Source of the DNA: an uncultured Gemmiger sp.
GTDB lineage: Bacteria; Bacillota; Clostridia; Oscillospirales; Ruminococcaceae
NCBI GenBank assembly: GCA_944386225.1
Contig: CALXAH010000020.1
Coordinates: 1-61,451, forward strand
Length of the DNA stretch: 61,451 nt
Direction of reading: 5' to 3'
Below are positions 1 to 61,451 of this stretch, piece by piece. A program made the position numbers and the translations under genes. The notes below the pieces were generated by a model, which ran no database searches, was not told where the DNA came from, and worked only from the letters and a program-made list of their open reading frames with translations. The number at the start of each line of letters is the position of its first letter. The first letter of the stretch is position 1.

Positions 1-7
1 CCCGATT

Positions 8-36
8 ATATTACCACTCCACCACCCGATTGTCAA
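8..36 (-). promoter_or_regulatory. Sigma-A type promoter reading out of the window to the left
   Basis: Read on the minus strand there is TTGACA (31-36), a 17-base spacer and TAATAT (8-13). It points away from the phospholipase-like gene, toward a gene beyond the left edge that cannot be seen here. Confidence 0.55.
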
Positions 37-45
37 CACCTTTTT

Positions 46-1005
46 TCATGTTTTTTCCTCTTTTTTTGCGGCGGGCAGTTCCGCGGCGTTTTGCGCTGCG
101 CTGGCCAGGTCTTCCAGCCCGGACAGGTAGCTGCGGGACCCCACTGCCCGGGCCAGCTGCTCGTCGGTGAGTTTGCCCTGCCAGTAGCCCCGGGCCGCCA
201 GGATATAGCCGGAGCCCACCCGGGCTCCCTGCTCCAGCAGCTGGAACACCGACGCCTGTACCGTTTCCCCGGTAAAGGGGTGCACCCAGGTATCGGGAAG
301 CGGGCGCTTGTCCCGGGGGCCGGTACCCTTGAGCCGGGCAGGGCTTACGTGGCCGGTGATTGCGCCCCGGCCGCCGAACAGCGGTTCCGCCAGCCAGAAC
401 ACCCCCCGCTTGATCCTGAAGCGGGAGTTGAACAGCCGCCGCACCCAATAGGTATGGTGGAAGGTATCCGCCAGCGCCTCCCGGCTGACCTCCATGCCGA
501 ACACCGCCCGGATCGCCCCCTGCAGCTGGGCGCCCACCTGGGCCAGCGGCGCCCCCACCAGATGGGGGCAGGCGTGGGCGGAGGGCACTGCGCCGCCCTT
601 GCCGTCCTCCTTATGCAGATAGCTGTCCAGGGCGATCTCAAAATACCCGTGCCCGCCCTTGCGACCGTACAGCTGCCCCTTTTCGGTGATCATCACCACA
701 TAGGGATGCACCGCGCAGTCGGCGGCATAATGGCAGAGAAAGCCCAGGGCGTAATCCCGCTGGGCGGGGGTCTTGGCCCGGCGCACCAGTTCCATCAGGA
801 ACGCGCCGGTGCACTCGTCGTGCATGCGGCCGCCCAGACCGGGCAGATCCACCATCCGGCGGCGAGCCGGTTTCCAGGCCTGGTAGCAGAACAGGATGTC
901 CGGCCCGTTGGCCCCGGCCTCAAAGGCCTTGGGAACCACCGGCACATAATCCGCCAGCACAGCAGCCTGGCGGGCGGTTCGGATATGGGTGTAGCCTTCC
1001 GGCAT
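46..1005 (-). CDS. Zinc-dependent phospholipase C-like protein
   Basis: A 319-residue protein resembling the Zn_dep_PLPC family. It starts MPEGYTHIRTAR and carries spaced histidines typical of such metal-binding helical proteins, notably FLCHYAADCAVHPYV near residue 105-120 and FHHTYWVRRLF near 190. An upstream in-frame start at 1134 would add 43 residues, but the start at 1005 is chosen because GAGGG lies just before it and because the promoter at 1069-1097 would fall inside the longer reading frame. No signal peptide is visible, so a secreted phospholipase is not supported and the real substrate is unknown. It stands alone, with its own promoter, and ends in a short Lys-rich tail. The family assignment rests on residue pattern only. 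Confidence 0.7.
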   Translation of the reverse strand: MPEGYTHIRTARQAAVLADYVPVVPKAFEAGANGPDILFCYQAWKPARRRMVDLPGLGGRMHDECTGAFLMELVRRAKTPAQRDYALGFLCHYAADCAVHPYVVMITEKGQLYGRKGGHGYFEIALDSYLHKEDGKGGAVPSAHACPHLVGAPLAQVGAQLQGAIRAVFGMEVSREALADTFHHTYWVRRLFNSRFRIKRGVFWLAEPLFGGRGAITGHVSPARLKGTGPRDKRPLPDTWVHPFTGETVQASVFQLLEQGARVGSGYILAARGYWQGKLTDEQLARAVGSRSYLSGLEDLASAAQNAAELPAAKKEEKT

Positions 1006-1068
1006 AAAAGTCCCTCGTTTCTTTATATAAGGTATAAAAGGGCATGGCGGCCCCGAAGCGTCCTTTTC

Positions 1069-1097
1069 ATTGTACACGAATCCGACGGATTTCTCAA
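1069..1097 (-). promoter_or_regulatory. Promoter of the phospholipase-like gene
   Basis: On the minus strand TTGAGA (1092-1097), 17 bases, then TACAAT (1069-1074), about 64 bases ahead of the start codon at 1005. Confidence 0.55.
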
Positions 1098-1106
1098 TGG
1101 AACCGC

Positions 1107-1130
1107 AAAAATCGCCCCGGCCAGGCCGGA
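1107..1130 (-). terminator. Terminator downstream of the PAP2 gene
   Basis: On the minus strand a GC-rich stem (CCGGCC/GGCCGG around a one-base loop, extendable) is followed within four bases by TTTTT. It lies 38 bases after the PAP2 stop and just before the promoter of the next gene. Confidence 0.5.
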
Positions 1131-1167
1131 GCAATCAACAAAACGTATACTTTACAAACTGTATTAT

Positions 1168-1683
1168 TCAAGGCAGACTCGGCAGCAGCACAAAGCAGCC
1201 CAGCCATCCCGTGCCGAACCCGAATACCAGCCCGGCCAGCACATCCCGCGGGAAATGCACCCCGGCCAGCACACGCACCGGGGCCAGCACCAGCGCCGCG
1301 GCGGTGAGCAGCAGCCCCAGCGGCGGGCAGACATACCAGAACGCCGCGGCGATCACCGAGGCGCTGAACACATGGCGGCTGGGGAAGGAGTCATTTTGTT
1401 TCCCCCGGTGCACCAGGGGTTCGTAGTCGGCCAGCTGGTAAGGCCGGGGGGCGTGAAAGGCCCGGCGCACCACCGTGCCCAGCACAAACACCACCGCCGG
1501 CACCAGCACAAACCGCACCAGGCGGGGATCCCGCTGTACCAGCAGCCAGACCGCCCCCAGCGGGTAGAGCAGATAGGCGGCATAGGGCAGCAGCCGGTTG
1601 AGCAGCCGCACCGCGGCGGCCAGCGCCGGACGCCGGCGCAGTGCGGCCATCAGGGCCGGGTAACGATCAGCCTTCATCGCCAT
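1168..1683 (-). CDS. PAP2-family membrane phosphatase
   Basis: A 171-residue membrane protein with the three signatures of the type 2 phosphatidic acid phosphatase superfamily: RRAFHAPRP (variant of KX6RP) near residue 77, SFPSRH near 98, and RVLAGVHFPRD (R-X5-H-X3-D) near 137. Hydrophobic stretches between the motifs fit five to six membrane segments. Such enzymes remove phosphate from lipid phosphates or undecaprenyl pyrophosphate at the outer membrane face; which substrate is used here cannot be told. It overlaps the end of the upstream acetyltransferase gene by 17 bases, so the two are probably translated from one mRNA. All catalytic residues appear present. Confidence 0.85.
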   Translation of the reverse strand: MAMKADRYPALMAALRRRPALAAAVRLLNRLLPYAAYLLYPLGAVWLLVQRDPRLVRFVLVPAVVFVLGTVVRRAFHAPRPYQLADYEPLVHRGKQNDSFPSRHVFSASVIAAAFWYVCPPLGLLLTAAALVLAPVRVLAGVHFPRDVLAGLVFGFGTGWLGCFVLLPSLP

Positions 1684-2176
1684 CCTCCGTCAGGTCTTTG
1701 TAGTGGGGAATGATGTCCAGCCAGCGGCCGTCTTTGGCATGGAACCCGCCGGGTATTATTCCTAATTGTATAAATCCAAGCTTTTTATACAAAACCAGGG
1801 CCGGGGCGTTGGTGGCCACCACCGCGTTGAACTGCATGATGCGGAATCCCATCTGCCGGGCCGTGGCCAGACAATGGGACACCAGCGCTTCCCCCGCTTT
1901 CATGCCCCGGGCGTCGGCGTCCACAGCGTAGCTGGCGTTGGCGATGTGGCCGCAGCGTCCCACGTTGTTGGGATGCAGGATATACAGCCCCCGTACCCGG
2001 CCGTTCTTGTCCTGGGCCACCCCGGTAAAGGACTGGGCCGCAAAAAATGCCCGGCCTTCCTCCTCGGTCAGCGGGTCGGTCTGGGGAAAGGCCACGCCGT
2101 CCTCCACCACCCGGTTCCAGATCCGGCACAGATCCGCCAGATCCTCTTGCCGCCATTCTTCAATCGTCCACTGCAC
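1667..2176 (-). CDS. GNAT-family N-acetyltransferase
   Basis: A 169-residue protein with a single GNAT fold. The acetyl-CoA binding loop is seen as VDADARGMKAGEAL near residue 97-110, followed by the classic beta-bulge and motif B segment VVATNAPALVLYKKLGF near 131-147. The acceptor is unknown; small-molecule and antibiotic acetyltransferases share this scaffold. It is first gene of a two-gene unit with the PAP2 phosphatase and has its own promoter (2210-2238), divergent from the LacI operon. The cre-like palindrome at 2256-2269 sits just upstream of its -35 box, so the same regulator could act on both directions. Confidence 0.85.
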   Translation of the reverse strand: MQWTIEEWRQEDLADLCRIWNRVVEDGVAFPQTDPLTEEEGRAFFAAQSFTGVAQDKNGRVRGLYILHPNNVGRCGHIANASYAVDADARGMKAGEALVSHCLATARQMGFRIMQFNAVVATNAPALVLYKKLGFIQLGIIPGGFHAKDGRWLDIIPHYKDLTEDGDEG

Positions 2177-2209
2177 CGCACAGCCCCACCTTTTTCTTTA
2201 TTGTATTGC

Positions 2210-2238
2210 ATTATACCATCCAACACGGGCCCTGCCAA
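2210..2238 (-). promoter_or_regulatory. Promoter of the GNAT-PAP2 unit
   Basis: Minus strand TTGGCA (2233-2238), 17 bases, perfect TATAAT (2210-2215), 34 bases before the GNAT start codon. Confidence 0.7.
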
Positions 2239-2255
2239 GTTTTACACTTCAAAAC

Positions 2256-2269
2256 TGAAAACGTTTTCA
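2256..2269. promoter_or_regulatory. LacI/CcpA-type operator (cre-like palindrome)
   Basis: TGAAAACGTTTTCA is a perfect 14-base palindrome with the central CG step typical of LacI-family operators, and it fits the catabolite-responsive element consensus. It lies between two divergent promoters, 17 bases upstream of the -35 box of the lacI-family gene at 2383 and 17 bases upstream of the GNAT -35 box. Likely bound by the neighbouring regulator (autoregulation) or by CcpA; sequence alone cannot choose. Confidence 0.75.
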
Positions 2270-2292
2270 TTAACAAAAACCCGAAATAGCCA

Positions 2293-2322
2293 TTGACAAT
2301 GCTATTAATACAGGGGTAAACT
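2293..2322 (+). promoter_or_regulatory. Promoter of the LacI-DUF3604-TetR operon
   Basis: TTGACA (2293-2298), 18 bases, TAAACT (2317-2322). Start of transcription would fall near 2330, which argues against the upstream ATG at 2347 (no ribosome binding site) and for the start at 2383. Confidence 0.65.
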
Positions 2323-2382
2323 GGGTCTATACGGCATCCGGTAACTGTGAGAACGGTTTCACTTTTTGCGGAGGTGCTGCAG

Positions 2383-3381
2383 ATGACGCAGGAAAATCGA
2401 AAAGTCACCATCCGGGAGGTAGCCCAGCTGGCGGAGGTATCGGTCAGTTCGGTAAGCCGCTATCTGTCCGACCCGAACAGCGTGCGGGCCTATGCGGCCT
2501 ACCGGATCCGGGATGCAATCCAGCAGCTGGGATACGAGCCCAACACCTTTGCCCGGGGATTGCGGCAGGGCCGGGGCCGCACGGTGGGCATGGTGGTACC
2601 GGATCTGGAATTCTTCTACGCCAAGGCTTGCCGGGCGGTGGGCGATTATTTTTACGAACGGGGCTATGCGGTGTTTGTCTGCTCCAGCGACGGCGACCCG
2701 GCCAAGGAGCAGTTCTGCGTGCGTCAGCTGCAGAACCAGCGTGTGGCCGGGCTGATCGTGAGCAGCAGCGGGCTGAACCCGGTATTTCTGGAGCAGCAGG
2801 CCCGGCAGGGCGTGCCGCTGGTGCTGCTGGACGGGGAAAGCCTGTCCCCCTGCGACCTGGTGTGCGCCGATTACGAACAGGCCGCCCGGCGGCTGACCGC
2901 CCGTCTGCTGGCCACCGGCGCGCCGGCGGGGCTGCATCTGCTGCTGGGGGAGGAAGCCGCCGCCCGTACCCAGCAGTGCGAAGCGGGGGTGCGGGCTGCC
3001 CTGGCCGGGGCGGCCAGCCCGGCGGTGTATCCCCATTACGGCTGCCGGCGGGAAGGCCGCCTGCCCGCGGCCATGGAGCAGATCGCCCGGGACGCGGCCG
3101 GCGGCCGCACCGGCGTGATGGCCTTTGAGCCGGAATTTCTGGAACAGACGGTGATCCAGCTGAACCGGCGGGACACCGCGCTGATGAGCCGGGTGGCGCT
3201 GACCGGCATGGCCATGCCCAACACCTGCAACAAGCTGGGTATCGACCTGGATTGTCTGGTGCAGGACGCCGCCTGGGCCGGGGTAACGGCGGCGCAGGCG
3301 CTGTACCATCGCATAACCGAACAGCAAACGCAGGAACCGCCCCGCATCTATCCGGTGCCGGTGCGGGCCAGCTGGGAATAA
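2383..3381 (+). CDS. LacI-family transcriptional regulator
   Basis: A 332-residue regulator. The N-terminal helix-turn-helix is clear (VTIREVAQLAEVSVSSVSRY, residues 8-27), followed by the hinge-helix region and a periplasmic-binding-protein-like sensor domain from about residue 60 (RTVGMVVPDLEFFYAK). The start is set by GGAGGTG seven bases upstream. A clear operator of its own class lies 114 bases ahead of it, so autoregulation is likely. The next gene, a metal-dependent PHP-type hydrolase, begins 28 bases downstream and is the probable target, which would make the inducer a substrate or product of that enzyme. The effector, probably a sugar-like molecule, is unknown. Confidence 0.9.
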   Translation: MTQENRKVTIREVAQLAEVSVSSVSRYLSDPNSVRAYAAYRIRDAIQQLGYEPNTFARGLRQGRGRTVGMVVPDLEFFYAKACRAVGDYFYERGYAVFVCSSDGDPAKEQFCVRQLQNQRVAGLIVSSSGLNPVFLEQQARQGVPLVLLDGESLSPCDLVCADYEQAARRLTARLLATGAPAGLHLLLGEEAAARTQQCEAGVRAALAGAASPAVYPHYGCRREGRLPAAMEQIARDAAGGRTGVMAFEPEFLEQTVIQLNRRDTALMSRVALTGMAMPNTCNKLGIDLDCLVQDAAWAGVTAAQALYHRITEQQTQEPPRIYPVPVRASWE

Positions 3382-3409
3382 CGAACCGTATTTCTGAAAG
3401 GAGCGCATT

Positions 3410-4936
3410 ATGTCCTACAAAAAGCTTTGGACCGATCTGCACGCCAACATCCACCACAACCAGATGGGGGATCTGGACGCCTGGATCGGGCAGGCCCGTC
3501 AGGTGCTGGATTTCTGGCCGGTGGCCTACTATCCCCTGTACATGCGCCGCAACGCGGCGGGCGCGCCGCTGGAAGATCTGTACCCGGAGGAGGCCATCCA
3601 GGCCGACTGGGAACAGCTGCGCGCCGCGGTAAAGCGGGTAAGCGAGGACGGCTGGCCCATGTTCATGGGCTATGAGTGGCAGGGCAACGGCAGCGACGGG
3701 GATCACAACGTGTTTTTCCTGCACAACGACGCGCCGATGCTGCATCCGATGCTCTACACCCAGCTGCGGGATGCCTACAAGGGCACCGAAGCCATTGCGA
3801 TCCCCCATCATGTAGCCTACCAGCTGGGAAGCCGGGGCAAGAACTGGGCCACACACGACGAGCGGTTCAGCCCCTTTGCGGAGATCTATTCCAGCCACGG
3901 CTGCAGCGAGAACGACACCGGCCCCTTTGATATGGAGCGGCATCCCCACATGGGCCCGCGCACCGGCGAGACCTGCTACGAGCGGGGGCTGGAGCAGGGC
4001 TGGCGGGTAGGCTGCATCGCCAGCGGCGACAACCACAACCTGCCGGGGGTCTGCGTGCACGGCACCATGTGCGTGCTGGCGGAGGATTCCACCAAGGAAG
4101 CCATCTGGGAAGGCCTGCGGGCCGGGCGGGTGTACGGGGTAAGCCGCACCCGCATGGATATTGATTTCACGGTGAACGGCGCGCCCATGGGCAGCACGGT
4201 GGCCCCGGGTGAGGGACAGATGGAGATCGCCGTCACCGCCGCCGACGCCATCGACCGGGTAGAGGTACTGCGCAACAATGTGCTGCACGAGATGCTGGTG
4301 CATTCCGGCAGCTGGGAGCGTCAGCCGCTGCCGGAGCGGTTCCGGTTCAAGTTCGCGCTGGAGTTCGGCTGGGGGCCGAACCCCCGGTTCTATCCGGATC
4401 AGCTGTCCAAGCACTGGGTGGGCAGCCTGCAGGTGCCGGGCCGGCTGGTAAGCGTGGAAAAATGCTGGAATAACTATGGGCAGAAGTTGTATAATCAAAC
4501 CAAGACCGGCTGCGAGTTTGAGCTGACCACCTCCATGCGGGGGGATGGCGACCACTGGATGGGCGCCAGCGGCGCGCGCACCGAGGGCTTTGTCTTTGAG
4601 GCAGAGGGCAGCCTGAACGACCTGCTGACCCTGACGGTGGACGGCAAGGAATACATCCTGCCGGTAAGCGAGCTGCTGTATACCGGCAAGATCCACGCCC
4701 AGTACGACGAGAGTGTGCAGCTGGCCGAGAGCACCTTCGGGGATGTGGCCCATTATCGGGACGACCTGTTCTGGCACAACGCCTACAAGATGCGGCAGCG
4801 GCAGGCGGTGCCCGAGACCGCCTATACCCTGCGCCGCAGCCTGACGGTACCGATGGAACCCGGCGACAACTACCGGCTGCGGGTCTGGCTTCGCAACGGG
4901 GACTGTGCCTGGGTCAGCCCGATCTTCTGCCGCTAA
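3410..4936 (+). CDS. DUF3604 / PHP-domain metal-dependent hydrolase
   Basis: A 508-residue soluble protein of the DUF3604 group, related to the PHP phosphoesterase superfamily. Metal-ligand motifs run along the chain: DLHANIH at residues 9-15, GYEW with E88, IPHH at 131-134, EIYSSHG around 158-164 and SGDNH at 205-209. The C-terminal 250 residues are beta-rich and contain a DUF3604-like immunoglobulin-type region. No signal peptide is visible. Family members have been proposed to act on phosphate or sulfate esters but few are characterised. It lies between a LacI and a TetR regulator in one operon, with AAAGGAGCG before the start. That context suggests a catabolic enzyme for an inducer-sensed compound; this is inference. 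Confidence 0.8.
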   Translation: MSYKKLWTDLHANIHHNQMGDLDAWIGQARQVLDFWPVAYYPLYMRRNAAGAPLEDLYPEEAIQADWEQLRAAVKRVSEDGWPMFMGYEWQGNGSDGDHNVFFLHNDAPMLHPMLYTQLRDAYKGTEAIAIPHHVAYQLGSRGKNWATHDERFSPFAEIYSSHGCSENDTGPFDMERHPHMGPRTGETCYERGLEQGWRVGCIASGDNHNLPGVCVHGTMCVLAEDSTKEAIWEGLRAGRVYGVSRTRMDIDFTVNGAPMGSTVAPGEGQMEIAVTAADAIDRVEVLRNNVLHEMLVHSGSWERQPLPERFRFKFALEFGWGPNPRFYPDQLSKHWVGSLQVPGRLVSVEKCWNNYGQKLYNQTKTGCEFELTTSMRGDGDHWMGASGARTEGFVFEAEGSLNDLLTLTVDGKEYILPVSELLYTGKIHAQYDESVQLAESTFGDVAHYRDDLFWHNAYKMRQRQAVPETAYTLRRSLTVPMEPGDNYRLRVWLRNGDCAWVSPIFCR

Positions 4937-4962
4937 TACACATAAATCATAAGGAGATTGAA

Positions 4963-5550
4963 ATGGCAAACGCAACCATGACCCGGCGGGCGATCGCGGC
5001 GGGCCTCAAGGAACTGATGGAGACCCGGTCGTTTGCAAGCCTGTCGGTGGGCGACATCGCCCGCCAGTGCGGGGTAAGCCGCAACACATTTTACTATCAT
5101 TTTCGGGACAAGTACGACCTGATCAGCTGGGTATTCCACACCGAGATCACCCCCATTGTGGACGACCCCACCGACCGGGGCGACTGGGCCCAGGGTCTGC
5201 TGGCGCTGTGCAGCTACATGCAGGCCAACAAGAAATTCTATCTGAACGTGCTGCAGTTCCACGGGCAGAACAGCTTCAGCGACTGCCTGATGGAGTTTTA
5301 CCAGCAGCGTATTGCCCGGGTGATCTGCGGCCAGACCACCGACGACGCCAGCGCCAGTGCCCGGCTGATTGCCCGGTTCTACGCCCACGCGCTGGTGGGT
5401 GTGCTGCTGGACTGGGCCTCCGCCGGGATGCAGCAGGACCCGCGTCCCTTTGTCAAGATGCTGGATGAACTGCTCAGCGGCCGGGCCACCGCCCTGGAGC
5501 TGTCCGCCCGGCCCTTCCCCGAAGGGGAAAGTACCGGCACCCTATGCTGA
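4963..5550 (+). CDS. TetR/AcrR-family regulator (DhaS-like)
   Basis: A 195-residue TetR-family protein. The helix-turn-helix lies at about residues 27-47 (VGDIARQCGVSRNTFYYHFR) and is followed by the conserved DKYDLISWVF element common in DhaS-like regulators. The C-terminal ligand domain has the FYAHALVGVLLDWASAGM helix seen in that subgroup. It starts 26 bases after the DUF3604 gene behind AAGGAGA and ends just before a strong terminator, so it is the last gene of a three-gene operon. Two regulators of different families flanking one enzyme is unusual; TetR may control something elsewhere. Confidence 0.85.
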   Translation: MANATMTRRAIAAGLKELMETRSFASLSVGDIARQCGVSRNTFYYHFRDKYDLISWVFHTEITPIVDDPTDRGDWAQGLLALCSYMQANKKFYLNVLQFHGQNSFSDCLMEFYQQRIARVICGQTTDDASASARLIARFYAHALVGVLLDWASAGMQQDPRPFVKMLDELLSGRATALELSARPFPEGESTGTLC

Positions 5551-5553
5551 GCC

Positions 5554-5589
5554 AAAAACCGGATGGAACGCTTGTTTCGTCCGGTTTTT
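5554..5589 (+). terminator. Intrinsic terminator after the TetR gene
   Basis: A 10-base-pair stem AAAAACCGGA / TCCGGTTTTT with a 16-base loop lies three bases after the TetR stop. The symmetric A and T flanks could allow it to act in both directions. Confidence 0.8.
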
Positions 5590-5689
5590 GTGCATATGCC
5601 CCATTTTGTCCCTTGTTTTCTTCCCGGGTTACAGGTGTATAGTAAAAGGCGTATATACAGAAAAACAACCCGGAAAGGAAGGGTGCTTC

Positions 5690-6556
5690 ATGCGCATCGC
5701 CATCATGACCGATACCAACAGCGGGATGACCGCCGACGAAGCCGGGCGGCTGGGTGTAGCCCTGCTGCCGATGCCGTTCACCATCGACGGGGAGGCATTT
5801 CTGGAAGGGCGGAACCTGACGGCGGCGCAGTTTTACGAGGCGCTGAAGAACGGGGCGAAGGTGGCCACCTCCCAGCCGTCCCCGGCGGATACGCTGGCCA
5901 TGTGGGATGAGCTGCTGCAGACGAATGACGCGGTGGTGTACCTGCCGATGAGCTCGGGGCTTTCGGGCACCTGCGCCACGGCGCAGATGCTGGCGACGGA
6001 GGAACCCTATGCCGGCCGGGTGGAGGTTGTGGACAACGGCCGGATCTCGGCCACGCTGCGGCAGGCGGTGCTGGACGCGCTGGCGCTGCGGCAGCTGGGG
6101 CTGGACGCCCGGACGATCCGGGACGCGCTGGAGCGCACCGGCCCCCAGAGCCAGATCTATCTGGCGGTGGATACGCTGAAATATCTGCGGCAGGGCGGCC
6201 GGATCACTCCGGCGGCGGCGCTGCTGGGCAGCGCGCTGAACCTGAAGCCCATCCTGCAGCTGGCAAACGGCAAGCTGGACGCCTATAAAAAGGTGCGGGG
6301 CAGCGCGGCGGCGCAGACCGCGCTGCTGGAAGCGCTGCGGCAGGCCATCGACGCCCTGCCCGGGGACGGCCCGCTGCGGCTGATGACCGCCTATTCCGGC
6401 GACGAGGAACTGGGCAAAGCCTGGAACCGCAAGGTGCAGCAGGCGTTCCCCGGCGCAAAGGTCTACGGCGCGCCCCTGCCGCTGAGCATCGCCTGCCATA
6501 CCGGCCCCGGCGCTTTGGGCGTAGCCTGCGCCCGCGCCGCCGTGGAGGAGGCGTAA
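5690..6556 (+). CDS. DegV-family fatty-acid-binding protein
   Basis: A 288-residue DegV protein. These proteins bind a fatty acid in a cleft and, in Firmicutes, can present it to the FakA kinase for incorporation into phospholipid. Visible signatures are MRIAIMTDTNSGMTADEA at the start, MSSGLSGTCATA near residue 84-95, LKYLRQGGRI near 163 and the C-terminal CHTGPGALGVA. The start at 5690 follows AAAGGAAGG; the longer open frame reaching back into the TetR gene has no support. A TATAGT box (5638-5643) lies 46 bases upstream but its -35 is weak. No FakA gene is in the window, so the partner is elsewhere. Confidence 0.9.
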   Translation: MRIAIMTDTNSGMTADEAGRLGVALLPMPFTIDGEAFLEGRNLTAAQFYEALKNGAKVATSQPSPADTLAMWDELLQTNDAVVYLPMSSGLSGTCATAQMLATEEPYAGRVEVVDNGRISATLRQAVLDALALRQLGLDARTIRDALERTGPQSQIYLAVDTLKYLRQGGRITPAAALLGSALNLKPILQLANGKLDAYKKVRGSAAAQTALLEALRQAIDALPGDGPLRLMTAYSGDEELGKAWNRKVQQAFPGAKVYGAPLPLSIACHTGPGALGVACARAAVEEA

Positions 6557-6566
6557 GGGGGCCGAT

Positions 6567-6853
6567 CTGGGGGGACAACGTCCCCCCAGACCCCGGAAAT
6601 CGAGGGCCGAATACTCGGCCCTCAGGAAAAAATAAAAAAGCAAGGCCCGCGCTGACATTTTTGGTCAACGCGGGCCTTATTCTGTATTAAATTTTCCTAT
6701 GGCCGGAGTATTCCGGCCATGTGTTCCGGGGGGCCGGGTCTGCGAAGCAGCCAAAGCCCCGGTGGGGCTTTGGACCGGCAGTGCGGCCGGCGCAGCCGGG
6801 CGGGCGCATCGTTGTTGCGCCCGCAGCGCCGGGGGGATAGGTTCTATCCCCCC
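6567..6853 (-). repeat. Composite multi-hairpin repeat element, copy A
   Basis: This 306-base convergent junction holds no gene but a string of perfect hairpins. In plus coordinates: CTGGGGGGA/TCCCCCCAG (6567-6589), GAGGGCCGA/TCGGCCCTC with loop ATAC (6602-6623), the central terminator stem (6642-6678), ATGGCCGGA/TCCGGCCAT with loop GTAT (6699-6720), then two extra hairpins (6751-6773 and 6801-6823) and an outer GGGGGGATA/TATCCCCCC (6831-6853). The same order of stems occurs at copies B and C. In the element orientation it points with the minus strand. The two extra hairpins are private to this copy and look like an insertion of about 110 bases. Confidence 0.85.
6636..6678 (-). terminator. 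Terminator of the flavodoxin-like gene inside repeat copy A
   Basis: The stem AAGGCCCGCGCTGAC (6642-6656) pairs with 6664-6678 with one mismatch; on the minus strand it is followed by a T-rich tract. It terminates the reductase gene at 6863. Confidence 0.8.
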
Positions 6854-6862
6854 ATATCAGCC

Positions 6863-7483
6863 TCACCGGATAAAGTTCGTGCGCACCTTTTCCTCGTTTT
6901 CGGGCAGGGGCACACCGGCGGCCTTGCCGGCCTGGATACAGCGCAGCATCCAGGCCATGTTGCGGGCCAGCTGGCGCATGACCTGCAGGCCCTCCGCGTC
7001 CTGCCGTACCTGGTCGGGGGTGTTGCCGTGCACCATGTTCCAGTACTGGCTGGACACCACCGGCATCTGGTTGATGGTAAAATACTTGTTCAGCTGATCC
7101 AGCGCGGCGGTGGTACCGGCGCGGCGGGCGCTGACCACAGCCGCCGCGGGCTTGTACCGCAGCGACGCGCTGCCCGCGTAGAACAGCCGGTCCAGGAACC
7201 CGGTCACGCTGCCGGACGCCGCCGCGTAATGCACCGGCGATCCCACAATGAACCCGTCCGCATCCGCCAGCAGTTCCAGCGCCTCGTTCACCTTGTCCTT
7301 CTGTACGCAGCGGCCGGTCTTGGCGCAGCCGCCGCAGCCCAGGCATCCGCCCTGGGGCGCGGGCCCGATCCAGAACTCGGTGCTGTCCACCCCCTGTCTG
7401 CCCAGTTCGGCCGCGATCTCGGCCAGCGCCGTATGGGTGCAGCCCTCCCGGTGGGGGCTGCCGTTGATCAGCAATACCTTCAT
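6863..7483 (-). CDS. Flavodoxin-fold NAD(P)H-dependent FMN reductase / iron-sulfur flavoprotein-like
   Basis: A 206-residue protein of the NADPH-dependent FMN reductase group. The FMN phosphate loop is LINGSPHREGCTHTAL at the start, followed by a cysteine cluster GGCLGCGGCAKTGRC near residue 46-60 (as in flavoproteins with CxxCxxC segments) and the flavin-binding turn GSPVHYAAASGSVTGFLDR near 86-104. It probably reduces quinones, nitro compounds or protein disulfides. Two in-frame ATGs exist; the one at 7483 is preferred because it is nine bases from AAGGAG, while that at 7489 is only three bases away. Promoter with an extended -10 lies at 7507-7515. Confidence 0.85.
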   Translation of the reverse strand: MKVLLINGSPHREGCTHTALAEIAAELGRQGVDSTEFWIGPAPQGGCLGCGGCAKTGRCVQKDKVNEALELLADADGFIVGSPVHYAAASGSVTGFLDRLFYAGSASLRYKPAAAVVSARRAGTTAALDQLNKYFTINQMPVVSSQYWNMVHGNTPDQVRQDAEGLQVMRQLARNMAWMLRCIQAGKAAGVPLPENEEKVRTNFIR

Positions 7484-7506
7484 ATGCATCCACTCCTTTT
7501 CCTTCT

Positions 7507-7515
7507 ATTGTACCA
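7507..7515 (-). promoter_or_regulatory. Extended -10 promoter of the reductase gene
   Basis: On the minus strand TGGTACAAT, a TGn plus TACAAT extended -10 element, 24 bases ahead of the chosen start. No good -35 box is visible. Confidence 0.45.
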
Positions 7516-7530
7516 CACCGTGCAACCCTC

Positions 7531-7559
7531 TTGCTTTTTTATGCCGAAACGGCTACACT
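7531..7559 (+). promoter_or_regulatory. Promoter of the MATE exporter gene
   Basis: TTGCTT (7531-7536), 17 bases, TACACT (7554-7559). Two small hairpins follow in the leader (7553-7568 and 7574-7588). Confidence 0.6.
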
Positions 7560-7628
7560 CATGTGTAGTGGGGGTTTGCGCGGCAAACGCCCGTTTCCAT
7601 TCTATGAGAAAGCGGAGGTCGTTCATCC

Positions 7629-9017
7629 GTGAGCGCAGCAACCATCGACAGCAGCAACCCGATCCTGCAGGGCAGCATCGGCAAGCAGCTTCTTCTGTTC
7701 TTCTTCCCCATCTGGCTGGGCACCTTCTTCCAGCAGCTGTACAACACCGCCGACGCGCTGATCGTGGGCCGGTTTGTGGGCACCCAGGCCCTGGCGGCGG
7801 TGGGCGCCACCAACTCTCTGGTCAACCTGCTGGTGGGCTTCTTTGTGGGCCTGGCCAGCGGCGCCTCAGTGGTGCTGGCCCAGCGGTACGGCGCCCGGGA
7901 CCTGCCCGGCGTGCAGAAAGCCGTACACACCAGCATCTGGCTGGCCCTGACCGGCGGCGCGGTGCTGATGGCGGTGGGCATCCTGTTCGCCCGCACGGCG
8001 CTGCAGGCCATGAGCACCCCCGCCGATATCCTGGATGCCTCCACCCTGTACCTGCGGGTCTACTTTGCGGGCATGATCCCCAGCATGATCTACAACATGG
8101 GTACCGGCATCCTGCGCGCGGTGGGTGACAGCCGCCGCCCCATGTACTTTCTGATCGCCGCCGCCTTTGTGAACGTCGTTCTGGACCTTTTGTTTGTGGC
8201 GGTATTCCACTGGGGCGTGCTGGGCGCGGCGCTGGCCACCATCATCAGCCAGCTGGTCAGCGCGCTGCTCACCCTGGCCAGCCTGATCGGCGCGGAGCTG
8301 CGCCCCTATCACCTGAAGCTGCACCGGGTCGCCATGGACGCGCCCACCCTGGCGGACATCGTGCGCATCGGTCTGCCCGCGGGTCTGCAGTCGGTGATGT
8401 ACAACATCAGCAACATCATTATCCAGGCCAGCATCAACGCCTTCGGCACCACCACCGTGGCCGCCTGGACCGCCTACGGCAAGCTGGACAGCCTGTTCTG
8501 GATGAGCATGAACAGCATGGGCCTGTCGGTGACCACCTTTTCCGGGCAGAACTTCGGCGCCAGGCAGTACGACCGGGTGCGCAAGGGCGCCTGGGTATGC
8601 CTGTTCTTCTGCGCGGTGCTGGCGCTGGGCCTGGGCGCGGTGATCTATATCTTCGGCGCCCCGCTGGTGGGCCTGTTCAGCGACGACGCCCAGGTGGTGG
8701 CCCGCGCGCTGGAGATCATCCGGCTGCTGGCCCCCTGCTTCATCACCTACGCCTCCATCGAAGCCCTCAGCGGCACCATCCGCGGCGCGGGCGATGCCTG
8801 GGTACCCATGGCCCTCACCGCCGGCGGCGTGTGCGGCCTGCGGATCCTGTGGGTGTTGCTGGCCGCCCCGCTGTTCGGCAGCCTGACCGGCGTGCTGGTC
8901 AGCTATCCCATCAGCTGGGGCGTAACCTCGGTGCTGTATATTTTCTATTTCCTGGCAGGCGGCTGGCTGCGCCGCTGCATCGCCGTGCAGCAGGCCCGCC
9001 GGGCGGGAGGTGTGTAA
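7629..9017 (+). CDS. MATE-family multidrug/sodium antiporter
   Basis: A 462-residue integral membrane protein with about twelve hydrophobic segments arranged as two homologous halves, as expected for MATE exporters (usual length 440-470). The N-terminal signature LFFFPIWLGTFFQQLYNTADALIVG and the internal repeat in the second half (residues 240-300, QSVMYNISNIIIQASINAFG) are typical of the NorM/DinF-like Firmicutes branch. It should couple ion entry to export of cationic or flavonoid-type toxins. The GTG start at 7629 lies ten bases after GGAGG. It is followed one base later by a DUF5662 gene whose start is in the same ribosome binding region, so the two are co-transcribed. Confidence 0.92.
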   Translation: MSAATIDSSNPILQGSIGKQLLLFFFPIWLGTFFQQLYNTADALIVGRFVGTQALAAVGATNSLVNLLVGFFVGLASGASVVLAQRYGARDLPGVQKAVHTSIWLALTGGAVLMAVGILFARTALQAMSTPADILDASTLYLRVYFAGMIPSMIYNMGTGILRAVGDSRRPMYFLIAAAFVNVVLDLLFVAVFHWGVLGAALATIISQLVSALLTLASLIGAELRPYHLKLHRVAMDAPTLADIVRIGLPAGLQSVMYNISNIIIQASINAFGTTTVAAWTAYGKLDSLFWMSMNSMGLSVTTFSGQNFGARQYDRVRKGAWVCLFFCAVLALGLGAVIYIFGAPLVGLFSDDAQVVARALEIIRLLAPCFITYASIEALSGTIRGAGDAWVPMALTAGGVCGLRILWVLLAAPLFGSLTGVLVSYPISWGVTSVLYIFYFLAGGWLRRCIAVQQARRAGGV

Positions 9018-9018
9018 G

Positions 9019-9558
9019 ATGGGCAGTTTCTGGGGTCATCTGCGCACCATCTGCCACCACAAACGGCTGGTGGCCCGGCACTGCTTCAAGGTGGGCCTGT
9101 ACCGTCAGGGCCTGACCCACGATCTGAGCAAGTTTGCCCCGGTGGAGTTCATCCCCGGCGTGAAATACTTCCGGGGCTACCGCAGCCCCAATGAGATCGA
9201 GCGGATCGAAAAGGGATACTCCGCCGCCTGGCTGCACCACAAGGGCCGCAACCGGCACCACCTGGAATACTGGATCGACTACAACCCGGAGGGCGACCAC
9301 CGGATGTGCGGCATGCGGATGCCGGAGAAATACGTGGCGGAGATGATCTGCGACCGGATCGCCGCCAGCAAAACCTACCAGAAGGACAACTACACCGACG
9401 CCCATCCCTGGGAATACTACCAGCGCGGCAGGGACCACTACCTGCTGCACCCGGAAACCCGGGCCCAGCTGGAGCAGGCCCTGCTGGTGCTGCGGGACGA
9501 GGGCGAGGACGCCTGTTTCGCCCATATCCGCACCCGGCTGCTGGGTAAAAAGCGGTAA
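9019..9558 (+). CDS. DUF5662-family protein
   Basis: A 179-residue soluble protein rich in His, Tyr and Arg: WGHLRTICHHKRLVARHCFK at residues 5-24, the segment YRQGLTHDLSKFAPVEF near 30-46, and WLHHKGRNRHHLEYW near 72-86. The HD and HH pairs suggest a metal-binding all-helical core, loosely like HD-domain folds, but function is not known. The family is common beside transport genes in gut Clostridia. ATG at 9019 is used because GGGAGG ends eight bases upstream; the gene starts one base after the MATE stop codon. It ends just before a strong bidirectional terminator. Confidence 0.75.
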   Translation: MGSFWGHLRTICHHKRLVARHCFKVGLYRQGLTHDLSKFAPVEFIPGVKYFRGYRSPNEIERIEKGYSAAWLHHKGRNRHHLEYWIDYNPEGDHRMCGMRMPEKYVAEMICDRIAASKTYQKDNYTDAHPWEYYQRGRDHYLLHPETRAQLEQALLVLRDEGEDACFAHIRTRLLGKKR

Positions 9559-9561
9559 GCA

Positions 9562-9592
9562 AAAGGCGCGCTGCCGGTGGCAGCGCGCCTTT
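9562..9592. terminator. Terminator shared by convergent DUF5662 and permease-like genes
   Basis: A 14-base-pair stem AAAGGCGCGCTGCC / GGCAGCGCGCCTTT with a three-base loop, A-rich on the left and T-rich on the right. It sits in a 47-base convergent junction. Confidence 0.85.
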
Positions 9593-9605
9593 CCTTGTAC
9601 CGCTA

Positions 9606-10454
9606 TTACCGCCGGCGCAGCCGCGCGGCCAGCCGTTCGTTCAGATCCTGGCGCAGCGCCCGCAGGGAGTTCTCGTACCGGGTGCTCTTCAGGGTGGGGA
9701 AGGCCCGCAGCAGGCGGGACGCGCCCAGCCGCCGGTCCAGGATCTCCGCCCGCAGCAGATCCCGGCGCATCTCCAGCTCGGCCCGGGCCGCGTCGGTGCG
9801 GTCCTCCAGCATCTCCCGCCCGGCGCTCAGCCGCTCGTCGGCCACCAGGGCCGCGCCGCCCACCTGCTTGGTCAGCAGGTCGCTGCTCTTGTGCAGCAGG
9901 GCGGTGATCCGTTCCAGTTCGCCCAGCTGGCGCATCAGGCCGGTCACGGTGATGACGGTGGCGATCAGGTCGGCCACAAACAGCCCGGTACACAGCCCCA
10001 GCAGGATCGCCCCCGCCGGGTTGGTCAGCGCGCGGCCCACCAGCGTTTCCACCGCCGGGTGCAGCACCCGCATCACCGCGGTGACCGCCACGCCCCACAG
10101 CAGGCTGAACCCCAGGCAGATGTACCCGCCCAGGTTCAGCGGCTGGTCGGAGTAGTCCCACCAGCGGGCATGGAACAGGGTCTTGAGGGCCCAGCCGCCC
10201 ACCAGTTCCAGGGCGGTGGCCAGCAGCGCGCCGCCGATAAACAGCGCGGGCAGGCTGCCGGATACCGGCCCCAGCACCGTGACCGCCGCCAGCATGCCGA
10301 ACCCGTAGATGGGGCATACCGGCCCGTTCAGGAATCCCCGGTTGACCAGATGCCGTGTTTTGACGGCGGCAAAGGCAACCTCTGAGCACCAGCCCAGAAA
10401 CGAGTAGATGTAAAAGTACCAGCACAGTGTGTAGAGGCTTTGGGCCTGGGGCAC
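9606..10454 (-). CDS. Putative ABC-transporter type IV family membrane protein
   Basis: A 282-residue membrane protein of the CmpB-like (putative ABC-transporter type IV) family. The family hallmark is the N-terminal half: YFYIYSFLGWCSEVAF followed by RGFLNGPVCPIYGFG near residue 39-53 and DYSDQPLNLGGYICL near 100-114. Five to six hydrophobic segments fill residues 5-190. The last 90 residues are charged, Arg/Glu-rich and predicted helical, probably cytoplasmic. Substrate and partners are unknown and no ATPase is adjacent. The GTG start at 10454 follows GGAGG. It diverges from the DNA polymerase IV gene and their promoters interleave. Confidence 0.8.
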   Translation of the reverse strand: MPQAQSLYTLCWYFYIYSFLGWCSEVAFAAVKTRHLVNRGFLNGPVCPIYGFGMLAAVTVLGPVSGSLPALFIGGALLATALELVGGWALKTLFHARWWDYSDQPLNLGGYICLGFSLLWGVAVTAVMRVLHPAVETLVGRALTNPAGAILLGLCTGLFVADLIATVITVTGLMRQLGELERITALLHKSSDLLTKQVGGAALVADERLSAGREMLEDRTDAARAELEMRRDLLRAEILDRRLGASRLLRAFPTLKSTRYENSLRALRQDLNERLAARLRRR

Positions 10455-10489
10455 GGCGCGTCCCTCCTTTGTTTGTGAAATATGAGTGG

Positions 10490-10518
10490 ATTATACCATA
10501 CTTTGCCCCCGGGCGCAA
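10490..10518 (-). promoter_or_regulatory. Promoter of the permease-like gene
   Basis: Minus strand TTGCGC (10513-10518), 17 bases, TATAAT (10490-10495). The -35 box lies inside the spacer of the divergent promoter at 10503-10531. Confidence 0.6.
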
Positions 10519-10531
10519 AACGTGCTACAAT
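10503..10531 (+). promoter_or_regulatory. Promoter of the DNA polymerase IV gene
   Basis: TTGCCC (10503-10508), 17 bases, TACAAT (10526-10531). It overlaps the divergent promoter, so only one polymerase could bind at a time. No LexA-type palindrome was noticed. Confidence 0.6.
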
Positions 10532-10563
10532 CAAAGCAAAGCCAAGGAAGGGAGGCGCCGCCC

Positions 10564-11847
10564 ATGACCCCGGACCGCTGGGTGCTGCACTGTGACTGCA
10601 ACAGCTTTTACGCCAGCGTGGAGCTGCTGGAACACCCGGAACTGAAACAGAAACCGGTGGCCGTCTGCGGCGACCCGGAAGCCCGCCACGGCATCATCCT
10701 GGCCAAGAACGAGCCGGCCAAGGCCTTCGGGGTGCGCACCGCCGAACCCATCTGGCAGGCAAAGCGCAAATGCCCGGATCTGGTGCTGCTGCCGCCCCAC
10801 CGGGAGCGGTACCGGCATTTCTCCGCCCTCATCAACGGCATCTACGCCGAGTACACCGATCTGGTGGAGCCCTTCGGCATCGACGAAAGCTGGCTGGACA
10901 TCACCCATACCTGGCATCTGTTCGCCTCCTCCCCCACCGCGCTGGCCGATCTGATCCGCCGCCGGGTGCGCGAAACCACCGGCCTGACCATCAGCGTGGG
11001 GGCCAGCTTCAACAAGGTATTCGCCAAGCTGGGCAGCGACTACAAAAAGCCGGACGCCATGACGGTGATCCGGCCGGAGGACGTGGCCCGGATCGTCTGG
11101 CCGCTGCCGGCGGGGGATCTTTTGTATGTGGGCCGTGCGGCGGGCGAGCGGCTGGCCCGGCTGGGCATCCGCACCATCGGGCAGCTGGCGGCGGCGGACC
11201 CGGGCATCCTGACCGACAACCTGGGCAAGCTGGGGGCGGAGCTGAGCCGCTACGCCCGGGGCGAGGACGAGGCCCCGGTGCATCCGGTGGGTTGGCGGGA
11301 ACCACTGAAAAGCGTGGGCAACGGCATGACCTTCCGGCAGGATCTGACCAGTCTGGAACAGGTGCGCAGCGCGCTGGGCGCCCTGGCGGAGGAGGTGGCG
11401 GCCCGGCTGCGGCGGCACGGGTTGTGGGCAGGGGCGGTGCAGGTGACCATCCGGGACACCGACCTGCACACCATCACCCGGCAGAAGCAGCTGCCCATGA
11501 GCACCCACCTGGCCCGGGACCTGGCGGCGGAGTGTCTGGCGCTGGTGCAGGCCAACTGGGACCCGGCCCGCCGCCCGGTGCGGATGCTGACGGTGACAGC
11601 CCTGGCGCTGACCGACGAACCCTTTGCGGTGCAGCAGAGCCTGTTCGGGGACGCGCCCGCCCCCGACCCGAAACGGGAAAAGCTGGAAAACGCCCTGGAC
11701 GGCATCCGCCGCCGGTACGGCGCGGCGGCCATCGGGGCGGGCAGCCGGGTGGGCAACCAGCTGGGGCTGGACGGGCTGCACATGGAGGAAAACGCTCCCA
11801 CCCCCGGCGAGGAGGACTGGAACGAAAAGGTCAAAGGCCCGCTGTGA
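10564..11847 (+). CDS. dinB: DNA polymerase IV (Y-family translesion polymerase)
   Basis: A 427-residue Y-family polymerase. The catalytic acidic residues are seen in LHCDCNSFYASVE (D11 and E20) and FGIDESWLDIT (D107, E108). The steric and little-finger regions follow: VGRAAGERLARLGIRTIGQL near residue 190 is the helix-hairpin-helix, and VRMLTVTALALTD near 340 the little-finger strand. A C-terminal QQSLFGD motif near residue 357-363 resembles the beta-clamp binding peptide QxxLF. It copies damaged DNA with low fidelity. Start set by AGGGAGG; a longer open frame has no ribosome binding site. It is monocistronic, ending in a terminator. Confidence 0.92.
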   Translation: MTPDRWVLHCDCNSFYASVELLEHPELKQKPVAVCGDPEARHGIILAKNEPAKAFGVRTAEPIWQAKRKCPDLVLLPPHRERYRHFSALINGIYAEYTDLVEPFGIDESWLDITHTWHLFASSPTALADLIRRRVRETTGLTISVGASFNKVFAKLGSDYKKPDAMTVIRPEDVARIVWPLPAGDLLYVGRAAGERLARLGIRTIGQLAAADPGILTDNLGKLGAELSRYARGEDEAPVHPVGWREPLKSVGNGMTFRQDLTSLEQVRSALGALAEEVAARLRRHGLWAGAVQVTIRDTDLHTITRQKQLPMSTHLARDLAAECLALVQANWDPARRPVRMLTVTALALTDEPFAVQQSLFGDAPAPDPKREKLENALDGIRRRYGAAAIGAGSRVGNQLGLDGLHMEENAPTPGEEDWNEKVKGPL

Positions 11848-11848
11848 C

Positions 11849-11883
11849 CCGGCGAACGGAAAGTTTCCGTCCGCCGGTTTTTT
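11849..11883 (+). terminator. Terminator after dinB
   Basis: An interrupted stem (CCGGCG, one mismatch, ACGGAAA against TTTCCGT, CGCCGG) followed by TTTTTT, starting one base after the dinB stop. Confidence 0.8.
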
Positions 11884-12016
11884 CAATTCTTGCGGTTTTG
11901 TGAAAACAAGGCGAAACCGGTCGCACTTTACTGGAATTTTACACACCCCGGCGGTATAATAGGATGTCACGGGCCTTTTGCGGCCCGATTTTCAAGCGAA
12001 CGGAGGGGGACGAGGG

Positions 12017-13957
12017 TTGGCGTCGGTCACAACGGAAAACGCGGTGCGCCAAACCGCCAAACAACACACGGACACATCGCCCATCTGGCTGCGGGCGGCG
12101 GCCACGGTGCTGGTGCCGCTGGCGGCGCTGCTGTGCTGCGAGTGGATCCACCGGGGCAAACTGAACGGCCAGTTCTGGACGGAGTATCTGGGCGGGCACA
12201 TCGGCAGCTATCTGCTCACCTGGGTGTTCCTGATCGGCATTTATCTGTTTTTCAGCCATCTGGCGGGACGGCACACCCCGGCGGTGCTGGCGGTGGGTCT
12301 GATCGCCTGCATCCCGGCGGCGGTCACCCGGCTGAAGCTGGATTTCCGCGGGGAACCGTTCCTGCCCTGGGATCTGTCCCAATGGCAGGAGGCCGCGGCG
12401 GTGGCGAACAAATCCAACCTGAAGCTGACCGGCCCCATGTGGGCCAGCCTGGCGATTTTTGCGGTGCTGGCGGTGCTGGGCTGGTGGCTGCGGGTGCCGG
12501 TGCACGGGCAGCGCCCGGCGGCGCGGCGGCTGCGGCTGGCGGGCTGCGGCGCGGGCGCGGCGGTAACGCTGCTGTGTTTCTTATTTTATCTGAGCCCCAC
12601 CCTGACCCAGGCCATCGGCATCTGGCCGGACATGTGGCTGCAGGACCGGTATTACCGGAACTACGGGGTGCTGAGCGGGTTTCTGACCAATCTGCAGCAG
12701 CTGCAGATCTCGGAGCCGGAGGACTACAGCGAAGAATCGCTGACCGCCCTGAAAGCGGAGCTGGAGCAGCGGGCCCAGAGCCACGAAAACCTGTTCCCGG
12801 AAAGCCCGGCCGCCTCGGGTGAGGAGCAAACGCCCCATATCATCTATATCATGGCGGAGGCGTTCTGGGATCCCACCGACCTGCCGGGGGTGGAGTTCAG
12901 CGAGGATCCGCTGGTCAACTACCACCGGCTGCAGCAGGAATCGGCCAGCGGGCGGATCTATTCGCCCAGTTTCGGCGGCGGCACCTGCGACGTGGAGTTT
13001 GAGGCGCTGACCGGGTTCTCGGTGGAGCCGCTGCCCATGGGCTGCAAGCCGTTCCAGCAGCATGTGACCCGGCCCATGTTCTCGCTGCCCTGGTATTTGG
13101 CGGACACAAAGGGGTACGAGACGGTGGCGGTGCACTGTTACTGGGCCAAGTACTGGAGCCGGGACCGGGCCTATCCGAACCTGGGGTTTGAGGATTACAT
13201 ATCGCTGGAGGATTTTGACAATCCGGAGAAAAAGCGGGCGGCCTACTGGACCAGCGGGCTGGTAAGCGACGACGCCATGGCGGACGAGATCATCGCCCAG
13301 TTTGAGGCGCGCAGCGGCGACGGGCCGCTGTTCCTGCACGCGGTGACGATGGAAGGGCATTCCACCTACACGGCCAGGAATTTCCCGGAGGAGGAGCTGC
13401 TGGAACTGACGGCGGTGCCTTCGGGGATAAGCAGTGAAACGGTAGGGGCGCTGCGGGATTTTGCCACCGCCATGAAGGATACCGACGCGATGCTGGGACG
13501 CCTGACCGACTATTTCCGCCAGGTGGACGAGCCGGTGATCCTGGTGTTCTGGGGCGATCATTACAACCTGATCGGCAGCGGGTATGAGCTGTATGAAAAG
13601 ACCGGGTTTATTGAACAGGGCGATTACCAGAGCCCGGCCCTGCGCACCACGCCCCTGCTGATCTGGAGCAATTACCAGAGCGAAGCCATTGATCTGGGTG
13701 TGATCGGGTCGTATATGGTGTCGCCGGTGATGATGGAATTGTACGGGCTGGAACAGCCGCTGTTCTACCAGCTGCATCTGAGCGAGCTGCCCCTCATGCG
13801 CAGCCGCAACCGCGGTGTGACCGTGAATCCCGACGGCAGCTATACGGAAGAGATGACCGAAGCCCAGCAGGCCGCCTTCAGCGACCGCTGGCTGGCCCAG
13901 TACGACCTGATGTTCGGCCAGGATTACCTGGGCCTGGGCCCCGCGCAGGAAGAATAG
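12017..13957 (+). CDS. LTA synthase-family phosphoglycerol transferase (sulfatase fold)
   Basis: A 646-residue membrane enzyme. Five hydrophobic segments occupy roughly residues 25-200, followed by an extracellular sulfatase-like domain: HIIYIMAEAFWDPTDLPG near 273-290, the nucleophile loop FGGGTCDVEFEALTG (Thr as in LtaS) and the metal ligand motif FWGDHYN near residue 515. It should transfer glycerol phosphate or a similar group to a glycolipid or wall polymer outside the cell. The start is uncertain: no ATG is available, and TTG at 12017 is chosen for GGAGGGGGACG just before it (alternative TTG at 11978). A perfect TATAAT stands at 11955-11960 with a poor -35. It is convergent with phoU across repeat copy B. 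Confidence 0.85.
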   Translation: MASVTTENAVRQTAKQHTDTSPIWLRAAATVLVPLAALLCCEWIHRGKLNGQFWTEYLGGHIGSYLLTWVFLIGIYLFFSHLAGRHTPAVLAVGLIACIPAAVTRLKLDFRGEPFLPWDLSQWQEAAAVANKSNLKLTGPMWASLAIFAVLAVLGWWLRVPVHGQRPAARRLRLAGCGAGAAVTLLCFLFYLSPTLTQAIGIWPDMWLQDRYYRNYGVLSGFLTNLQQLQISEPEDYSEESLTALKAELEQRAQSHENLFPESPAASGEEQTPHIIYIMAEAFWDPTDLPGVEFSEDPLVNYHRLQQESASGRIYSPSFGGGTCDVEFEALTGFSVEPLPMGCKPFQQHVTRPMFSLPWYLADTKGYETVAVHCYWAKYWSRDRAYPNLGFEDYISLEDFDNPEKKRAAYWTSGLVSDDAMADEIIAQFEARSGDGPLFLHAVTMEGHSTYTARNFPEEELLELTAVPSGISSETVGALRDFATAMKDTDAMLGRLTDYFRQVDEPVILVFWGDHYNLIGSGYELYEKTGFIEQGDYQSPALRTTPLLIWSNYQSEAIDLGVIGSYMVSPVMMELYGLEQPLFYQLHLSELPLMRSRNRGVTVNPDGSYTEEMTEAQQAAFSDRWLAQYDLMFGQDYLGLGPAQEE

Positions 13958-13962
13958 CCAAT

Positions 13963-14160
13963 ATGGGGGGAGGCAACGCCTCCCCCCATGCCCCCCGGAA
14001 AACAGGGCCAAAAATACATTTGGCCCTGGGGATAAAACAAAAGCAAGGCCCGCGCAGACCGGAAATGGTTTGCGCGGGCCTTGTACTGTATCATTCCCTA
14101 TGGCCGAATATATTCGGCCATGATTTCCAGGGGGGCTGGGGGAGATGTTATCTCCCCCAG
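13963..14160 (-). repeat. Composite multi-hairpin repeat element, copy B
   Basis: The 218-base junction between the LtaS-like gene and phoU consists of five hairpins in the same order as copy A: ATGGGGGGAGGC/GCCTCCCCCCAT (13963-13989), CAGGGCCAAA/TTTGGCCCTG (14003-14028), the terminator stem (14044-14083), the perfect 22-base palindrome centred at 14110/14111 (14100-14121), and CTGGGGGAGAT/ATCTCCCCCAG (14136-14160). Stem sequences differ from copies A and C at many positions, yet both arms change together so pairing is kept. Orientation is minus, matching phoU. Confidence 0.85.
14034..14083 (-). terminator. Terminator of the pst-phoU operon inside repeat copy B
   Basis: CAAGGCCCGCGCA (14044-14056) pairs perfectly with TGCGCGGGCCTTG (14071-14083), extendable inward. 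On the minus strand it is followed by a T-rich run. Confidence 0.8.
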
Positions 14161-14175
14161 ATCAACTCCCCGCAA

Positions 14176-14823
14176 TCACATGATCTGCTGGTCGTGGTAC
14201 AGGCCGGTGCCCCGGCAGATGACCCACTCGCAGATATTCACGGCATGGTCGCCGATGCGCTCGGCGTACTTGCCGATCATCAGCCCGTCCAGGATGGCAT
14301 CGGCGTCGGCCTTGCCCTCGGCCACCTGATGAATGAAACTCTCTTTCAGGCGGCAGAAGGCGCTGTCGATCTCGTCGTCCCGCTGGATGGTGGCGTGGGC
14401 CCCCTCCAGATTCTGGTCATCGGCGGCGCGCAGGGCGCTCTCCACCATGGCCCGGGCAATGCTCAGCATCTCGGCCAGCGGCGCGGTCAGGGGCGCATCC
14501 AGCGTGCGGGCGATCTCCGCGATATCGGCGGCATGATCGCCGATCCGTTCCAGATCGGTCACCAGCTTCAGGCTGGTGCTCACCCGGCGCAGATCGCTGG
14601 CCACCGGCTGCTGCCGCAGCAGCAGGGTCACGCACAGCTGCTCGATCTCCCGCTCCATGCGATCCACTTCTGCGTCCCCGGCAATCACCCGGTCCGCCGC
14701 GGCCTTGTCCAGGCCGGAGGCGGCGGCCACCGCTTCGTCCAGCGCCGCCAGTACCCGGGCGCCCATCGCCTGCACCAGCTGATCCAGACGGGTCAGTTCC
14801 CCGTCATAAAACACACGATTCAT
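14176..14823 (-). CDS. phoU: Phosphate signalling protein PhoU
   Basis: A 215-residue all-helical protein with the two tandem PhoU repeats: LVTDLERIGDHAADIAEIA near residue 87-105 and GKYAERIGDHAVNICEWV near 187-204, both carrying the acidic metal-cluster motif E/DxxxD. The length matches the family (210-235). PhoU links the Pst transporter to the PhoR/PhoP-type two-component system and restrains phosphate uptake when phosphate is plentiful. It is the last gene of pstSCAB-phoU, 15 bases after pstB, and ends at repeat copy B. No phoP or phoR gene is in the window. Confidence 0.95.
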   Translation of the reverse strand: MNRVFYDGELTRLDQLVQAMGARVLAALDEAVAAASGLDKAAADRVIAGDAEVDRMEREIEQLCVTLLLRQQPVASDLRRVSTSLKLVTDLERIGDHAADIAEIARTLDAPLTAPLAEMLSIARAMVESALRAADDQNLEGAHATIQRDDEIDSAFCRLKESFIHQVAEGKADADAILDGLMIGKYAERIGDHAVNICEWVICRGTGLYHDQQIM

Positions 14824-14838
14824 GCAAAATCCCTCCCA

Positions 14839-15597
14839 TCAGCCGAACCGGCCGGTAATGTAATCTTCGGTGCGCTTGTCGGCCGGATGGCTGAACAGCT
14901 CGTCGGTCTTGCCGTACTCCACCAGTTCGCCCAGCAGGAAGAAGGCGCAGTTGTCGCTGATACGGGCGGCCTGCTGCATGTTATGGGTCACGATCACCAC
15001 CGTGTACTCCTTTTTCAGTTCCAGCATCAGCTCCTCAATGCGCATGGTGCTGCCCGGATCCAGCGCGCTGGTGGACTCGTCCATCAGCAGCACGTCCGGC
15101 TGCACCGCCAGCGCCCGGGCGATGCACAGCCGCTGCTGCTGCCCGCCGGACAGGCCCAGCGCGCTCTTTTTCAGCCGGTCCTTGACCTCGTCCCACAGGG
15201 CCGCGCCCCGCAGGCTCTGCTCCACCAGCGCGTCCAGTTCGGCTTTCTTGCGCACGCCGTGGATGCGGGGGCCGTAGGCAATGTTGTCGTAGATGCTCAT
15301 GGGGAACGGGTTCGCTTTCTGGAACACCATGCCGATCTTGCGGCGCAGCCAGGTCACGTCCACACCGGGGGCGTACAGGTTCTCGCCCCGGTAAAGCATC
15401 TCGCCCTCCACCCGCACGCCGGGCACCAGATCGTTCATCCGGTCAATGGTGCGCAGGAAGGTGGACTTCCCGCAGCCGGACGGCCCGATCAGGGCGGTAA
15501 TTTCCCGTTCCGGGATCTGGATATTCACCTTTTTCAGCGCCTGGGTCTGGCCGTAGTACAGATCCAGGTTCTTCGCTTCCAGGATCGTGGGATTCAT
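14839..15597 (-). CDS. pstB: Phosphate ABC transporter ATP-binding protein PstB
   Basis: A 252-residue ABC ATPase. Walker A is [12 protein letters not shown] (residues 38-49), the signature is [16 protein letters not shown] near 149-164, Walker B is [13 protein letters not shown] near 170-182 and the H-loop is VTHNM near 205. [16 protein letters not shown] after Walker A is typical of PstB. It energises phosphate import through PstC and PstA. The start lies two bases after the pstA stop and its ribosome binding site AAGGAGG is within the pstA end, so translation is coupled. Confidence 0.96.
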
Positions 15598-15599
15598 CG

Positions 15600-16496
15600 T
15601 TATCGCTCCTCCTTGCGTTTCGCCCGTTTGCCGGCGGCCTTGGCCGCCAGATTGATCAGCAGGGTCAGCACCAGCAGCACCACCGCCACCGAAAAGGCGT
15701 TGTCGTATTTATACCGTTCCTTGGCGTAGACGTAGAGGGCCACGGTCAGGGTGGCGCCGCTGCTCTTGACAAGGCCGCCGTTGCCGAAGAAATTCTGCAT
15801 CGAGGTGCTCATGCCCGCGGTGAAGATCAGCACCGCCGACTCGCCCACGATGCGGCCCACCGCCAGGATGCAGCCGGTCACGATACCGTCCAGCGCGCAG
15901 GGCAGCACGATGGTGCGGATCATATGCCAGCGCCCCGCGCCCAGGCCCGCGGCGCCTTCCCGGTATCCGGCGGGCACCGCCTTCAGGCTTTCCTGGGTGG
16001 TGCGGATGATGGTGGGCAGGGTCATGATCACCAGGGTCAGAGAGCCCGCCAGCAGGGTGGTGCCCAGATTGCAGAACTGGCAAAACACCAGCATGCCCAC
16101 CAGGGCGTACAGGATGGACGGGATACCCGCCAGGGTCTCGGTGGCAAACTCGATGGTTTCGGTCAGGCGGCGATTGGTGGCGTACTCGGTCAGATAGACC
16201 GCCGCGCCCACACCCAGCGGCAGCACGATCACCAGGGTGACCAGAATTACGTAGATGGTGTTCTGAATGGCGGGCAGGATGCCGTCGGTGCCTTTCAGGA
16301 TGCTCTCCTGGGTGGTGAGGAACTCCCAGGACAGCCCGGGCACACCGCGCCACAGGATATACCCGATCAGCCCCAGCGCCAGCGCGCAGGTAAAGGCGGC
16401 GCTCAGGTACATGGCCGCGCGCACGACCGTGTGCCAGGCGCGGCGGCGGCCGCTCAGGCCCCGGGTTTCCAGCGGGGTTGTTGCAGTGGTCTGCAT
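15600..16496 (-). CDS. pstA: Phosphate ABC transporter permease PstA
   Basis: A 298-residue membrane protein with six predicted membrane segments and the MetI-like permease core. The EAA loop is visible as [20 protein letters not shown] near residue 173-192, and [14 protein letters not shown] near 123-136 is a Pst-specific segment. It forms the membrane channel with PstC. The start follows AAGGAG that overlaps the pstC stop, seven bases away. The C-terminus is a basic tail (AKRKEER). Confidence 0.95.
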
Positions 16497-16503
16497 GGTC
16501 GTA

Positions 16504-17400
16504 TCACTCCTTGTCCTTTTTGAGGATCATGTTCAGCAGCACGTTGATGAGCATGATAAAGACGAACAGCACCAGGCCGATGGAATACAGGGCGTTGCGC
16601 TGCAGGCTGCCCACGCTGGCGTAGCTCATCTCGCTGGCGATGGCGGTGGTCAGGAACTTGACGCTCTTGAACAGGCCGGGCATGTTGGGGGAGTTGCCGG
16701 CCACCATCAGGATGGCCATGGCCTCGCCGATGGCGCGGCCCACGCCCAGCACCACCGAGGCCGCCACACCGCTGCGGGCGGCGGGCAGGATCACCTTGAA
16801 GCTGGTTTCCAGCTCGGTGGCGCCCAGCGCCAGGGAACCCTCGGTATATTCTTTGGGCACCGCCTTGAGGGCGGTTTCGGACACGCTGATGATGGAGGGC
16901 AGGATCATCACCGCCAGCACCAGGATGGCGGCCAGCAGGCTGTCGCCGGCTTTCAGGTCAAAGATATCCTTGATGGCCGGTACCAGCACCATCATGCCCA
17001 CCAGGCCATACACCACCGAGGGGATGCCCGCCAGCAGATCCACCGCGGGGCGCACCGCTGCCGCCAGTTTGGGCGGGGCCACCCGGGCCAGGAACACCGC
17101 CGTCAGGATGCCCACCGGCACGCCCAGCACAATCGCGCCGCAGGTGCCCCACACCGAGGTGAGGATAAAGGGCAGGATGCCGTAGGCGGGGTCGGTCTTG
17201 TTGGTGGAATCCCACCGGGTACCGAACAGGAACTCAAACAGGCCCACTTCCTTGATGGCGGGCAGGCCGCTCAGGATCAGGTACACCGAGATCAGCAGCA
17301 CAAAGGCGATGGCGATGAACCCGCAGACCGTGAAGATCAGCCGCATCGCTCCCTCGATACTGTCCCGGAACGCGCGCTTGCCGCGTGCTTGTGGCTGCAT
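16504..17400 (-). CDS. pstC: Phosphate ABC transporter permease PstC
   Basis: A 298-residue membrane protein with six segments and the EAA-type loop VPKEYTEGSLALGATELET near residue 190-208. LLAGIPSVVYGLVGMMVL near 138-155 parallels PstA. Start at 17400 (MQPQARGKR) is preferred over an upstream in-frame ATG at 17448, because the latter would lie within the terminator hairpin after pstS and has no ribosome binding site. The gene is separated from pstS by 81 bases containing a terminator, so the permease genes are probably made at a lower level than the binding protein. Confidence 0.95.
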   Translation of the reverse strand: MQPQARGKRAFRDSIEGAMRLIFTVCGFIAIAFVLLISVYLILSGLPAIKEVGLFEFLFGTRWDSTNKTDPAYGILPFILTSVWGTCGAIVLGVPVGILTAVFLARVAPPKLAAAVRPAVDLLAGIPSVVYGLVGMMVLVPAIKDIFDLKAGDSLLAAILVLAVMILPSIISVSETALKAVPKEYTEGSLALGATELETSFKVILPAARSGVAASVVLGVGRAIGEAMAILMVAGNSPNMPGLFKSVKFLTTAIASEMSYASVGSLQRNALYSIGLVLFVFIMLINVLLNMILKKDKE

Positions 17401-17421
17401 AGCTACCAACCTTTCTGTCGT

Positions 17422-17456
17422 AAAAAGAGGCCCCCGACGGTTCAGCATCGAGGGCC
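17422..17456 (-). terminator. Partial terminator between pstS and pstC
   Basis: On the minus strand GGCCCTCGA and TCGGGGGCC pair (one G-U) and are followed by TCTTTTT. Placed between the binding protein and the permease genes, it fits the common scheme of over-producing the binding protein. Confidence 0.7.
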
Positions 17457-17481
17457 CGGATTCGCGTTTCGGTCGTCAGGA

Positions 17482-18366
17482 TCAGGCGTTGGGGGAAACA
17501 GCGCCCGCAGCGGCGATGATGGGGGCAGCCTCAGCGCTCATGGCAAAGTCCAGGAAAGCCTGGGCAGCGGCGCTCAGGGCGGTGCCGTCCTTGGTGACCA
17601 TCACAAAGGGACGCTGGATGGCGTAGCTGCCGTCCTTCACGGTGTCCTCGGTGCACTCCACACCGGCCACCTTCACGGCCTTGACGGTCTCGTCCACAGC
17701 GGACAGGGAGGCGTAGCCGATGGCGTTCTCGTTGCCGGCCACGTTGCCCACCAGGTCACCGGTGCTGCTGTACTCGTTGGTCAGGGCGCAGGCGTCCACA
17801 ACACCCACGATCTCCTCAAAGGCGCCGCGGGTGCCGCTGCCGGCCTCACGGCCGTAGACAGCGATCTCCATATCCTCGCCGCCCACTTCGCTCCAGTTGG
17901 TGATCTTGCCGGAGAAGATGTCGGCGATCTGCTCAACGGTCAGGTCTTCCACGCCGTTGGCGGGGTTCACGATCACGGCCACGCCGTCCTTGGCCACCAC
18001 GTTGGCCACGGCGCCATTGGAGGATTCCTCCTCCTTCAGATCGCGGCTGGCCAGGCCGATGTCGCTGGTGCCGGCGATGGCGGCTTCAACGCCCGCGCCG
18101 GAACCGTTGCCGCTGTAGTTGACGGTCACATCGGGGTACATTTCCTTGAACGCTTCGCTCAGCGCCAGCACCACGCTCTCCATGGAGGTGGAACCGGAGG
18201 TGTTGACCACGCCGCTCACGCTCTCCTCAGCGGGCTCGGAAGCGGGGGTGGAAGCGGAAGAGCTCTCCTGGGCGGGAGCCTGAGAAGAAGAGCTGCCGGC
18301 GCCGCAGGCGGTCAGCAGGCCCAGCGCCAGAACCAGCGCCAGAACGATAGCAAGAATCTTTTTCAT
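17482..18366 (-). CDS. pstS: Phosphate-binding lipoprotein PstS
   Basis: A 294-residue lipoprotein. The signal peptide MKKILAIVLALVLALGLLTAC ends in the lipobox LLTAC, followed by a Ser/Ala/Glu-rich tether to about residue 50. The PBP-like domain has phosphate-ligand motifs NTSGSTSMESV, NYSGNGSGAG and YGREAGSGTRGAF. ATG at 18366 is used; a GTG twelve bases upstream would overlap the AAGGAG site. It is first gene of the pst operon and is preceded by an unusual run of Pho boxes. Confidence 0.95.
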   Translation of the reverse strand: MKKILAIVLALVLALGLLTACGAGSSSSQAPAQESSSASTPASEPAEESVSGVVNTSGSTSMESVVLALSEAFKEMYPDVTVNYSGNGSGAGVEAAIAGTSDIGLASRDLKEEESSNGAVANVVAKDGVAVIVNPANGVEDLTVEQIADIFSGKITNWSEVGGEDMEIAVYGREAGSGTRGAFEEIVGVVDACALTNEYSSTGDLVGNVAGNENAIGYASLSAVDETVKAVKVAGVECTEDTVKDGSYAIQRPFVMVTKDGTALSAAAQAFLDFAMSAEAAPIIAAAGAVSPNA

Positions 18367-18443
18367 GTTGAATGACACTCCTTTTTCGCGTCAGTCGGCC
18401 GGGACCACCCGGCCTCATTTTCCCTTTTTTCAAGGCTGGCGTT

Positions 18444-18449
18444 ATTGTA
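18444..18449 (-). promoter_or_regulatory. -10 element of the pst promoter
   Basis: TACAAT on the minus strand. The expected -35 position holds AGCGCC, far from consensus, as is usual for a promoter that depends on an activator. The Pho boxes begin 46 bases upstream. Confidence 0.6.
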
Positions 18450-18494
18450 GCACGGCCCCCCGGGGCGGCGCTATCAACCCTTCGCATGATTTGC

Positions 18495-18550
18495 GTAAAG
18501 TCCCGGTGCAAAATGTAAAGTCCCCGTCAAGAGGTAAAGTTCCGGTAAAC
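18495..18550 (-). promoter_or_regulatory. Three tandem Pho boxes upstream of pstS
   Basis: Six GTAAA-like half sites (CTTTAC on the minus strand) start at 18495, 18506, 18515, 18526, 18534 and 18545. The spacings 11, 9, 11, 8, 11 make three pairs, each with two half sites 11 bases apart, i.e. one helical turn. This is the arrangement bound by PhoB/PhoP dimers; the half site resembles the TT(A/T/C)ACA box of Gram-positive PhoP. Confidence 0.8.
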
Positions 18551-18553
18551 ACA

Positions 18554-18587
18554 GCAGGACCGGACGGGCAACCCCGTCCGGTCCTGC
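18554..18587. terminator. Strong hairpin downstream of the FUSC-like gene
   Basis: A 15-base-pair stem GCAGGACCGGACGGG / CCCGTCCGGTCCTGC with a four-base loop. It lies between the FUSC-like gene end (18606, minus) and the Pho boxes. T content after the stem is modest on either strand (ATTTTATTTATAT on plus), so its direction is uncertain. Confidence 0.6.
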
Positions 18588-18605
18588 ATTTTATTTATAT
18601 AAGGA

Positions 18606-19175
18606 TCAGCTGTCTTCTTCGGGCAGGCCCTCCCCGTCCGGCCTGACCGGCAGCCCCAGCCGCTGGGCCGCGGCCCGCCGCCAGCGCACCAGCCGCTGGC
18701 GGGGCAGCAGCCAGTTCACCAGCAGGGCCATGGCCACACCCACGCCGGTGTCCAGCATGCGGTTCAGGGAATACTCCACATAGGTTTCGGGCGGAGTGTT
18801 GTACAGAATGATGCACAGCACCACCCCGCCGGGCTGCACCGCCCCTACCCAGAAGCACTGGCTCAGCAGGATCAGCAGCACCACACCCGCAAACAGCAGC
18901 GCCGCCAGAAGCAGCTGACTGTCCCGCGCGGGGCAGACGCGCAGGTACAGCCAGAACAGCCCAATCCCGATAAACCCGCCGATCACGGTGCCGAACAGCC
19001 GGTTGCCGCCGTGCAGGCGGCTGCCGGGCATATCGGGGCCCAGCCCGAAGATGGCGCCGATGCAGGCAAAGGTGGGGTTGCGGTCGATCAAAGCGTAGCC
19101 CAGGGCGCAGAGCACCGCGGCCAGGGCGGTTTTCAGGCTGCGCAGCCCCACATGGGGGCGAAAACCGGATGACAT
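18606..19175 (-). CDS. FUSC / aromatic acid exporter-like membrane protein
   Basis: A 189-residue protein with four to five hydrophobic segments. The N-terminal LRSLKTALAAVLCALGYALI and the CIGAIFGLGPDMPGSRLHGGNRLFGT stretch match the short FUSC/ArAE family, in which the conserved GxRxxGT turn lies after the second helix. These proteins are half-size relatives of aromatic acid or fusaric acid exporters; the substrate is unknown. The usual soluble C-terminal domain is absent, leaving only a 30-residue charged tail. Start set by AGGAGGAG. It diverges from the hybrid kinase gene, each with its own promoter. Confidence 0.75.
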   Translation of the reverse strand: MSSGFRPHVGLRSLKTALAAVLCALGYALIDRNPTFACIGAIFGLGPDMPGSRLHGGNRLFGTVIGGFIGIGLFWLYLRVCPARDSQLLLAALLFAGVVLLILLSQCFWVGAVQPGGVVLCIILYNTPPETYVEYSLNRMLDTGVGVAMALLVNWLLPRQRLVRWRRAAAQRLGLPVRPDGEGLPEEDS

Positions 19176-19218
19176 GAAATGAACTCCTCCTCACAACATT
19201 CGTTGATTCCCACAGGCG

Positions 19219-19247
19219 ATTATACCCGCCGCCGGGCCGCCTTGCAA
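19219..19247 (-). promoter_or_regulatory. Promoter of the FUSC-like gene
   Basis: Minus strand TTGCAA (19242-19247), 17 bases, TATAAT (19219-19224). Confidence 0.65.
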
Positions 19248-19256
19248 GGGTTTTTC

Positions 19257-19285
19257 TTGTGCGGGCGGGTGTGCTGTGTTACAAT
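19257..19285 (+). promoter_or_regulatory. Promoter of the hybrid histidine kinase gene
   Basis: TTGTGC (19257-19262), 17 bases, TACAAT (19280-19285), 40 bases before the start at 19325. Confidence 0.6.
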
Positions 19286-19324
19286 AAAGCGGGCCGCCCG
19301 GCCCGGAAAGCGAGGAACCCCGTC

Positions 19325-21847
19325 ATGAACATATCCCGGCGCAAACGCACCCGGAAGGTGCTGTACAATATGCGGCTCAGCCTGATCCTGCTGGCCGTCT
19401 TTGTGTTTTTGTCCCTGTTCAGCGTTCTGCTGCTGCGCACTTCCCTGCTGGACAGCGCCCAGGAAACCGGCACCGCCCTGGCCCGCAGCTACGCCATGGA
19501 GGAGCAGAACAACCTGACGGTGTACGAAACGCTGCTGTCGCTGGGCAGCCAGTATCTGGAAACCAAGGTAGAGGGCGGCGCGACCGACGAGGAGCTGCGC
19601 GACTGGCTGGCAAACTATTTCCGCAACATCGCCCAGGTGCTGGGCAAGGAGGCGGTGGACCCCTACGCGGTGGTGGCGGGCCATATCGTGGCGGCCAACC
19701 CCTGGGAGGGGGACGACGAGTACGACTACTCCGCCACCGACTGGTACCAGGCGGCGCTGGCGGCGGAGGGCGACATCATCATGACCGATGCCTATGTGGA
19801 TGTAATTTCGGGCAATTCGGTGGTAACGCTGGCGCAGAAGTGCGGCAGCAGCGACACGGTGGTGGCCTTTGACGTGTTCCTGGAAAATTTCAAGCTGCAC
19901 GACCAGCCGCTGGATCTGCCGGAGGGCGCCTCCTACTATCTGTGCGACCGGCAGGGCACTCTGCTGTACGGCCAGTCGGCGGCGGACCTGCCGCGGGATA
20001 CCCTGCAGACCTTTTTATACAGTATCTTTGACGATCTGTCCTCGGGTGCGCTGGACCCGTCGGACGCCTTTATCGACGCGCCGGACGGTACCCGGCAGGT
20101 GGTATATTACGCCACCTTCAGCAGCGGCTGGATCTCGCTGGTGACCCTGCCGGCCCAGACCATTCTGGCGGATCTGAACGTGGTGATCCGCAGTTTCGCC
20201 ATTGCGATTTTGCTGTTCCTGGCAGGTTCGTTCTTCATGCTGTGGCGGGATTTCTCGCTGAACCGGCGGATCGAGCGCACCAACGAGACGGTGCGGGTGC
20301 TGGGCAACAGCTATTTCTCCCTGTACCGGATCAACTGCCTGACCGGCAGCTACGAGGTGATCAAGGGCTCCGGCCATGTGCGCAGCCGGCTGCAGCCGGA
20401 CGGTGCCTACCCGGCGCTGCTTTCCACCCTGGCGGAGGTGATCGAGCCGGACGCCCGGGCGGAGTTTACCCAGTGTTTCTCGCTGGAGAATATCCGTAAA
20501 AAGGCCAAGCGGGAACGGGATTTCGGCGGCGATTTCCTGCGGCTGTTCAACGGGGAGTTCCGCTGGATAAGCGTGCGGGCCCTGGCGGACGACAGCCTGG
20601 CCCCCGGCGAGGTGGTGCTCTGCTTCAAGGAAGTGGACCGGGAAAAGCGGCAGGAGATCCAGCGCCGGGCCCTGCTGGAGGACGCGCTGGCCCAGGCCCG
20701 CAAGAGCGGCCAGGCCAAAACGGCGTTTTTCAGCCATATGTCCCATGACATGCGCACCCCGCTGAACGCGATGATCGGCCTGACCGAACTGGCCCAGACC
20801 CAGCCGGACAATCCCCCGGCCACCCGGGATTACCTGACCAAGATCGCGGTATCGGGGCGGCAGCTGCTGGGCCTGATCAACGATATTCTGGAGCTGAGCC
20901 GGATCGAGAGCGGCGCGCTGACCCTGAACCCCACGGATTTTGACCTGAGCACCCATCTGCAGGAATGGGCCGGGGCGTTCCAGGCGCAGGCCCAGCGGGA
21001 GGGCAAGCAGTTCGATGTGGTATGCGAGCTGCGGGATTCCCGGGTACGGGGGGACGCGTTCCGGATCGGGCAGATTCTGAACAACCTGCTGTCCAACGCC
21101 TTCAAGTTCACTCCGGCGGGGGGCACGGTGCGGCTGCAGCTGCGGCAGGTGGATCCGCAGCCCCATCCCAAGTACCAGATTCTGGTGCAGGATACCGGCT
21201 GCGGCATGACCGGGGAGTTCCTGGCCCGGATCTTTGAGCCCTACGCCCAGGAGACCCGCAGCGGTGCGTCACAGGCCGGCACCGGTCTGGGCATGCCGAT
21301 CGTGAAAAGCCTGGTGGAGCAGATGGCGGGCACCATCACGGTGACCAGCCGGGTGGGTGAAGGCAGCACCTTTACGGTGACCCTGCCGCTGGAATGCGCC
21401 GCGACCCAGCCGGAAACCGCCCCCGACGAAGCCCAGACCGCCGACCCGGCCACCGGGCTGGCAGGGCTGCGGCTGATGCTGGTGGACGACAACGAGCTGA
21501 ACCGGGAGATCGGCCAGGCATTGCTGGAGCAGTACGGCGCCCAGGTGACCACGGCCTTTGACGGCCAGGACGCGCTGGAACAGTTCGCGGCCAGCGCGCC
21601 GGGCAGTTTTGACGCGATCCTGATGGATATGCAGATGCCCCGGCTGGACGGCTGCGGCGCGGCCCGGGCGATCCGGGCGCTGGAGAGGCCGGACGCGGCC
21701 GCGGTGCCCATCGTGGCGGTGACCGCCAACGCCTTTGCGGAGGATATCGCCCAGACCATCGAGGCGGGCATGAACGCCCACGTGCCCAAGCCCATCGACT
21801 ACGCCGTCCTAACCGCCACCCTCCATCGCCTGCTGGGGCGGCAGTGA
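19325..21847 (+). CDS. Hybrid sensor histidine kinase/response regulator with extracellular Cache-like domain
   Basis: An 840-residue membrane kinase. Segment 1 (about residues 17-38) and segment 2 (about 287-306) enclose a 250-residue extracellular region with WYQAALAAEGDIIMTDAY, the double-Cache type of ligand domain. A PAS-like region follows (330-440), then the kinase core: H box FFSHMSHDMRTPLNAMIGL (His near 473), N box ILNNLLSNAFKFTP, G1 box VQDTGCGM and G2 box TGLGMPIV. A C-terminal receiver domain starts near 715 with VDDNELNREIG and phospho-acceptor DAILMDMQMPRLDG. The output partner is not encoded nearby; an HPt protein or diguanylate enzyme elsewhere is likely. The longer open frame from 19259 is rejected because GAGG precedes 19325 and the promoter lies at 19257-19285. 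Confidence 0.92.
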   Translation: MNISRRKRTRKVLYNMRLSLILLAVFVFLSLFSVLLLRTSLLDSAQETGTALARSYAMEEQNNLTVYETLLSLGSQYLETKVEGGATDEELRDWLANYFRNIAQVLGKEAVDPYAVVAGHIVAANPWEGDDEYDYSATDWYQAALAAEGDIIMTDAYVDVISGNSVVTLAQKCGSSDTVVAFDVFLENFKLHDQPLDLPEGASYYLCDRQGTLLYGQSAADLPRDTLQTFLYSIFDDLSSGALDPSDAFIDAPDGTRQVVYYATFSSGWISLVTLPAQTILADLNVVIRSFAIAILLFLAGSFFMLWRDFSLNRRIERTNETVRVLGNSYFSLYRINCLTGSYEVIKGSGHVRSRLQPDGAYPALLSTLAEVIEPDARAEFTQCFSLENIRKKAKRERDFGGDFLRLFNGEFRWISVRALADDSLAPGEVVLCFKEVDREKRQEIQRRALLEDALAQARKSGQAKTAFFSHMSHDMRTPLNAMIGLTELAQTQPDNPPATRDYLTKIAVSGRQLLGLINDILELSRIESGALTLNPTDFDLSTHLQEWAGAFQAQAQREGKQFDVVCELRDSRVRGDAFRIGQILNNLLSNAFKFTPAGGTVRLQLRQVDPQPHPKYQILVQDTGCGMTGEFLARIFEPYAQETRSGASQAGTGLGMPIVKSLVEQMAGTITVTSRVGEGSTFTVTLPLECAATQPETAPDEAQTADPATGLAGLRLMLVDDNELNREIGQALLEQYGAQVTTAFDGQDALEQFAASAPGSFDAILMDMQMPRLDGCGAARAIRALERPDAAAVPIVAVTANAFAEDIAQTIEAGMNAHVPKPIDYAVLTATLHRLLGRQ

Positions 21848-21855
21848 AGGCCAAT

Positions 21856-22047
21856 CTGGGGGATATAACATATCCCCCAGACCCCCGGAACACATGGCCG
21901 GAATGCTCCGGCCATAGGGAAATTCACACATTAATAAGGCCGGTGCGTAAACGGAATACGCACCGGCCTTGTTTTTTTTCTCCTGAGGGCCGAGTATTCG
22001 GCCCTCGATTTCCGGGGGGCCTGGGGGGAATCGTTGATTCCCCCCAG
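21856..22047 (+). repeat. Composite multi-hairpin repeat element, copy C
   Basis: The 208-base junction between the hybrid kinase and glycerate kinase genes holds five hairpins: CTGGGGGATA/TATCCCCCAG (21856-21880), ATGGCCGGA/TCCGGCCAT (21894-21915), the terminator stem (21936-21970), GAGGGCCGA/TCGGCCCTC with loop GTAT (21985-22006), and CTGGGGGGAATC/GATTCCCCCCAG (22021-22047). A 36-base block (21982-22017) is identical to the reverse complement of copy A. Orientation is plus, opposite to copies A and B and matching the kinase gene. Confidence 0.88.
21936..21979 (+). terminator. Terminator of the hybrid kinase gene inside repeat copy C
   Basis: A perfect 14-base-pair stem AAGGCCGGTGCGTA / TACGCACCGGCCTT followed by G and eight T. 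The stem sequence differs from copies A and B but keeps the AAGGCC/GGCCTT ends. Confidence 0.85.
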
Positions 22048-22055
22048 ATCAGCCC

Positions 22056-23294
22056 TTACTGCCTGTCCAGCAGCAGCACGGTCAGGTCGTTGACGTTGGT
22101 GCCGGTCGGGCCGGTGATGATCAGGCCGTTCACGGCGGCCAGGGCATGGTAGGCGTCGTTGTCGGCCAGGGTGGCGGGCACGTCCCAGCCGGCGGCGGCC
22201 AGCGCCGCCAGGGACCCCTGGTCGCAATACCCGCCGGCGGCGTCGGTGGGGCCGTCGGTTCCGTCCGAGCCCACGCTGAACACCGCGGCCCGGTCCAGCC
22301 CCGCCAGCAGCGGCGCCGCCGCCAGGGCGATCTCCTGATTCCGGCCGCCCAGGCCCTTGCCGGTCAGCTGTACCACCGTCTCGCCGCCCGCAATAAAGGC
22401 CAGCGACTTCTGTGTATCGTTATGGGTGCGGGCGATCGCGCCCAGGAAACTGCCCGCGTCCCGGGCGGTGCAGCACAGCTGATCGGTCAGCACCACCGGC
22501 TCGTAGCCCAGCTGGCGGCAGACCGTTTCAGCCGCGGCGCACAGCTGCCGCACGCTGCCGGTGATCTGTGTCTCCACATTATCCAGTTCCTTCGGGGTCT
22601 CCTGCTCCAGCAGGGCCCGGGCCTCCTGGCTCAGCCGCAGGCCGTACCGCTCCACAATCGCCTTGGCCTGGGCGCAGGTGGAGGTATCCGGATAGGCCGG
22701 GCCGGAGGCGATCATATCCAGCGGATCCCCGATAATGTCGCTCAGCACCACCGAGAACACCTTCGCCGGGCGGCACAGCCGGGCAAACCGCCCGCCCTTG
22801 ACCGCGCTCAGCCGCTTGCGCAGGGTGTTGATCTCCACGATCGAAGCCCCGCAGCCCAGCAGCTGCCGGGTGATGTCCTCCAGCTCGTCGGCGGGGATCA
22901 GCGGCTTTTCAAACAGCGCCGACCCGCCGCCGGACAAAAGAAACAGCACCGTGTCCTGTTCGGTCAGGCCGCTCACCAGGTCAATGGCTTTCTGGGTGGC
23001 CGCGAAGGAGTTCGCATCCGGCACCGGATGCCCCGCCTCGCAGCATTCCACCCCCGGGATGGGGCCTTTCACATGGCCGTATTTGGTCACCACGATGCCC
23101 GCGTCCAGCCGCTCGCCCAGGATACCGCAGGCGGCCGCGGCCATCTGCCAGGCGGCCTTGCCCGCCGCCACCAGCACCAGCCGGCCGGGCCCGAAATCCC
23201 GGCCCTCCAGCGCCCGTTTCACCGCTGCATCCGGCAACGCGGCGGCCAGCGCCGCCTGTACGATCTTGTCCGCGTCCGCGCGAATCTTGCTCAT
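22056..23294 (-). CDS. Glycerate 2-kinase (MOFRL family)
   Basis: A 412-residue glycerate kinase of the GckA/TtuD type, which phosphorylates D-glycerate to 2-phosphoglycerate. Signatures are VVTKYGHVKGPIPGVECCEA near residue 68-87, FLLSGGGSALFEKP near 118-131, SDIIGDPLDMIASGP near 188-202 and the C-terminal MOFRL segment AGGETVVQLTGKGLGGRNQE near 305-324 with VGSDGTDGPTDAAGG. Full length for the family. It is the last gene of the MBL-cdaR-gntP-gckA unit, 81 bases after gntP behind a hairpin, and ends at repeat copy C. With GntP it forms a path for uptake and phosphorylation of glycerate. Confidence 0.92.
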   Translation of the reverse strand: MSKIRADADKIVQAALAAALPDAAVKRALEGRDFGPGRLVLVAAGKAAWQMAAAACGILGERLDAGIVVTKYGHVKGPIPGVECCEAGHPVPDANSFAATQKAIDLVSGLTEQDTVLFLLSGGGSALFEKPLIPADELEDITRQLLGCGASIVEINTLRKRLSAVKGGRFARLCRPAKVFSVVLSDIIGDPLDMIASGPAYPDTSTCAQAKAIVERYGLRLSQEARALLEQETPKELDNVETQITGSVRQLCAAAETVCRQLGYEPVVLTDQLCCTARDAGSFLGAIARTHNDTQKSLAFIAGGETVVQLTGKGLGGRNQEIALAAAPLLAGLDRAAVFSVGSDGTDGPTDAAGGYCDQGSLAALAAAGWDVPATLADNDAYHALAAVNGLIITGPTGTNVNDLTVLLLDRQ

Positions 23295-23325
23295 GGTTTG
23301 TTACCTCCGGGATCAGAATGAAAAG

Positions 23326-23360
23326 CCGGCGGCGCGGTTTTTCCGTAACCGCACCGCCGG
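23326..23360 (-). terminator. Hairpin between gntP and the glycerate kinase gene
   Basis: On the minus strand CCGGCGGTGCGGTT and AACCGCGCCGCCGG pair (one G-U) and are followed by CTTTTCATTCT. A leaky terminator or mRNA-processing stem just ahead of the GGAGGT of the next gene. Confidence 0.55.
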
Positions 23361-23375
23361 GCGTTTATGAAGCGA

Positions 23376-24713
23376 TCAGAACAGGAACAGGCTCAGCACA
23401 TACAGGATCACCACAACGGTAACGCCCATCACGGCGGTCATACCGGTCTGGCAGCGGTAGGCTTCGCCGGTCTTCATGTCGGAGAACTGGCTCACGACCC
23501 AGAAGTAGGAGTCGTTGGCGTGGGACGCCACCATGGAGCCCGCGCCGATGGCCATAACCACGAACACGCGGCCCAGGGGGCTGGTCAGGCCCATGTTCTC
23601 CAGCATGGGGGCCACCATGCTGGCGGTGGTGATCATCGCCACGGTGGAAGCGCCCATGGCCAGCTTCAGGATCATGGCGATGGTAAAGGGCACCAGCACG
23701 CCCAGCCCGGTGGCCAGCAGGCCCTGGGTGGCGTCGGCGATGGGCAGAAGCTTCAGGATCGCGCCGAAGGAGCCGCCCGCGCCGGTGATGGCCATGATGG
23801 CGGCGGAATCGGTAACGCCCTGGGTGACCCACTTGAGGGTGTTGCCCCGCTCGCTGGCGGGGATCAGGGTCATGGACAGGAACACGCCCAGCATCAGGGC
23901 AATGACCGGGTTGCCGATGAAGTTCAGGAACGCGTAGACCGCGCCGTCACCGAAGGGCAGGGCGGGCAGGGACGCGATGGAGGAGATACCGATCAGCACG
24001 ATGGGCAGCAGGATGGGCGAGAAGCTGTGCAGCGCGCCGGGCAGCTTGCCGTACTTGGCGGTGAGTTCCTCGATGGTGTATTCGGGGTTGGCGGGGATGT
24101 CGATCTTGCTGGAGATCTTGGTGGCGTACAGGATAACCACCGCTACCGCCGGGATGGAGAGCAGCAGGCCCACCAGGATGGTCAGGCCCAGGTCGGCCTC
24201 CAGGGTACCGGCCATGGCGATGGGGCCGGGGGTGGGCGGTACCAGGCAGTGGGTGGCGTACAGGCCGCCGCTCAGCGCGGTGGCCATCACCGCCAGGGAG
24301 GTGTTGCTCTGGGCCGCCAGCGCCCGGCTGATGGGCGCCAGCACCACAAAGCCGGAATCGCAGAACACCGGGATACCGGTCACGTAGCCCATGGCGCCCA
24401 TGGTGACCACGCTGCGCTTTTTGCCCACCACCTTCAGGATGGTGTTGGCCATGGTCAGCGCCGCGCCGGTCTTTTCCAGGATGGTGCCGATGATGGTGCC
24501 GCACAGGATCACGATACCGATACTGGCCAGGATCTCACCAAATCCGGATTTGACGGTGTTCACCACCGTGACGGTGTCCAGGCCGCACACAAGGCCCACC
24601 GCCACGGCCACCACTACCAGTACGATAAAGGGGTGGACGTTGAACTTGGAGATGGCGATCACCATGGCCACAACAGCCAGTATGATCACAGCGAACAGGA
24701 AAAACGGGGACAT
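23376..24713 (-). CDS. GntP-family gluconate/glycerate permease
   Basis: A 445-residue membrane protein with about twelve to fourteen segments. Hallmarks of the GntP family are FGEILASIGIVILCGTIIG, GYVTGIPVFCDSGFVVLAP near residue 108-126, HCLVPPTPGPIAMAG near 151-165 and HANDSYFWVVSQFS near 399-412. Members import gluconate, glycerate or related hydroxy acids with protons. Placement between a CdaR regulator and a glycerate kinase points to glycerate or a compound converted to it. Start follows GGAGGAAGAAGT. The neighbourhood lacks aldolase or dehydrogenase genes of the galactarate route. Confidence 0.93.
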   Translation of the reverse strand: MSPFFLFAVIILAVVAMVIAISKFNVHPFIVLVVVAVAVGLVCGLDTVTVVNTVKSGFGEILASIGIVILCGTIIGTILEKTGAALTMANTILKVVGKKRSVVTMGAMGYVTGIPVFCDSGFVVLAPISRALAAQSNTSLAVMATALSGGLYATHCLVPPTPGPIAMAGTLEADLGLTILVGLLLSIPAVAVVILYATKISSKIDIPANPEYTIEELTAKYGKLPGALHSFSPILLPIVLIGISSIASLPALPFGDGAVYAFLNFIGNPVIALMLGVFLSMTLIPASERGNTLKWVTQGVTDSAAIMAITGAGGSFGAILKLLPIADATQGLLATGLGVLVPFTIAMILKLAMGASTVAMITTASMVAPMLENMGLTSPLGRVFVVMAIGAGSMVASHANDSYFWVVSQFSDMKTGEAYRCQTGMTAVMGVTVVVILYVLSLFLF

Positions 24714-24744
24714 ACTTCTTCCTCCTTCTCAATAAGATGCCGTA

Positions 24745-25887
24745 TCACGAAGGCTCCGAGGCCTTTCGCACATGGTGTTGGATGCACAGCCGCAGCAGGT
24801 ACTCCCGCTCAAAACGGCCGGTGGTGCCGGGGCACACAATGTCCCACAGCCGGTGCATCCGGTACTGAAGGGTATTTTTATGGATGTGCAGCCGGTCGGC
24901 CGCCTGGCCCACACTGCCGCCGCAGTCGTAATAGGCGTCGGCGGTGGCCAGCAGCACTTCCAGTTCCGCCGCGTCCAGCTGTTCTTCCAGCAGGCTGTAC
25001 ATCTCCCGGATGCAGTCCTCCTCCCGGAAGGCGGTGCGCTGCATCAGGTACAGAAACCGGCAGTCCGGGTTCTGGATATCCTGCACCCCGCTCACCGGCG
25101 CGGCGCAGAGGGTCAGCGCCTGTGCGCCGGACTGGGGCGCCTGCCGCAGCGCCGTGCACGGCCGCCCCGCGCCCAGCCGGGCGGGTGCGCCCACCGCCGT
25201 TTCCGCGCAGGTGAGCATCCGGTGCAGGCAGTGGGTTCCGGTATCGCTTTTCAGCATCAGCAGCCGGTCGCCGGTCACGGCCCATACGTCCCGCTTGGGG
25301 TCCAGCAGATCCTGAAACTGCAGCTCCTCCGCCGCCCGGTACAGCCGCTGGCGGCAGGCCAGCGCGTCCTGCCGGCCGCAGAACTCCAGCGCCAGCACCC
25401 GCACCGGAAACCGCAGCCGCAGCCCCAGCGCCTCCCCCACCTCGGTCAGCTCCTCGGTGCCGTACCGGTCCAGGTGCAGCAGCAGCCGCAGGTAGGTGGT
25501 GCGCAGTTCGCCGGTGATCCGGTTCTGCTGATCCAGCGCGTTCTGGCGGAAAAACTGCTCGGTGTAGGCCGCCAGGATATAGGCGCTGTCCCGCACCTGT
25601 TCCGGCTCGCCGAAGATACCCACCACCGCGATCAGCCGCCCGTCGCTGAATACCGGCAGGTTGTAACCCTCCCGGGCGCCAGGCCAGCGGGCCAGGTCGG
25701 CGGGTTCGATGGCCACCGGCCGCCCGGTGCGCACCACCTGGCAGGCCCCCGCGTGGAGGGTACCGATCCGGCTTTCCTCGGTGGAGGCCACGATCCGCCC
25801 CTCGGTATCCATGATGTTAATGATCCGCCCGCGCACCAGCCGGGAGGTGGTCTCCACCAGCTGCCGGGCGATCTCCTCAAACCGCAT
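24745..25887 (-). CDS. CdaR-type sugar diacid regulator
   Basis: A 380-residue regulator of the CdaR/PucR class. The N-terminal diacid-recognition domain (residues 1-135) starts MRFEEIARQLVETTSRLV and contains NIMDTEGRIVASTEESRIGT. A central GGDEF-like region follows and the C-terminal PucR helix-turn-helix is seen as SVGQAADRLHIHKNTLQYRM near residue 331-350. CdaR proteins activate genes for glucarate, galactarate or glycerate use in response to the diacid. The target here is presumably the gntP-glycerate kinase pair immediately downstream (31-base gap). It follows the MBL gene by 15 bases. Confidence 0.9.
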   Translation of the reverse strand: MRFEEIARQLVETTSRLVRGRIINIMDTEGRIVASTEESRIGTLHAGACQVVRTGRPVAIEPADLARWPGAREGYNLPVFSDGRLIAVVGIFGEPEQVRDSAYILAAYTEQFFRQNALDQQNRITGELRTTYLRLLLHLDRYGTEELTEVGEALGLRLRFPVRVLALEFCGRQDALACRQRLYRAAEELQFQDLLDPKRDVWAVTGDRLLMLKSDTGTHCLHRMLTCAETAVGAPARLGAGRPCTALRQAPQSGAQALTLCAAPVSGVQDIQNPDCRFLYLMQRTAFREEDCIREMYSLLEEQLDAAELEVLLATADAYYDCGGSVGQAADRLHIHKNTLQYRMHRLWDIVCPGTTGRFEREYLLRLCIQHHVRKASEPS

Positions 25888-25902
25888 ACTTCCTCATTTC
25901 GT

Positions 25903-26730
25903 TTACAAGGCCAGGCAGTCCCCCACCGCCATATGGCAGGCGGTCACCCGGCCGTCGCTGTGCAGGCACTGTTCGGCCAGCGCGCCGGAACAATGGCTCA
26001 GCCCCAGTATCCGCAGGCCCATCCCCCGCAGCTCCTCCAGGGTGGCGCGGATGCGCGCCTCGTCGGCCTCCACCAGATGGGTGCCGCCGAACACCCCGTA
26101 CACCGGCCGGTTCAGCGCCCTGTGCACCCGGGCGATCATGTTCAGGATGCCCGGATGGGAACAGCCCACCAGCACCACCAGGCCCTGGGGCGTATCCACC
26201 GCCAGGCAGATCTCGTCGGAAAAATCGTCCGGTTCCGCGGCGCCCGGCTCTCCCCGCACAAAGCGGGGCTGGATCACCTCAAAGGGATGCACCCGGGGAA
26301 AATCCCCCACCAGCCAGCAGCCCTCCGCCAGGGGCAGCACCCCTTCGCAGACCCGGTGCTCGATGCCGTGCACGGCCAGAAACTCCGGCCCGAACCCGGC
26401 GGACAGATCGGTGTATTTCAGCCCGTCAAAGGCGTATTTGCGTTTCCAGAAGCCCGGCCCGGTGATCAGCGTTTTGCCGCCCAGCCCCCGCTCGGCCAGA
26501 TCGCGGAACCCCGCCGCGTGGTCGTAGTGGCTGTGGGAGCAGACGGTGAAATCCGCCTCGGCCAGCGGCACGCCCAGCCGGTGGGCGTTGCGGATGACCT
26601 TGTCGGATGCGCCGCAGTCAAACAGAAAGCGCATCCCCCCGGTCTCGACCCAGTAGGCCAGGCCGTGCTCGGCGGCCAGCGCCTTGTTTTCCGAGGGCTG
26701 GTTGTCCATCAGGGTGGTCACGCGCAGCAT
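25903..26730 (-). CDS. MBL-fold metallo-hydrolase
   Basis: A 275-residue metallo-beta-lactamase-fold enzyme. The zinc motif HSHYDH at about residues 66-71 is intact, with further ligands in VGCSHPGILN near 200 and LSHCSG near 248. The TLMDNQPSENKALAAEHGLAYW opening resembles the group annotated as 7,8-dihydropterin-6-methyl-4-(beta-D-ribofuranosyl)aminobenzene phosphate synthase-like proteins, but that activity is not implied. Start at 26730 is preceded by AAGGAGG; the open frame from 26772 lacks a site. First gene of the unit with cdaR, gntP and glycerate kinase, with a TATAAT box at 26790-26795 and a weak -35. Its link to glycerate use is unclear. Confidence 0.85.
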   Translation of the reverse strand: MLRVTTLMDNQPSENKALAAEHGLAYWVETGGMRFLFDCGASDKVIRNAHRLGVPLAEADFTVCSHSHYDHAAGFRDLAERGLGGKTLITGPGFWKRKYAFDGLKYTDLSAGFGPEFLAVHGIEHRVCEGVLPLAEGCWLVGDFPRVHPFEVIQPRFVRGEPGAAEPDDFSDEICLAVDTPQGLVVLVGCSHPGILNMIARVHRALNRPVYGVFGGTHLVEADEARIRATLEELRGMGLRILGLSHCSGALAEQCLHSDGRVTACHMAVGDCLAL

Positions 26731-26966
26731 CGCTCTCTCCTCCTTGCCGGGGCCGTAAAGGGGGCGGCCCACGCCCCATCGATGGTTTCATTATAACACC
26801 GGGCCCGCCGCCTTCGCATCGTTACCGGTACCAATAATGTTTGATTTTTTTCGTTAATCCGTTGTATTTTGTTAATTTTAACGGGAATGTGCGGTTTTTT
26901 TCTGCTTTTCTTTTCCCGCAGCGGGGTGTATAGTTAAGGCAAAACATGCGGGGAGGCAACGGGTAT

Positions 26967-27767
26967 ATGTTCCGGTATTTCGGCAGAAGCCGCGGGGTGT
27001 TCGCGGCGGGGCTGGTGCTCACGGCGGCGCTGGCGGTAACCATGGGGGTGCGCCGTGCCCAGGGCCCGGTATGGATCGCGGTGATCACGGTGCTGCTGGC
27101 ACTGGCGCTGGGCTCGGCGCTGAGCGTGCTGGCGGCCAACCTGATCGCCACCGGCTGTGAGCAGTCGATCCAGGAAACGCTGCATCTGGATCTGGACCCG
27201 GAGGCTTTTATCCAAGCCTATGCGCCGGCGGCGGCCCGTATGAAACCGGGCAGCGCGGCCCGGTGCGCGGCGGCCGCCAGCCTGGCCGAAGCCCACTGCG
27301 CCGCGGGCCGCTGGCAGCAGGCGCTGGCCACCCTGGAAGAACCCGGCCCCGGCCTGCCGCCCGCCCGTGCCGCGGCGCTGCGGGCGCTGGTGCTGCGCTG
27401 CCGCTGCCGGTACCTGCTGTGGGGGCAGCAGTCCGCCGAGGCCCGCCGGGTGCTGGAGGAGCTGAAAACCCTGCTGCAGCAGCAGACCGCCGAAAATCCC
27501 GGCCTGGCGGTGAACCTGCGGCCCCAGGTGCGGCTGTACGGGGTGTGGGCCGCGATTCTGGAGGGTCACCCCGCCGACGCGGCCGGGCTGGAGGAGCAGA
27601 TGCGCCGTCTGCCCACCAAGCTGGACAAACTGGATACCTGCTGGATGCTGCTTCTGAACAGCCGCCTGACGGGCGACGCAGAAGCCAGGCAGCGGTTCAC
27701 CGCCCTGCTGGCCGCGGAAGGCGGCGGGCTGGCCTGCGCCCGGGAAGCCCGGGGCGAAACCGTTTAA
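26967..27767 (+). CDS. Small membrane protein with TPR-like repeat region, function unknown
   Basis: A 266-residue protein not matched to a known family. Two hydrophobic segments lie at about residues 10-28 and 33-58, and the rest is a soluble, Ala/Leu/Arg-rich helical domain with the periodic pattern AASLAEAHCAAGRWQQALATL and AEARRVLEELKTLL, as in tetratricopeptide repeats. ATG at 26967 is chosen because GGGGAGG precedes it; another ATG at 26946 overlaps that site. A TATAGT box stands at 26929-26934. It ends before a terminator that overlaps the promoter of the next gene. Confidence 0.65.
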   Translation: MFRYFGRSRGVFAAGLVLTAALAVTMGVRRAQGPVWIAVITVLLALALGSALSVLAANLIATGCEQSIQETLHLDLDPEAFIQAYAPAAARMKPGSAARCAAAASLAEAHCAAGRWQQALATLEEPGPGLPPARAAALRALVLRCRCRYLLWGQQSAEARRVLEELKTLLQQQTAENPGLAVNLRPQVRLYGVWAAILEGHPADAAGLEEQMRRLPTKLDKLDTCWMLLLNSRLTGDAEARQRFTALLAAEGGGLACAREARGETV

Positions 27768-27799
27768 TACTCTCCGTATATTTTTCAAATTCAATTACA

Positions 27800-27830
27800 C
27801 CGCGCCGGTTTGCACCCCGGCGCGGTTTTT
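27800..27830 (+). terminator. Terminator after the TPR-like gene
   Basis: CCGCGCCGG / CCGGCGCGG with an eight-base loop followed by TTTTT. It contains the -35 box of the downstream promoter. Confidence 0.75.
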
Positions 27831-27838
27831 GCTACAAT
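27810..27838 (+). promoter_or_regulatory. Promoter of the LytTR-type two-component system
   Basis: TTGCAC (27810-27815), 17 bases, TACAAT (27833-27838), embedded in the preceding terminator. Confidence 0.65.
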
Positions 27839-27870
27839 AAAACAGAATGTAAGGTCAAGGGGGACCGGGG

Positions 27871-29196
27871 ATGTTTGCGGAGTATTTTTCCACCTACTAT
27901 CTTCAGCTGCACTACGGCACCGTCTTTATCACCGCAAACTATTTCATTGCGGTGATGCTGCCGGTCATGTTTGCGGGATCGCTGCGCCGCCCGCGGGCCT
28001 GGGCGCAGCTGGCAGGGCGGATGCTGCTCAGCTGCGCGGGGATGGAACTGTGCGGCGTGGTGCTGTATACGCTGCTGGGAGATGCCAACCTGCAGCCCTT
28101 TGTGGGGGGCGTGGTGATTACAGCCGCGGCGGCGCTGCTGACCCGTTCCCGCAGCCCGGCGGCCCGGCTGGCCATGGGCATGGGGTACACGGGGATGTTT
28201 TTCCTCACCCTGGGCATCACCATGATGGTGGGCAACATCCGGGTGGAGGAGGACTTTGACCTGCAGCGGGCGCTGGTTCTGCTGAACCTGACCCTGATCC
28301 TGCTGCTGACCCTGCTGTTCCGCCGCTTCTCCCGCATGGGGGATCCCGCCCCGGCGCTGCTGGCGCCGCTGGCGGCCGTCTCGGCGGCGTCCTGCGTGTT
28401 CGGGGTCAACGGCCTGTTTGCGTTTCTTCCCCTGTCCGCCTATACGGCGCTTCCCTATTCGCTGGTGCTTATGCTGGCGCTGGCGGTGCTGTACTGCAGC
28501 GCCTTTGCGCTGCCGGTGTGGCTGCGCAGCAACAGCCAGGCCCAGGCGGAGCGGTTTCTGCGCCAGGCCAGCGAAAACACCCTGACGGTGCTGCGGGAGG
28601 ATCTGGAGCACTACAACCGGGTGCGCCACGACATGAAAAACCAGTATCTTTACATGAAAACCCTGCTGGACGAGGGCCGGTACGAGGAGCTGCGGGCCTA
28701 CTGGTCGGACTGGTCGGATCAGCTGATGCCGCCCCACATGACCCTGGCCTGCGAGAACCAGACCCTGGCCATCATCCTGAACATGGAATCCGCCAAGGCC
28801 CGCCGGGCGGGGGTGGAGCTGGACGCGCGGGTGCTGACCCCGGCCCAGCTGCATATCGCCGACCCGGATCTGTGCAGCCTGCTGGTGAACCTGATCGACA
28901 ACGCGGTGGAATACCTGGCGCTGGACGACGCGCCCGCCCGCCGCACGGTGGAGGTGCGGCTGGTGCAGCAGTCGCTGATTCTGTCGGTGCGCAATCCGCT
29001 GCGCCCCGGCGATGAGGAAAAGGCCCTGCGGCTGACCACCGGCAAGGCCCGTCCCCAGGAACACGGGTTCGGCAGCCGGATCGTGGCCTCGCTGGCCCGC
29101 AAGTACGGCGGGGCGGTGTATTACCAGGCGGAGGACGGATATTTTCTGGTGCGGGTGATCCTGACCGACGCGCCCGCCGGAAAGGAGCAACCATGA
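27871..29196 (+). CDS. Sensor histidine kinase of the AgrC/GHKL type
   Basis: A 441-residue kinase. About six to seven hydrophobic segments fill residues 15-215 and no large extracellular domain is seen, as in peptide-sensing AgrC/ComD-like kinases. The modified H box is NRVRHDMKNQYLYMKTLL (His near residue 252), followed by a GHKL ATPase domain with N box LLVNLIDNAVEYL near 335-347 and FGSRIVASLARKYGG near 393-407. GGGGGACCGGGG precedes the start. Its stop overlaps the start of the response regulator by four bases, so they form a pair. The signal is unknown and no signal peptide gene was found next to it. Confidence 0.9.
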   Translation: MFAEYFSTYYLQLHYGTVFITANYFIAVMLPVMFAGSLRRPRAWAQLAGRMLLSCAGMELCGVVLYTLLGDANLQPFVGGVVITAAAALLTRSRSPAARLAMGMGYTGMFFLTLGITMMVGNIRVEEDFDLQRALVLLNLTLILLLTLLFRRFSRMGDPAPALLAPLAAVSAASCVFGVNGLFAFLPLSAYTALPYSLVLMLALAVLYCSAFALPVWLRSNSQAQAERFLRQASENTLTVLREDLEHYNRVRHDMKNQYLYMKTLLDEGRYEELRAYWSDWSDQLMPPHMTLACENQTLAIILNMESAKARRAGVELDARVLTPAQLHIADPDLCSLLVNLIDNAVEYLALDDAPARRTVEVRLVQQSLILSVRNPLRPGDEEKALRLTTGKARPQEHGFGSRIVASLARKYGGAVYYQAEDGYFLVRVILTDAPAGKEQP

Positions 29197-29932
29197 GAGA
29201 GGTATCCATCGCCCTGTGCGACGACGACCGGGATATGCTGGAACTGCTGGCCGGCAGCATCCGGGCAGCCTTTGTGCGGGAGGGCGCGGCGCCGGACATC
29301 CGGCTGTTCTACTCGGCCCAGGCGTTCCGGGCGCGGCCCGCCGGCCCGCCTTTTGAGCTGCTGTTCCTGGACATCCAGATGCCCGGGGAAAACGGCATCG
29401 CCCTGGCCGAATCCCTGCGGCAGGAGGGGCTGCCCACCCGGGTGGTGTTCCTTTCCAGCCGGGAGGACAAGGTGTTCCAGGCGCTGCAGACCCGGCCCTA
29501 TTCCTTTGTGCGCAAGTCCCATTTTCTGGAGGATCTGCCCCGGGTGGTGCACGACTACCTGGCGGACACCGACGCCGGGCGGGACACCGACCGGATCGCG
29601 GTGCAGCAGAAGGGCGGCATCCTGCAGTTTGACCGCAGCGAGGCGGTGTACATTGAGGGCAGCGGCAAAAACCAGCTGCTGCATCTGCACAACCGGGCGG
29701 AACCGGTGGTGATCCACAGCACCATGGATGCCCTGACCGCCGAACTGGAGCCCCGGGGCTTTCTGCGGGTGCACAAGGGCTTTCTGGTGAACCACCGGTA
29801 TATCCGGGCCATCCGGACGGGGACGTGCTGCTTACCACCGGGGCGTCGGTGCCGCTTTCCCGCCGCCGGGGCCAGGAGATCAAGCAGCAGTATCTGGACG
29901 CGCTGCGCCGGGAGGGCACCCTGCTTCTGTAA
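29193..29932 (+). CDS. LytTR-type response regulator with an apparent frameshift near the end
   Basis: A receiver domain (residues 1-125, SIALCDDDRDMLELL and FLDIQMPGENG with phospho-acceptor Asp) followed by a LytTR DNA-binding domain (RGFLRVHKGFLVNHRYIRAI near 189-208). After about residue 210 the reading frame runs into low-complexity Arg/Ser/Cys residues that no LytTR protein has. In the next frame the expected ending continues (GDVLLTTGASVPLSRRRGQE and a final EGTLLL) to a TAA at 29930-29932. One base is missing near 29813-29822, beside a GGGG run. As sequenced the protein would be 261 residues, ending at 29978 after translating through the terminator; repaired it would be 246. Either a real lesion, a switchable tract or a sequencing error. 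Confidence 0.85.
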
Positions 29933-29957
29933 CACATATATTTTACACTTTCTGTAT

Positions 29958-29995
29958 AATATCGCCGGTTTTGCTTAAAACCGGCGATATTTTTT
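29958..29995 (+). terminator. Terminator after the response regulator gene
   Basis: A perfect 15-base-pair stem AATATCGCCGGTTTT / AAAACCGGCGATATT with a GCTT loop followed by TTTT. The frameshifted regulator frame reads into this stem. Confidence 0.85.
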
Positions 29996-30001
29996 GTCAA
30001 A

Positions 30002-30214
30002 ATGCTCAATTCGATTATAGGTACATACTCCTGCGCAGATATCATGGAAATCACGGTGGATACCGAGGAGGACGGCTTCCCCGTTCTGACCGGGGATTGC
30101 GGCGGCATCCATCTGGCCGATAAGGAAATGACCCTGCTGAACAACCAGGAAGTGGCCTGCGCCCTGATCATCCTGGCGATGCAGCAGGCCATCACCGAGA
30201 ACAATCTGGCATAA
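30002..30214 (+). CDS. Short acidic ORF of unknown function upstream of the GH3 gene
   Basis: A 70-residue frame with GC-rich third positions and an acidic composition (MEITVDTEEDGFPVL), ending ten bases before the GH3 start and thus arranged like a gene in the same unit. No Shine-Dalgarno sequence stands before its ATG at 30002, nor before the internal ATG at 30044. It begins right after the upstream terminator. It could be a small gene, or the tail of a gene whose front has been lost. I do not recognise it. Confidence 0.4.
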   Translation: MLNSIIGTYSCADIMEITVDTEEDGFPVLTGDCGGIHLADKEMTLLNNQEVACALIILAMQQAITENNLA

Positions 30215-30224
30215 GGAGGCAGGC

Positions 30225-33101
30225 ATGAACAAGAAAAGCAAGGCCAGGGGTATCCTGGGCACGGTGCTGATCCTGGTTCTGGTGTGCGCCATCGTGACCA
30301 TGAACGTACTGTGCTATACCTATTCCAACATGATCAACCTGTATTTCCGCTCCACGGCCGAAACCGAGGAGCTGGATCTGAACGAGGTGGAGGCCCGGGC
30401 CCAGGCCGTTACCACCGAAATCAACGCCGAGGGTACCGTTCTGCTGAAGAACGACGGGGATCTGCTGCCCATCACCGGGCAGGTAAACCTGTTCGGCGCC
30501 TGTTCTTACCAGCAGCTGTACCTGGGCACCGGTTCCGCCGGCGGCTGGAACTGGGATTCCGAGAGCTGCCTGAACCTGAAGGACGCCCTGGCGGCCGAAG
30601 GCATCACCGTGAACCCGGATCTGTGGCAGTTCTATATTGACCACTACACCGAGAACGCCGGCCAGGCAGGCGGCGTGGCCAACATGACCGGCGCCAGCCA
30701 CAACATCGTGGAGCAGCCGCTGGAGATGTACGGCGATGAGCTGCTGAACAGCTGCAAGAGCTACTCCGACACCGCCATCGTGGTGTTCGGCCGGGCCGGC
30801 GGCGAAGGCTCCGACGCCATCATGGACATGGCCGAAGCCGACGGCGGCGACGCGGGCAAATCCTACCTGGAACTGCAGGACGTGGAGCTGGCCCTGCTGG
30901 ACTACGTGAAGGCCAACTACAAGAACGTGATCGTGCTGATCAACACCCCGATGGCCATTGAGTGCGGCTTCATCGACGCGGTGGCCGACACCGGCGCCGG
31001 CGTGGAAGGCGACGTGGACGCCGCTTTGTGGATCGGCCTGCCCGGCCTGACCGGCAACGCCGGTGTGGCGCAGGTGCTGGCCGGCGTGGTCTCCCCCTCC
31101 GGCCGTCTGGCGGATACCTGGGCCTATGAAGTGGAGTCCGCTCCCACCTACTACAACTTTGGCGATTACACCTACACCAACGGCGGCGACGACAAGTACG
31201 CCAACAAGTACGTCCATTACATGGAAGGCATCTACGTGGGCTACCGCTGGTACGAGACCGCGGCCGCCGAGGGCGTACAGCTGACCGATATCGTCAACTA
31301 CAACGGCGAAACCAAGAGCTTCGATTTCTCCAACTACAGCAGCATTGTGCAGTATCCCTTCGGCTACGGCCTGTCCTACACCACCTTCAGCCAGGAATGG
31401 GACGGCGAGCCCACCTACGACGAGGCCGCCGGCACCCTGAGCTTCCCGGTGAAGGTCACCAACACCGGCAGCGTGGCTTCCAAGACGGTCGTGGAGCTGT
31501 ACTGTGAGCAGCCCTACACCGCGGGCGGCGTGGAAAAGGCCAAGGTGGTTCTGGTAGGCTACGACAAGACCTCCACCCTGGAGCCGGGCGCCAGCGAGAC
31601 CGTGACCATCACCGTGAACAAGGACGATCTGGCCTCCTACGACTACAAGAACGAGGGCTGCTATGTGCTGGACGCGGGCAGCTACACCTTCTACAGCGAA
31701 CTGGGCACCAACGGTTCTCACTGCTGGGCCGCCCAGGACGGCAGCGTGCTGAGCCAGAGCTTTGAGCTGGCCGGCGAAGTGTACGACGAATCCAACCCCC
31801 GCTCCACCGATCAGGTGGCCGCGGTGAACCAGTTTGACGATGTGACCGCCGGTGACGGCAGCTACAGCGCCGACGACTACATGACCCGCGCCGACTTTGC
31901 CGGCACCTTCCCGGTTGCCAACCTGGAGCGCACCGCCACCGCCAGCGATGAGGTGATGGCCACCATCCTGAACGACCTGCGCGGCGCCCAGATCCCCGAG
32001 GACGACGCCTCCGTGACCATGCCGGTCACCGGCGACACCTCCATCGCCACCTACTGTGAGGATCTGGTGGGCCTGCCCTACGACGATCCCAAGTGGGACG
32101 AGCTGCTCAACCGCCTGACCGTGGACGAGATGGTCACCCTGACCGGCGCCTGCGGCTGGCAGAACCCCTCCATTGCGTCCATCAAGAAGAAAGCCTGTAT
32201 CGACATGGACGGCGCCGAGGGCCTGCATGACCTGGTAAACGGCACCAGCCTGAACATGTACAACAGCTCGGTGGTGACCGCCTCCACCTGGAACACCGAC
32301 CTGGCCTACGAGATGGGCTCTGTGTACGGCGACGAGTGCACCACCCAGAACGTGACCGGTATGTACGGCTTCTCCATGAACACCCATCGTTCTCCCTTCG
32401 GCGGCCGTAACTTCGAATACTACTCCGAGGACGGCCTGCTGGCCGGCTACACCGCCGCCGCCCAGACCTCCGGTCTGCAGAGCAAGGGCATCGCGGTGTA
32501 CACCAAGCACTTTGCGGTGAACGATCAGGAGACCAACCGCGGCGGCGTGCACACCTGGCTGAACGAGCAGGCCATGCGGGAGATCTACCTGCGCCCCTAC
32601 GAGATCTGCGTCAAGAACTCCACCTTTGAATACAGCGACGTGCTCAAGGGCGCCAGCGGCATCATGACCGCCTACAGCGCCATCGGCACCTCCTGGACCA
32701 GCGCCAGCTACGCCCTGTGCACCACCGTGCTGCGGGATGAATGGGGCTTCATGGGCCGCGTGATCACCGACGCTGTGGGCACCGACGGCTACAACGTGGG
32801 CGACGCCGCCGTGCGCGCGGGCACCGATATGTTCCTGTGCCCCACCGGCGCAGCCGGCCGCTACACCGAGCTGACCACCGGCACCGCTGCCGGCGTGGCC
32901 GCCCTGCGGGAGGCCTGCAAGCACCAGCTGTTCGTCTATGTGAACAGCGCCGGTATCGGCAGCACCACCCAGTACAATACCGCCTGGGTCGCGATCCCCG
33001 TGGCCGTGTCGGTGGTTCTGCTGCTGGTCTGTGTGGTTCTCTTCTTCAAGCTGGTCAAGCCCGCCTTCTTTCCCAAGAAGGGCAGCCTGACCGTGGAGTG
33101 A
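30225..33101 (+). CDS. Membrane-anchored GH3 family glycosidase with permuted domain order
   Basis: A 958-residue protein. Residues 8-30 form one membrane segment and about 925-948 a second, so both ends are anchored. Between them the usual GH3 order is reversed: the alpha/beta sandwich normally at the C-terminus comes first (EGTVLLKNDGDLLPI near residue 68-82, YPFGYGLSYTTFSQEW near 383-398), then a fibronectin-III-like domain (about 400-500), then the catalytic barrel (from about 620), containing YTKHFAVNDQETNRGG near 758 and the nucleophile Asp near residue 849 in WGFMGRVITDA. Reversed GH3 enzymes are known from Butyrivibrio and Ruminococcus albus. It probably cleaves beta-glucosides or xylosides at the cell surface. 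AAGGAGGCAGGC sets the start. Confidence 0.9.
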   Translation: MNKKSKARGILGTVLILVLVCAIVTMNVLCYTYSNMINLYFRSTAETEELDLNEVEARAQAVTTEINAEGTVLLKNDGDLLPITGQVNLFGACSYQQLYLGTGSAGGWNWDSESCLNLKDALAAEGITVNPDLWQFYIDHYTENAGQAGGVANMTGASHNIVEQPLEMYGDELLNSCKSYSDTAIVVFGRAGGEGSDAIMDMAEADGGDAGKSYLELQDVELALLDYVKANYKNVIVLINTPMAIECGFIDAVADTGAGVEGDVDAALWIGLPGLTGNAGVAQVLAGVVSPSGRLADTWAYEVESAPTYYNFGDYTYTNGGDDKYANKYVHYMEGIYVGYRWYETAAAEGVQLTDIVNYNGETKSFDFSNYSSIVQYPFGYGLSYTTFSQEWDGEPTYDEAAGTLSFPVKVTNTGSVASKTVVELYCEQPYTAGGVEKAKVVLVGYDKTSTLEPGASETVTITVNKDDLASYDYKNEGCYVLDAGSYTFYSELGTNGSHCWAAQDGSVLSQSFELAGEVYDESNPRSTDQVAAVNQFDDVTAGDGSYSADDYMTRADFAGTFPVANLERTATASDEVMATILNDLRGAQIPEDDASVTMPVTGDTSIATYCEDLVGLPYDDPKWDELLNRLTVDEMVTLTGACGWQNPSIASIKKKACIDMDGAEGLHDLVNGTSLNMYNSSVVTASTWNTDLAYEMGSVYGDECTTQNVTGMYGFSMNTHRSPFGGRNFEYYSEDGLLAGYTAAAQTSGLQSKGIAVYTKHFAVNDQETNRGGVHTWLNEQAMREIYLRPYEICVKNSTFEYSDVLKGASGIMTAYSAIGTSWTSASYALCTTVLRDEWGFMGRVITDAVGTDGYNVGDAAVRAGTDMFLCPTGAAGRYTELTTGTAAGVAALREACKHQLFVYVNSAGIGSTTQYNTAWVAIPVAVSVVLLLVCVVLFFKLVKPAFFPKKGSLTVE

Positions 33102-33222
33102 TCCACACCGGTACCTGTTTGGTATCCTCCTTCTTTTCCGTGCACCCTCCCGTACCGGGGCCGGGCTTCCCTGCGCCCGTCCCCATCGCATGATTCCAGC
33201 CGCGGGCGTCTGCACAACATAG

Positions 33223-33266
33223 ACGCACAGGCGCGCTGCCGAAAGGCAGCGCGCCTGTGCGTTTTT
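33223..33266. terminator. Strong terminator between GH3 and the zinc operon
   Basis: An 18-base-pair stem with a GAAA loop (33223-33262) followed by TTTT and more T-rich sequence. The 120 bases before it (33102-33222) hold no other feature. Its GGCGCGCTGCC core is the same as in the terminator at 9562-9592. Confidence 0.9.
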
Positions 33267-33276
33267 GCGTTTTTGT

Positions 33277-33732
33277 TTATTCCTCGGTCAGGGTCATGCC
33301 GGCGTCCACCAGATGGCAGAACTCAAAATTCCCCTGCTTGTACACCGCAAAGGTGCCCTCCACCAGGATAGCCTGCCCCGGTTCCGGGAACTCCTCCGGC
33401 CACACCAGCTCCCCGGCGGGCACAAATTCCAGTCCCTGGGCGCAGCAGGCCAGAGCGTCCTCCACCACCACCGCGTAGAACCGCCCCTCCGGCTCATCGT
33501 AAACGGCAAACTCCCCGGCGGCCCGGATGGTCTTGCCCAGGTAGTCCTCCGGGTAGGCCAGCATATTGTACACCTCGGCAAAGACCATGGTGCTGCTCAA
33601 AGCGGTCAGATCCACGTCGATGCCGCTGTCCGGGGTGGCGGTGGGTTCCGGCGGGATGTAGGTGGAGGGGATCTCCCGGGCGCAGCCCGCCAGCAGCAGC
33701 ACCGCCAGCAGCCCGGCGATCCGGGCCCTCAC
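33277..33732 (-). CDS. Small lipoprotein with an OB-fold-like region, last gene of the zinc operon
   Basis: A 151-residue protein. The signal peptide ends in the lipobox LLAGC (Cys at residue 17), followed by a Pro/Thr tether. The mature part has AYPEDYLGKTIRAAGEFAVY, a pattern seen in OB-fold domains, and ends in a beta-strand rich stretch. The GTG start overlaps the znuB stop in a GTGA, and AAGGAGGCGGGC precedes it. Its position at the end of a zinc transport operon suggests a zinc-related role, perhaps handling metal outside the membrane, but the sequence does not show ligands beyond two Cys (CCAQ) and a His. Not matched with confidence. Confidence 0.75.
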   Translation of the reverse strand: MRARIAGLLAVLLLAGCAREIPSTYIPPEPTATPDSGIDVDLTALSSTMVFAEVYNMLAYPEDYLGKTIRAAGEFAVYDEPEGRFYAVVVEDALACCAQGLEFVPAGELVWPEEFPEPGQAILVEGTFAVYKQGNFEFCHLVDAGMTLTEE

Positions 33733-34571
33733 GCCCGCCTCCTTTTGCCGGCCAGCCAGAACAGCCCCCAGACGGCGATCTCCACCGCCACGATGGTGGA
33801 GCCCACCGGGGTGCCCGCCACCACCGCGATCAGGATACCGGCCGCGGCGCAGCCCACCGCGAACAGCGCCGCGCAGAGGGTGACCCCGCCGAAGCTGCCG
33901 CAGACCCGCATGGCCGCCAGCGCCGGAAACACCACCAGCCCGGTAACCAGCAGCGAGCCCACCAGGTTCATGGCCAGCACGATCACCACCGCGGCGCTGA
34001 CCGCCAGCAGCAGGTTGCAGGCTTTGGCCCCCACCCCGGCGGCGCGGGCAAAGTCCTCGTCAAAGGTCACGGCAAAGATGCGGTGGTAGAACAGGGCAAA
34101 CACCGCGGTGATGCCCAGCGCCAGCGCGGCGCTGAGCCATACCTCCCCGGCGGAGAGGGTCAGGATGGAGGTGGCGCCGAACAAAGTGGCGCACACATCG
34201 CCGCTCAAATTGGCGGAGGTGCCGAACAGGTTCATGAGCAGATAGCCCACCGCCATCGCCCCCACCGAGAGCATGGCGGTGGCGGCGTCCCCCCGCAGGG
34301 AGGCGTTCTGCCCGGCCCGCAGCAGCAGCACCGCGCAGACCACCGTGACCCCCAGCACAAAGGGCATCTCCCCCGCCAGGTTCAGCACCGAGGCCACCGC
34401 CATCGCCCCGAACGCCGCGTGGGACAGCCCGTCCCCGATAAAGGAAAACCGCCGCAGCACCAGCGGCACCCCCAGCAGGGAGGCGCACAGCGCGATCAGC
34501 ACCCCCACCGCCAGGGCGCTGCGCACAAAGGGATACTGCCAGTACAGCGCCAGTGTTTGCATCAGGCCCAT
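33729..34571 (-). CDS. znuB: Zinc ABC transporter permease (ZnuB/AdcB type)
   Basis: A 280-residue membrane protein of the metal ABC-3 permease family with seven to nine segments. Typical features are GVPLVLRRFSFIGDGLSHAAFGA near residue 32-54 and ALAAMRVCGSFGGVTLCAALF near 219-239. It overlaps the ATPase gene end by ten bases. With ZnuA and ZnuC it imports zinc (manganese is an alternative substrate for the family); zinc is preferred because of the Zur-like regulator at the head of the operon and the His-rich loop in ZnuA. Confidence 0.9.
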   Translation of the reverse strand: MGLMQTLALYWQYPFVRSALAVGVLIALCASLLGVPLVLRRFSFIGDGLSHAAFGAMAVASVLNLAGEMPFVLGVTVVCAVLLLRAGQNASLRGDAATAMLSVGAMAVGYLLMNLFGTSANLSGDVCATLFGATSILTLSAGEVWLSAALALGITAVFALFYHRIFAVTFDEDFARAAGVGAKACNLLLAVSAAVVIVLAMNLVGSLLVTGLVVFPALAAMRVCGSFGGVTLCAALFAVGCAAAGILIAVVAGTPVGSTIVAVEIAVWGLFWLAGKRRRA

Positions 34572-35251
34572 GCGTTTTCTCCTTTCCAGTTCTCATACTC
34601 CGCCCGGGTGCCGAAAAAGCTGGTCTGTGCCCCCAGGTACAGCACATGGCTGGCGTACTGCCGGGCCCCGGCCAGATCGTGGGAGATCATAAAGATGGCC
34701 GTGCCCTGCCCGTTCAGCTCTGCCAGCAGCCGGTACATCCCCGCCGCGGCCTGGCTGTCCAGCCCGGTCACCGGCTCGTCCAGCAGCAGCAGCTGATCCC
34801 CGGCGCAGAGGGCCCGGGCCAGCAGCACCCGCTGGCGCTGCCCGCCGCTCAGTTCCCGGAACCGACGCCGGGCAAACCCGGCCATGCCCACCTGTTCCAG
34901 CGCCCGGGCCGCGGCGGCCCGGTCCTCCCTGCCGTAAAAGGGCCGCCAGCCCCGGCGCCCCTGCCGGCCGGACAGCGCCACCTCCCACACCGAGGCGGGC
35001 ATATCCCGCTGCACCGCCGTCTGCTGGGGCAGCCAGCCCAGCTGGCCCGGAACCAGGCCCGGGGTCTCCAGGCAGCCCGCCACCGGCGGCAGCAAACCCA
35101 GCACCGTGCGCAGCAGGGTGGTTTTGCCCGCGCCGTTCTCCCCCAGTACCGCCAGCCAGTCGCCCCGGCGCAGCACAAAGTCCACCGGGCCGCTCACCGC
35201 CCGGCCCTCATACCCGGGGGTCAGCCCCCGGGCCCGGATCCGTTCTTCCAT
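34562..35251 (-). CDS. znuC: Zinc ABC transporter ATP-binding protein (ZnuC/AdcC type)
   Basis: A 229-residue ABC ATPase. Walker A GENGAGKTTLLRT near residue 36-48, Q-loop LPQQTAVQRDMP near 76, signature LSGGQRQRVLLARAL near 132-146, Walker B LLLLDEPVTGLD near 150-161 and H-loop ISHDL near 186. Slightly short but complete. It starts 13 bases after the binding protein gene behind AAAGGAGACAAG. Confidence 0.92.
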   Translation of the reverse strand: MEERIRARGLTPGYEGRAVSGPVDFVLRRGDWLAVLGENGAGKTTLLRTVLGLLPPVAGCLETPGLVPGQLGWLPQQTAVQRDMPASVWEVALSGRQGRRGWRPFYGREDRAAAARALEQVGMAGFARRRFRELSGGQRQRVLLARALCAGDQLLLLDEPVTGLDSQAAAGMYRLLAELNGQGTAIFMISHDLAGARQYASHVLYLGAQTSFFGTRAEYENWKGENAWA

Positions 35252-35264
35252 ATCTTGTCTCCTT

Positions 35265-36242
35265 TCAGGCCAGCGCCGCCGCCAGCACCTCCCGGTTGGC
35301 CTCCATCACCGCCAGCCAGGTCAGCCCGTTTTCGATCTGTTCTTCACTCACCGCCTGCATCGAGTTCAGCACCGCTTTCTCCAGCCCGTTCCGGGTGGTG
35401 GCCGCGATGGTATCGGCCAGGCTGCCGTCCGAGGTCTCGGTGATCAGGATGGTGTGCAGCCCGTTTTCGTCCGCCGCGGCGGCCAGCCGGGCCACGGTGG
35501 CAAAGCTGGCCTCGGTCTCGGCGCTGCAGCCCGTAAAGGCCGCGTAGCAGGTCAGGCCGTAGTCCCGGGCCAGATGGGCAAAGGGGAACCGGTCCCCGAA
35601 CAGCAGCACGGTGCGGCGGCCCGCCTCCACCGCCTGCCGGTAGCTTTCGTCCAGCGCGTCCAGCTGCTCGCCGTAGGCGGCGGCCCGGGCGGCATAGTCC
35701 CCCGCTGGGTCCAGTTCGGCCAGCGTTTCGGCCAGCACCCCGGTCAGGGTACGGGCGTTCGCCACCGACAGCCACACATGCTCGTCCGCTTCTTCTGCGT
35801 GGTCATGGTCGTGGTCCTCCTCCTCCGCCTGGGTGCCCAGGGCGGGCAGGGCGGTGCAGGCCTGCTGGCCCAGCGCCTCCACCAGCCGCACCACCCGGGG
35901 GCCGTCCCCGGTGCCGGCCAGCGCCCGCTCCAGCCAGACGTCCGACTGCCCGCCCACGCAGACAAGCAGATCGCACTCCTGCACCGTCAGCAGGTCGCGG
36001 GCGGTGGGCTGGTAGCTGTGCATGTCCACCCCGCCGCTCTGCAGCAATGTCAGTTCCACCCGGCCCTCCTGGCCGGCGGTCAGCTCCCGCAGCCAGTCCC
36101 AGGCGGGGAACACGGTAGCCACCACCCGCAGCGGTTCCTCCCCGCTCTCGGTGGCGGAGGGTGCCGGGGCCGCGGCCCCGCACCCGGTCAGAACAGCCAG
36201 CGCCAGCGCGGCGGCAGCAGCGAACACTCTTTTGTATTGCAT
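35265..36242 (-). CDS. znuA: Zinc-binding lipoprotein of the ABC transporter (ZnuA/AdcA type)
   Basis: A 325-residue lipoprotein: signal with LTGC lipobox, then a two-lobed metal-binding domain. Ligand histidines are seen in MHSYQPTARD near residue 74-83 and in EHVWLSVANA near 151. Between them lies the acidic His loop EEEDHDHDHAEEADEH typical of zinc (rather than manganese) receptors. The start at 36242 is taken from GGGAGGG nearby; the longer frame from 36326 would read through the terminator-like hairpin. The gene is separated from the preceding small membrane gene by 96 bases with that hairpin, so it may be differently expressed. Confidence 0.92.
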   Translation of the reverse strand: MQYKRVFAAAAALALAVLTGCGAAAPAPSATESGEEPLRVVATVFPAWDWLRELTAGQEGRVELTLLQSGGVDMHSYQPTARDLLTVQECDLLVCVGGQSDVWLERALAGTGDGPRVVRLVEALGQQACTALPALGTQAEEEDHDHDHAEEADEHVWLSVANARTLTGVLAETLAELDPAGDYAARAAAYGEQLDALDESYRQAVEAGRRTVLLFGDRFPFAHLARDYGLTCYAAFTGCSAETEASFATVARLAAAADENGLHTILITETSDGSLADTIAATTRNGLEKAVLNSMQAVSEEQIENGLTWLAVMEANREVLAAALA

Positions 36243-36285
36243 GGCAAAAGCCCTCCCGTTGTTGGTTCTGCCCCCAAAAGGGCAC

Positions 36286-36318
36286 AAAAATGCGAGGGCG
36301 GGCGCGGCGCGCCCCCTC
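36286..36318 (-). terminator. Terminator-like hairpin inside the zinc operon
   Basis: On the minus strand GAGGG and GGCGC pair across a small bulge with GCGCC and CCCTC, followed by GCATTTTT. It lies between the zur pair and znuA, so read-through or attenuation would set transporter level. Confidence 0.55.
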
Positions 36319-36338
36319 TCGGTCACGGAAAGGCTTTT

Positions 36339-36641
36339 TTAATTGTTCAGCCGTACCCGGCGTTCCACCGGGGTGACGCGTACCGGCAGCCGCCGCACCC
36401 GCACCGGGCGGCAAAGCCGGGCAAGCCCGGCCAGGGCCAGCCCCGCCGCCAAAAGCAGCCCCGCGGCCAGCAGACGCGCCAGATTCGAGGCCAGGCGCAG
36501 CCCCATGCATACCGGGCAGGCATCGTCCCCGTCGCAGTGGTGGGCGGCCTGCCCGGCCAGCAGCGCGGCGGCCCCCAGCGCCCCGGCCAGCACCAGCAGC
36601 GCCAGCAGCCCCGCCGCCAGACGCAGTACCCGGCCCCTCAC
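36339..36641 (-). CDS. Small membrane protein with a His/Cys motif, zinc operon
   Basis: A 100-residue protein with two hydrophobic segments (about residues 6-28 and 50-70) separated by AHHCDGDDACPVCMG, a likely metal-binding loop of His-His-Cys and CxxC. The C-terminus is Arg-rich. The GTG start overlaps the zur stop in GTGA, so it is translationally coupled to the regulator. Similar short His/Cys membrane proteins accompany zinc transport genes in other gut Clostridia as I recall, but no function is established. An extended frame upstream of 36641 has no support. Confidence 0.65.
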   Translation of the reverse strand: MRGRVLRLAAGLLALLVLAGALGAAALLAGQAAHHCDGDDACPVCMGLRLASNLARLLAAGLLLAAGLALAGLARLCRPVRVRRLPVRVTPVERRVRLNN

Positions 36642-37033
36642 AGCCCGGCCCCCCGGCAGGCGGCGCATACGCCGTATACCACCGTGCGCCGGGGATCCAC
36701 CGCAAAGCCGTGGCCCGCCAGCAGATGCTGCCCGGCCTGACGGGCCTGCTCGCACCGGATGCGCAGCAGCTGGCCGCACCGCTCGCACTTGCAGTGCAGC
36801 CCCGCCGGGGCGGCGTCCAGGTATTCAAACCGGGCGCCCTCCCCCTCCAGGGTGTACTTGGCGGCCCGGCCCTCGGCCACCAGCCGCTCCAGATACCGGT
36901 AGACGGTGGCGGTGGAGACGCTTTCCCCCAGCGCGGCCCGCAGCTGCCCGGCGGTAAAGGGCTGCCCGGCGGTCTGTTCCAGCCAGGTCTGCATGGCCCG
37001 CTGCTGGCGGGTCCGGTAAGCGGTGCGCTCCAT
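36638..37033 (-). CDS. Fur-family regulator, probably Zur
   Basis: A 131-residue Fur-family protein: winged helix with VSTATVYRYLERLVAEGRAA near residue 37-56, regulatory strand GARFEYLDAAPAGLHCKCERCG near 66-87 and the structural zinc site made of two CxxC pairs (CERC and CAAC). It heads the zinc uptake operon, with a palindrome on its own promoter, which supports Zur over Fur or PerR. AGGAGG is seven bases ahead of the ATG at 37033; the longer frame from 37132 would include the promoter. Confidence 0.88.
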   Translation of the reverse strand: MERTAYRTRQQRAMQTWLEQTAGQPFTAGQLRAALGESVSTATVYRYLERLVAEGRAAKYTLEGEGARFEYLDAAPAGLHCKCERCGQLLRIRCEQARQAGQHLLAGHGFAVDPRRTVVYGVCAACRGAGL

Positions 37034-37053
37034 GGTGTGTCCTCCTGCGAATT

Positions 37054-37068
37054 TGAGAATCGTTCTCA
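37054..37068. promoter_or_regulatory. Zur/Fur-type operator
   Basis: TGAGAATCGTTCTCA is a perfect 6-3-6 palindrome placed between the -10 box and the start codon of the zur gene, where binding would block transcription. Confidence 0.8.
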
Positions 37069-37069
37069 T

Positions 37070-37099
37070 AGTATACCCAAAGCGCCCCGCCCCCGTCAA
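37070..37099 (-). promoter_or_regulatory. Promoter of the zinc operon
   Basis: Minus strand TTGACG (37094-37099), 18 bases, TATACT (37070-37075), followed directly by the operator. Confidence 0.65.
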
Positions 37100-37206
37100 G
37101 GGCCCCGGATACTTTTCACCGATTCTCCACAACCGGCAAAATCCGCCCTCAGCATACCAATTTCGCGCTTTTCTTGGTTAATTATGCAAAGCAGCCCCCC
37201 CGGCGA

Positions 37207-37235
37207 TTGAAAAGCCCGGGGGCGAAACGTACAAT
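37207..37235 (+). promoter_or_regulatory. Promoter of the Tad pilus operon
   Basis: TTGAAA (37207-37212), 17 bases, TACAAT (37230-37235), 53 bases before the first start codon. Confidence 0.6.
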
Positions 37236-37287
37236 AAATCTGTTAATAAAGTATTCACAAAATCCACACACGCGGGAGGGTTCCACC

Positions 37288-38319
37288 ATGGCGATCAAAC
37301 TACTTTTCTGCTGGCAGGACCGGTATTTCGGCGAGCAGCTGAACCTGCTGCTCAGTGAGGACCCCCGCTCTTTCCGGGTGCTGTATTTTACCGACCCGGC
37401 CCGGGCGGAGGACTGGCTGCGCACCAGCGGCGAAACGGTGGACTGTATCCTGGGCGCGCCGCGCTTTCTGCGGGGGCTGGACCCGGCCTTTGGCCTGCCG
37501 GTCGCCCTGGGGGAGGACACCAGCGCCGAGGAACCCCTCTCGGTCAATATGTACCAGCGCCGCCAGGACCTGGTGGATGATCTGAAGAACCTGCTGCGGG
37601 CCAAAGGGCTGCTGGCGGCGGCCGCGGCCTCCCGCAGCCAGGGCCGGGTGATCGCTTTCTTCTCCACCCAGGGCGGCGCGGGCAAGACCACCCTGGCCTA
37701 CCTGACCGCCCTCAAGGCGGCGGAGCAGGGCAAGACGGTCTACCTGAACCTGGAAACCGCCCCCTGCACCGATTCCCTCTATGCCCCCTGCGGCACGGTG
37801 AGCGCCGAGGAATACCTCTGCGCCGTGCAGGACCGGGAGGATCCGGCCCGCACCCTGCTGCCGGCGCTGAGCCGCAACGAGCACGACGTGCTGGTGCTGC
37901 CCACCCCCGCCAGCGTGCGGGACCAGAGCGCCTTGACCGGCGCGGACGTGCAGTTTCTGGTGGAATCCATCCTGCGGGGCGCCTCGCCGGACTGGCTGAT
38001 CCTGGATCTGTCCTCGGTGCTGAACGAGGTATCCAGCCGGGCGATGGATCTGGCCGACCGGGTGGTGCTGGTCTACGGGGACGACCGCCTGGGCGAGCAC
38101 AAGCGCCGGCGTTTCCTGGCCGACCCGGCCTTCTCCAGCCTGCCCTGCGCGGGCAAGGAGCTGGTGGCGGGCAACCGCTGCCGGGAAAAGTACGCCGACG
38201 GCCGGTACGACGCGGCCTTCCCCTACTCCGCCAGCCTGGCCAGCGTGCCGGACGTGCGGGCGGTGCTGCGGGGCAACCCGGATCTGGAAAAGGGCTGCGC
38301 CGCCATCCTGAGTTTCTGA
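37288..38319 (+). CDS. CpaE/TadZ-like ParA-type ATPase
   Basis: A 343-residue protein. Residues 1-110 form a degenerate receiver-like domain (LLFCWQDRYFGEQLNLLLSE), and from about residue 118 a ParA/MinD-type ATPase with deviant Walker A FFSTQGGAGKTTLAY and switch region LILDLSSVLNEVS. TadZ proteins localise the pilus machine at the cell pole. It is the first gene of the tad operon, 19 bases ahead of tadA. GGGAGGG sets the start; the longer frame from 37174 is rejected. Confidence 0.88.
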   Translation: MAIKLLFCWQDRYFGEQLNLLLSEDPRSFRVLYFTDPARAEDWLRTSGETVDCILGAPRFLRGLDPAFGLPVALGEDTSAEEPLSVNMYQRRQDLVDDLKNLLRAKGLLAAAAASRSQGRVIAFFSTQGGAGKTTLAYLTALKAAEQGKTVYLNLETAPCTDSLYAPCGTVSAEEYLCAVQDREDPARTLLPALSRNEHDVLVLPTPASVRDQSALTGADVQFLVESILRGASPDWLILDLSSVLNEVSSRAMDLADRVVLVYGDDRLGEHKRRRFLADPAFSSLPCAGKELVAGNRCREKYADGRYDAAFPYSASLASVPDVRAVLRGNPDLEKGCAAILSF

Positions 38320-38338
38320 TCGTAAAGGAGCAACCGGC

Positions 38339-39583
<1,245 letters not shown>

Positions 39584-39584
39584 T

Positions 39585-40397
39585 ATGAGCAAAAAGCAGA
39601 AAGCCCCCAAAAAGGTCAAGGAGCCGCCCCGTCCGGAGCGTACCGAGTCCGGCGGGCTGGACTATTCGGTCTACTACATGAAGCCCGCCGAAAAGCTGGG
39701 CTATATCCTGCTGGCCGCGGCGGGGCTGTTCGCGCTGGGGTATATCTTTTACCGGTCGGCGATCCTGGCGGGGCTGCTGGCGCTGCTGTCCCTGAAATAC
39801 CCGGCCATCCGCACCAAGCAGATCATCGCGGCCCGCCGCCGCAAGCTGACCCTGCAGTTCAAGGATATGCTGTACAGCCTGTCCTCGGCGCTGGGGGCGG
39901 GCTGCTCGGTGGAAAAGGCCATGGCGGTGGCCCTGGAGGATATGGAGCGCCAGTACGTGGACCCGCGCACCCACATCATCCAGGAGCTGGAGCTGATCGT
40001 CTCCAAGCTGAGCATGAACCAGAACATCGAGGATCTGCTGATCGATCTGTCCGAGCGGTCGGGCATCGACGACATCCGCACCTTTGCCAATATCTTTGAG
40101 ATTTCCAAGCGCACCGGCGGCAACCTGATCCAGATCATCCGCCAGACCTCCGACGTGATCAGCCAGAAGATCGAGACCAAGCAGGAGATCGACACCCTGC
40201 TGGCGGAAAAGAAGATGGAGCAGAAGGTGCTGACCGTCATGCCCATCCTGCTGATGCTGCTGCTGACCCAGACCACCGGCGACTTTATGGCGCCGCTGTT
40301 CCACAACCCCACGGGGGTGCTGGTGTCCACCTTCGCGCTGGCTTTGATCGGGGTGGGCTACCTGTGGGGCCTGAAACTCACCGACATTACCATTTAA
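39585..40397 (+). CDS. tadB: Pilus assembly membrane protein TadB
   Basis: A 270-residue inner-membrane platform protein of the GspF-like type II secretion F family. A Lys/Pro-rich cytoplasmic start (residues 1-30) precedes paired segments near 36-70, the domain KLTLQFKDMLYSLSSALGAG near 85-104 and ISKRTGGNLIQIIRQ near 165-180, with two more segments at the end (about 212-268). The start at 39585 is one base after the tadA stop. Confidence 0.92.
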   Translation: MSKKQKAPKKVKEPPRPERTESGGLDYSVYYMKPAEKLGYILLAAAGLFALGYIFYRSAILAGLLALLSLKYPAIRTKQIIAARRRKLTLQFKDMLYSLSSALGAGCSVEKAMAVALEDMERQYVDPRTHIIQELELIVSKLSMNQNIEDLLIDLSERSGIDDIRTFANIFEISKRTGGNLIQIIRQTSDVISQKIETKQEIDTLLAEKKMEQKVLTVMPILLMLLLTQTTGDFMAPLFHNPTGVLVSTFALALIGVGYLWGLKLTDITI

Positions 40398-40410
40398 GGA
40401 GGGAAGCGGT

Positions 40411-41280
40411 ATGGAAAGCCTGATCTACATCCCCTTTCTGGTTGTGATGGTGGTGTTCGCCCTGCTCTACCTGAAAGGCAAAGCCAAATACGCCGCCTTC
40501 GTGTCGGCGCTGGATAAGGAGACCTTCGGCCTGCGGGACTTTTTCCCGGTGGGCTTCATGGCCATGGAGCTGAGCGGCTACAAGTACGCCTCCAACCTGG
40601 ACCGCACCCTGCGCCGCCAGCTGGCCGAGCTGTACACCGCCGAATACCAGGAATTCTACCTGCGGGTGATCTGGGCCCAGGCGGTGAGCAACGCGCTGAT
40701 CGGCCTGCTTATGGGCACGTTGTTCTTTGCCGCCATGGGGGGCGACCCCCTGATGCTGGTGGTGGGCGCGGCCCTGGGGGCGGCGCTGGCCTGGTCGGCC
40801 TTTGCGGACGTGAAGAACCGGGTGGAGAAGCGCCATCTGCTGGTGGCGGTGGATCTGCCCGATCTGACCAACCAGATCATCATCCTTTCCGGCGCGGGGC
40901 TTACCATCCGGGCGGCCCTGCTCAAGATCAGCGCCGAGATGCCCGCCACCGGCCCGCTGTACCAGGCCCTGGCCAAAACCACCGAAAAGATGGAGCACGG
41001 CGCCACCGATGAGGAGGCGCTGGACCAGCTGACGGTGGCCTGCAACATGCCCCAGGTACGCCGGTTCGTTTCGGTGATCCTGCAGAACATGCACCGGGGC
41101 GGCTCGGATGTGCTGATCGCGCTGCAGGATATCGGCAAGGAGCTGTGGGAGGCCCGCAAGGCGGCCGCCCGGCAGATCGCCGAGGAAACATCCACCAAGC
41201 TGCTGTTCCCCATGATGCTGATGCTGATCGCCGTTATCCTGCTGGTAGCGGCGCCGGCGGTCATGGGGATGGCGATATAA
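40411..41280 (+). CDS. tadC: Pilus assembly membrane protein TadC
   Basis: A 289-residue second F-domain platform protein. Segments at about residues 5-22, 95-135 and 262-288 flank the domain DLPDLTNQIIILSGAGLTIRAAL near 149-171. Start follows GGAGGGAAGCGG. TadB and TadC together form the membrane platform around the TadA ATPase. Confidence 0.92.
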   Translation: MESLIYIPFLVVMVVFALLYLKGKAKYAAFVSALDKETFGLRDFFPVGFMAMELSGYKYASNLDRTLRRQLAELYTAEYQEFYLRVIWAQAVSNALIGLLMGTLFFAAMGGDPLMLVVGAALGAALAWSAFADVKNRVEKRHLLVAVDLPDLTNQIIILSGAGLTIRAALLKISAEMPATGPLYQALAKTTEKMEHGATDEEALDQLTVACNMPQVRRFVSVILQNMHRGGSDVLIALQDIGKELWEARKAAARQIAEETSTKLLFPMMLMLIAVILLVAAPAVMGMAI

Positions 41281-41284
41281 CCGT

Positions 41285-41299
41285 CCCGCATTTTGCGGG
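41285..41299 (+). promoter_or_regulatory. Small hairpin ahead of the Flp pilin gene
   Basis: CCCGCA / TGCGGG with a three-base loop, between the tadC stop and the pilin ribosome binding site. With the stem at 41538-41560 it brackets the pilin gene. Confidence 0.4.
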
Positions 41300-41330
41300 G
41301 CCACGACCAGAGGAAAGGAGGAAACCACCC

Positions 41331-41519
41331 ATGAAAGAGATGCTTCGCCGTTTCTGGCAGGAGGAGGAAGGCATGGGCACCGTGGAGATCGTGATCATCA
41401 TCGGCATCCTGGTGGCCGTGGCCCTGATCTTCCGCAAAGCGCTGCTGGGCTTTGTTCAGGATCTGATGGACAAGTTCTTCAACACCGGCAATGTGCCGGG
41501 CGTGACCGATCCCGCCTGA
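41331..41519 (+). CDS. Flp-type pilin precursor
   Basis: A 62-residue prepilin. A charged leader MKEMLRRFWQEEEG ends at the likely peptidase site G-MGTVE, with the conserved Glu at +5 position of the mature protein, followed by the hydrophobic helix IVIIIGILVAVALIF. The mature pilin is about 48 residues, the short size typical of Flp pilins. The start follows AAAGGAGG. It is the main structural subunit expected for this locus. Confidence 0.9.
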   Translation: MKEMLRRFWQEEEGMGTVEIVIIIGILVAVALIFRKALLGFVQDLMDKFFNTGNVPGVTDPA

Positions 41520-41537
41520 TCCGCACCCTAGCACCCC

Positions 41538-41560
41538 GGGGCGGGCCGCCGGCCCGCCCC
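41538..41560 (+). promoter_or_regulatory. Stable hairpin after the Flp pilin gene
   Basis: A ten-base-pair stem GGGGCGGGCC / GGCCCGCCCC with a GCC loop and no T run, between the pilin and the tadE-like gene. More likely an mRNA stabiliser or partial terminator than a full stop. Confidence 0.6.
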
Positions 41561-41591
41561 TTACCAAGATTTTCAGCAAGGAGGCAACCCC

Positions 41592-42206
41592 ATGAAAAAA
41601 CGCGGCCGCTGCAAAGGCTCCATGACGGTGGAGATGGCCATTCTGTTCCCGGTGATCTTCTTCACCATTCTGGGGATGCTGTACCTTTGTATCATAAAAT
41701 ACCAGAACATCGCCGCGGGCACCGCCGCCATGCGGGCCGCGGCCCGGGGCGCAGTCTGCTGGGACAAGCTGGGCGGCGACGGGGCCTGGGATTTCCAGAC
41801 CCTGGAGGGCGAGGAGAGCGGCGGCGGCCTGCTGGTGGCCGCCAACTACTCCGAGCACGACCCCTACCGCTATATTCTGGACACCAAGTCGGAAAAGCGG
41901 GAGGCCAACGTGCAGGCCTACGCCCGCTGGCTGTTGGAGGGCAACCCCTCGGTCATGGGGGAGGATGCGGGCTCCGAGGAACCGCTGGTGGACAAAACCG
42001 GCAACATCCTGCAGAAATACGTCACCGTTTCCATCACCAAACGGTACACCAATCCGTTTGAAGATGTGATGGCCCAGGTGGGCCTGTCCGCGCCGGACGA
42101 GGCGGTCATCACCGCCAGCGCCCCGCTGAACACCCCCGCCGAATTCATCCGCAACGCGTCCTTTATCTACGATCTGGTCAAGGGCGACGGCTACAAGGGG
42201 GGCTGA
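41592..42206 (+). CDS. TadE-like minor pilin
   Basis: A 204-residue protein with the TadE opening: basic leader MKKRGRCKGSMTVEMAILFP followed by one membrane helix (about 12-36), then an extracellular region with AAGTAAMRAAARGAV. The SMTVE motif is the pseudopilin cleavage-like site. It starts behind AAGGAGG, and the next gene begins three bases after its stop. Confidence 0.85.
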   Translation: MKKRGRCKGSMTVEMAILFPVIFFTILGMLYLCIIKYQNIAAGTAAMRAAARGAVCWDKLGGDGAWDFQTLEGEESGGGLLVAANYSEHDPYRYILDTKSEKREANVQAYARWLLEGNPSVMGEDAGSEEPLVDKTGNILQKYVTVSITKRYTNPFEDVMAQVGLSAPDEAVITASAPLNTPAEFIRNASFIYDLVKGDGYKGG

Positions 42207-42209
42207 CCG

Positions 42210-45074
42210 ATGCACCGCCGATGGAAAAAGCGCCTGACCGGCGCCATCAGCATCTTTCTCACCATCATTTTTGTCTCCAACTATGCCCTGATCGGCCTTC
42301 TGGTGGACAGCGGCCGTCTGCGCATGGCCCGTGCCGTGGCCGAGGGCGCGCTGGACAACGCCGGGGCCTCGGTGCTGTCCTACTACAACCGGATGCTCTA
42401 CGACCTGTACGGGCTGTTCGCCACCGACTCGCTGACCGAGGAGGACATCACCCGGCTGCTGGGCGACTACGCGGAAAAGACCCTGGGCACCGTGCCGGTG
42501 GAGGAAAGCGCCCTCACCAGCCTGGTGGACGCGGTCACCAGCGCGGTGGGCGGTATGACCGGCCAGGACGGGGAGGAACTGCCCGCCTTTGACCTGTACA
42601 GCTTTGACACCGAGGTCACCCTGGTGGACGGGGCCAGCCATACCCTGGCCAACACCGAGGCGGTGGAGGCCCAGATCATCGACCACATGAAATACCGGGC
42701 GCCGGAGAACCTGTTCAACGCCGCCACCAGCGGCGACAGCTTTCTGGGCAAGCTGCAGGGGCTGTTCGATCTGACCGAGCGGATGAGCGTCACCAAGGAA
42801 AAGCTGGATCTGACCCAGGGCAAGGAAGCCCTGTTCCAGAGCGCGGCTGACCTGATCACCAGGATCGGCAACTTCAACGCCAACCTGGCCGCCTTTGCCA
42901 CCAATCCCGCCGACCCCTACCAGTACCTGCGGGAGCTGGACGCCCGGTTCACCGAGATCGGCAACGAGTACGAGATCGACACCGGGGAGGCCTCCGCCCA
43001 GGAGGGGGCGGACAGCTCCTCCTCTTCCTCCTCCGCCCAGCAGAACAGCGGCAGCGAGCAGGATAAGCAGATCGAGGCCGCCCGCGCCCAGTACGAGGAG
43101 GCCGCCGGCCATACCGCCAACGCCTACGCCTCGCTGTATGCCCAGGCGCTGACCCTGTACAAACAGGCCAACGAGCTGCGGGACAACGCCACCACCCTGG
43201 TGACCAACTACGAAAGCTACATCAGCCAGCTGCAGGCCAAGCTGGACCAGGACCCGGACAACGAAAACTACAAGACCGTCTACCTGCCGGAGATCGAGCA
43301 GGCCCAGGCCACCTGCGGCGAGATGCTCAAGAACATCGACCTGGTGCTCATGTCCCGGCCCTACCTGAGCGAGCTGGCCGGCCAGGCCGGGGAGATGGAC
43401 AGCGCCTTTACCGGCCTGAGCTCCCAGGTGATCGACTACCGGCTCTACGGCTCCCGGAAGGGCGAGAACCAGGTATCGGCCAGTATCGTCACCTCCGCGG
43501 AGGGCTCCATGGGCCTGTACGGCCCGGACATGAACGCCCTGCTCGGCGACCTGGGCACCAAGCGGGCCACCCTGGCGGACATGGCCTCCAGCTTCCGCCA
43601 GCCGGAGCAGCCCCAGATCACCACCGAGGTATCCTCCGACGGGGACAAGGCCGGCCAGAACGCCGAAAAGGACACCAAGAAAGAGGATCTGCGCAGCCTG
43701 AACGCCGACGATCTGGCTGTTCCCTTTGAGACCACCGATGAGCCCAACTGGAGCGGTGTGGTCTCCGATTCCATGGACACCGAAAACACCAGCGCCATCC
43801 TCTCCGCCGGGCTGGATCTGATCGAAAAGATCGGTGATGTGCTGGAGGGCGCGCGGGACAGCCTGTACATCAACGAGTACGCCATCGCCTACTTCCCCAA
43901 CTATGTGCAGCACTACAACGCGGCGGACTCCGATCTGGCCAAGGACGCGGACAACGCCTACCTGATCGACGAAAGCAAGTATTTTGCCCCCTATAACGCC
44001 AGCCAGGCGGAGCTGGAGTACATCCTTACCGGCAACCCGGACGCCAAGGCCAGCGTGGCCACCATCTCGGCCCAGCTGCTGGGCATCCGGATGGCCCTGA
44101 ACACCGCCGCCATCTTTACCGATTCCGCCAAGGTGGCCCAGGCCAACGCCCTGGCCGCCGCCATCTCCGGGCCCTTCGCGCCGCTGGTGTCGGCGGGCCT
44201 GCTGATCGCCTGGGCCCTGGCCGAGTCCGCCCTGGACGTGGCCGACCTGCTCAAGGGCGAGGATGTGGAGCTGTTCAAACAGGGCGCCAACTGGAAGATC
44301 TCGGTGGGCGGTCTGGTCAAGGAAGCGGTCAGCGAGGCCGCCGACTATGTGGCCGGCGAGGTGGCCGACGCGGTGAACGGCGCCATCTCCGACGCCGCCG
44401 CTTCGGTGGAACAGGCCGCCAACCAGGCGGTCTACAAGGCCTATCAGGCCATCCAGTCCGGCGCGCAGGACGCGGTCAGCACCGCCGGCTCCACCCTGAC
44501 CGACTGGGCCGGCCAGCTGGGCGGCCAGGTGCCGGGGGTGGACGCGGGCACCGTGAGCAGCGCGCTGAACAGCGGGCTGGGCGCGGCGGAATCCGAGGCC
44601 CTGGGCAAGCTGGACGACATCAGGGACCAGGCGCTGGTCAAGGTGAACCAGGCGGTGCGCAACGTGAGCACCACCCTGCAGGACAAGGTCAGCACCCTCA
44701 CCGGCGAGGCCGCGGAAAAGGCCGCCGAGGCGCTGTCCAACGGGCTGAACAAGATCCTGCCCAGCGGCCAGGTGGTGAACACCGGCGCCAACGACGGCGA
44801 CTATGACATCACCCTGAACTACATGGACTATATGCGCATCTTCCTGCTGTTCGCGGGCAACACCACCAAGGTGCAGCGGATCCAGCAGCTGATCCAGGCC
44901 AACCTGCGCTACGGCGGCCAGGACGGCTTCTCCATGGCCGGGTCCTATGTGTCGGTGGCCAGCAAGCTGGACGGCTCCACCCGTTTCCTGTTCATGAGCG
45001 CGGCGTTCCTGCCCATGTCCATGAAGCGGGACGGCCGGATGAACTTTACCGTATACAGCCGGATGGGCTATTAA
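42210..45074 (+). CDS. Very large DUF5702-like/TadG-like pilus surface protein
   Basis: A 954-residue protein with a single N-terminal membrane segment (about 11-31, ISIFLTIIFVSNYALIGLL) preceded by a basic start, and a long extracellular body rich in Ala, Asp and Glu helices with predicted coiled-coil parts, such as AAGHTANAYASLYAQALTLY near residue 300-320. A Ser run (SSSSSSS, about residue 269-275) forms a hinge. The start LVDSGRLRMARAVAEGALDNA is seen in DUF5702 proteins of Clostridial tad loci, which replace TadG. The C-terminal 90 residues, with LNYMDYMRIFLLFAG, match the DUF5702 ending. It is probably exposed and may form the pilus base or tip. Confidence 0.85.
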   Translation: MHRRWKKRLTGAISIFLTIIFVSNYALIGLLVDSGRLRMARAVAEGALDNAGASVLSYYNRMLYDLYGLFATDSLTEEDITRLLGDYAEKTLGTVPVEESALTSLVDAVTSAVGGMTGQDGEELPAFDLYSFDTEVTLVDGASHTLANTEAVEAQIIDHMKYRAPENLFNAATSGDSFLGKLQGLFDLTERMSVTKEKLDLTQGKEALFQSAADLITRIGNFNANLAAFATNPADPYQYLRELDARFTEIGNEYEIDTGEASAQEGADSSSSSSSAQQNSGSEQDKQIEAARAQYEEAAGHTANAYASLYAQALTLYKQANELRDNATTLVTNYESYISQLQAKLDQDPDNENYKTVYLPEIEQAQATCGEMLKNIDLVLMSRPYLSELAGQAGEMDSAFTGLSSQVIDYRLYGSRKGENQVSASIVTSAEGSMGLYGPDMNALLGDLGTKRATLADMASSFRQPEQPQITTEVSSDGDKAGQNAEKDTKKEDLRSLNADDLAVPFETTDEPNWSGVVSDSMDTENTSAILSAGLDLIEKIGDVLEGARDSLYINEYAIAYFPNYVQHYNAADSDLAKDADNAYLIDESKYFAPYNASQAELEYILTGNPDAKASVATISAQLLGIRMALNTAAIFTDSAKVAQANALAAAISGPFAPLVSAGLLIAWALAESALDVADLLKGEDVELFKQGANWKISVGGLVKEAVSEAADYVAGEVADAVNGAISDAAASVEQAANQAVYKAYQAIQSGAQDAVSTAGSTLTDWAGQLGGQVPGVDAGTVSSALNSGLGAAESEALGKLDDIRDQALVKVNQAVRNVSTTLQDKVSTLTGEAAEKAAEALSNGLNKILPSGQVVNTGANDGDYDITLNYMDYMRIFLLFAGNTTKVQRIQQLIQANLRYGGQDGFSMAGSYVSVASKLDGSTRFLFMSAAFLPMSMKRDGRMNFTVYSRMGY

Positions 45075-45086
45075 AGGAGGGGTACG

Positions 45087-45782
45087 ATGGGCAAGAAAAA
45101 GGGCGCGATGACGGTGGAAGCCGCCATCGTGCTGCCGCTGTACATCCTGCTTCTGACCTTTCTGGTCAACTTTCTCAACATCTACTACCTGCACACGGTG
45201 GTGCAGCACGGGCTGAACAGCGCCGCCTCCACCCTGGCCCAGTACTGCTACGCGGTGGACCTGACCCTGGGGGTGGAGAACCTCTCCCTGCAGGAGGAGA
45301 CCAGCGCCAAGGCCCAGGAGCTGGGGGACGCGATCAACAACTTCTACAACGCCTCCACCGACGCGCTGACCCTGTTCAACGACGGCATCTCCCTGGACAA
45401 TCTGGGCAAGCTGCTGGACAGCGGCAAGACCTTTATCAGCGCCTCCTCCAACCTGGTCAGCAAGGTGCAGGGGGTAACCGGGGAGGACGTGGCCAATCTG
45501 GTGCTCACCGGCATGGTGGAGACCGGCGGCGGCATGCTGGTGGAAGCCATGGTGGACGACTACCTGGACCAGATGAAGATCAACCGGGATCTGCTGGGCG
45601 GGGATATCCAGTACGGGCTGTACATCACGTCGGACGGCCGGTATGACCTGATCCTCACCGCCGCCTACCAGTACAACGACCCGCTGTTTGCCCTGTTCAC
45701 GCCGGGCTTTGCCATCCGCCAGCAGGCGGTGGTGCATCCCTGGATCGGCGGCACCACCCCCGGCCTGCGGGGCGGCGGCTGA
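45087..45782 (+). CDS. Second TadE/TadF-like minor pilin
   Basis: A 231-residue protein starting MGKKKGAMTVEAAIVLPLYI, a TadE-like leader and one membrane helix (about 13-33), with an extracellular region having a helical Ser/Asp/Leu-rich middle. The AMTVE motif repeats the SMTVE of the other minor pilin. Start AAAGGAGGGG. Twelve bases separate it from the large DUF5702-like gene. Confidence 0.85.
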   Translation: MGKKKGAMTVEAAIVLPLYILLLTFLVNFLNIYYLHTVVQHGLNSAASTLAQYCYAVDLTLGVENLSLQEETSAKAQELGDAINNFYNASTDALTLFNDGISLDNLGKLLDSGKTFISASSNLVSKVQGVTGEDVANLVLTGMVETGGGMLVEAMVDDYLDQMKINRDLLGGDIQYGLYITSDGRYDLILTAAYQYNDPLFALFTPGFAIRQQAVVHPWIGGTTPGLRGGG

Positions 45783-45806
45783 TCCTTTCCACAAGAGGTG
45801 TTTTGT

Positions 45807-46424
45807 TTGTTAGACTATGGTTTGGGCGTCTTGTGCGGCGCGGTGGTGGGCTTTGTTGCGGCGTTTTTCGCCCAGGGCGGCCTGCTCGACCGGCGGCTGT
45901 TCCTGCGCCTTTGCCGGATGCCGGGCCGCTGGCACCGCCAGCGGTGGCTGCTAACCGGGCTGGGGGCGCTGCTGGGGGTGTACATCGTCTGGGTGCAGGA
46001 GGGCTTTGGCCGCGGCGCGGCGGGGCTGCTGCTGCTCACCGGGCTGCTGCTGGCCGCCTCGGTCACCGACCTGCGCCGCCGCCAGATCCATACCGACTGC
46101 CTGGCCGTCTACGCGGTGCTGCTGTTTATCTGGCAGTGCACCGGCGGGCTGTGGAATGTGCTCAACGGCGCGCTGGGCGCGGCGCTGGGGCTGGCGGCGC
46201 TGGGGATTCCCCGGCTTGTGCGCCCGGCGGCGGTGGGCGGCGGCGACGTGCTGCTGCTGGCCGTCTGCGGCCTGGCCGCCGGATTCCCCGGTGTGGTGTA
46301 TCTGATGTTCCGGGGGATGGTGGTGCTGGCCCTGGTGGGCGTGGTGCAGCTGGCGCTGCGCCGGGCCGACCGGAAAAGCACCCTGCCCCTGGCCCCCTTT
46401 CTTCTGCTGGGCGCGCTGGTGTAA
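45807..46424 (+). CDS. Prepilin peptidase-like membrane protein (A24 family), copy 1
   Basis: A 205-residue protein with about six segments. The two aspartates of A24 peptidases appear at LLAASVTDLRRRQIHTDCL near residue 82-100 and in the VGGGDVLLLA motif near 143-152 (GxGD). The usual N-terminal cytoplasmic methylase part is absent. The start is not certain: TTG at 45807 follows AAGAGGTG by six bases; a GTG at 45798 overlaps that site. A second A24 protein is encoded at 48706, so this locus has two. Confidence 0.8.
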   Translation: MLDYGLGVLCGAVVGFVAAFFAQGGLLDRRLFLRLCRMPGRWHRQRWLLTGLGALLGVYIVWVQEGFGRGAAGLLLLTGLLLAASVTDLRRRQIHTDCLAVYAVLLFIWQCTGGLWNVLNGALGAALGLAALGIPRLVRPAAVGGGDVLLLAVCGLAAGFPGVVYLMFRGMVVLALVGVVQLALRRADRKSTLPLAPFLLLGALV

Positions 46425-46458
46425 GCCGCCCCTTATCCCATGAACGGAGGAGATCCCC

Positions 46459-47928
46459 ATGAAAGCCAACATCCGCAAGATCGAGTACATGGTGGTGCAG
46501 CCCCACACCTATCTGGTGGCTGAGCTGGAACCCGGGGCCCGCACGGTGGGCTTCTGCCTGGAAATGGCCGAACGCTGCCGTATCCCGGGCCTGCTGCCGC
46601 TGCACCGGCAGATGGTGGACGGCGGGGTGCGCCTGTGCTACGACATCACCGGCAAGAAGCGGCTGGCCGATCTGGCCGCCGAGATGAGCCTGTCGGAGGA
46701 CGGGGTGCTGCGGCTGGTGCGCAATCTGCTGGAGGGCCTGGCGGGCCTGCCGGAATACTTCCTGCGCACTACCCAGTGCCTGCTGGAGGAGGACTACACC
46801 TACGCCGACAGCACCCTGGCGGTGTATCTGCCCCTGGCCCCCATGGAGGATGACCCCGCCGACGGGGACGCGCTGCTGCGAGATTACCTGATCCGGCTGC
46901 TGGGCAGCTGCACCAGCGCCGGGCGCACCGGCCCTCGCCTGAACGAGCTGGCCGCCTGCCTGATCCGGCCGGACTTCTCGGTGCCCGGCCTGCTGGACAA
47001 GGTACGGGCGCTGTCCGCCGGGCAGACCCCGGCCCAGCCGGCCGCCGCCCCCGCCTGGCAGGCCGCCCCGGTCACGGCCCAGCCCCGGCCCAACCCGGCC
47101 CCCGTGCCTCCGGTGACCCCCGCGCCCCAGCCGGCGGCCCCGGCCCCGGTGCCGGAAACCCCGGACAAGAAAAAGAACGCCCTGGGCGGGCTGTTCGGCC
47201 ATAAGGAAAAGGCGGAAAAACCGGCCCCCGCGCCGGTGATCCCGGGCTTTGCCGTGCCCGGCATGGCCGCCCCGGCGCCGAAGCCCAAGGAAGAAAAAGC
47301 GGCCCCGGCCTTTGCGGTGCCGGGCGGCGCGGGCAAGCCTTTTGCGGTGCCCGGCGCCCCCGCCCCCGCCGAACCGGCGGCCCCGGAAAAGAAGAAAGGC
47401 GGCTTTGGCGGCCTGTTCGGCCATAAGGAAAAACCCGCCAAAGCCCCGGTGGTGGAGATGAACAAGGAGCGGCACATGGGCGGCCAGGACCGTATCCCGC
47501 CGGCCGCGCCGGTGCCCCCGGCCCCGGCGGCACAGCCGGTACAGCCTGCGCCCCAGCCCGCTGCCTGGCAGGGCACCACCCTGCTGCAGCAGACCAAGCC
47601 CGGCACCACCCCCACCATGCTGATGGGGGCCCAGGCCGCGGGCGCACCCGCGCTGACCCTGACCGGTGCGGGCCAGGCCGTGCGGGTAGACCGGTTCCCC
47701 TTTACGGTGGGCCGGTATGAGTGCGATCTGCTGCTGGACGCCCCCACCGTATCCAAAAAGCATCTGAGCCTGCTGCAGCAGAACGGCACCTTCTATGTGC
47801 AGGACGAAAATTCCAGCAACTATACCTATCTGGACGGGCAGGTCATCCCGCCCTACACCCCGGTGCCTCTGCCCGCGTCCTGTGAACTGCGGCTGGGCAG
47901 CGTGGTGCTGCTGGTAAAGGCGGAATGA
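46459..47928 (+). CDS. DUF6382-like N-terminus plus FHA domain protein
   Basis: A 489-residue cytoplasmic protein. Residues 1-180 form a helical and beta region of the DUF6382 type; 180-390 is a Pro/Ala-rich linker with two copies of GGLFGHKEK (about residues 240 and 320) and three of FAVPG. The C-terminal FHA domain begins near 395 with RVDRFPFTVGRYECDLLLDA followed by VSKKHLSLLQQ and ENSSNYTYLDG, which supply the phosphothreonine-binding loops. FHA domains read phosphorylated Thr. The next gene is a PP2C phosphatase and overlaps by four bases. Confidence 0.85.
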   Translation: MKANIRKIEYMVVQPHTYLVAELEPGARTVGFCLEMAERCRIPGLLPLHRQMVDGGVRLCYDITGKKRLADLAAEMSLSEDGVLRLVRNLLEGLAGLPEYFLRTTQCLLEEDYTYADSTLAVYLPLAPMEDDPADGDALLRDYLIRLLGSCTSAGRTGPRLNELAACLIRPDFSVPGLLDKVRALSAGQTPAQPAAAPAWQAAPVTAQPRPNPAPVPPVTPAPQPAAPAPVPETPDKKKNALGGLFGHKEKAEKPAPAPVIPGFAVPGMAAPAPKPKEEKAAPAFAVPGGAGKPFAVPGAPAPAEPAAPEKKKGGFGGLFGHKEKPAKAPVVEMNKERHMGGQDRIPPAAPVPPAPAAQPVQPAPQPAAWQGTTLLQQTKPGTTPTMLMGAQAAGAPALTLTGAGQAVRVDRFPFTVGRYECDLLLDAPTVSKKHLSLLQQNGTFYVQDENSSNYTYLDGQVIPPYTPVPLPASCELRLGSVVLLVKAE

Positions 47929-48701
47929 ACGGGATCGTCCGGTACGATACCGGCTATGTGACCCATCCCGGCAACTGCCGTACCGTGAACCAGGACAACC
48001 TGCTGCTGCGCCGCGGCGCGGTGGACGGGCAGGATTTTCTGCTGCTGGCGGTAGCCGACGGCATGGGCGGCATGGCCCGGGGCGAGGAGGCCAGCAGCTG
48101 CGCCGTGGCCCTGCTGGACAGCTGGTGGAACACCGAGCTGCCCGCCCTGCTGGGCGCCGGCGGCCCGGACTGGCCCGGGCTGGAAAACAGCCTGACGGTG
48201 GCCATCGAGCGGATCAACACCGCCGTGCGGGAATCGGTCACCGCCCGGGGGGCCCCCGGCGGCACCACCCTGGTGCTGGCCTTTGTGTACGGGACGGACT
48301 ATCGGCTGCTGCATGTGGGGGACAGCCGGGCCTATCTGCTGGGCGCGGGTGCGCCCCGGCCCCTGACCCGGGACCATACCTGGTGCGCCCACGAGGTCGC
48401 CGAAGGCCGCCTGACCCCTGCCCAGGCGGCGGTGCATCCCATGCGGCATATGCTCACCAGTACGCTGGGGGTGCGCCCGTCCTACGAGCTGGATCTGGCC
48501 CGGGGGCAGCTTGGCCCCGGCAGCGCCCTGCTGCTGTGTTCCGACGGTTTTTACCAGGAGGCCGAAGCGGCGCTGGCGTCCTGCGATCTGACCCGCCCCG
48601 CCCAGACGGTGCTGGACGGCCTGCTGGCCGGTGCGCTGCAGGGGGAAGCGGCGGATAACCTGACCGCCCTGCTGGTGCGCCCATTCCCTGCCCGGAGGTA
48701 A
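47925..48701 (+). CDS. PP2C-type protein phosphatase
   Basis: A 258-residue serine/threonine phosphatase of the PP2C (PrpC/Stp) type. Motifs are VNQDNLLLR near residue 22-30, VADGMGGMARGEEAS near 43-57 with the metal Asp-Gly pair, GGTTLVLAFVYG near 111-122, VGDSRAYLL near 131-139 and CSDGFYQE near 205-212, DNLTALLVR near the end. It overlaps the FHA gene by the ATGA of its start. Together they suggest phospho-regulation of pilus assembly or secretion; the matching Ser/Thr kinase is not in the window. Confidence 0.92.
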   Translation: MNGIVRYDTGYVTHPGNCRTVNQDNLLLRRGAVDGQDFLLLAVADGMGGMARGEEASSCAVALLDSWWNTELPALLGAGGPDWPGLENSLTVAIERINTAVRESVTARGAPGGTTLVLAFVYGTDYRLLHVGDSRAYLLGAGAPRPLTRDHTWCAHEVAEGRLTPAQAAVHPMRHMLTSTLGVRPSYELDLARGQLGPGSALLLCSDGFYQEAEAALASCDLTRPAQTVLDGLLAGALQGEAADNLTALLVRPFPARR

Positions 48702-48705
48702 CCCC

Positions 48706-49215
48706 ATGATCCCCTGTCTGCGATACGCTGTGCTGATCCTGGCGCTGGCCGCGGCCGTCTGGCTGGATCAGACCCGGGGCCGCATCCCCAACAAACTGAA
48801 CCTGACCCTGGCGGCGGCGGCGCTGGTTCTGGCGCTGGCCCAGGGCCGCCCGCTGTGGGCGCTGGCAGGCTTTGCCGCCGGTACCCTGCTGGGCATGGGC
48901 GGCTGGCTGCTGCACCTGTTCCGCGCCGGGGACGCCAAGCTGTTCATGGCGCTGGGCCTGGCGCTGGGCTGGCGGGGCCTTGTGGGCTGCGCGGCCTGGT
49001 CGCTGGTGGTGGGCGCGGCGCTGGGGCTGGTGCTGCTGCTGGTGAAAGGGCAGCTGATCGCCCGGCTGGCCCGGGTGGGCCGGTACCTGAAGCTGCTGCT
49101 GTTTACCCGCAGCTTCTCCCCCTATGAGCCCGTCCCCGGCACCGAGCGGGAGTTTCCGTTCGCCTTGTCCATCGCCCTGGGCACCGCCCTGAGCCTGCTG
49201 GTGCCGCTGTTCTGA
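48706..49215 (+). CDS. Prepilin peptidase TadV/CpaA-like (A24 family), copy 2
   Basis: A 169-residue membrane protein, the short CpaA form. The first aspartate lies in AAAVWLDQTRGRIPNKLNL near residue 16-34 and the second in HLFRAGDAKLFMALGLA near 70-86 (GD motif). Hydrophobic segments make about five to six helices. The start follows CCGGAGGTAACCCC. It is the last gene of the tad operon, before a very strong terminator, and should process the Flp pilin. Confidence 0.85.
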   Translation: MIPCLRYAVLILALAAAVWLDQTRGRIPNKLNLTLAAAALVLALAQGRPLWALAGFAAGTLLGMGGWLLHLFRAGDAKLFMALGLALGWRGLVGCAAWSLVVGAALGLVLLLVKGQLIARLARVGRYLKLLLFTRSFSPYEPVPGTEREFPFALSIALGTALSLLVPLF

Positions 49216-49222
49216 ATACGCA

Positions 49223-49254
49223 AAAAACGCCTGTCCGGCCGGACAGGCGTTTTT
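49223..49254. terminator. Terminator at the end of the tad operon
   Basis: A perfect 32-base palindrome AAAAACGCCTGTCCGG / CCGGACAGGCGTTTTT, able to act in both directions at a convergent junction of 54 bases. Confidence 0.85.
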
Positions 49255-49269
49255 ATGTATGGATTTTTC

Positions 49270-49757
49270 TCAGGCCAGGACCTTGCCTTCCGGGAAGGCG
49301 GTGCGGAACACCTTGCGCACCACCGGCCCGGCCAGGATCAGCTGCAGCGGCAGCGCCATGATGAAGTTGCGGGGAATGTTGATCAGCCAGTTCATGGGTA
49401 CGGCGGCCCAGTTGCCGGTATGGAACGCGCCTTCGCAGGTCCCGTACAGGGACATGATCAGCACCATCTGCACCACCATCCCCACCGAGATGCACAGTAC
49501 CTTTTTCAGGGTGCTGTCCTGAGGTTTGACCAGCCAGCGGAACGCCACATACTTGGCCACCTTGGAGGCCACAAACCAGTCGCAGCACATGGCAAACACA
49601 TACGCAACGGGAAATCCCAGCCAGCCCGTGGCCACCGCATTCAGGCCGAAGCCCCCTGCTGCAGCGACACGTTGTAAATGCTCATCCAGAGCACCATCAC
49701 AAAGCACATCATCACGGTATAGATCAGGCTCTCCCTTTTATTCTGCGGCATAGACAT
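49270..49757 (-). pseudogene. DUF2798-family small membrane protein, frameshifted
   Basis: Two overlapping reading frames together give one DUF2798 protein. The first (MSMPQNKRESLIYTVMMCFV to SLQQGASA) supplies the first membrane segment, the second (GGFGLNAVATGWLGFPVAYV to the end) supplies the remaining three. They meet at a GGGGG run near 49660, where one missing G would restore the frame and give about a 163-residue four-helix protein. AAGGAG precedes the start at 49757. Either a slipped homopolymer in vivo or a sequencing error. Confidence 0.8.
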
Positions 49758-49892
49758 TTCTCTCCTTTTTCTGTATGCGGGCCGCCCCGGCCCGATGCGT
49801 ATGCCAGTATACCACAAAATTGTCCACCTTCGTAATTGTGAGTTATTCTGAACTTTTTCTCCTATAACGCCGCGTATTTTCCCCAAAACGAC

Positions 49893-49923
49893 AGCCCGGG
49901 CGCAGACAGGCTGCGCCCGGGCT
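49893..49923. terminator. Hairpin downstream of the InlB-repeat gene
   Basis: AGCCCGGGCGCAG / CTGCGCCCGGGCT with a five-base loop, followed by TTTTA on the plus strand. It lies between the two disrupted genes. Confidence 0.65.
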
Positions 49924-49966
49924 TTTACATGGAAGAATGTTTCTTTTTGTCATCCGGCTTGCCGAG

Positions 49967-52475
49967 TTATTCCCCCCGCCGGGCACGCAGCACCAGCACC
50001 GCCGCCAGCACCAGCAGCACAGCCGCGCCGCCCGCCAGCAGCCATACCGGGCCCATGCCGGAACCGCTTTCCGGGCTGTTCTGAGCCGGGGCTTCGGCGG
50101 TGGGGGCCGGGGTCGCCGTGGCGGTGGCGGCGGGGGTCGGGCTGGGTGTGGCGGTCGCGGTGGCGGCAGGGGTGGCCGTGGGCCGTACCGCCGCCGGCGC
50201 CTTGGTGGGAGACGGCGCCACAGTAGGCGCCGGGGTGGGAGCAGGGGTCGCCGGGGCCGCCGTGGGCGCCGGGGCCGGTTCGGCCACCGTCAGGGCCGCC
50301 TGACCCTCCACGCCGGCATAGTGACGGCTGTCCTCCGGGACAAACACCACGGCGTAAGCCCCGCTCGCCTGGGGCCGGGCGTCCGGCTCCTTCCAGACAA
50401 ACCGGCCGGGCACGTCGGCCTTGCCGCCGGTCAGGGCAGCCTGGCTCAGCGCCTGCCCCCGCACCAGCGAGGCGGTGGGCCAGGCCGTCACCTGGACATC
50501 CCGGGCGATCGGCTCCACCTGTTCCATAGCCGCCTTGCCCGCAATAAGCAGGGCGGCAGGCAGGCCGGTGCTGTCGGCCGCTTCAATTTCGTTGGCCGCG
50601 TTCTGTTTCTTTTCTTCCAGCAGCGCCAGGTTCTCCGGGCTATACGGCCAGGTGGTCAGCTCGTTGTATGCCGCTTCCAGCCCCCGCAAAGCCTCCGCCT
50701 TTTCCCGTGCCAGGGCTGCCCGTTCGGTCAGTGCCCGGGCGGCGTCCGGGTCACAGTAGAACCGGGCGCCGGCATCCAGACCGGTCAGCTGCTGTTTCAG
50801 GCTGTTCAGCGCGGCCGCATCGGCGGATTTGACCTGCGCCATCGGCTTGCCGCACCAGTCTGCCGCATTGTTCATCCAGGCCAGGGCCTGCTGCATCTCC
50901 ATCAGCCGGTCCAGCTGATCGGCCAGCAGGATGCGGGCGGTGACCGCCACGGTGGTTTTGTCATCGCCATTGGTCAGACCAACCTTGTTCGCCAGGGCGC
51001 TTGTGGCCGCATCGCCTGTCGCGGCGTAAGACTTTTCGGTGTAATCGGTGCACTGTGCCAGCGGCACAAAGCTGTCCAGCTGGGCCAGAATCGCGCTGTG
51101 TTCCTTTTCCCAGACGTCCGCTGTCTGCCGGGCCCGGTCGGCGCGAGTGGGTACGTCCGCCATAGCCAGCGCGGCGGTGTTCAGCGCCTGCTGCATGGTA
51201 TCCTGGTTGCTGCCTGCATCCTCGATGGTCTGACGGGCGCTCTGAGCCGCGTCGTTCAGCTTTGCCCAGTCCTCGGTATAGTAGTCCGCCTCGGTATACC
51301 GGGCCAGAAGCGCGGTCACCTGGTCCCGATAGCCCTGCTGGATCTCCGCGTTGGACATCCACACCGCGTACAGGGTCACGGTGCCGTTCGGGTCGGCGGT
51401 CAGGTTCTTCACCGGCTGCCCGGCAAAGAACTCCGGCTGCTTGGCCTGCGGGTCCCGGGCCCAGCCCAGGAACACCCCTTCGCTGTTGGAAAAGCCGTTT
51501 TCCGCCAGATTTGCCGGTGTATCGTACACCGCAGGGGTGGCCGGGGTATCGCCGCTGCCGCCGTTTCCCTCGTACTGAATGGTATAGGAATTGGCCTGCC
51601 ACCGGGCGTACAGGTACGCCGCGTCCCGGCTGCTGTTCTCGCCCGCCAGGTTGCACACCGTTGCCCCGTCGGCGTAGTCGATACCGCCGCTGCCGTCGGC
51701 ATAGGTATGCCAGCCGGCAAAGGTGTAGCCGGTGCGGCTGAAGGCGTTGGGGGTCAGGGTGAACTCCTGGTCATAGACCACCGTCTGATCGGCCATGCTG
51801 CCGGTGCCGCCGTTGGCCCGGTAATACACGGTATAGGGGTTGGGCACCCACCGGGCGTAGATGGTCTGGCCGGTGGCCGGGATCACGTCATCCTCGCGGA
51901 TGGGCCGGGTGTAGCCGCTGTCGTAGTACCATTCGGTGCGTCCGTAACCGGTGCGGGGATTCTGCTCACAGAACACCTCCGCCTCCACCGTAAAGTCCGG
52001 GATATCCGGCAGGGTCAGGCTGTCCAGCCAGTTGTTGGCCGCCACAAAGCCGTTGCCCTCCAGCGCGGGGTTGTTGCTCATATCCAGATAGGTAAGCCGG
52101 TTGTAGTCGATGTGCAGAAACCGCAGCTTTTTCAGCATCGACGCATCAAATTGGGTCAGCCGATTGTCAGTTGTTGCTTACGTTCAGCGTTTCCAGCGCG
52201 GTAAAATGTTCAATACCGGTCAGGTCGGCAATGTTCTGCCCGGCCAGTTCCAGGCTGGTCACCGCCGCCAGTTCTTCGGCGGACAGGATATCATCCGCTC
52301 CCGCGCCGTTCAGGTTGGCGGGGTTCTGCAGCCAGGCGCGGAAGTTCTCGTCGGGGAAGTTCTGCGCGTTGATCGCCACGTCCCCCTCCGCCGCCAGTAC
52401 GCCCGCCGGCAGTACCGTCAGCGCCAGCATTGCCGCCGCCAGCACCGCACAGAGGGTCTTGTACAGGTTCTTCAT
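49967..52475 (-). pseudogene. InlB-repeat surface protein, interrupted by a 7-base insertion
   Basis: The front part (52167-52475) starts with a signal peptide MKNLYKTLCAVLAAAMLAL and LRR repeats up to NVSNN, then stops. The second part (49967 to about 52138) continues the LRR (RLTQFDASMLKKLRFLHIDY in frame with the ancestral repeat), then has Listeria-Bacteroides InlB B-repeats (two or three GW units ending ARW or AVW), helical FIVAR-like stretches, a Thr/Pro/Ala linker and a C-terminal membrane segment with a basic tail but no LPXTG motif. Removing AACTGAC (minus strand) restores a 21-residue LRR period. The 7 bases contain a TTGT repeat flank, like a duplication. A cell-surface adhesin-like gene, recently disrupted. 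Confidence 0.85.
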
Positions 52476-52513
52476 AAAAATTCTCCTTTCCTTACAGGGT
52501 CGATGATGCAAAA

Positions 52514-52541
52514 CAGCCCGGGCGCGTTTGCGCCCGGGCTG
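52514..52541 (-). terminator. Hairpin in the leader of the InlB-repeat gene
   Basis: CAGCCCGGGCGC / GCGCCCGGGCTG with a four-base loop; on the minus strand it is followed by TTTTGC and lies 38 bases ahead of the start. It has the same AGCCCGGGCGC core as the hairpin at 49893-49923 beyond the other end of the gene. The region from here to 52670 is AT-rich with no gene seen. Confidence 0.5.
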
Positions 52542-52670
52542 CAGCAGGCGCACCGCAGTTTTTACGCGCCGCGACCGCCTTTTATTGCAAAAGATAAATT
52601 ATTTCACAAATTTACAATACTGCACCATATTTTTAAACCTTGTCCATGGACAAATCAACCCGAAATCGGC

Positions 52671-52705
52671 AAAAGACCGGCCGGTTAAAAACCGGCCGGT
52701 CTTTT
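52671..52705 (-). terminator. Terminator after glgA
   Basis: AAAAGACCGGCCGGTT / AACCGGCCGGTCTTTT, 16 base pairs with a three-base loop, symmetric A and T flanks, 13 bases after the glgA stop. Confidence 0.8.
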
Positions 52706-52717
52706 TACGGTTTTGGT

Positions 52718-54574
52718 TTACCAGGGGGTCAGCTCCAGGTACAGATCCTTGTACTGACGGGCGGAATTTTCCCAGGAAACATCCTTGGCCATATCCCGCT
52801 GCACCACCTCGTCCCAGTGGTAGCGGCTGGTGAAGTACTCGGTCTTGGCCCGGTTGATCGCGTCCAGCAGCAGGCCCGCGTCGTACCGGTCAAAGGTGAA
52901 GCCGTTGCCTGCGCCGTTGAACACGTTGTAGGGCTCCACGGTGTCCTTCAGGCCGCCGGTCTCCCGCACGATGGGCAGGGTGCCGTAGTGCATGGCGTTC
53001 AGCTGGGTCAGGCCGCAGGGCTCGAACCGGCTGGGCACCAGCAGGGCGTCCGCGCCCGCGTAGATGCGGTGGGCCCGGGCCTCGTCGTACTGGATGCAGG
53101 CGCTGAACATCCCCTTGCAGGCGTTCTCGTAGTAGCGGAAGGTATCCTCGTACTCCTTGTCGCCGGTGCCCAGCACCACCACCTGGGTGTTGCCGTCCAT
53201 CACCTGGGGGATCACGGCGCTGACCAGATCCAGGCCCTTCTGGTCGGTCAGGCGGGAGATCAGGCCGATCACAAACTTGCCCTCGTCCTGCACAAGGCCC
53301 AGTTCCTGCTGCAGGGCCCGCTTGTTCTCGGGCTTGTGCTCCAGCACGTTGGTGATGTCGTAGTTCACCACCAGCGACGGGTCGGTGGCCGGGTTCCACA
53401 TGCCGTAGTCAATGCCGTTCACGATGCCCCGCAGCTTGTAGCTGTGGTAGCGCAGGTGATCCTCCAGCTTTTCGCCGTACTCGGCGGTCTGGATCTCCCA
53501 GGCGTAGGTGTTGCTCACGGTGGTGATCCGGTCCGCGTAGGCCAGGCCGCCCTTGAGCATGTTGGCGTTCACATAGTCCTGCTTGAGCGCGCCCATCTCG
53601 AACACCTCGTCGGGCAGGCCGGTCCAGTAGCGGATGGTGGGGATGTTGTAGATGCCCTGGAACCGCAGGTTGTGGATGGTCAGCACCGACTTGGCCCGTC
53701 CCACCGGGGAATCCTTGAACAGGGTGCGCAGATACACCGGCACCAGCGCCGCCTGCCAGTCATGGCAATGGACGATGTCCGGGATCCAGTTCATATAGTT
53801 CAGCGCCGCAAGCGCCGCCTTGCTGAAGAAGCAGTATTTGGGGATATCCTCCACCAGGCCGATATAGGGGTTGCCCGCGGAGAAGAACTCCTGGTTGTCG
53901 ATGAAGTCATAGACCACACCGTCCCAGATATACTCCATGATGCCCACATAGTAGCTGCGGCCGGTCTGGCCCAGATCCATGTAGAACTCGCCCCGGTAGA
54001 CCATCTTGTCCTGGTACTTCTGGGGGATGCAGGCGTACCGGGGCAGAATCACCCGCACGTCGCAGTTCTGCTGCGCCAGCACCCGGGGCAGCGCGTACAT
54101 CACGTCGCCCAGACCGCCGGTCTTGACAAAGGGATGGCACTCGGAACCAATAAAGGCCACGCTGCGCCGGGGCGAGGTATCCACCGGCTGGGCGGGTGCG
54201 CTCTCCACCGGCTGAGCGGGCTGCTCGGCCTTGGGTTCTTCCACCTGGGGCGCGGGCTGCTCCGGCGCCGGTTTTTCCGCCTTGGGGGCCGCTTTCTTCG
54301 CCGCGGGCTTCTTGGCCGCGGGCTTTGCCGCCTTGGTGGCCGGTTTCGCCTTCTTGGCTGCGGGCTCTTCCTTCTTCGCGGCGGGTTCTTCCTTCTTGGC
54401 CGCGGGCTCTTCCTTCTTCGCGGCGGGCTCCGCCTTCTTGGCCGCGGGCTCTTCCTTCTTTGCGGCGGGTTCTGCCTTCTTGGCCACGGGCTCCTCTTTC
54501 TTCACAGCGGGCGCGGGCTTGGCCTGCGCCGCCGCCGCGGCAGGCTTCTGGGTAGACGTTTTTTTCTTTGCCAC
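52718..54574 (-). CDS. glgA: Glycogen synthase with a long Lys/Ala/Glu/Pro-rich N-terminal extension
   Basis: A 618-residue GT5 glycogen synthase (ADP-glucose-dependent). The catalytic part starts about residue 137 with SVAFIGSECHPFVKTGGLGD, the KTGGL loop, then HCHDWQAALVPVYL and near the end YAGADALLVPSRFEPCGLTQ. In front are 136 residues of low-complexity sequence, mainly repeats of KKEEPAAKKAEPAA, not found in ordinary GlgA (usual size about 470-490). It is preceded by GTG at 54574 with AAAGGAAG; the longer frame up to 54823 has no site. Whether the tail binds DNA, membrane or glycogen is unknown. It is monocistronic. Confidence 0.9.
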   Translation of the reverse strand: MAKKKTSTQKPAAAAAQAKPAPAVKKEEPVAKKAEPAAKKEEPAAKKAEPAAKKEEPAAKKEEPAAKKEEPAAKKAKPATKAAKPAAKKPAAKKAAPKAEKPAPEQPAPQVEEPKAEQPAQPVESAPAQPVDTSPRRSVAFIGSECHPFVKTGGLGDVMYALPRVLAQQNCDVRVILPRYACIPQKYQDKMVYRGEFYMDLGQTGRSYYVGIMEYIWDGVVYDFIDNQEFFSAGNPYIGLVEDIPKYCFFSKAALAALNYMNWIPDIVHCHDWQAALVPVYLRTLFKDSPVGRAKSVLTIHNLRFQGIYNIPTIRYWTGLPDEVFEMGALKQDYVNANMLKGGLAYADRITTVSNTYAWEIQTAEYGEKLEDHLRYHSYKLRGIVNGIDYGMWNPATDPSLVVNYDITNVLEHKPENKRALQQELGLVQDEGKFVIGLISRLTDQKGLDLVSAVIPQVMDGNTQVVVLGTGDKEYEDTFRYYENACKGMFSACIQYDEARAHRIYAGADALLVPSRFEPCGLTQLNAMHYGTLPIVRETGGLKDTVEPYNVFNGAGNGFTFDRYDAGLLLDAINRAKTEYFTSRYHWDEVVQRDMAKDVSWENSARQYKDLYLELTPW

Positions 54575-54794
54575 AACAACGCTTCCTTTCACATCGTAAT
54601 CTGCCGATATCTCCAGGCTGCGAACCGTCCGCAGAATCCTCCTCCGCTTCCCCTTCTCCTGCTGGCCGCAGGCGGGCGGACGGCTCCGCGACCCCATTTC
54701 CGGGGCTCTATAGAACACGTTATCATATTCCCACCCAAAATGCAATTCTCCGGGTCGCATTTCTCCATCCGGGGCCAAAAATCGGCACGGTTCC

Positions 54795-56612
54795 TTACAT
54801 ACTCTGCATCCGCTCCTGCTCAAACTGGCGGCGGTACAGATCCCGGTAATATCCCTTCCGGCGAATCAGTTCGTCGTGGGTGCCCTGCTCCACGATGGCG
54901 CCGTCCCGCACCACCAGGATCCGGTCGGCGCGGCGGATGGTGGACAGCCGGTGGGCGATCAAAAACGAGGTGCGCCCCTTGAGCAGCAGTTCGGTGGCGT
55001 CCTGGATCAGCCGTTCGGTCTTGGTATCGATGGAGCTGGTGGCCTCGTCCAGCACAAAGATGCGGGGATCGGCCAGCACGGCCCGGGCAAAGCTGATCAG
55101 CTGCTTTTCCCCGGTGGACAGCCGGTCGCCGCCCTCGCCCACATCGCTCTGGTAGCCCTTTTCCAGCTTCATGGCCACCACGTCGGCGGACACCGCCCGG
55201 GCCGCCGCCATGACCTCCTCGTCGGTGGCGTCCAGGCGGCCGTAGCGGATGTTCTCCATCACGGTTCCGCTGAACAGATGGGGGCTTTGCAGCACATAGC
55301 CGATATGGCTGTGCAGCCACAGCTGGCTGCGTTCCCGGTAATCCCGCCCGTCGATCAGCACCTGCCCGGCGGTGGGCTCAAAGAAGCGGCAGGCCAGGTT
55401 GACCAGGGTGCTCTTGCCCGCGCCGGTCTCGCCCACGATGGCGATGGTGGACCCGGCGGGGATCTTCAGGTTGAAATGGCTCAGCACGTCCTCGTTGCCG
55501 TCCGGGTACCGGAAGGACACATCCCGGAACTCGATGTCGCCCCGGATGGGCTCCCAGTTTTCCCGTTTGGGGGCAAAGACGGTGCCGTATTTTTCCACCA
55601 CCTCGGGGGTATCGGTGATGAGCGGCTGCTGTTCCAGCAGGCCCATCACCCGCTCGATGTTCGCCTGCAGGGACAGGATGTCCGCGATGTTGCGGGCGAT
55701 CTGCTGAATCGGCTCGAAGATGCCCACCGCGTAGGAGGTAAAGGCCGACAGGGTGCCGATCAGCAGCAGGCCGTCCAGCGCCAGGGCGCCGCCCCGGGCC
55801 AGCACGATGGCGGTGGTCAGGGAGCTGAAGAACATCACCAGCGGGATGTACACGGCGGACAGCCTCGCCGCCCGCACCGAGGACAGCCGCATATCCTGGC
55901 TGACCGCCTCAAATTCCCGGCTGTTCTGCTCCTCGATAACCAGGGTCTTGGAGGTGCGCGCCCCCATGATGCCCTCGTTGTAGGCGCTGGTAATGCGGGA
56001 ATGCATCTTGCGCACCCGGCGGTTCCAGCGCAGGATCTTGTCCTGGAACCAGGCGGTGAGCAGCGAGATGACCGGCACGATCAGGATGACCGCCGCCGCC
56101 AGCCCGGGGTTGAGCAGGAACATCATCACGAACACCCCCAGCACATAGAACAGCGCCCACAGGATATCGATGGAGTTCCAGGCGATCATGCCGGCGATCC
56201 GGTTGGTGTCGCTCATGATGCGGCTGAGCAGATACCCCACCGGCGTGACGTTGTAATAGGACAGGGACAGGGTTTGCAGATGCACAAAGCAGGCCCGCTT
56301 CATGTCCCGGCCGATCTGCATTTCGATGCGTATGCTGCGCCGGGTAAACAGGATGACCGCCAGCGCCTGCACCCCGATCACCGCGCCGTAGAACAGCGCG
56401 AACCAGGGCAGCCCGGCGGTGTCCCCCGTTTCGATGAATTCGTCGATGGCGTACCGCTGGAACAGCGGCAGCGCGATATCCACAATCGCCACCAGCAGGT
56501 TCAGGGCGATCACCACCCCGATCAGCCCCCGGTAGGGCTTCAGAAAAGGCAGCAGCTTTTTCCAGGAACGGATATCAAAGGATTTTGTGTATTCCTGTTC
56601 ATCAAACCCCAT
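54795..56612 (-). CDS. Heterodimeric ABC exporter subunit 2 (multidrug type)
   Basis: A 605-residue half-transporter: six membrane segments in residues 30-320, then an ATPase domain. Walker A VGETGAGKSTLVNLACR near 403-419, signature LSTGEKQLISFARAVL near 509-524, Walker B IFVLDEATSSID near 529-540 and H-loop IAHRLS near 562. The catalytic Glu after Walker B is present, so this is the likely active site with the partner. It starts inside the end of the upstream subunit gene, overlapping by 11 bases behind AAGGAGG. Confidence 0.92.
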   Translation of the reverse strand: MGFDEQEYTKSFDIRSWKKLLPFLKPYRGLIGVVIALNLLVAIVDIALPLFQRYAIDEFIETGDTAGLPWFALFYGAVIGVQALAVILFTRRSIRIEMQIGRDMKRACFVHLQTLSLSYYNVTPVGYLLSRIMSDTNRIAGMIAWNSIDILWALFYVLGVFVMMFLLNPGLAAAVILIVPVISLLTAWFQDKILRWNRRVRKMHSRITSAYNEGIMGARTSKTLVIEEQNSREFEAVSQDMRLSSVRAARLSAVYIPLVMFFSSLTTAIVLARGGALALDGLLLIGTLSAFTSYAVGIFEPIQQIARNIADILSLQANIERVMGLLEQQPLITDTPEVVEKYGTVFAPKRENWEPIRGDIEFRDVSFRYPDGNEDVLSHFNLKIPAGSTIAIVGETGAGKSTLVNLACRFFEPTAGQVLIDGRDYRERSQLWLHSHIGYVLQSPHLFSGTVMENIRYGRLDATDEEVMAAARAVSADVVAMKLEKGYQSDVGEGGDRLSTGEKQLISFARAVLADPRIFVLDEATSSIDTKTERLIQDATELLLKGRTSFLIAHRLSTIRRADRILVVRDGAIVEQGTHDELIRRKGYYRDLYRRQFEQERMQSM

Positions 56613-58431
56613 GGGTCTCGCCTCCTTCCTCACCGAACAGCAGATCCCGGTCCTCCCCGGTCATCTGCAGGTCGTAGATTTCCCGGTACAGGCCCTGGCG
56701 CGCCATCAGTTCCTCGTGGCTGCCGATCTCGGCTACCCGGCCGTCCTGCAGCACCAGGATGCAGTCCGCCTGCATCAGGGTGGTGATACGGTGGGAGATC
56801 AGCACCACCGTGGCCGCCCCCTTCGCTTTGTGCAGCGAATCGCGGATCTGCGCGTCGGTCTCCGCGTCCACGGCGGAGAGGGAGTCGTCAAAGATCAGGA
56901 TGGGCGCGTCCTGCATCAGGGTGCGGGCGATGGCCACCCGCTGTTTCTGCCCGCCGGACAGGGTCACACCCCGCTCGCCCACGATGGTGTCGTAGCCGTC
57001 GGCAAATTCCCGGATGGCCTCGTCCACATGGGCCGTGCCCGCGTGGCGGCGCACCTCCTCCAGCGGTGCGCCCGGGCGCACCGCGGCGATGTTTTCCCGG
57101 ATGCTGCGGGAGAACAAGAACGGCTCCTGCAATACGATGCCGATGTTCCGCCGCAGCCAGGGGCGGCGGATGCGGGTGATGTCCACCCCGCCGATGGTGA
57201 TGCGCCCGCTGTCCGGCGGCAGGTCGTAGAGCCGGTCCAGCAGATGCATCAGGGTGGACTTGCCGCTGCCGGTGGCCCCCAGCACCGCAAAGGTCTTGCC
57301 GGCGGGGATGGTGAAGCTCACGTCCCGCAGCACCGGCTGTTCGCCGTAGGCAAAGGAGACGTGGTCAAACACAATATCCTTGTCCAGGGGCGGGGTCTCG
57401 GCGTCGGCAGGGTCGGATTCCGGCTCGGAGTCCAGGATGTAGGCCAGCCGCTCGATGGAAACGCCCGCCTTGCTCATCTCGGACAGAATGCGTCCCAGTC
57501 CGCGCACCGGCCAGATCAGCGACTGGTTGTAGGACACAAAGGCCAAAAACTCGCCCAGAGTGATGGCCCCGTCCACCGTCTGCAGTACGCCCACCGAAAT
57601 CACGGTCAGGATCTGCAGGCCGGTGATCAGGTCACCCACACCCCAGTAGGCGCTGAGCAGCCGCCCCAGCCGGATCCACAGGGCGGAAAACCGCTCGTTC
57701 TTCTGATCGAACCGCTGTACCTCAAAGGCCTCCCGGCCAAAGGCCCGCACCACCCGCACACCGGTCAGGTTCTCCTGCACCGTGGCGGACAGCTCGCCCT
57801 CGGCCTCGTCCGCAATCAGGAACCGCCGGGCAATGCGGGAGTAGAAAAAGACGGAGTACAGCAGGATAACCGGCAGAAAGCACAGGGCAATCAGGGTCAT
57901 GCGCAGGTTCATGGACAGCATCACCGCCAGCGAGAAGCCCACCAGAAACACAATGCGGCAAACCTCCAGCAGCTGGTTGGTGACGAAGTTGCGCACCACC
58001 TCCACGTCGGAGGTGCAGCGCTGGATGATCTCGCCGGTGCTGTTGCGCACGTGCCAGGCGTAAGGCAGCCGCTGGATGTGGCTGTACAGCGCGTCCCGCA
58101 GCGATTTGACAAAGTTCTCCGAGGCGTTGGCGGTACCCATGCGGCTGCCGTAGGTGCACAGACCGGACAGCACCGCCACCGCCAGCAGAAAGCCCGCCGC
58201 CGCCAGCAGCTGGGTCAGGGGTTCGGCCCCCAGCAGCGCCTCCGGCGCCAGCGCGGTGACTATCTTCGGAAAGGGTTCCCCGCCCAGGATGGAGTCCACC
58301 GCCACCCGCACCACCTGCGGCGTAAGCGACGAGAACACCGTATTCCCCATGGAGAACACCAGCGTAAGCGCAAAGATCCAGAGATACGGCCGCACAAACC
58401 GCCAGATCAGCGCTCGTTTTGACTGTTTCAA
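56602..58431 (-). CDS. Heterodimeric ABC exporter subunit 1 (multidrug type)
   Basis: A 609-residue half-transporter with six membrane segments (residues 15-320) and an ATPase. Walker A VLGATGSGKSTLMHLLDR near 384-401, signature LSGGQKQRVAIARTL near 490-504, Walker B ILIFDDSLSAVD near 510-521. Here the residue after the Walker B Asp is Asp instead of catalytic Glu (FDDS), as in the degenerate site of heterodimers such as BmrC. TTG start at 58431 is set by AAAGGAGGG six bases upstream. Preceded by a leader peptide and two terminators, as in attenuated drug-exporter operons. Confidence 0.92.
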   Translation of the reverse strand: MKQSKRALIWRFVRPYLWIFALTLVFSMGNTVFSSLTPQVVRVAVDSILGGEPFPKIVTALAPEALLGAEPLTQLLAAAGFLLAVAVLSGLCTYGSRMGTANASENFVKSLRDALYSHIQRLPYAWHVRNSTGEIIQRCTSDVEVVRNFVTNQLLEVCRIVFLVGFSLAVMLSMNLRMTLIALCFLPVILLYSVFFYSRIARRFLIADEAEGELSATVQENLTGVRVVRAFGREAFEVQRFDQKNERFSALWIRLGRLLSAYWGVGDLITGLQILTVISVGVLQTVDGAITLGEFLAFVSYNQSLIWPVRGLGRILSEMSKAGVSIERLAYILDSEPESDPADAETPPLDKDIVFDHVSFAYGEQPVLRDVSFTIPAGKTFAVLGATGSGKSTLMHLLDRLYDLPPDSGRITIGGVDITRIRRPWLRRNIGIVLQEPFLFSRSIRENIAAVRPGAPLEEVRRHAGTAHVDEAIREFADGYDTIVGERGVTLSGGQKQRVAIARTLMQDAPILIFDDSLSAVDAETDAQIRDSLHKAKGAATVVLISHRITTLMQADCILVLQDGRVAEIGSHEELMARQGLYREIYDLQMTGEDRDLLFGEEGGETHGV

Positions 58432-58454
58432 GCAATTCCCTCCTTTAACCAAAC

Positions 58455-58487
58455 AAAAAACGCCCCCGGCACAAAGCCGGGGGGCGT
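58455..58487 (-). terminator. Second leader terminator before the ABC exporter
   Basis: On the minus strand CGCCCCCCGGC / GCCGGGGGCG followed by TTTTTTG, 23 bases ahead of the TTG start. Confidence 0.75.
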
Positions 58488-58500
58488 GAAATGGCCGCAC

Positions 58501-58527
58501 AAAAAACCTGCCGGTTACACCGGGCAG
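58501..58527 (-). terminator. First leader terminator, overlapping the leader peptide stop
   Basis: On the minus strand CTGCCCGGTGTAACCGGCAG forms a stem with one bulged C, followed by GTTTTTT. The leader peptide stop TAA is in the loop and right arm, so a ribosome finishing the leader covers this stem. Confidence 0.7.
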
Positions 58528-58598
58528 GGCGGGAGTGCGGACAAGGTTTCCCAACGGCTTGACATTCTTTCCCGATCGTTGTACCGCATATTGGTCAT
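58515..58598 (-). CDS. Leader peptide of the ABC exporter operon
   Basis: A 27-codon ORF: AAAGGAGG, eight bases, ATG, then a short peptide ending SALPPCPV. It has a far better ribosome binding site than needed for a chance ORF and ends within the terminator stem. Pro-Pro and Pro near the end can slow ribosomes. The order promoter, peptide, terminator 1, terminator 2, ABC exporter matches the layout of bmrBCD in Bacillus subtilis, though the peptide sequence is unrelated. Translation is inferred. Confidence 0.7.
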   Translation of the reverse strand: MTNMRYNDRERMSSRWETLSALPPCPV

Positions 58599-58648
58599 AC
58601 TGTCCGCCTCCTTTCCGATTGGCATATTGCCTGTATACTGCAAGGTTC

Positions 58649-58677
58649 ACTATACCTTGTCCGGTTCCGCTTGTCAA
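58649..58677 (-). promoter_or_regulatory. Promoter of the leader peptide-ABC exporter operon
   Basis: Minus strand TTGACA (58672-58677), 17 bases, TATAGT (58649-58654). The start of transcription would be near 58642, giving a 43-base leader before the short peptide. Confidence 0.75.
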
Positions 58678-58771
58678 GAGAATCGCAGCTGCCCCGCCCG
58701 TTCAGCGGCGGTTTTCGTCGCTTTGCCGAATTCCCGCCGGGATTTCCTTGCAAAGTGACGATACTCTCTCC

Positions 58772-59284
58772 CTACAGTCTGATCCTGGCCAGCAGGCGGC
58801 GTTTCGCCGCCCGGATCGCCGCCGCCCGGCGGCCGGTAAAGACCGCGCCCAGCGCCAGCATCCCAAAAGCAAGCCCCAGCCCGAAATCCGCGATCTGCCC
58901 GCAGGGGACGGTGTTTTCCAGCCCCAGCGCCCCGATGGCCAGGGAGGCGGCAAACCCCGCCAGCCCGATCAGGAACAGCCCATGCATCCGCGCCAGCAGC
59001 CGCCCTTTTTCCTCGCGGCTGTATTCCGCTGCCGCCAGTAGGTTTTCTTTTTCTTCCGGTTTCATGGGTGCCTCCTTCCGCTGCCCGTTCAGCAGTTCCC
59101 GTATCTCCACGTCGTAGTAATCCGCCAGTGCCACCAGCACCGCCAGATCCGGCAGGTTGTTCCCGTTTTCCCAGCGGGACACGGTTCTGCCGGTCACACC
59201 GAACTGTTCCGCCAGCTGTTCCTGTGTCAGCGCCCGTTCTTTCCGCAGCGTTTTCAGAAACGCCCCGATCCTCTGCTGATCCAT
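58772..59284 (-). CDS. XRE-family regulator with C-terminal membrane segments
   Basis: A 170-residue protein. Residues 5-60 are a Cro/CI helix-turn-helix (LKTLRKERALTQEQLAEQFG and VTGRTVSRWENGNNLPDL). After a charged linker, two hydrophobic segments (about 105-125 and 131-148) make a membrane-anchored regulator, as in the XRE group of Firmicutes. The start is set by AAAGGAGG at 59284; the longer frame from 59473 is rejected. It lies upstream of the exporter promoter on the same strand, with a TATACT promoter at 59307-59335. It may sense the membrane and could influence the exporter; this is inference. Confidence 0.85.
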   Translation of the reverse strand: MDQQRIGAFLKTLRKERALTQEQLAEQFGVTGRTVSRWENGNNLPDLAVLVALADYYDVEIRELLNGQRKEAPMKPEEKENLLAAAEYSREEKGRLLARMHGLFLIGLAGFAASLAIGALGLENTVPCGQIADFGLGLAFGMLALGAVFTGRRAAAIRAAKRRLLARIRL

Positions 59285-59306
59285 CTCACCGCCTCCTTTT
59301 GTGCCC

Positions 59307-59335
59307 AGTATACCAGATCCGCACACCCCGGACAA
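59307..59335 (-). promoter_or_regulatory. Promoter of the XRE-family gene
   Basis: Minus strand TTGTCC (59330-59335), 17 bases, TATACT (59307-59312). Confidence 0.6.
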
Positions 59336-59453
59336 GGACACAAAGCGGGAATTGCCGGCCGGACATTCCATGTCCCCCTTCTTTCCGGCAGAAAGCCCCT
59401 GCCCAGCGGCCGCAATGGAACGTTGCGTGACAAATGCGCACACCGGTGCTACT

Positions 59454-59689
59454 GTGATTTCCCCAGTGAACACTGGACCCGCATCCGTACCAACAATGTC
59501 ATTGAAAGACTAAACCGGGAAATCCGACGCCGAACCCGTGTGGTGGGCAGCTTCCCGGACGGCAACTCTGCTCTGATGTTGGTCTGCGCGCGGCTACGCC
59601 ACGTGTCCAGTACCCAGTGGGGCAACAAAAAGTACATGAATATGAAGCACCTGGAGGCGGCCATTGAGGATGCCTCCATTGTTGGATGA
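59454..59689 (+). pseudogene. IS256-type transposase remnant (C-terminal part)
   Basis: The frame encodes FPSEHWTRIRTNNVIERLNR and GSFPDGNSALMLVCARLRHV, the end of a Mutator/IS256 transposase (normally about 400 residues), ending with a stop at 59687-59689. The front two thirds including most DDE catalytic residues are absent. Homology begins near 59454; the preceding 12 codons of the open frame do not fit. Sequence after the stop, up to about 59740 (ending CTTGACACTACC), probably contains the right terminal inverted repeat. Confidence 0.8.
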
Positions 59690-59778
59690 CTTCATTCAGC
59701 CAGGGATTGCAAACCAATTTGCGAAAAACTCTTGACACTACCAACTCCTGCGGCTTTTCGTTATTTTTAGGTATAAAA

Positions 59779-59812
59779 AAGTTGACAGATTCCATTTGGA
59801 ATCTGTCAACTT
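59779..59812 (-). terminator. Perfect hairpin near the IS256 remnant
   Basis: AAGTTGACAGATTCCA / TGGAATCTGTCAACTT, 16 base pairs with a two-base loop, followed by TTTTT on the minus strand. No minus-strand gene ends close to it, so it may be a leftover of a removed element. Confidence 0.6.
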
Positions 59813-59932
59813 ATCATGGCATGGCTTAACAAAAAAGATATTTCAAATCCGTAAAATGCCGGGCTGACATTTCACGCGAACCGTGATACTATGAATCTGG
59901 AACAGGAGATCATAAAGCAAAGAGGGATACCG

Positions 59933-60301
59933 ATGGAAAAGGAGAATCTCATCTGCCCCATCTGCGGCCCGCTGGCGGCACAGACGAAAGAGCCTCTCAA
60001 CGGTTCCTACCGCCAATATGACCAGATCCTTCGCAGGCTCATGGAACTGGAGCGGCAAGGCTGTATGGAACTGTTTGCCGGTGACTGCCCGCTGGAGGAT
60101 ACCGATGCGGTGCTGGATGCCGAGCAGCATTATACCGTTTGCCACTATGTGCGGTGCCGCAGATGCGGCGCTCTCTATTTTGTGGGGGCCTGCATCCGGG
60201 GCGCACCAGTATTTCGGCAGGTGACGGACATCCGGAAGGAAAACCTTGGCACCCGGCTTTGGGGCCGGTGCGGGACCTGCTTTTCGCAGGAAAAAGGCTG
60301 A
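59933..60301 (+). CDS. Cys-rich small protein, zinc ribbon-like, unknown function
   Basis: A 122-residue protein with a CPIC pair near residue 8-11 and further CRRC and CGTC pairs (about residues 80-83 and 112-115), plus a Cys-His-Tyr segment CHYVRCRRCG. These may bind zinc. No known family is recognised. ATG at 59933 follows AGAGGG by six bases; the ATG at 59891 has no site. It lies alone between the IS256 remnant and a double hairpin. Confidence 0.65.
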   Translation: MEKENLICPICGPLAAQTKEPLNGSYRQYDQILRRLMELERQGCMELFAGDCPLEDTDAVLDAEQHYTVCHYVRCRRCGALYFVGACIRGAPVFRQVTDIRKENLGTRLWGRCGTCFSQEKG

Positions 60302-60406
60302 AACTGGTGTCAACGCGGATGTCGCAAAACTTTCCAGGAAAGTGCGCCTGGTTTGCCATGCGTTCATGAAAGAGGCCTGGATAAACCGGCCTTTTGCAGC
60401 AAAGCC

Positions 60407-60435
60407 AAAAGCCGCGGGAAAACCTGCGGCTTTTT
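60407..60435 (+). terminator. Terminator after the Cys-rich gene
   Basis: AAAAGCCGCGGG / CCTGCGGCTTTT (one G-T pair) with a four-base loop, then T. About 100 bases after the stop. Confidence 0.7.
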
Positions 60436-60452
60436 CATGTTCATACGCGGAA

Positions 60453-60482
60453 AAGCCGGTCGACCATTCGGTCGACCGGCTT
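60453..60482. terminator. Second hairpin of the convergent junction
   Basis: AAGCCGGTCGACC / GGTCGACCGGCTT, 13 base pairs with an ATTC loop, between the Cys-rich gene and the minus-strand orphan. The rest of 60302-60553 holds nothing else I can support. Confidence 0.6.
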
Positions 60483-60553
60483 GTTGGGATGTCGTTCCAA
60501 AAAAGATATTTTAGAAAATTCTCTACCAACCGGGCAAAGCTAATGCACATTCC

Positions 60554-61243
60554 TCATGTAGAGTGTCTGTTACTTCTGCGTTTTCTGTAAAAGGTCATTG
60601 GTTGTGATTGCAGAATGCTGATAACATCTGATGGTGCAAGGTCTTCCAAGAACTCGTTTCGCCACTCTGGAAACACTTTCCAGACATCACATCTTTGAAT
60701 TGTACCTGTGCGATGCTTGAGTGGCAGATCTCTTTCCAGATGGCGTAAGTATTCGCCGGCTTTGATTTCAAGGATAACTTCTTCTACAGCCTCTACAAGC
60801 CAGCCAGTAAACTTAGAAAGGTCATGCATAGGATTGGACTGCTGATGCGGATCCACTTCCAATACAAGCCGGTGATCCAGTGTTACTGCATGAAACCTAG
60901 TCAATGGATCCTCGACCGCAGTGAAGTGATGCCACTCTGTTTCGGCCGGGAATTCTGACACCCAGAATTGTTCAAATTCGGCAAAGGATTCCACCTCGCC
61001 CGCGTCACGGTATTCCTCGAAATCTTCAAAGTCTTCGAGACGTCCGCGATTTGCCCGTAGCCAAAGTTCGTAGACCCCATTATCATTTACAGGATCCAAA
61101 CTTTGAAGCGCCTTGAACAGGTCATCCAGATGGACGTGTGATTTCTCATCAAACAAGAACTGGGAGCCAACGCCATGATGCTCCATATTCCCCAACCAGT
61201 GAATGTACGATTGAATTTCTGGAGCAAACATATCAGAGGTCAT
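60554..61243 (-). CDS. Orphan acidic protein in lower-GC DNA, function unknown
   Basis: A 229-residue soluble protein without signal peptide or membrane segments, rich in Asp, Glu, Phe and Trp (EDFEDFEEYRDAGEVESFAE near residue 70-90). Codon use has many A/T third positions, unlike the rest of the window, which suggests transfer. A clear GGAGGTGGG precedes the start at 61243. It resembles no family I know; helical secondary structure seems likely. It could belong to an accessory element that continues beyond the right edge. Confidence 0.7.
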   Translation of the reverse strand: MTSDMFAPEIQSYIHWLGNMEHHGVGSQFLFDEKSHVHLDDLFKALQSLDPVNDNGVYELWLRANRGRLEDFEDFEEYRDAGEVESFAEFEQFWVSEFPAETEWHHFTAVEDPLTRFHAVTLDHRLVLEVDPHQQSNPMHDLSKFTGWLVEAVEEVILEIKAGEYLRHLERDLPLKHRTGTIQRCDVWKVFPEWRNEFLEDLAPSDVISILQSQPMTFYRKRRSNRHST

Positions 61244-61308
61244 GGATTTCCCACCTCCTCCGAATAGAATTCCTTCTCATCCTCCAGTCGGATGTTATAC
61301 CGAAAGTT

Positions 61309-61443
61309 GGATTATCCCGAATCTTCAGAAAAAACCGCTTATTCACCAGCTTTTTATAAAAAGATTCGGGATAACTTTTCCATACTTTTAAGACACTTCC
61401 GCTGGGATTGGAACGATATATTCCTAAAATTCGGGATAATCTT
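61309..61443. repeat. Three copies of a GATTCGGGATAA motif near the right edge
   Basis: GGATTATCCCGAATCTTC (61309-61326) is the inverse of AAAGATTCGGGATAACTT (61360-61377), and AAAATTCGGGATAATCTT (61426-61443) repeats it directly. Both spacings are about 50-66 bases. Such an inverted plus direct set is typical of operator sites, recombinase core sites or element ends. The partner sequence continues out of the window. Confidence 0.6.
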
Positions 61444-61451
61444 TTTTCCTG

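Follow-up and report, generated by a model that had tools for sequence, protein, structure and literature searches.

The attenuation logic considered here has experimental support in three systems, bmrB (PMC4191407), hflXr (PMC6310831) and cplR (PMC10201436), each outlined below from the available parts of its paper. In the bmrCD operon of Bacillus subtilis, translation of the bmrB leader is required for induction by lincomycin, and a terminator, an antiterminator and an anti-antiterminator are predicted inside its coding sequence of 53 codons with a GTG start, at nucleotides 60-162 (PMC4191407). In rli80-hflXr of Listeria monocytogenes, a 14-codon ORF containing an RLR motif overlaps the anti-antiterminator and is followed by the antiterminator and the terminator (PMC6310831). 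The cplR leader of Clostridioides difficile has a Met-Arg-Ile ORF and an ABCF target, and changing the start codon abolishes reporter expression (PMC10201436). A predicted motif, uORFC-6-1, precedes hflX mainly in Bacillales; as far as the available part of that paper goes, it contains RLR and its structure is confined to the sequence after the start codon (PMC8632094).

The window (the whole 61,451-nucleotide stretch analysed, from an uncultured Gemmiger sp.) carries a leader and a pair of exporter genes, all on the minus strand, in the order promoter, Shine-Dalgarno sequence (SD), ORF, hairpin H1, terminator T and exporter pair:

58677-58649, minus strand: promoter with 11 of 12 matches; -35 TTGACA at 58677-58672, 17-nt spacer, -10 TATAGT at 58654-58649
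58614-58607, minus strand: SD of the leader ORF, AAAGGAGG
58607-58600, minus strand: element 1, GCGGACAG, at the SD end, ahead of the start codon; proposed 5' arm of the anti-antiterminator and partner of element 2
58598-58515, minus strand: leader ORF, MTNMRYNDRERMSSRWETLSALPPCPV; ATG at 58598, 27 codons, TAA at 58517-58515
58559-58550, minus strand: 5' segment of the putative antiterminator, AGCCGTTGGG, complementary to the 5' arm of the terminator
58544-58537, minus strand: element 2, TTGTCCGC, encoding Leu-Ser-Ala; possible partner of element 1 or element 3
58528-58507, minus strand: hairpin H1, CCTGCCCGG-TGTAA-CCGGCAGG, enclosing the leader stop and followed by T6 at 58506-58501
58500-58495, minus strand: element 3, GTGCGG, complementary to CCGCAC at element 2
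58486-58461, minus strand: hairpin of intrinsic terminator T, followed by T6 at 58460-58455
58446-58438, minus strand: SD of exporter gene 1, AAAGGAGGG, assigned by reading
58431-56602, minus strand: ABC exporter half-transporter 1, start TTG at 58431, Pfam ABC_membrane and ABC_tran
56612-54795, minus strand: ABC exporter half-transporter 2, start ATG at 56612, overlapping the end of gene 1

A sequence-only reading of this DNA had described a promoter, an SD, a 27-codon ORF with its stop in a hairpin stem, a terminator behind it and an exporter pair, and all of these were found on the minus strand, the SD and the terminator being strong. The promoter is the sole promoter-like site in 57900-59200, where 0.2 would be expected, and a terminator scan of the same 1.3 kb on both strands returned five sites against 1.4 expected; three of the five correspond to the H1 and T hairpins (one listed twice), and the other two lie elsewhere. 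T begins 28 nt past the leader stop. The fold of the 214-nt leader was better than that of shuffled sequences (z = -2.3; 3 of 200 shuffles equally good), and a relaxed SD-start pattern with at most one mismatch occurred once in the 61-kb window, with 0.06 expected.

Set against the available parts of the papers cited above, the leader resembles bmrB in placing a putatively translated ORF and three alternating structures before a heterodimeric ABC exporter (PMC4191407); it differs in its 27 codons and ATG start, in a terminator outside the ORF and in the use of the SD region as the anti-antiterminator arm. As in rli80, a small ORF overlaps the anti-antiterminator and is followed by an antiterminator and a terminator (PMC6310831). 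As in cplR, a 5' hairpin would sequester the small ORF while terminator and anti-terminator alternate, although the cplR ORF is very short, its target is an ABCF protein and its terminator also hides the SD of the target (PMC10201436). The gene families that carry the present build, described below, also include hflX; in contrast to the available descriptions of hflXr and uORFC-6-1, the present leaders pair from the SD onward, and RLR occurs in none of 31 leader peptides. At the level of sequence, this is a known principle in a distinct leader, which lacks the 53-codon ORF, the RLR and MRI motifs and the start-downstream structure and uses the SD region as a switch arm. The earlier proposal of an independent case of the bmrBCD principle was borne out in that the ORF, SD, alternative pairings and terminator are conserved and the leader is unlike that of bmrB.

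The residues of the exporter were read from the translations. In subunit 1, Asp replaces the catalytic Glu after Walker B (LIFDDS) and the signature is LSGGQ; subunit 2 has the canonical Glu (FVLDEA) and a non-canonical signature, LSTGE. We take this combination to mark a heterodimer in which one site is degenerate. In a PDB search with both subunits, the highest-scoring chains were full-length P-glycoprotein-type transporters, and the best half-transporter relatives included 5mkk/6raf (presumably TmrAB), TM_0288, Sav1866 and YheI/YheH, which we take to be BmrC/BmrD, a pair that presumably likewise has one degenerate catalytic site. The solved relatives include YheI and TM_0288 for subunit 1 and TM_0288 and YheH for subunit 2, with YheI and YheH scoring 300 and 318 bits against subunits 1 and 2. 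By these relatives, the exporter is of the multidrug-type heterodimeric ABC kind and no nearer to BmrCD than to several other transporters.

A scan of named genomes for exporter homologues yielded 46 loci, of which 14 are 82-96% identical to subunit 1 and, with the window, make up a set of 15 exporter leaders. Their records are assigned to Gemmiger, Fournierella, Ruthenibacterium, Anaeromassilibacillus, Caccousia and uncultured Oscillospiraceae; one (L039) is labelled Bacteroides, probably through a binning error. Gemmiger sp. An120 is the nearest named relative among those found, with 96% identity in subunit 1. Many of the relatives are metagenome bins, and the family samples were drawn from a larger group. 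Relatives were to be searched for a conserved ORF and hairpins, and both were kept in all 15 close orthologues, window included: promoter, SD, ORF, H1, T and exporter follow in the same order, a match to TTGAC[AT], a spacer of 16-18 and [TG]A[TC]A[ACGT]T lies upstream of the leader ORF, the start is of the GAAAGGAGGCGG[A/G]CAGNATG type, the ORF begins with ATG and has 23-30 codons, and T is present with a T-run of 4-7 behind it. The L032 ORF runs in another frame over its 3' half, yet its stop still falls inside H1. A broader covariance model (R2), built from 14 sequences of which 6 are among the 15 exporter leaders, found the leader in 15 of 15 close exporter loci and had no match upstream of the exporter gene in 27 homologues at 45-66% identity. 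A single 21.5-bit R2 match in L093 does not lie upstream of the exporter gene.

Two mutually exclusive sets of pairings can be drawn through these leaders. Element 2, CUGUCCGC, lies about ten codons ahead of the stop and has two alternative partners: element 1, GCGGACAG, which sits between SD and AUG, and element 3 (GUGCGG, past H1). The ORF segment ahead of element 2 (often GAGCCGnnGGG) is complementary to the terminator 5' arm, CCC/U-CCGGCUU. Because the arms are shared, element 1:2 together with T (OFF) excludes pairing of the ORF segment with the terminator arm together with element 2:3, H1 being nested (ON). That the SD/start region forms the first regulatory element was not part of the sequence-only reading, nor were the complementarity of the ORF segment to the terminator and the occurrence of similarly built leaders ahead of other genes. 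An antiterminator formed directly between the SD, GGAGGCG, and the terminator arm was considered by eye.

Across the 15 aligned leaders, 95.6% of 360 cells of the OFF structure were paired, with slid controls at 39-46%, and six pairs had changed on both sides against a shuffled mean of 2.3 (2 of 500 shuffles as high); the element 1:2 helix alone was paired in 96.7% of cells. For the ON structure, 83.0% of 300 cells were paired, a share that 1 of 500 shuffles reached, and slid controls gave 31-48%; the element 2:3 helix alone was paired in 84.4% of cells. Within the exporter leaders alone, double-sided changes in the ON structure did not exceed those in shuffles (four pairs against 3.0; 170 of 500 as high). 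In L045 the two arms move together, the terminator arm reading GUCCCCGGC and the ORF GCCGAUGGGAU. The H1 stem was paired in 91.1% of cells, with compensatory changes. H1 had been read as a first terminator, with a possible second control point at the terminator behind it; the stem is kept but its U-tract is not, and H1 lies nested in the proposed antiterminator. A working first terminator at H1 across the clade was rejected, as a U-run of at least five follows H1 in only 2 of 15 exporter leaders (six in the window, five in L034) and the other 13 have 1-4 T.

We propose that a ribosome-mediated transcription attenuator probably controls the heterodimeric ABC exporter. Without stress, the leader ORF would be translated to its stop and the ribosome cleared, after which element 1, in the SD/start region, would pair with element 2, T would form and RNA polymerase would halt before the exporter. 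Element 1:2 would form in an untranslated leader too, so that the default would be OFF. A ribosome slowed or held on the first codons, most likely by a ribosome-targeting antibiotic, would cover element 1; with element 1 masked, the ORF segment and element 2 would pair with the 5' arm of T and element 3, with H1 nested, T would be blocked and the exporter transcribed. The ORF, the pairings and the gene association are conserved in sequence, while termination in vivo, translation of the leader, the inducing drug and the stall position are what we infer.

Strong conservation of the RNA beside weak conservation of the peptide could also suggest a riboswitch or a protein-binding attenuator, with the ORF present only incidentally. 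All 15 exporter leaders nevertheless retain an SD, an ATG and an ORF ending near H1, and the alignment gaps between start codon and element 2 measure 6, 9 and 12 nt (1 nt in the frame-shifted L032), both of which argue against this reading. Rfam 15 likewise gave no match at threshold in the window, the best sub-threshold score over the leader being 26 bits where 112 are needed. We regard a riboswitch or protein-binding attenuator as highly improbable.

The proposed role of ribosome position was explored with a masking model in which the ribosome footprint is blocked in a truncated transcript, equilibrium folding serving as a crude proxy for a kinetic switch. In this model, placing the ribosome on codons 2-6 instead of at the stop raised the cost of freeing the terminator arm in 12 of 15 exporter leaders, 4 of 4 leaders before HflX genes, 2 of 3 before RtcB, 1 of 2 before other ABC transporters and 2 of 7 before GNAT acetyltransferases. 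The early position was thus not favoured over the stop in exporter leaders L032, L037 and L045, in 5 of 7 GNAT, 1 of 3 RtcB and 1 of 2 ABC leaders. Six of the seven GNAT leaders are only 16 codons long, so that a ribosome held early on them may mask the antiterminator segment as well. Compared with no ribosome, the modelled early ribosome made the terminator arm harder to free in 27 of 31 leaders. With no ribosome, the arm was mostly free in the window, L033, L036, L038 and L043 (0.04-0.30 paired upstream; 0.24 in the window); in the other 10 of 15 exporter leaders it was more than half sequestered (0.52-0.89), so that folding without a ribosome does not show a default OFF state for those ten.

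Erm leaders and the RLR leader of hflXr exemplify drug-specific stalling at a defined peptide motif, and the present leader could likewise act as an arrest peptide if a given drug stalled the ribosome at LPPCPV, Ser-Arg-Arg or Leu-Ser-Ala. Ser-Arg-Arg/Trp does recur in the exporter leaders, and Leu-Ser-Ala is found in 13 of 15 exporter, 5 of 7 GNAT and 1 of 4 HflX peptides (19 of 31 overall), a recurrence which indicates that element 2 is often read in one and the same frame. The recurrent residues, however, coincide with RNA pairing segments (AGCCG, CUGUCCGC and CUGCCC). At the nucleotide level, 14 of 15 exporter leaders retain the UCC of element 2, the frame-shifted L032 having CCC, and the three RtcB, two other ABC and three of four HflX leaders keep element 2 without Leu-Ser-Ala. 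Stalling on prolines of LPPCPV, as once suggested, does not fit the relatives: peptide C-termini vary (LPLCPF, PMLCPV, LPCPGK, PPLCLL, CRPRLL and LPRLM), Pro-Pro occurs in 3 of 15 exporter peptides and 6 of 31 overall, Arg-Leu-Arg in 0 of 31, and the LPPCPV codons double as the 5' arm of H1. Proline or Ser-Arg-Arg arrest was rejected as the conserved signal.

Pairwise comparison of exporter ORFs (12 pairs) gave synonymous shares from 0/1 to 6/11 (for example 2/4 and 10/31) where 0.23-0.27 is expected without selection, an excess that is at most slight. Such limited purifying selection on the peptide weakens the reading of a specific drug, and we consider arrest-peptide sensing unlikely. The leader peptide of the proposed attenuator seems to be mainly a clock rather than a specific arrest peptide, given that H1 and element 2 fix its late residues and that it is under slight selection.

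Leaders of the same build also precede other genes. An exporter-leader model (R1), run on 396 family genomes, matched 20 of them, yielding nine exporter leaders at 92-141 bits and a further 13 weak rows; hand-reading of all 13 gave seven leaders before other genes and six that are not leaders. A 20-mer from the start region had 12 exact matches in the 396 family genomes, 12 of 12 in leaders, with none in the control reading. At order level (394 genomes), the start-region pattern had six matches, namely three known leaders and three ordinary genes (L136-L138), and the control reading had one. R2, run on 347 genomes, matched 109 at E <= 0.05. Reading covered 32 R2 loci (12 loci and 20 further regions), leaving aside L163, L166 and the remaining weak rows, and identified eight leaders (L154-L158, L174, L176 and L186) and 24 non-leaders; six of the 24 are the SD of the ribosomal-protein (S10) operon, that of the window's own genome included.

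Altogether, 31 leaders were collected, with gene families assigned by Pfam: 15 before exporters, seven before GNAT acetyltransferases (L113, L154-L158, L174), four before HflX (L114, L121, L176, L186), three before RtcB (L111, L119, L132) and two before other ABC transporters (L112, L123). Three genomes (G005, G251 and G329) have two leaders each, on different genes. The 16 non-exporter leaders were found via the start region, which is therefore no independent evidence there; terminators, read by hand, are present in all 16. Run on the best 30 HflX loci (123 genomes had a match) and on 30 RtcB loci (of 36), R2 gave no confident match and only three weak rows in two of these loci; leaders of this build are thus sporadic. 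On reading, L228 (18.5 bits) resembles a divergent RtcB leader; it stands outside the count of 31.

Because ORFs and terminators differ between families, the ON pairing can be tested across them. In RtcB leaders the ORF segment AAACGG matches the terminator CCGUUU; the corresponding pairs are GAUAAAACC with GGUUUUAUC in GNAT L113, UGAUGAAACCAAA with UUUUGGUCUCAUC (one internal mismatch) in GNAT L158, and CAGGAGU with ACUUCUG in HflX L114. An earlier duplex test with an ORF segment ending before element 2 gave p <= 0.05 in 7 of 31 leaders; the extension of the segment into element 2 and the choice of 18 of the 31 leaders followed this weak result. Each of the 18 ORFs was then compared with the terminator arm of its own leader and with arms from other families, row and column means being removed. 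The own-terminator residual was negative in 18 of 18, from -2.9 to -10.7 kcal/mol, against a standard deviation of 1.9 in 248 cross-family cells. With one leader picked per family (five families), the true assignment was the best of 120 permutations in 4 of 4 picks. Because the picks overlap in membership and leaders within a family are related, the 18 results do not count as independent trials. The element 1:2 pairing was better than in shuffles (p <= 0.05) in 22 of 31 leaders, and it changes in concert between families, from GGACA:UGUCC to GGGCAG:CUGCCC (L112) and GGAUA:UAUCC (RtcB L119 and L132).

Mutually exclusive pairings kept across gene contexts speak against a constitutive leader, in which a plain terminator would set expression and the small ORF and hairpins would merely tune basal read-through. 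The terminator is very strong, as such a leader would have it, and we nonetheless judge this reading to be very unlikely. For the ribosome-mediated attenuator, we consider the chances about even that the collected leaders belong to an undescribed family of cis-acting ribosome-distress attenuators, sharing an SD-embedded arm GGAGG(C/U)GG(A/G)(C/U)A with variants and forming a translation-stress regulon without a protein regulator, with two ABC types, HflX, RtcB and GNAT genes as targets. Among the matches listed in a full-text search (titles and abstract starts, with subscription papers and preprints outside its scope, so that absence from print is not established), no paper described the leader class or rtcB attenuation, and the listed matches held no precedent for RtcB or GNAT leaders; neither the leader class nor rtcB attenuation appears in the available parts of PMC11109978 and PMC6429828.

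The locus provides a concrete candidate for an antibiotic-sensing leader in gut commensals, with a base-by-base model, and the shared SD-anchored element offers a handle for searching related genomes for stress genes. A single constraint, the SD doubling as a switch arm, could be combined with different peptides and terminators. If the family holds, its regulon would join drug export with ribosome splitting (HflX), RNA repair (RtcB) and GNAT acetyltransferases, and the occurrence of one build before HflX, RtcB and GNAT genes suggests that stalled ribosomes may switch on rescue and repair factors in cis.

The anti-antiterminator pairing between the SD/start region arm (element 1) and the late ORF codons (element 2) has exceptions among leaders of close exporter orthologues: one position lacks a standard pair in L032 and L035, and two do in L045, showing that this pairing tolerates change or drifts. 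In six of the leaders preceding GNAT acetyltransferase genes (L154–L158 and L113), the ORFs comprise 16 codons, almost every one of which overlaps an RNA arm, and the terminator loop and 3′ arm are mirrored by an ORF segment.

A candidate at an RtcB locus, L228, is probably a divergent leader of RtcB:

L228:2740-2980, minus strand, promoter, ORF, complement and terminator

Its ORF begins MFKNQFYHQ..., and the promoter, a GGCGG/CCGCC complement and the terminator lie in the same region.

At L046, where the exporter is 66% identical, the ORF upstream of match 3001 (MRNQKVSGIRVFASALCVL...) is unlike the window's leader ORF. It has an SD (AAAGGAGG) and a terminator-like hairpin, and the region is possibly another attenuator of independent origin.

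Two features neighbour the window's leader:

58772-59284, minus strand, small helix-turn-helix regulator (HTH_3; Pfam family match)
59423-59689, plus strand, Mutator-family transposase remnant (Transposase_mut; match to the end of the profile only)

By eye, the regulator's C-terminus appears membrane-like. The gene lies immediately 5′ of the leader in the same orientation, and its product may add promoter-level control.
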